Shown: positions 1 through 5,637 of the stretch, piece after piece
Layout: each line of letters begins with the position of its first letter
Position numbering within the stretch: the stretch's first letter is position 1
DNA from: Candidatus Solibacter sp.
Lineage (GTDB): Bacteria > Acidobacteriota > Terriglobia > Bryobacterales > Bryobacteraceae
Assembly (NCBI GenBank): GCA_017883345.1
Contig: JADGNT010000383.1
Coordinates: 1 to 5,637, forward strand
Direction of reading: 5' to 3'
Length of the DNA: 5,637 nt
Translations under genes and position numbers: made by a program
Notes under the pieces: model-generated
What the model was told of the DNA's origin: nothing
Seen by the model: only the letters and a program-made list of their open reading frames with translations
Databases searched by the model: none

Positions 1-1373
1 ACGCCGGGAACCAGTTCGCCGCGGTTGACCACCAGCGTGCCGTTGACCATCACATACGGGATGCCATCGGAGTACTGCGCCGGCTTCTCGAAGGTGGCGC
101 GGTCGGTGACCCGTTCGGGGTCGAAGATGGCCAGATCCGCGTCGGCGCCGACGGCGATGCGTCCCTTGCTCTGGAGCCCCAGGCGGCCGGCGGGCATCGC
201 GGTCATCTTGCGGACTGCGTCCATCAGGCTGAGAGAGTGCTGTTCCCGCACGTAGCGGCCCAGCACGCGGGCGAACGTACCGGCGGCGCGCGGGTGGCCC
301 TTGCCTTCGTCCAGCAAGCCGTCGCTGGCCACCATGACGAGCGGATTGGAAAGGGCGAGCCGGACGATTTCCTCCGGGATGGAGTGTATGGCGACGAACC
401 CGCCCTGCTGGCGGTAGCGCGCGAAACTCTCGGCGGTGAGGCGCTCGCCGGTCAACGCCCATTGCAGGTCGCCGAACGCGATGCCGCCCTGCCGCTGCTG
501 CCAGCCCTCGGCGAAGATGGCGCTCGCCAGGTCCGTCATGCCCGCGGTATAGGGGTAGGCCTCGGTCGTGATGTCCAGGCCGCGCTGGCGCGCTCCCTGG
601 ATCATCTCCAGGCAGAGCGCCGTCTCGCGCAACCCCATGCTGGTGATGTGTACCACGTGGACCGAAGCGCCGGTGGCGGCGGCATCGGCGATCATCTCCT
701 GAAGGGCGTCGATGACCCCGGGTTCCAGAGGCCCGCCATTGCGCATGTGAACGAAGAGCGGGACCTTGCGGGCGGCCGCCAGGCGGAACAGGCTGAGGAC
801 TTCGGCGCGCGATTCATACGGCAGATAGGCGATGCCGAGTCCGATGCCGGGGGCGCCTTCGTCGAGGCCGCGGGCGACGCGGTCCAGGATCTGGCGAAAC
901 TCCTCCGGCGTGGCGGCGCGCTCCACCGCGCGGTCGCGGGGCAGCAGCGTGCCGCTATCGTGCATCACGGCGATGCGCGCCGGGATCTCGCCGCTGGCCG
1001 CGCCGTAATTGATCAGCGAGCGCCCCTCGCGCTGCGCGTACCAGGCCGCGGCGGGGTGGACGCCGACTTCGAGTTCCAGCGCCGTGGTGACGCCGTCGCG
1101 CGCCTTGAAACGGTAGTTCTCCGGAGTCTGCCCGTGGGAATGCAGGTCGATGAAGCCCGGGGCCACCACCAGGCCCTTGGCGTCGATGGTGGTGCGCGCC
1201 GCCCGTGCAGCCAGCGGCGCGACGGAGACGGCCGCGATCTTGCCGCCGCGGATACCGATGTGGCGCACGGCATCGAGGTTGGTGGCCGGATCGAGCACGC
1301 GCCCGTTGGCGATGGCGAGATCGTAGGTCTGCGCGAAGAGGGGAAGAGTGAAGAGGGCAAGGGCGAGCCGCAT
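1..1373 (-). CDS. Exported amidohydrolase, N-acyl-D-amino-acid deacylase (D-aminoacylase) family, 3' end cut by window
   Basis: The first 457 codons are present and the C-terminus lies beyond the left edge. Residues 1-15 (MRLALALFTLPLFAQ) look like a short signal peptide, so the enzyme is probably exported. A small beta domain (about 17-70) leads into the metal motif GFIDLHSHG (H78, H80). Later come PLFVHM (H209), VVHITSMG (H242), MVASDG (D351), HPRAAGTF (360-367) and the C-terminal GADADLAIFDP (409-419). This order is that of the amidohydrolase-superfamily D-aminoacylases, zinc enzymes that hydrolyse N-acyl-D-amino acids or related D-peptide amides. The segment that carries the zinc-ligand Cys in characterised D-aminoacylases reads TTALELEVG here (97-104 region), with no Cys, so substrate and metal site may differ. 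A. faecalis D-aminoacylase is about 480 residues, so little is missing. No Shine-Dalgarno precedes the ATG. The substrate is not determinable from sequence. Confidence 0.9.
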   Translation of the reverse strand, partial: MRLALALFTLPLFAQTYDLAIANGRVLDPATNLDAVRHIGIRGGKIAAVSVAPLAARAARTTIDAKGLVVAPGFIDLHSHGQTPENYRFKARDGVTTALELEVGVHPAAAWYAQREGRSLINYGAASGEIPARIAVMHDSGTLLPRDRAVERAATPEEFRQILDRVARGLDEGAPGIGLGIAYLPYESRAEVLSLFRLAAARKVPLFVHMRNGGPLEPGVIDALQEMIADAAATGASVHVVHITSMGLRETALCLEMIQGARQRGLDITTEAYPYTAGMTDLASAIFAEGWQQRQGGIAFGDLQWALTGERLTAESFARYRQQGGFVAIHSIPEEIVRLALSNPLVMVASDGLLDEGKGHPRAAGTFARVLGRYVREQHSLSLMDAVRKMTAMPAGRLGLQSKGRIAVGADADLAIFDPERVTDRATFEKPAQYSDGIPYVMVNGTLVVNRGELVPG

Positions 1374-1379
1374 TGGAGA

Positions 1380-1385
1380 ATTGTA
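1380..1385 (-). promoter_or_regulatory. Candidate -10 box of the amidohydrolase gene
   Basis: On the minus strand TACAAT (five of six to the TATAAT consensus) lies six bases upstream of the ATG at 1373. A transcript would begin at or next to the A of the start codon, giving a leaderless mRNA, which fits the absence of a ribosome site. I see no good -35 hexamer, so this is a motif-based guess. Confidence 0.35.
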
Positions 1386-1403
1386 GCAGCGGGGGGAAGA
1401 AGA

Positions 1404-1425
1404 ATGCCCCCAGGAATGGGGTCAT
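1404..1425. promoter_or_regulatory. Inverted repeat in the divergent promoter region, operator candidate
   Basis: The 22-bp element ATGcCCCCA-GGAA-TGGGGtCAT has nine-base arms with one mismatch and a four-base spacer. It lies between two divergently transcribed genes, about 30 bp upstream of the amidohydrolase ATG and 50 bp upstream of the SnoaL-like gene. The position suits a dimeric regulator acting on either gene. No regulator gene is visible in the window, and the arms are C/G-run rich, so chance is possible. Confidence 0.3.
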
Positions 1426-1428
1426 GGC

Positions 1429-1441
1429 AGCCTAAAAGGCT
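1429..1441. repeat. Short perfect inverted repeat AGCCT-AAA-AGGCT
   Basis: Five-base perfect arms flank a three-base centre in the same 101-bp divergent spacer, four bases after the larger palindrome at 1404-1425. It has no T-tract, so it is not a terminator. It could be part of a compound operator, or chance. Confidence 0.3.
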
Positions 1442-1474
1442 ACGCTACGGTGCGGTAGGGTAAGCTGGAAGCCT

Positions 1475-1891
1475 ATGGTTAAATGGCTTCTCTTATTCGC
1501 GGCCGCCGTGTCGATCTCCGCAGCCGACCCGAAGGCCGATGTGCTTTCGGCAATGGAATCCTGGAAACAGGCGATTTTGAAGAAGGACGCGGCGGCGCTC
1601 GACCGTCTGCTCCATCCGGACCTCACCTACAGCCATTCGGACGGCAAAACCCAGACCAAGGCCGACATCCTGAAGGCGCTCCCCAACACGCAATCGATCA
1701 CGTTTGGCGAGAGCAGCGTCCGCGTCTACGGGAATACGGCGCTGGTGAAGGGACCGGTCGAATTCGTCAACAACGCCGCCAACGGCGCGACTACGACGCT
1801 CAATCTCAGCGTGCTTCAGGTGTGGCTGAAAGGCTCCAACGGCTGGCAACTGGTGGCGCGCCACTCGACGAAGCTGATCCCGTTACCCTAA
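1475..1891 (+). CDS. Small exported SnoaL-like / DUF4440 (NTF2-fold) protein
   Basis: The gene encodes 138 residues. MVKWLLLFAAAVSISA is a clear signal peptide with likely cleavage around residues 16-17, before ADPK. The mature part (about 20-135) has the DUF4440/SnoaL pattern: an opening helix with a conserved Trp (VLSAMESWKQAILKKD), LDRLLHPDLTYSHSDG, a TKADILKAL helix, then beta strands rich in V, T and L ending in NGWQLVARHSTKL. Length and order are typical of single-domain NTF2-fold proteins, a pocketed cone used both as enzyme and as binding module, so the ligand or reaction cannot be stated. A weak GGAAG (1468 region) precedes the ATG. It is divergent from the amidohydrolase, and its stop overlaps the convergent trans-sulfuration gene by nine bases. 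Confidence 0.82.
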   Translation: MVKWLLLFAAAVSISAADPKADVLSAMESWKQAILKKDAAALDRLLHPDLTYSHSDGKTQTKADILKALPNTQSITFGESSVRVYGNTALVKGPVEFVNNAANGATTTLNLSVLQVWLKGSNGWQLVARHSTKLIPLP

Positions 1892-3067
1892 CGCCAGCGC
1901 CTGTTCCAGGTCGGCGAGGATGTCTTCGGGCGCCTCGATACCCACCGAGAGCCGCACCAGGTTGTCGCGAATGCCCATGCGTTGGCGGTGCTTCGGGGAG
2001 AGTTCGCGGTGGGAGCTCATCACCGGATAGAGCATCATGGTGTGCACGTCTCCCAGGGAGGTGGCGCGCACAATCATCCGCAACGCGTCCATGAACCGGA
2101 AGACCTCTTCCCGCCCCGCGTCCCGGATCTCGAAGCTGACCATGGCGCCGTACAGGTTCGGCGGGAACAGCCGCCGGATGGTGGCCTGATCGGGATGGCG
2201 CGGATCGCCGGTGAAGTAGACCCGCTCCACGCGCGGATGCGCGGCCAGCCAGGACGCCACGTGGCAGGCATTGGCGCACTGCCGCTCCATGCGCAGCGGG
2301 AACGTCTTGATGCCGCGCATCGTCAGGTAACATTCAAATGGGCCCAGCACCCCTCCGATGGTGCGGCCCAGCGCGCGCAGTGAATCGGCGTGCTGGCGGA
2401 GGGTCACCACCACGCCACCCAGCACGTCGCCGTGGCCGGCCAGATATTTGGTCACGCTGTGGACGCTGAAGTGCGCGCCCAATTCCAGCGGCCGAGCGAG
2501 CAGCGGCGTGGCGAAGGTGTTGTCCACCACCAGCGCCGCCCCCGCCTGGTTCGCGATGGCGGCGACAGAATCGATTTCCGCGACGCGCAGCAGCGGATTG
2601 GAAATGCTCTCCATCACGATGCAGCCCGGCTGGGCCTCGGCCACCACCGCGCGCAAGGAAGCGAGATCGCAGACGTCGGCGAAGCGGACGCTGACGCCCG
2701 AGGGCTCGAACACGTTCATCAGCAGGCCCACGGTAGTGCCGTACATGGCATTGGCCGCCACGATGGAGCGCCGGCGGTCGGTGAGCGCGCTGAGGATGGC
2801 GGTGTGCAGCGCCGCCATGCCGGACGCGCACGCCAGGGCCGCATCGCCAGATTCCAGCGCGCACATGAGTTCTTCCAGCGCGGCCGCCGACGGATTGTCG
2901 TAGCGCGCGTAGCAATAGCCCTTTTCCGCGTCGCCGAAGACACGGTCGAGTTGCTCCATGGACTCGTAGAAGTAGCTGGTCGCGGTGTGAATCGGGGTGG
3001 TAACGGGAACGTGCGTGCCGGCGCGCTTGCGATCGCCGGAGTGCACAGCTTTGGTGTGAATATTCAA
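1883..3067 (-). CDS. PLP-dependent trans-sulfuration enzyme (cystathionine gamma-synthase / gamma-lyase family)
   Basis: The 394-residue product is full length for the Cys/Met-metabolism PLP family (fold type I). Visible features are YARYDNPS with Y53 and R55 (PLP phosphate from the partner subunit), ASGMAA (81-86), Y109 stacking on the cofactor, VDNTFATP with D182 (pyridine nitrogen), SVHSVTKYLAGHGD with the Schiff-base K207, GPFECYLTMRGIKTFPLRM (242-260), and VRLSVGIE with R372 for the substrate carboxylate. The family makes or cleaves cystathionine, methionine or homocysteine. Two positions blur the subtype: T111 stands where methionine gamma-lyase has its special Cys, and the usual SLGG/D-x-E is SLGDVH (337-342). 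The start is TTG, three bases after the cysS stop, with GAGGAAG upstream; the N-terminus MNIHTKAVHSG matches the family, and the next Met (37) would remove conserved sequence. It is likely cotranscribed with cysS. Confidence 0.9.
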   Translation of the reverse strand: MNIHTKAVHSGDRKRAGTHVPVTTPIHTATSYFYESMEQLDRVFGDAEKGYCYARYDNPSAAALEELMCALESGDAALACASGMAALHTAILSALTDRRRSIVAANAMYGTTVGLLMNVFEPSGVSVRFADVCDLASLRAVVAEAQPGCIVMESISNPLLRVAEIDSVAAIANQAGAALVVDNTFATPLLARPLELGAHFSVHSVTKYLAGHGDVLGGVVVTLRQHADSLRALGRTIGGVLGPFECYLTMRGIKTFPLRMERQCANACHVASWLAAHPRVERVYFTGDPRHPDQATIRRLFPPNLYGAMVSFEIRDAGREEVFRFMDALRMIVRATSLGDVHTMMLYPVMSSHRELSPKHRQRMGIRDNLVRLSVGIEAPEDILADLEQALALG

Positions 3068-3070
3068 AAC

Positions 3071-4471
3071 CTACTTCCTCTTCCAGCGCACGCCGCTCTT
3101 GGTGTCTTCGAGGATGATGCCCTGCTCCAGAAGCTGGTCCCGAATCCGGTCGGAGAGCGCGAAGTCGCGGGCCTTCTTGGCGGCGGTGCGCTCGGCCACG
3201 CGCGCTTCGATCTCGGCATCGGAAAGGCCGCCGGCTTTGGCGCTGGGCTGGAGCACGTCGAAGATGGAATCGAACAGTCCGAGAAACTCGAGGGCGGCCG
3301 GCGCGTTGGCGGCGCGGAACTCGCCCGCATCCATGGCGCTGTTGGCATCGCGCACAAACTCGAAGACAGCCGCCAGGGCTTCGGCGGTATTGAGATCGTC
3401 GTTGAGACTCTCGGTGAACGCCTGGGACGCCTGCGCGGTGCGCGCCAACAGTTGCTGGTTGAGCCCTTCGGCGCAGCGGTCGGTCTCCAGGCGCAGTTTG
3501 AAATTCCGTAGGCGGTCGATCGAAATCGCGGCGGATCTCAAACCGTCCATCGTGAAGTTGAGCGCCTTGCGGTACGGCACCGAGGCCAGCAGGTAGCGGA
3601 TGGATTCGGGTGCATGCCCCTTGGCCACCAGGTCGCGCAACGTAAAGTAGTTGCCCAGCGACTTGGACATTTTCTGCCCCTCCACCATGAGGAACTCGGC
3701 GTGGAGCCAGAAGCGCGAAAACGGTTTGCCGGTCAGCGATTCCGATTGCGCGATCTCGTTTTCGTGGTGCGGGAAGATCAGGTCGACGCCGCCCGCGTGG
3801 ATATCCAGGGTCTCCCCCAGATACTTGATCGCCATCACGGAGCACTCGATGTGCCAGCCGGGGCGCCCCGGACCGATCGCGGAGTCCCAGAAGAGCTCGC
3901 CCTCCTTGGGCGTCTTCCAAAGCGCGAAATCGCGCGCGTCGGCCTTCTCATACTCGTCGACATCCACTCGGGCGCCGGTCAGATTGCCGCTGAAATCGTT
4001 GTGCGAAAGCTTGCCGTACCCCGGAAAGCTGGCGATCTTGAAGTAGACCGAACCCTCGGTGGCGTACGTGTGTTGGCCATCGCCCAATTGCTGGATCGCC
4101 GCCACCATGTCGGGGATGTGTTCGGTGGCCGGCACCAGCCGTTCCGGGCGCTCCAGGCGCAGCGCGGCGCAATCTTCCAGGAAGGCTTCCGTATAGACCT
4201 TCGTGTACTCGGCGAGCGACTGGCGGGCGGCCACGGCGTTGCGAATGATCTTGTCATCGACGTCGGTGATGTTCATCACGTGGTTTAACTGGAAGCCGTT
4301 GGCGCGCAGACACTTGCGCAGCAGATCCACGAACGTGAAGGTGCGGAAGTTGCCGATGTGGGCAAAATCGTAGACCGTGGGTCCGCAGGTATACATGCGG
4401 ACGGTATTATCGCTCGCCGGGGTGAATTCCTCCACCTGCTGAGACAACGTGTTGTAGAAGCGCAGCGCCAT
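3071..4471 (-). CDS. cysS: Cysteinyl-tRNA synthetase
   Basis: Class I aminoacyl-tRNA synthetase that charges tRNA-Cys with cysteine in the cytoplasm. Numbering from the chosen ATG at 4469-4471 (466 residues): TCGPTVYD with zinc ligand C29, the HIGN signature (38-41), GWHIECS with C210, FPHHENEIAQSE with H235 and E239, and KMSKS (267-271). These match the Cys/Cys/His/Glu zinc site known from E. coli CysS. The C-terminal end LSDRIRDQLLEQGIILEDT...W closes the anticodon-side domain as usual. An ATG seven codons upstream (4490-4492) is also open. I prefer the inner one because MALRFYNTLS aligns with the normal N-terminus and the outer ATG overlaps a likely -10 box. Neither has a clear ribosome site. 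The stop is three bases from the trans-sulfuration gene, indicating an operon. Confidence 0.96.
   Translation of the reverse strand: MALRFYNTLSQQVEEFTPASDNTVRMYTCGPTVYDFAHIGNFRTFTFVDLLRKCLRANGFQLNHVMNITDVDDKIIRNAVAARQSLAEYTKVYTEAFLEDCAALRLERPERLVPATEHIPDMVAAIQQLGDGQHTYATEGSVYFKIASFPGYGKLSHNDFSGNLTGARVDVDEYEKADARDFALWKTPKEGELFWDSAIGPGRPGWHIECSVMAIKYLGETLDIHAGGVDLIFPHHENEIAQSESLTGKPFSRFWLHAEFLMVEGQKMSKSLGNYFTLRDLVAKGHAPESIRYLLASVPYRKALNFTMDGLRSAAISIDRLRNFKLRLETDRCAEGLNQQLLARTAQASQAFTESLNDDLNTAEALAAVFEFVRDANSAMDAGEFRAANAPAALEFLGLFDSIFDVLQPSAKAGGLSDAEIEARVAERTAAKKARDFALSDRIRDQLLEQGIILEDTKSGVRWKRK
3074..3080 (-). promoter_or_regulatory. Ribosome binding site supporting the TTG start of the trans-sulfuration gene
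   Basis: GAGGAAG on the minus strand ends six bases before the TTG at 3065-3067 and lies within the last codons of cysS, directly before its TAG. A strong site at proper spacing is good evidence for the TTG start and for translational coupling to cysS. Confidence 0.6.
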
Positions 4472-4490
4472 AAAGAAAGGGGGAACTTTC

Positions 4491-4499
4491 ATCCTATCA
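4491..4499 (-). promoter_or_regulatory. Candidate extended -10 promoter of cysS
   Basis: The minus strand reads TG-A-TAGGAT, an extended -10 motif with four of six bases of TATAAT plus the TGn element. Transcription would begin near 4484, leaving a leader of about 13 bases before the ATG at 4471 and excluding the ATG at 4492. No -35 match is seen at 17-bp spacing, which extended -10 promoters can tolerate. Confidence 0.35.
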
Positions 4500-4543
4500 G
4501 ACGGGCCGCCACACGAACGATGCGGCGTGGATACGGGTGCTTA

Positions 4544-4636
4544 TTAACCGGTTTTCGGGGTGATGGCGGCGAAGGCGCAGCGTTGGCCCATGTCGAGGCC
4601 CGCGCGGGGATCGGTGGGGATTTGCGGTTCGTTCAT
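4544..4636 (-). CDS. Possible small protein, 30 residues, upstream of cysS
   Basis: ATG at 4634-4636 opens a 30-codon frame that starts MNEPQIPTDP and ends FAAITPKTG, closed by two consecutive TAA codons. GGAG lies five bases before the ATG (4642-4645), the best-placed ribosome site of the minus-strand starts here after the TTG one. There is no signal peptide or membrane segment; the peptide is soluble, proline-containing, with one Cys (residue 20). It lies about 70 bases upstream of the cysS start on the same strand. A single Cys codon makes a classic cysteine attenuation leader unlikely. I do not recognise a family. The ORF is short enough to be chance, but ribosome site plus tandem stop argue for translation. 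Confidence 0.4.
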   Translation of the reverse strand: MNEPQIPTDPRAGLDMGQRCAFAAITPKTG

Positions 4637-4656
4637 AGAAACTCCAGGGCCTCGAA

Positions 4657-4676
4657 ACCGGACAGATTTGTCCGGT
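4657..4676. repeat. Palindrome copy 1: CCGGACA-GATT-TGTCCGG
   Basis: Eight-base perfect arms (ACCGGACA and TGTCCGGT) surround GATT. The same arms recur 77 bp to the right with a different centre, so the arms are conserved and the spacer is free. It lies about 20 bases upstream of the start of the 30-codon ORF, where it would form a hairpin in a leftward transcript. No T-tract of useful length follows on either strand. Confidence 0.6.
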
Positions 4677-4728
4677 CCGGGGTGATACGGTTTGTTGATA
4701 CTAAGAAAGTTAAGTGGCACGGAACGCG

Positions 4729-4754
4729 AAAAAACCGGACAAACATGTCCGGTT
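4729..4754 (-). terminator. Palindrome copy 2 with T-tract: intrinsic terminator on the minus strand
   Basis: On the minus strand nine-base perfect arms AACCGGACA and TGTCCGGTT with a four-base loop are followed by a run that gives six T residues in a row (4729-4734). A GC-rich stem directly followed by T residues is the layout of a rho-independent terminator. It would stop leftward transcription before the 30-codon ORF and cysS. In the plus direction no T-tract follows. No leftward gene is seen to the right, so it may act as insulation, or the palindrome may have another role. Confidence 0.5.
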
Positions 4755-4782
4755 CGCCCTTCCAGCCCGGTGAGAGGGTTGC

Positions 4783-4826
4783 CCCCCTGATTTCATCGTA
4801 CGACCGGGATGGATGGAATTAGGGGG
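4783..4826 (+). repeat. 15-bp stem-loop with two G.U pairs
   Basis: CCCCCTGATTTCATC (4783-4797) pairs with GATGGAATTAGGGGG (4812-4826) over all 15 positions if two G.U wobbles are allowed (4793/4816 and 4789/4820). The loop has 14 bases. The wobbles are G.U only in plus-strand RNA; in the minus-strand RNA they would be A/C mismatches. No T-tract follows, so it is not a plain terminator. Confidence 0.5.
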
Positions 4827-4862
4827 TGGCGGAAGGGGTGTGGGGACGGTAAGTGTTTGGGG
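4822..4862 (+). other. G-rich run with four G4 tracts, quadruplex candidate
   Basis: Tracts of at least four G lie at 4822-4826, 4835-4838, 4842-4845 and 4859-4862, separated by loops of 8, 3 and 13 bases. The pattern could allow an intramolecular G-quadruplex on the plus strand, although the last loop is long. The first tract is also one arm of the neighbouring hairpin, so the two folds would compete. Confidence 0.35.
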
Positions 4863-4888
4863 TGGAGTAGGTTAAGGGCTGAAAAACA

Positions 4889-4971
4889 ACTGATAAAGGT
4901 TTCATCAGATTCGCGGCCGAAAGAGATGGAGGGAGGAAGAGGAGCTTGGATGCCGCGAATGTGATGAAACC
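4889..4971 (+). repeat. Direct repeat unit A, folding into a 20-bp stem-loop
   Basis: Unit A shares 64 of 79 positions (4889-4967) with unit B 103 bases downstream, with no gap. Arms 4898-4917 and 4952-4971 pair at 19 of 20 positions, the exception being G4908/G4961. The 34-base loop is purine-rich and holds five GGA triplets. A start-proximal alternative pairs CTGAT (4890-4894) with ATCAG (4904-4908), which would open the outer part of the main stem. It resembles no element that I can name. It might be a non-coding RNA, a REP-type repeat or a protein-binding site. Confidence 0.7.
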
Positions 4972-4991
4972 GTGCAGTGAACTAAACCTTG

Positions 4992-5071
4992 ACTGATAAA
5001 GGTTTCTTCAGTTTCGCGGCCGAATAGACCTGATGGAAGAAGATGAGCTTGGAGGCCGCGAAAGTGAGGAG
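4992..5071 (+). repeat. Direct repeat unit B, folding into an 18-position stem-loop
   Basis: Ten perfect pairs (TTTCGCGGCC 5012-5021 with 5054-5063) are followed by the same G/G mismatch as in unit A (5011/5064) and seven more pairs, two of them U.G (5007/5068 and 5004/5071). Relative to unit A, 5012/5063 changed from A-T to T-A and 5007/5068 from A-T to T.G, both keeping the pairing. The loop is more diverged than the stem but keeps GAGCTTGGA before the second arm. The wobbles favour plus-strand RNA. Confidence 0.7.
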
Positions 5072-5086
5072 TCGCTAATCAGCGAC
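5071..5086 (+). repeat. Perfect 6-bp hairpin GTCGCT-AATC-AGCGAC
   Basis: Six perfect pairs with a four-base loop begin at the last base of the unit B stem, so the two helices could stack. The following bases (GAATCTTCATC) do not form a T-tract long enough for a confident terminator. Confidence 0.5.
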
Positions 5087-5151
5087 GAATCTTCATCTCT
5101 GCTACTGTGATGTATTCGGAGTCACCACTGCTAAATGGAGATGCGGAGTAG

Positions 5152-5637
5152 CCCTCACCCTTCGGCGGCAAGGAGGGAAAGGACGCGCAAACGCGCTTCG
5201 CCTACAAGACGGGCGCCACCCAAGTGCTATTCCTCCAGCATGTGATCGACAGCCTGAAGCCGGGCGGCCGATGCGGGATCGTGCTCGACGAGGGCGTGCT
5301 GTTCCGGACGAATGAAAACGCATTCGTGCAGACGAAGAAGAAGTTGCTCGACGACTGCGACCTGTGGTGCATCGTGAGCCTTCCCGGCGGCGTGTTCAAC
5401 GCGGCGGGCGCCGGCGTGAAGACGAACCTTCTCTTCTTCACCAAGGGTGGCCCCACGGAGAGCATCTGGTACTACGACCTCTCCGATATCAAGGTCGGTA
5501 AGAGAACACCGTTCACGCTGGACCGGTTCGACGACTTCTTCAGCTTGCTGCCCGGCCGCGAGACAAGCGCGCGCAGTTGGACGGTCACGCGGGCCCAAAT
5601 CGACGCCCGGAACTTCGATCTGAAGGCCGTGAATCCG
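5152..5637 (+). pseudogene. hsdM: Truncated type I restriction-modification methyltransferase subunit (HsdM), C-terminal part
   Basis: The plus frame after an in-frame TAG (5149-5151) reads PSPFGGKEGKDAQ, then RFAYKTGATQVLFLQHVIDS, LKPGGRCGIVLDEGVLF, CDLWCIVSLPGGVF, GAGVKTNLLFFTKGG and SIWYYDLSDIKVGKRTPF, continuing past the right edge. This is strongly HsdM, the N6-adenine DNA methyltransferase subunit of type I systems. Homology begins inside motif IV: family NPPFGG appears as PSPFGG, so the catalytic Asn is lost. Everything before it (N-terminal helical domain, SAM-binding motif I) is missing in all three plus frames. The first usable in-frame start after the TAG is GTG at 5224, with no ribosome site. 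A 5'-truncated remnant is most likely. A contig join error in the source assembly could give the same picture. Confidence 0.75.

Follow-up and report, generated by a model that had tools for sequence, protein, structure and literature searches.

Hairpin units of a Candidatus Solibacter contig as probable solo ends of IS91-family insertion sequences

The window analyzed here, an entire contig of 5637 bases from a Candidatus Solibacter assembly (890 contigs, 79% complete), carries two adjacent hairpin units, A and B, which in all probability (about 0.8) are solo terminal hairpins of an IS91-family insertion sequence (IS) encoding a Y2 HUH transposase and a tyrosine recombinase. Such a hairpin would likely fold as single-stranded DNA and be recognized in its folded form by the transposase when rolling-circle transposition starts. 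The copies in the window probably represent transposition signals left stranded, not a novel regulatory RNA, and would be immobile unless a transposase acts in trans. What had been a candidate new noncoding RNA would thereby become a transposition signal, a warning that compensatory change in dispersed stem-loops need not signify RNA; and 79 covarying hairpins, together with complete 2.5-kb elements with both ends located, provide material on the requirements of IS91 origin ends.

The two units and their surroundings

Unit A (4889..4987, + strand) reads as the solo terminal hairpin of an IS91-type element, comprising foot, stem, loop and inner motif, and is matched over positions 1-99 at 94.6 bits by a covariance model, R1, from which it was held out. 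The inverted repeat 4898-4917/4952-4971 and the pair listing define (i) a left arm (4898..4918, +) with an outer stem at 4898-4907, a mismatch G at 4908 that belongs to a conserved G.G, and an inner stem starting at 4909, and (ii) a right arm (4952..4971, +) with the facing mismatch G at 4961. Directly inside the hairpin, the sequence letters and a comparison with the far ends of complete elements disclose a GTGAACTAAACC motif (4977..4988, +). The CTTG that directly precedes unit B (4988..4991, +) constitutes the A/B junction, according to the letters and the junction table, and unit B was probably inserted beside unit A. Unit B (4992..5091, +), also held out from R1 and scoring 57.4 bits, is a second solo terminal hairpin with two broken pairs; its left arm (5001..5021, +) contains the mismatch G at 5011, its right arm (5054..5074, +) the mismatch G at 5064 and two unpaired positions, 5072 and 5074, and the unit (4992..5091) is devoid of the GAACTAAAC motif.

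A sequence-only reading of this DNA had described the units as tandem stem-loops with pair-preserving differences, and the identity count and the pairs that it named withstand recomputation. The units share 64 of 79 ungapped positions at a spacing of 103 bases, and the pair listing contains both double changes, 4909/4960 A-T to 5012/5063 T-A and 4904/4965 A-T to 5007/5068 T.G, the single change 4901/4968 T-A to 5004/5071 T.G, and the G.G mismatch retained at 4908/4961 in unit A and 5011/5064 in unit B. Each unit folds better than every one of its 200 shuffled versions, with z -5.29 for 4889-4975 and z -4.24 for 4992-5085. The same listing reveals two uncompensated changes that had not been mentioned, 4900/4969 T-A to 5003/5072 T.T and 4898/4971 G-C to 5001/5074 G.G; since both pairs are lost, the foot of the stem of unit B is decayed.

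To the left of the units the window encodes ordinary genes, including an amidohydrolase, a DUF4440 protein, a Cys/Met PLP enzyme and a class I tRNA synthetase of the cysteinyl type. The immediate left flank (4559..4888, - strand) comprises a decayed upstream region and the start of a gene beginning MNEPQIP, and is homologous (76% over 398 positions of locus L006) to contig C79, where this gene, an open reading frame in L006, encodes 203 amino acids; a promoter-like block in the flank adjoins the hairpin of unit A. A Pfam search with the MNEPQIP gene gave no match. Upstream of its remnant, palindromes of the CCGGACA..TGTCCGG type are located at 4655-4679 and 4732-4756, with counterparts in the MNEPQIP homologues L006, L007 and L010, and are possible regulator sites or terminators. 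Past the hairpins, the C-terminal part of an N6 DNA methylase (5160-5637; profile positions 164-298 of 311) starts abruptly and runs off the end of the contig, likely a truncated hsdM-type gene. Because the window contains no Y2 or recombinase match, the units are not complete IS91 elements but solo ends only; the Y2 transposase model NF033538 likewise has no match in the window's own assembly.

A dispersed family with conserved pairing

Copies of the hairpin are dispersed as a repeat family through relatives of Candidatus Solibacter, a genus of the Bryobacterales (Acidobacteriota). With unit A as the query, BLAST finds 8 places on 7 contigs of its own genome; of 61 genomes, 4 have matches, the own genome among them, and all four belong to the window's genus. 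A pattern search of genome contigs with the left arm retrieves 22 stretches, six of which (L047, L048, L054, L056, L060, L065) were dropped by eye as chance; the 16 kept all come from metagenome-assembled genomes (MAGs) titled Candidatus Solibacter, Bryobacterales, Acidobacteriia, Acidobacteria or Terriglobia. The search of related genomes with a covariance model, which the sequence-only reading had proposed, brought further homologues: R1, built from an alignment of 12 units with A and B left out, matches 38 of 150 genomes of the taxonomic family, own included, and 29 of 76 genera. Of its 125 matches, 86 were kept after removal of opposite-strand readings, duplicate loci and a number of matches that were partial or secondary, L062 and L163 for instance; pairs were counted on the 79 distinct sequences among these 86 hairpins.

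A passage of PMC3174227 describes many short repeats in Solibacter usitatus; among the open-licence PMC papers listed by literature searches, none was recognized as describing the present family. Carriage by plasmids or phages was rejected, given that a DNA search with unit A gave 0 matches in 72,556 plasmid and 50,697 phage records. Despite the lack of a phage-record match, two of three viral-contig stretches (L066, L067) contain full units, the third (L068) being dropped by eye as chance.

The pairing of the hairpin has been kept by compensatory change. In the 12-sequence alignment 96.5% of 288 cells are paired, against a shuffle mean of 92.4%, and four pairs display double changes, against a mean of 2.1. 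Among the 79 distinct copies, 1388 of 1532 main-helix cells are Watson-Crick, 69 are G.T, 21 A.C and 54 other. For 23 of the 24 stem pairs, at least one row replaces both bases to give another Watson-Crick pair, and for 17 of these, three rows or more do so. G.T cells outnumber A.C cells, which suggests folding of the + strand; as the counts come from rows fitted to a model of this strand, and from related sequences, no probability is attached to the excess. The claim that the fold is under selection, which two copies alone could not establish as covariation, is therefore borne out by the 79. As regards what the sequence-only reading had named as counting against it, homologues exist and compensate their stem changes at the level of the family; the expectation fails in unit B itself, at the two pairs of its foot.

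According to one alternative, the hairpin is an undescribed structured RNA, a small RNA or a leader, the fold of which is selected at the RNA level. Compensatory change and a one-strand excess of G.T fit RNA as well as single-stranded DNA, and the solo copies are numerous and often lie upstream of genes. On the other hand, many solo copies are broken in the loop, the flanking genes vary between copies, and Rfam returns no match at gathering score, as had been anticipated for a family without a name; between 4500 and 5300 it lists nine sub-threshold matches at E values up to 10, the best to a snoRNA model (E 0.069). The genomic context described below, in which the hairpin terminates complete insertion sequences and keeps a set distance from Y2, weighs further against this alternative, so that the structured RNA is unsupported by both the Rfam search and the context and appears very unlikely.

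Complete elements behind the hairpin

The genome G131, assembled in three contigs, has three equal-scoring hairpins, and each marks the edge of one copy of a 2549-bp segment; the three copies are 99.96% identical to one another and code for an IS91-family Y2 transposase and a tyrosine recombinase. The transposase reaches 450.1 bits with NF033538 (cut-off 125) and matches Pfam Y2_Tnp and Zn_Tnp_IS91, and is thus a Y2 HUH transposase with the IS91 zinc-binding domain; the recombinase matches Phage_integrase and scores 190.9 bits with an integron-integrase model, under the cut-off of 265. In a second genome, G011, another hairpin, pointing the same way and sharing 98.5% identity over 133 bases, follows an element of the 2.5-kb type. 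Altogether, 17 of the 86 R1 hairpins have a Y2 match on their inner side, antisense in all 17; in 16 the nearest end of the match lies 335-444 nt from the hairpin start, and the seventeenth (L129) is only a 29-residue piece at 117 nt. The window's own type of hairpin is found with a decayed Y2 in L051, from a Candidatus Solibacter MAG, and in L046. The hairpin forms the end lying 3' of the Y2 gene, called the oriIS side in IS91/ISCR, with the recombinase gene at the opposite end, and the structured-RNA interpretation of the sequence-only reading gives way to that of a terminus of a mobile element.

At their far end, 15 of 20 complete or near-complete elements carry an inverted copy of the inner motif GTGAACTAAACC at an alignment score of at least 22, which puts the lengths of these 15 at about 2.43-2.59 kb, the other five falling below this score, in a comparison that scored only the inverted motif, without a control, and did not include L194-L200. 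The conserved left flank was rejected as a part of the element in G131, where the three near-identical copies have different left flanks. No target duplication is visible by eye at the junctions of these copies (L111-L113). L231, a paralogous and nearly empty site, is similar to L113 on one flank alone; judging from these sequences, the IS of L113 may have inserted between the GTG and the ACCC of a site resembling L231. Near the far end of one G131 copy, a tandem array of units of ~127 bp occupies L111 7756-9270.

The association extends to whole genomes. NF033538 has Y2 matches in 59 of the 150 genomes and R1 in 38, with both in 24, so that a Y2 is present in 24 of 38 genomes with hairpins versus 35 of 112 without (Fisher p 0.0009). 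In the remaining 14 of the 38, own included, hairpins occur without a Y2 match; nearly all of these assemblies are fragmentary, and gaps may hide some of their Y2 genes.

The same place in other IS91 elements is taken by hairpins that R1 does not recognize, which also argues against the structured-RNA interpretation. Twenty strong Y2 loci were hand-picked, not as a census, from the NF033538 search at places without an R1 match; R1 run on them afterwards gave one clear match (L196, 32.8 bits). In 14 of the 18 measurable loci, two being too short, the strongest stem is found 278-362 nt past the Y2 C-terminus and outscores all 17-32 control windows of the same locus; L185 and L191, from one genome, share one hairpin sequence, and L184, L194, L196 and L197 did not pass. 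Since 14 of 18 loci outside R1 show a stem in the same place, position and structure are kept where the sequence is no longer recognized, and a secondary-structure end as in the IS91 family is found on the hairpin side at 17 of the 86 R1 sites and 14 of the 18 further loci. Among six plasmid IS91 relatives, five have an annotated tyrosine recombinase directly before the transposase; the sixth (Cupriavidus) has none annotated there. In all six, a GGCTAAGCCGC-type motif follows a stem located 337-352 nt downstream of the Y2 stop; these stems are mostly short, and only one of the six is the best of its locus. The arrangement of genes and stem is general and did not originate as a novelty of this lineage.

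The position of the hairpin also bears on two alternatives that retain a mobile-element origin. In the first, the units are REP-like repeats spread by Y1 transposases of the RAYT or class 3 type. PMC6006769 describes class 3 Y1 genes and associated structures with a CnGA foot, some 600 of which occur in Solibacter usitatus, and the present hairpins are dispersed in the same lineage; the window's own genome has eight Y1 matches, seven above cut-off; and many copies carry a CTGA near the foot (ACTGATAAAGG), several nucleotides from the stem (the REP foot being GTAG or GTGG, and CnGA in class 3). However, the R1 hairpin is tied in position to Y2, and around the eight Y1 loci the best R1 score is 13.2 bits (E 0.13). 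The Y1 origin was rejected for this lack of a link at the Y1 genes of the own genome and is judged very improbable, at much the same level as the structured RNA, which leaves a small probability that the hairpins and the published class 3 structures share a sequence.

The second alternative sees in the hairpin a folded recombination site that serves the tyrosine recombinase of the element, in the manner of integron attC, instead of Y2. The recombinase score of 190.9 bits on the integron-integrase model, though below cut-off, speaks in its favor, as do the kept mid-stem mismatch and the one-strand-favoring fold, which may resemble attC. Against it, the hairpin lies on the Y2 side and the recombinase gene at the other end, and structured ends are already expected of Y2 elements according to passages of PMC13393415; this is the least probable of the readings weighed here. 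An origin end acted on by Y2 is thus the preferred interpretation.

Insertion sites, solo copies and known systems

The classification of insertion sites covers 84 distinct ones whose left flank reaches 60 nt or more, L129 being counted and L110, too short, excluded. They comprise (i) 16 with a Y2 behind the hairpin, (ii) 45 whose inner sequence extends for 700 nt or more and contains no Y2, and (iii) 23 that end sooner. In the window's own genome, five of nine left-arm loci (one mismatch at most) keep the left part only and are broken in the loop. Two further irregularities were observed: a stretch of 16-24 nt, the outer left arm, recurs in tandem just outside the hairpin, up to three extra times, in L116 (three), L115, L120, L122, L124, L010 and L171; and in L004 (1320-1756) two left halves stand face to face in a 437-base palindrome with 69% identity between the arms. 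We infer that half copies, arm repeats and the L004 palindrome are products of truncated or repeated transposition and decay, and that solo copies would arise through decay or through truncated or one-ended transposition. The 45 solo sites may reflect spread or upkeep by something besides the movement of complete elements. A MITE of fixed length was considered and not established.

The hairpin is preceded by GTG at most of the 84 sites (G 64, T 63, G 62), and Y2 would nick at the GTG/A junction beside the folded hairpin. IS91 itself targets GTTC or CTTG. The family mostly has GTG instead, although unit B is itself preceded by CTTG; the GTTC/CTTG target is no defining feature of the IS91 family as scored by NF033538.

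The left flanks display recurrent blocks. With two mismatches allowed, AAGTGATTGA-like blocks lie less than 150 nt from the hairpin at 35 of 84 sites versus 8 of 126 background windows, and AGTAGCAGG-like blocks at 30 of 84 versus 17 of 126; 23 of the 35 and 18 of the 30 are placed at -42 to -45 and at -84 to -86, respectively. For the promoter-like block of the window's left flank, the idea of a general promoter was rejected, the exact pattern TAGCANGGN{24,40}AAGTRRTTGA having 4 matches in 10 genomes. Blocks similar to the AAGTGATTGA-like and AGTAGCAGG-like ones occur on the other strand upstream of members of a dispersed, high-copy gene family, here named STGPR after its motif, whether a hairpin is present or not.

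STGPR genes encode about 220-280 amino acids with the motif STGPR..GK..S..NA..HG (L205-L234), and their matches per genome range from 59 (G062), 37 (G131), 17 (G016), 9 (G000) and 8 (G002) to none (G108). A Pfam search with two copies gave no match for one and a SEC-C motif for the other. A profile built from 14 copies of a protein search finds a gene within 800 nt to the left at 13 of 68 sites, all divergent, versus 0 of 37 controls; the left flanks with such genes are those of L050, L055, L113, L131, L133, L138, L140, L144, L150, L152, L164, L166 and L179. Copies in G131 share repeated units of ~870 bp starting near an AGTTCAC-like site ~130 nt before the ATG, and the family is possibly mobile itself. 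The right flank of L113 is 99.9% identical, over 1359 bp beyond the far end, to sequence upstream of another G131 STGPR gene. Hairpin ends are thus often found at a fixed distance upstream of STGPR genes, with most sites having no such gene; the element may seek these places or may merely survive there. If the fixed spacing reflects true targeting, it would be unusual for a rolling-circle element. A more elaborate scheme, in which an IS91-type system targets sites upstream of STGPR genes, its recombinase perhaps treats the hairpin in an attC-like manner and the stranded ends now behave as a REP-like repeat, is doubtful, albeit less so than the alternatives rejected above.

Among known systems, the attC site of integrons is a folded single-strand site near a tyrosine recombinase, a likeness to the present elements; here, by contrast, integron platform and cassette array are not seen, and the recombinase remains below the integron-integrase cut-off. 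REP/REPIN sequences, associated with Y1 RAYT, resemble the units as dispersed intergenic hairpins thought to be moved by an HUH enzyme, whereas the present unit is longer, tied to Y2 and without a link to the Y1 loci of its own genome. Helitrons also have a hairpin close to the end of a rolling-circle element; according to PMC4778049, such a hairpin controls termination in a Helitron, with truncation and read-through upon its failure. The Helitron hairpin is a terminator at the 3' end, whereas the one described here lies on the oriIS-named side.

The closest parallels are found in IS91/ISCR elements, for which passages of PMC13393415 describe an oriIS and a terIS end, both including secondary structures, with terIS situated on the side of the transposase gene that has the promoter; the hairpin corresponds to oriIS in being a structured end 3' of the Y2 gene. 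IS91-like elements lack terminal inverted repeats according to a passage of PMC3214074, with which the short inverted end motifs found here fit poorly. The IS91 elements of the pNGR234a, pBPHY02 and pRL10 type share the gene order, with the tyrosine recombinase directly before the transposase, but their stem sequence is unrelated to the R1 hairpin. Compared to IS91/ISCR ends, the family described here is distinguished by ~20 paired positions, a kept G.G mismatch and the usual GTG before the hairpin, as well as by a recombinase gene and many solo copies.
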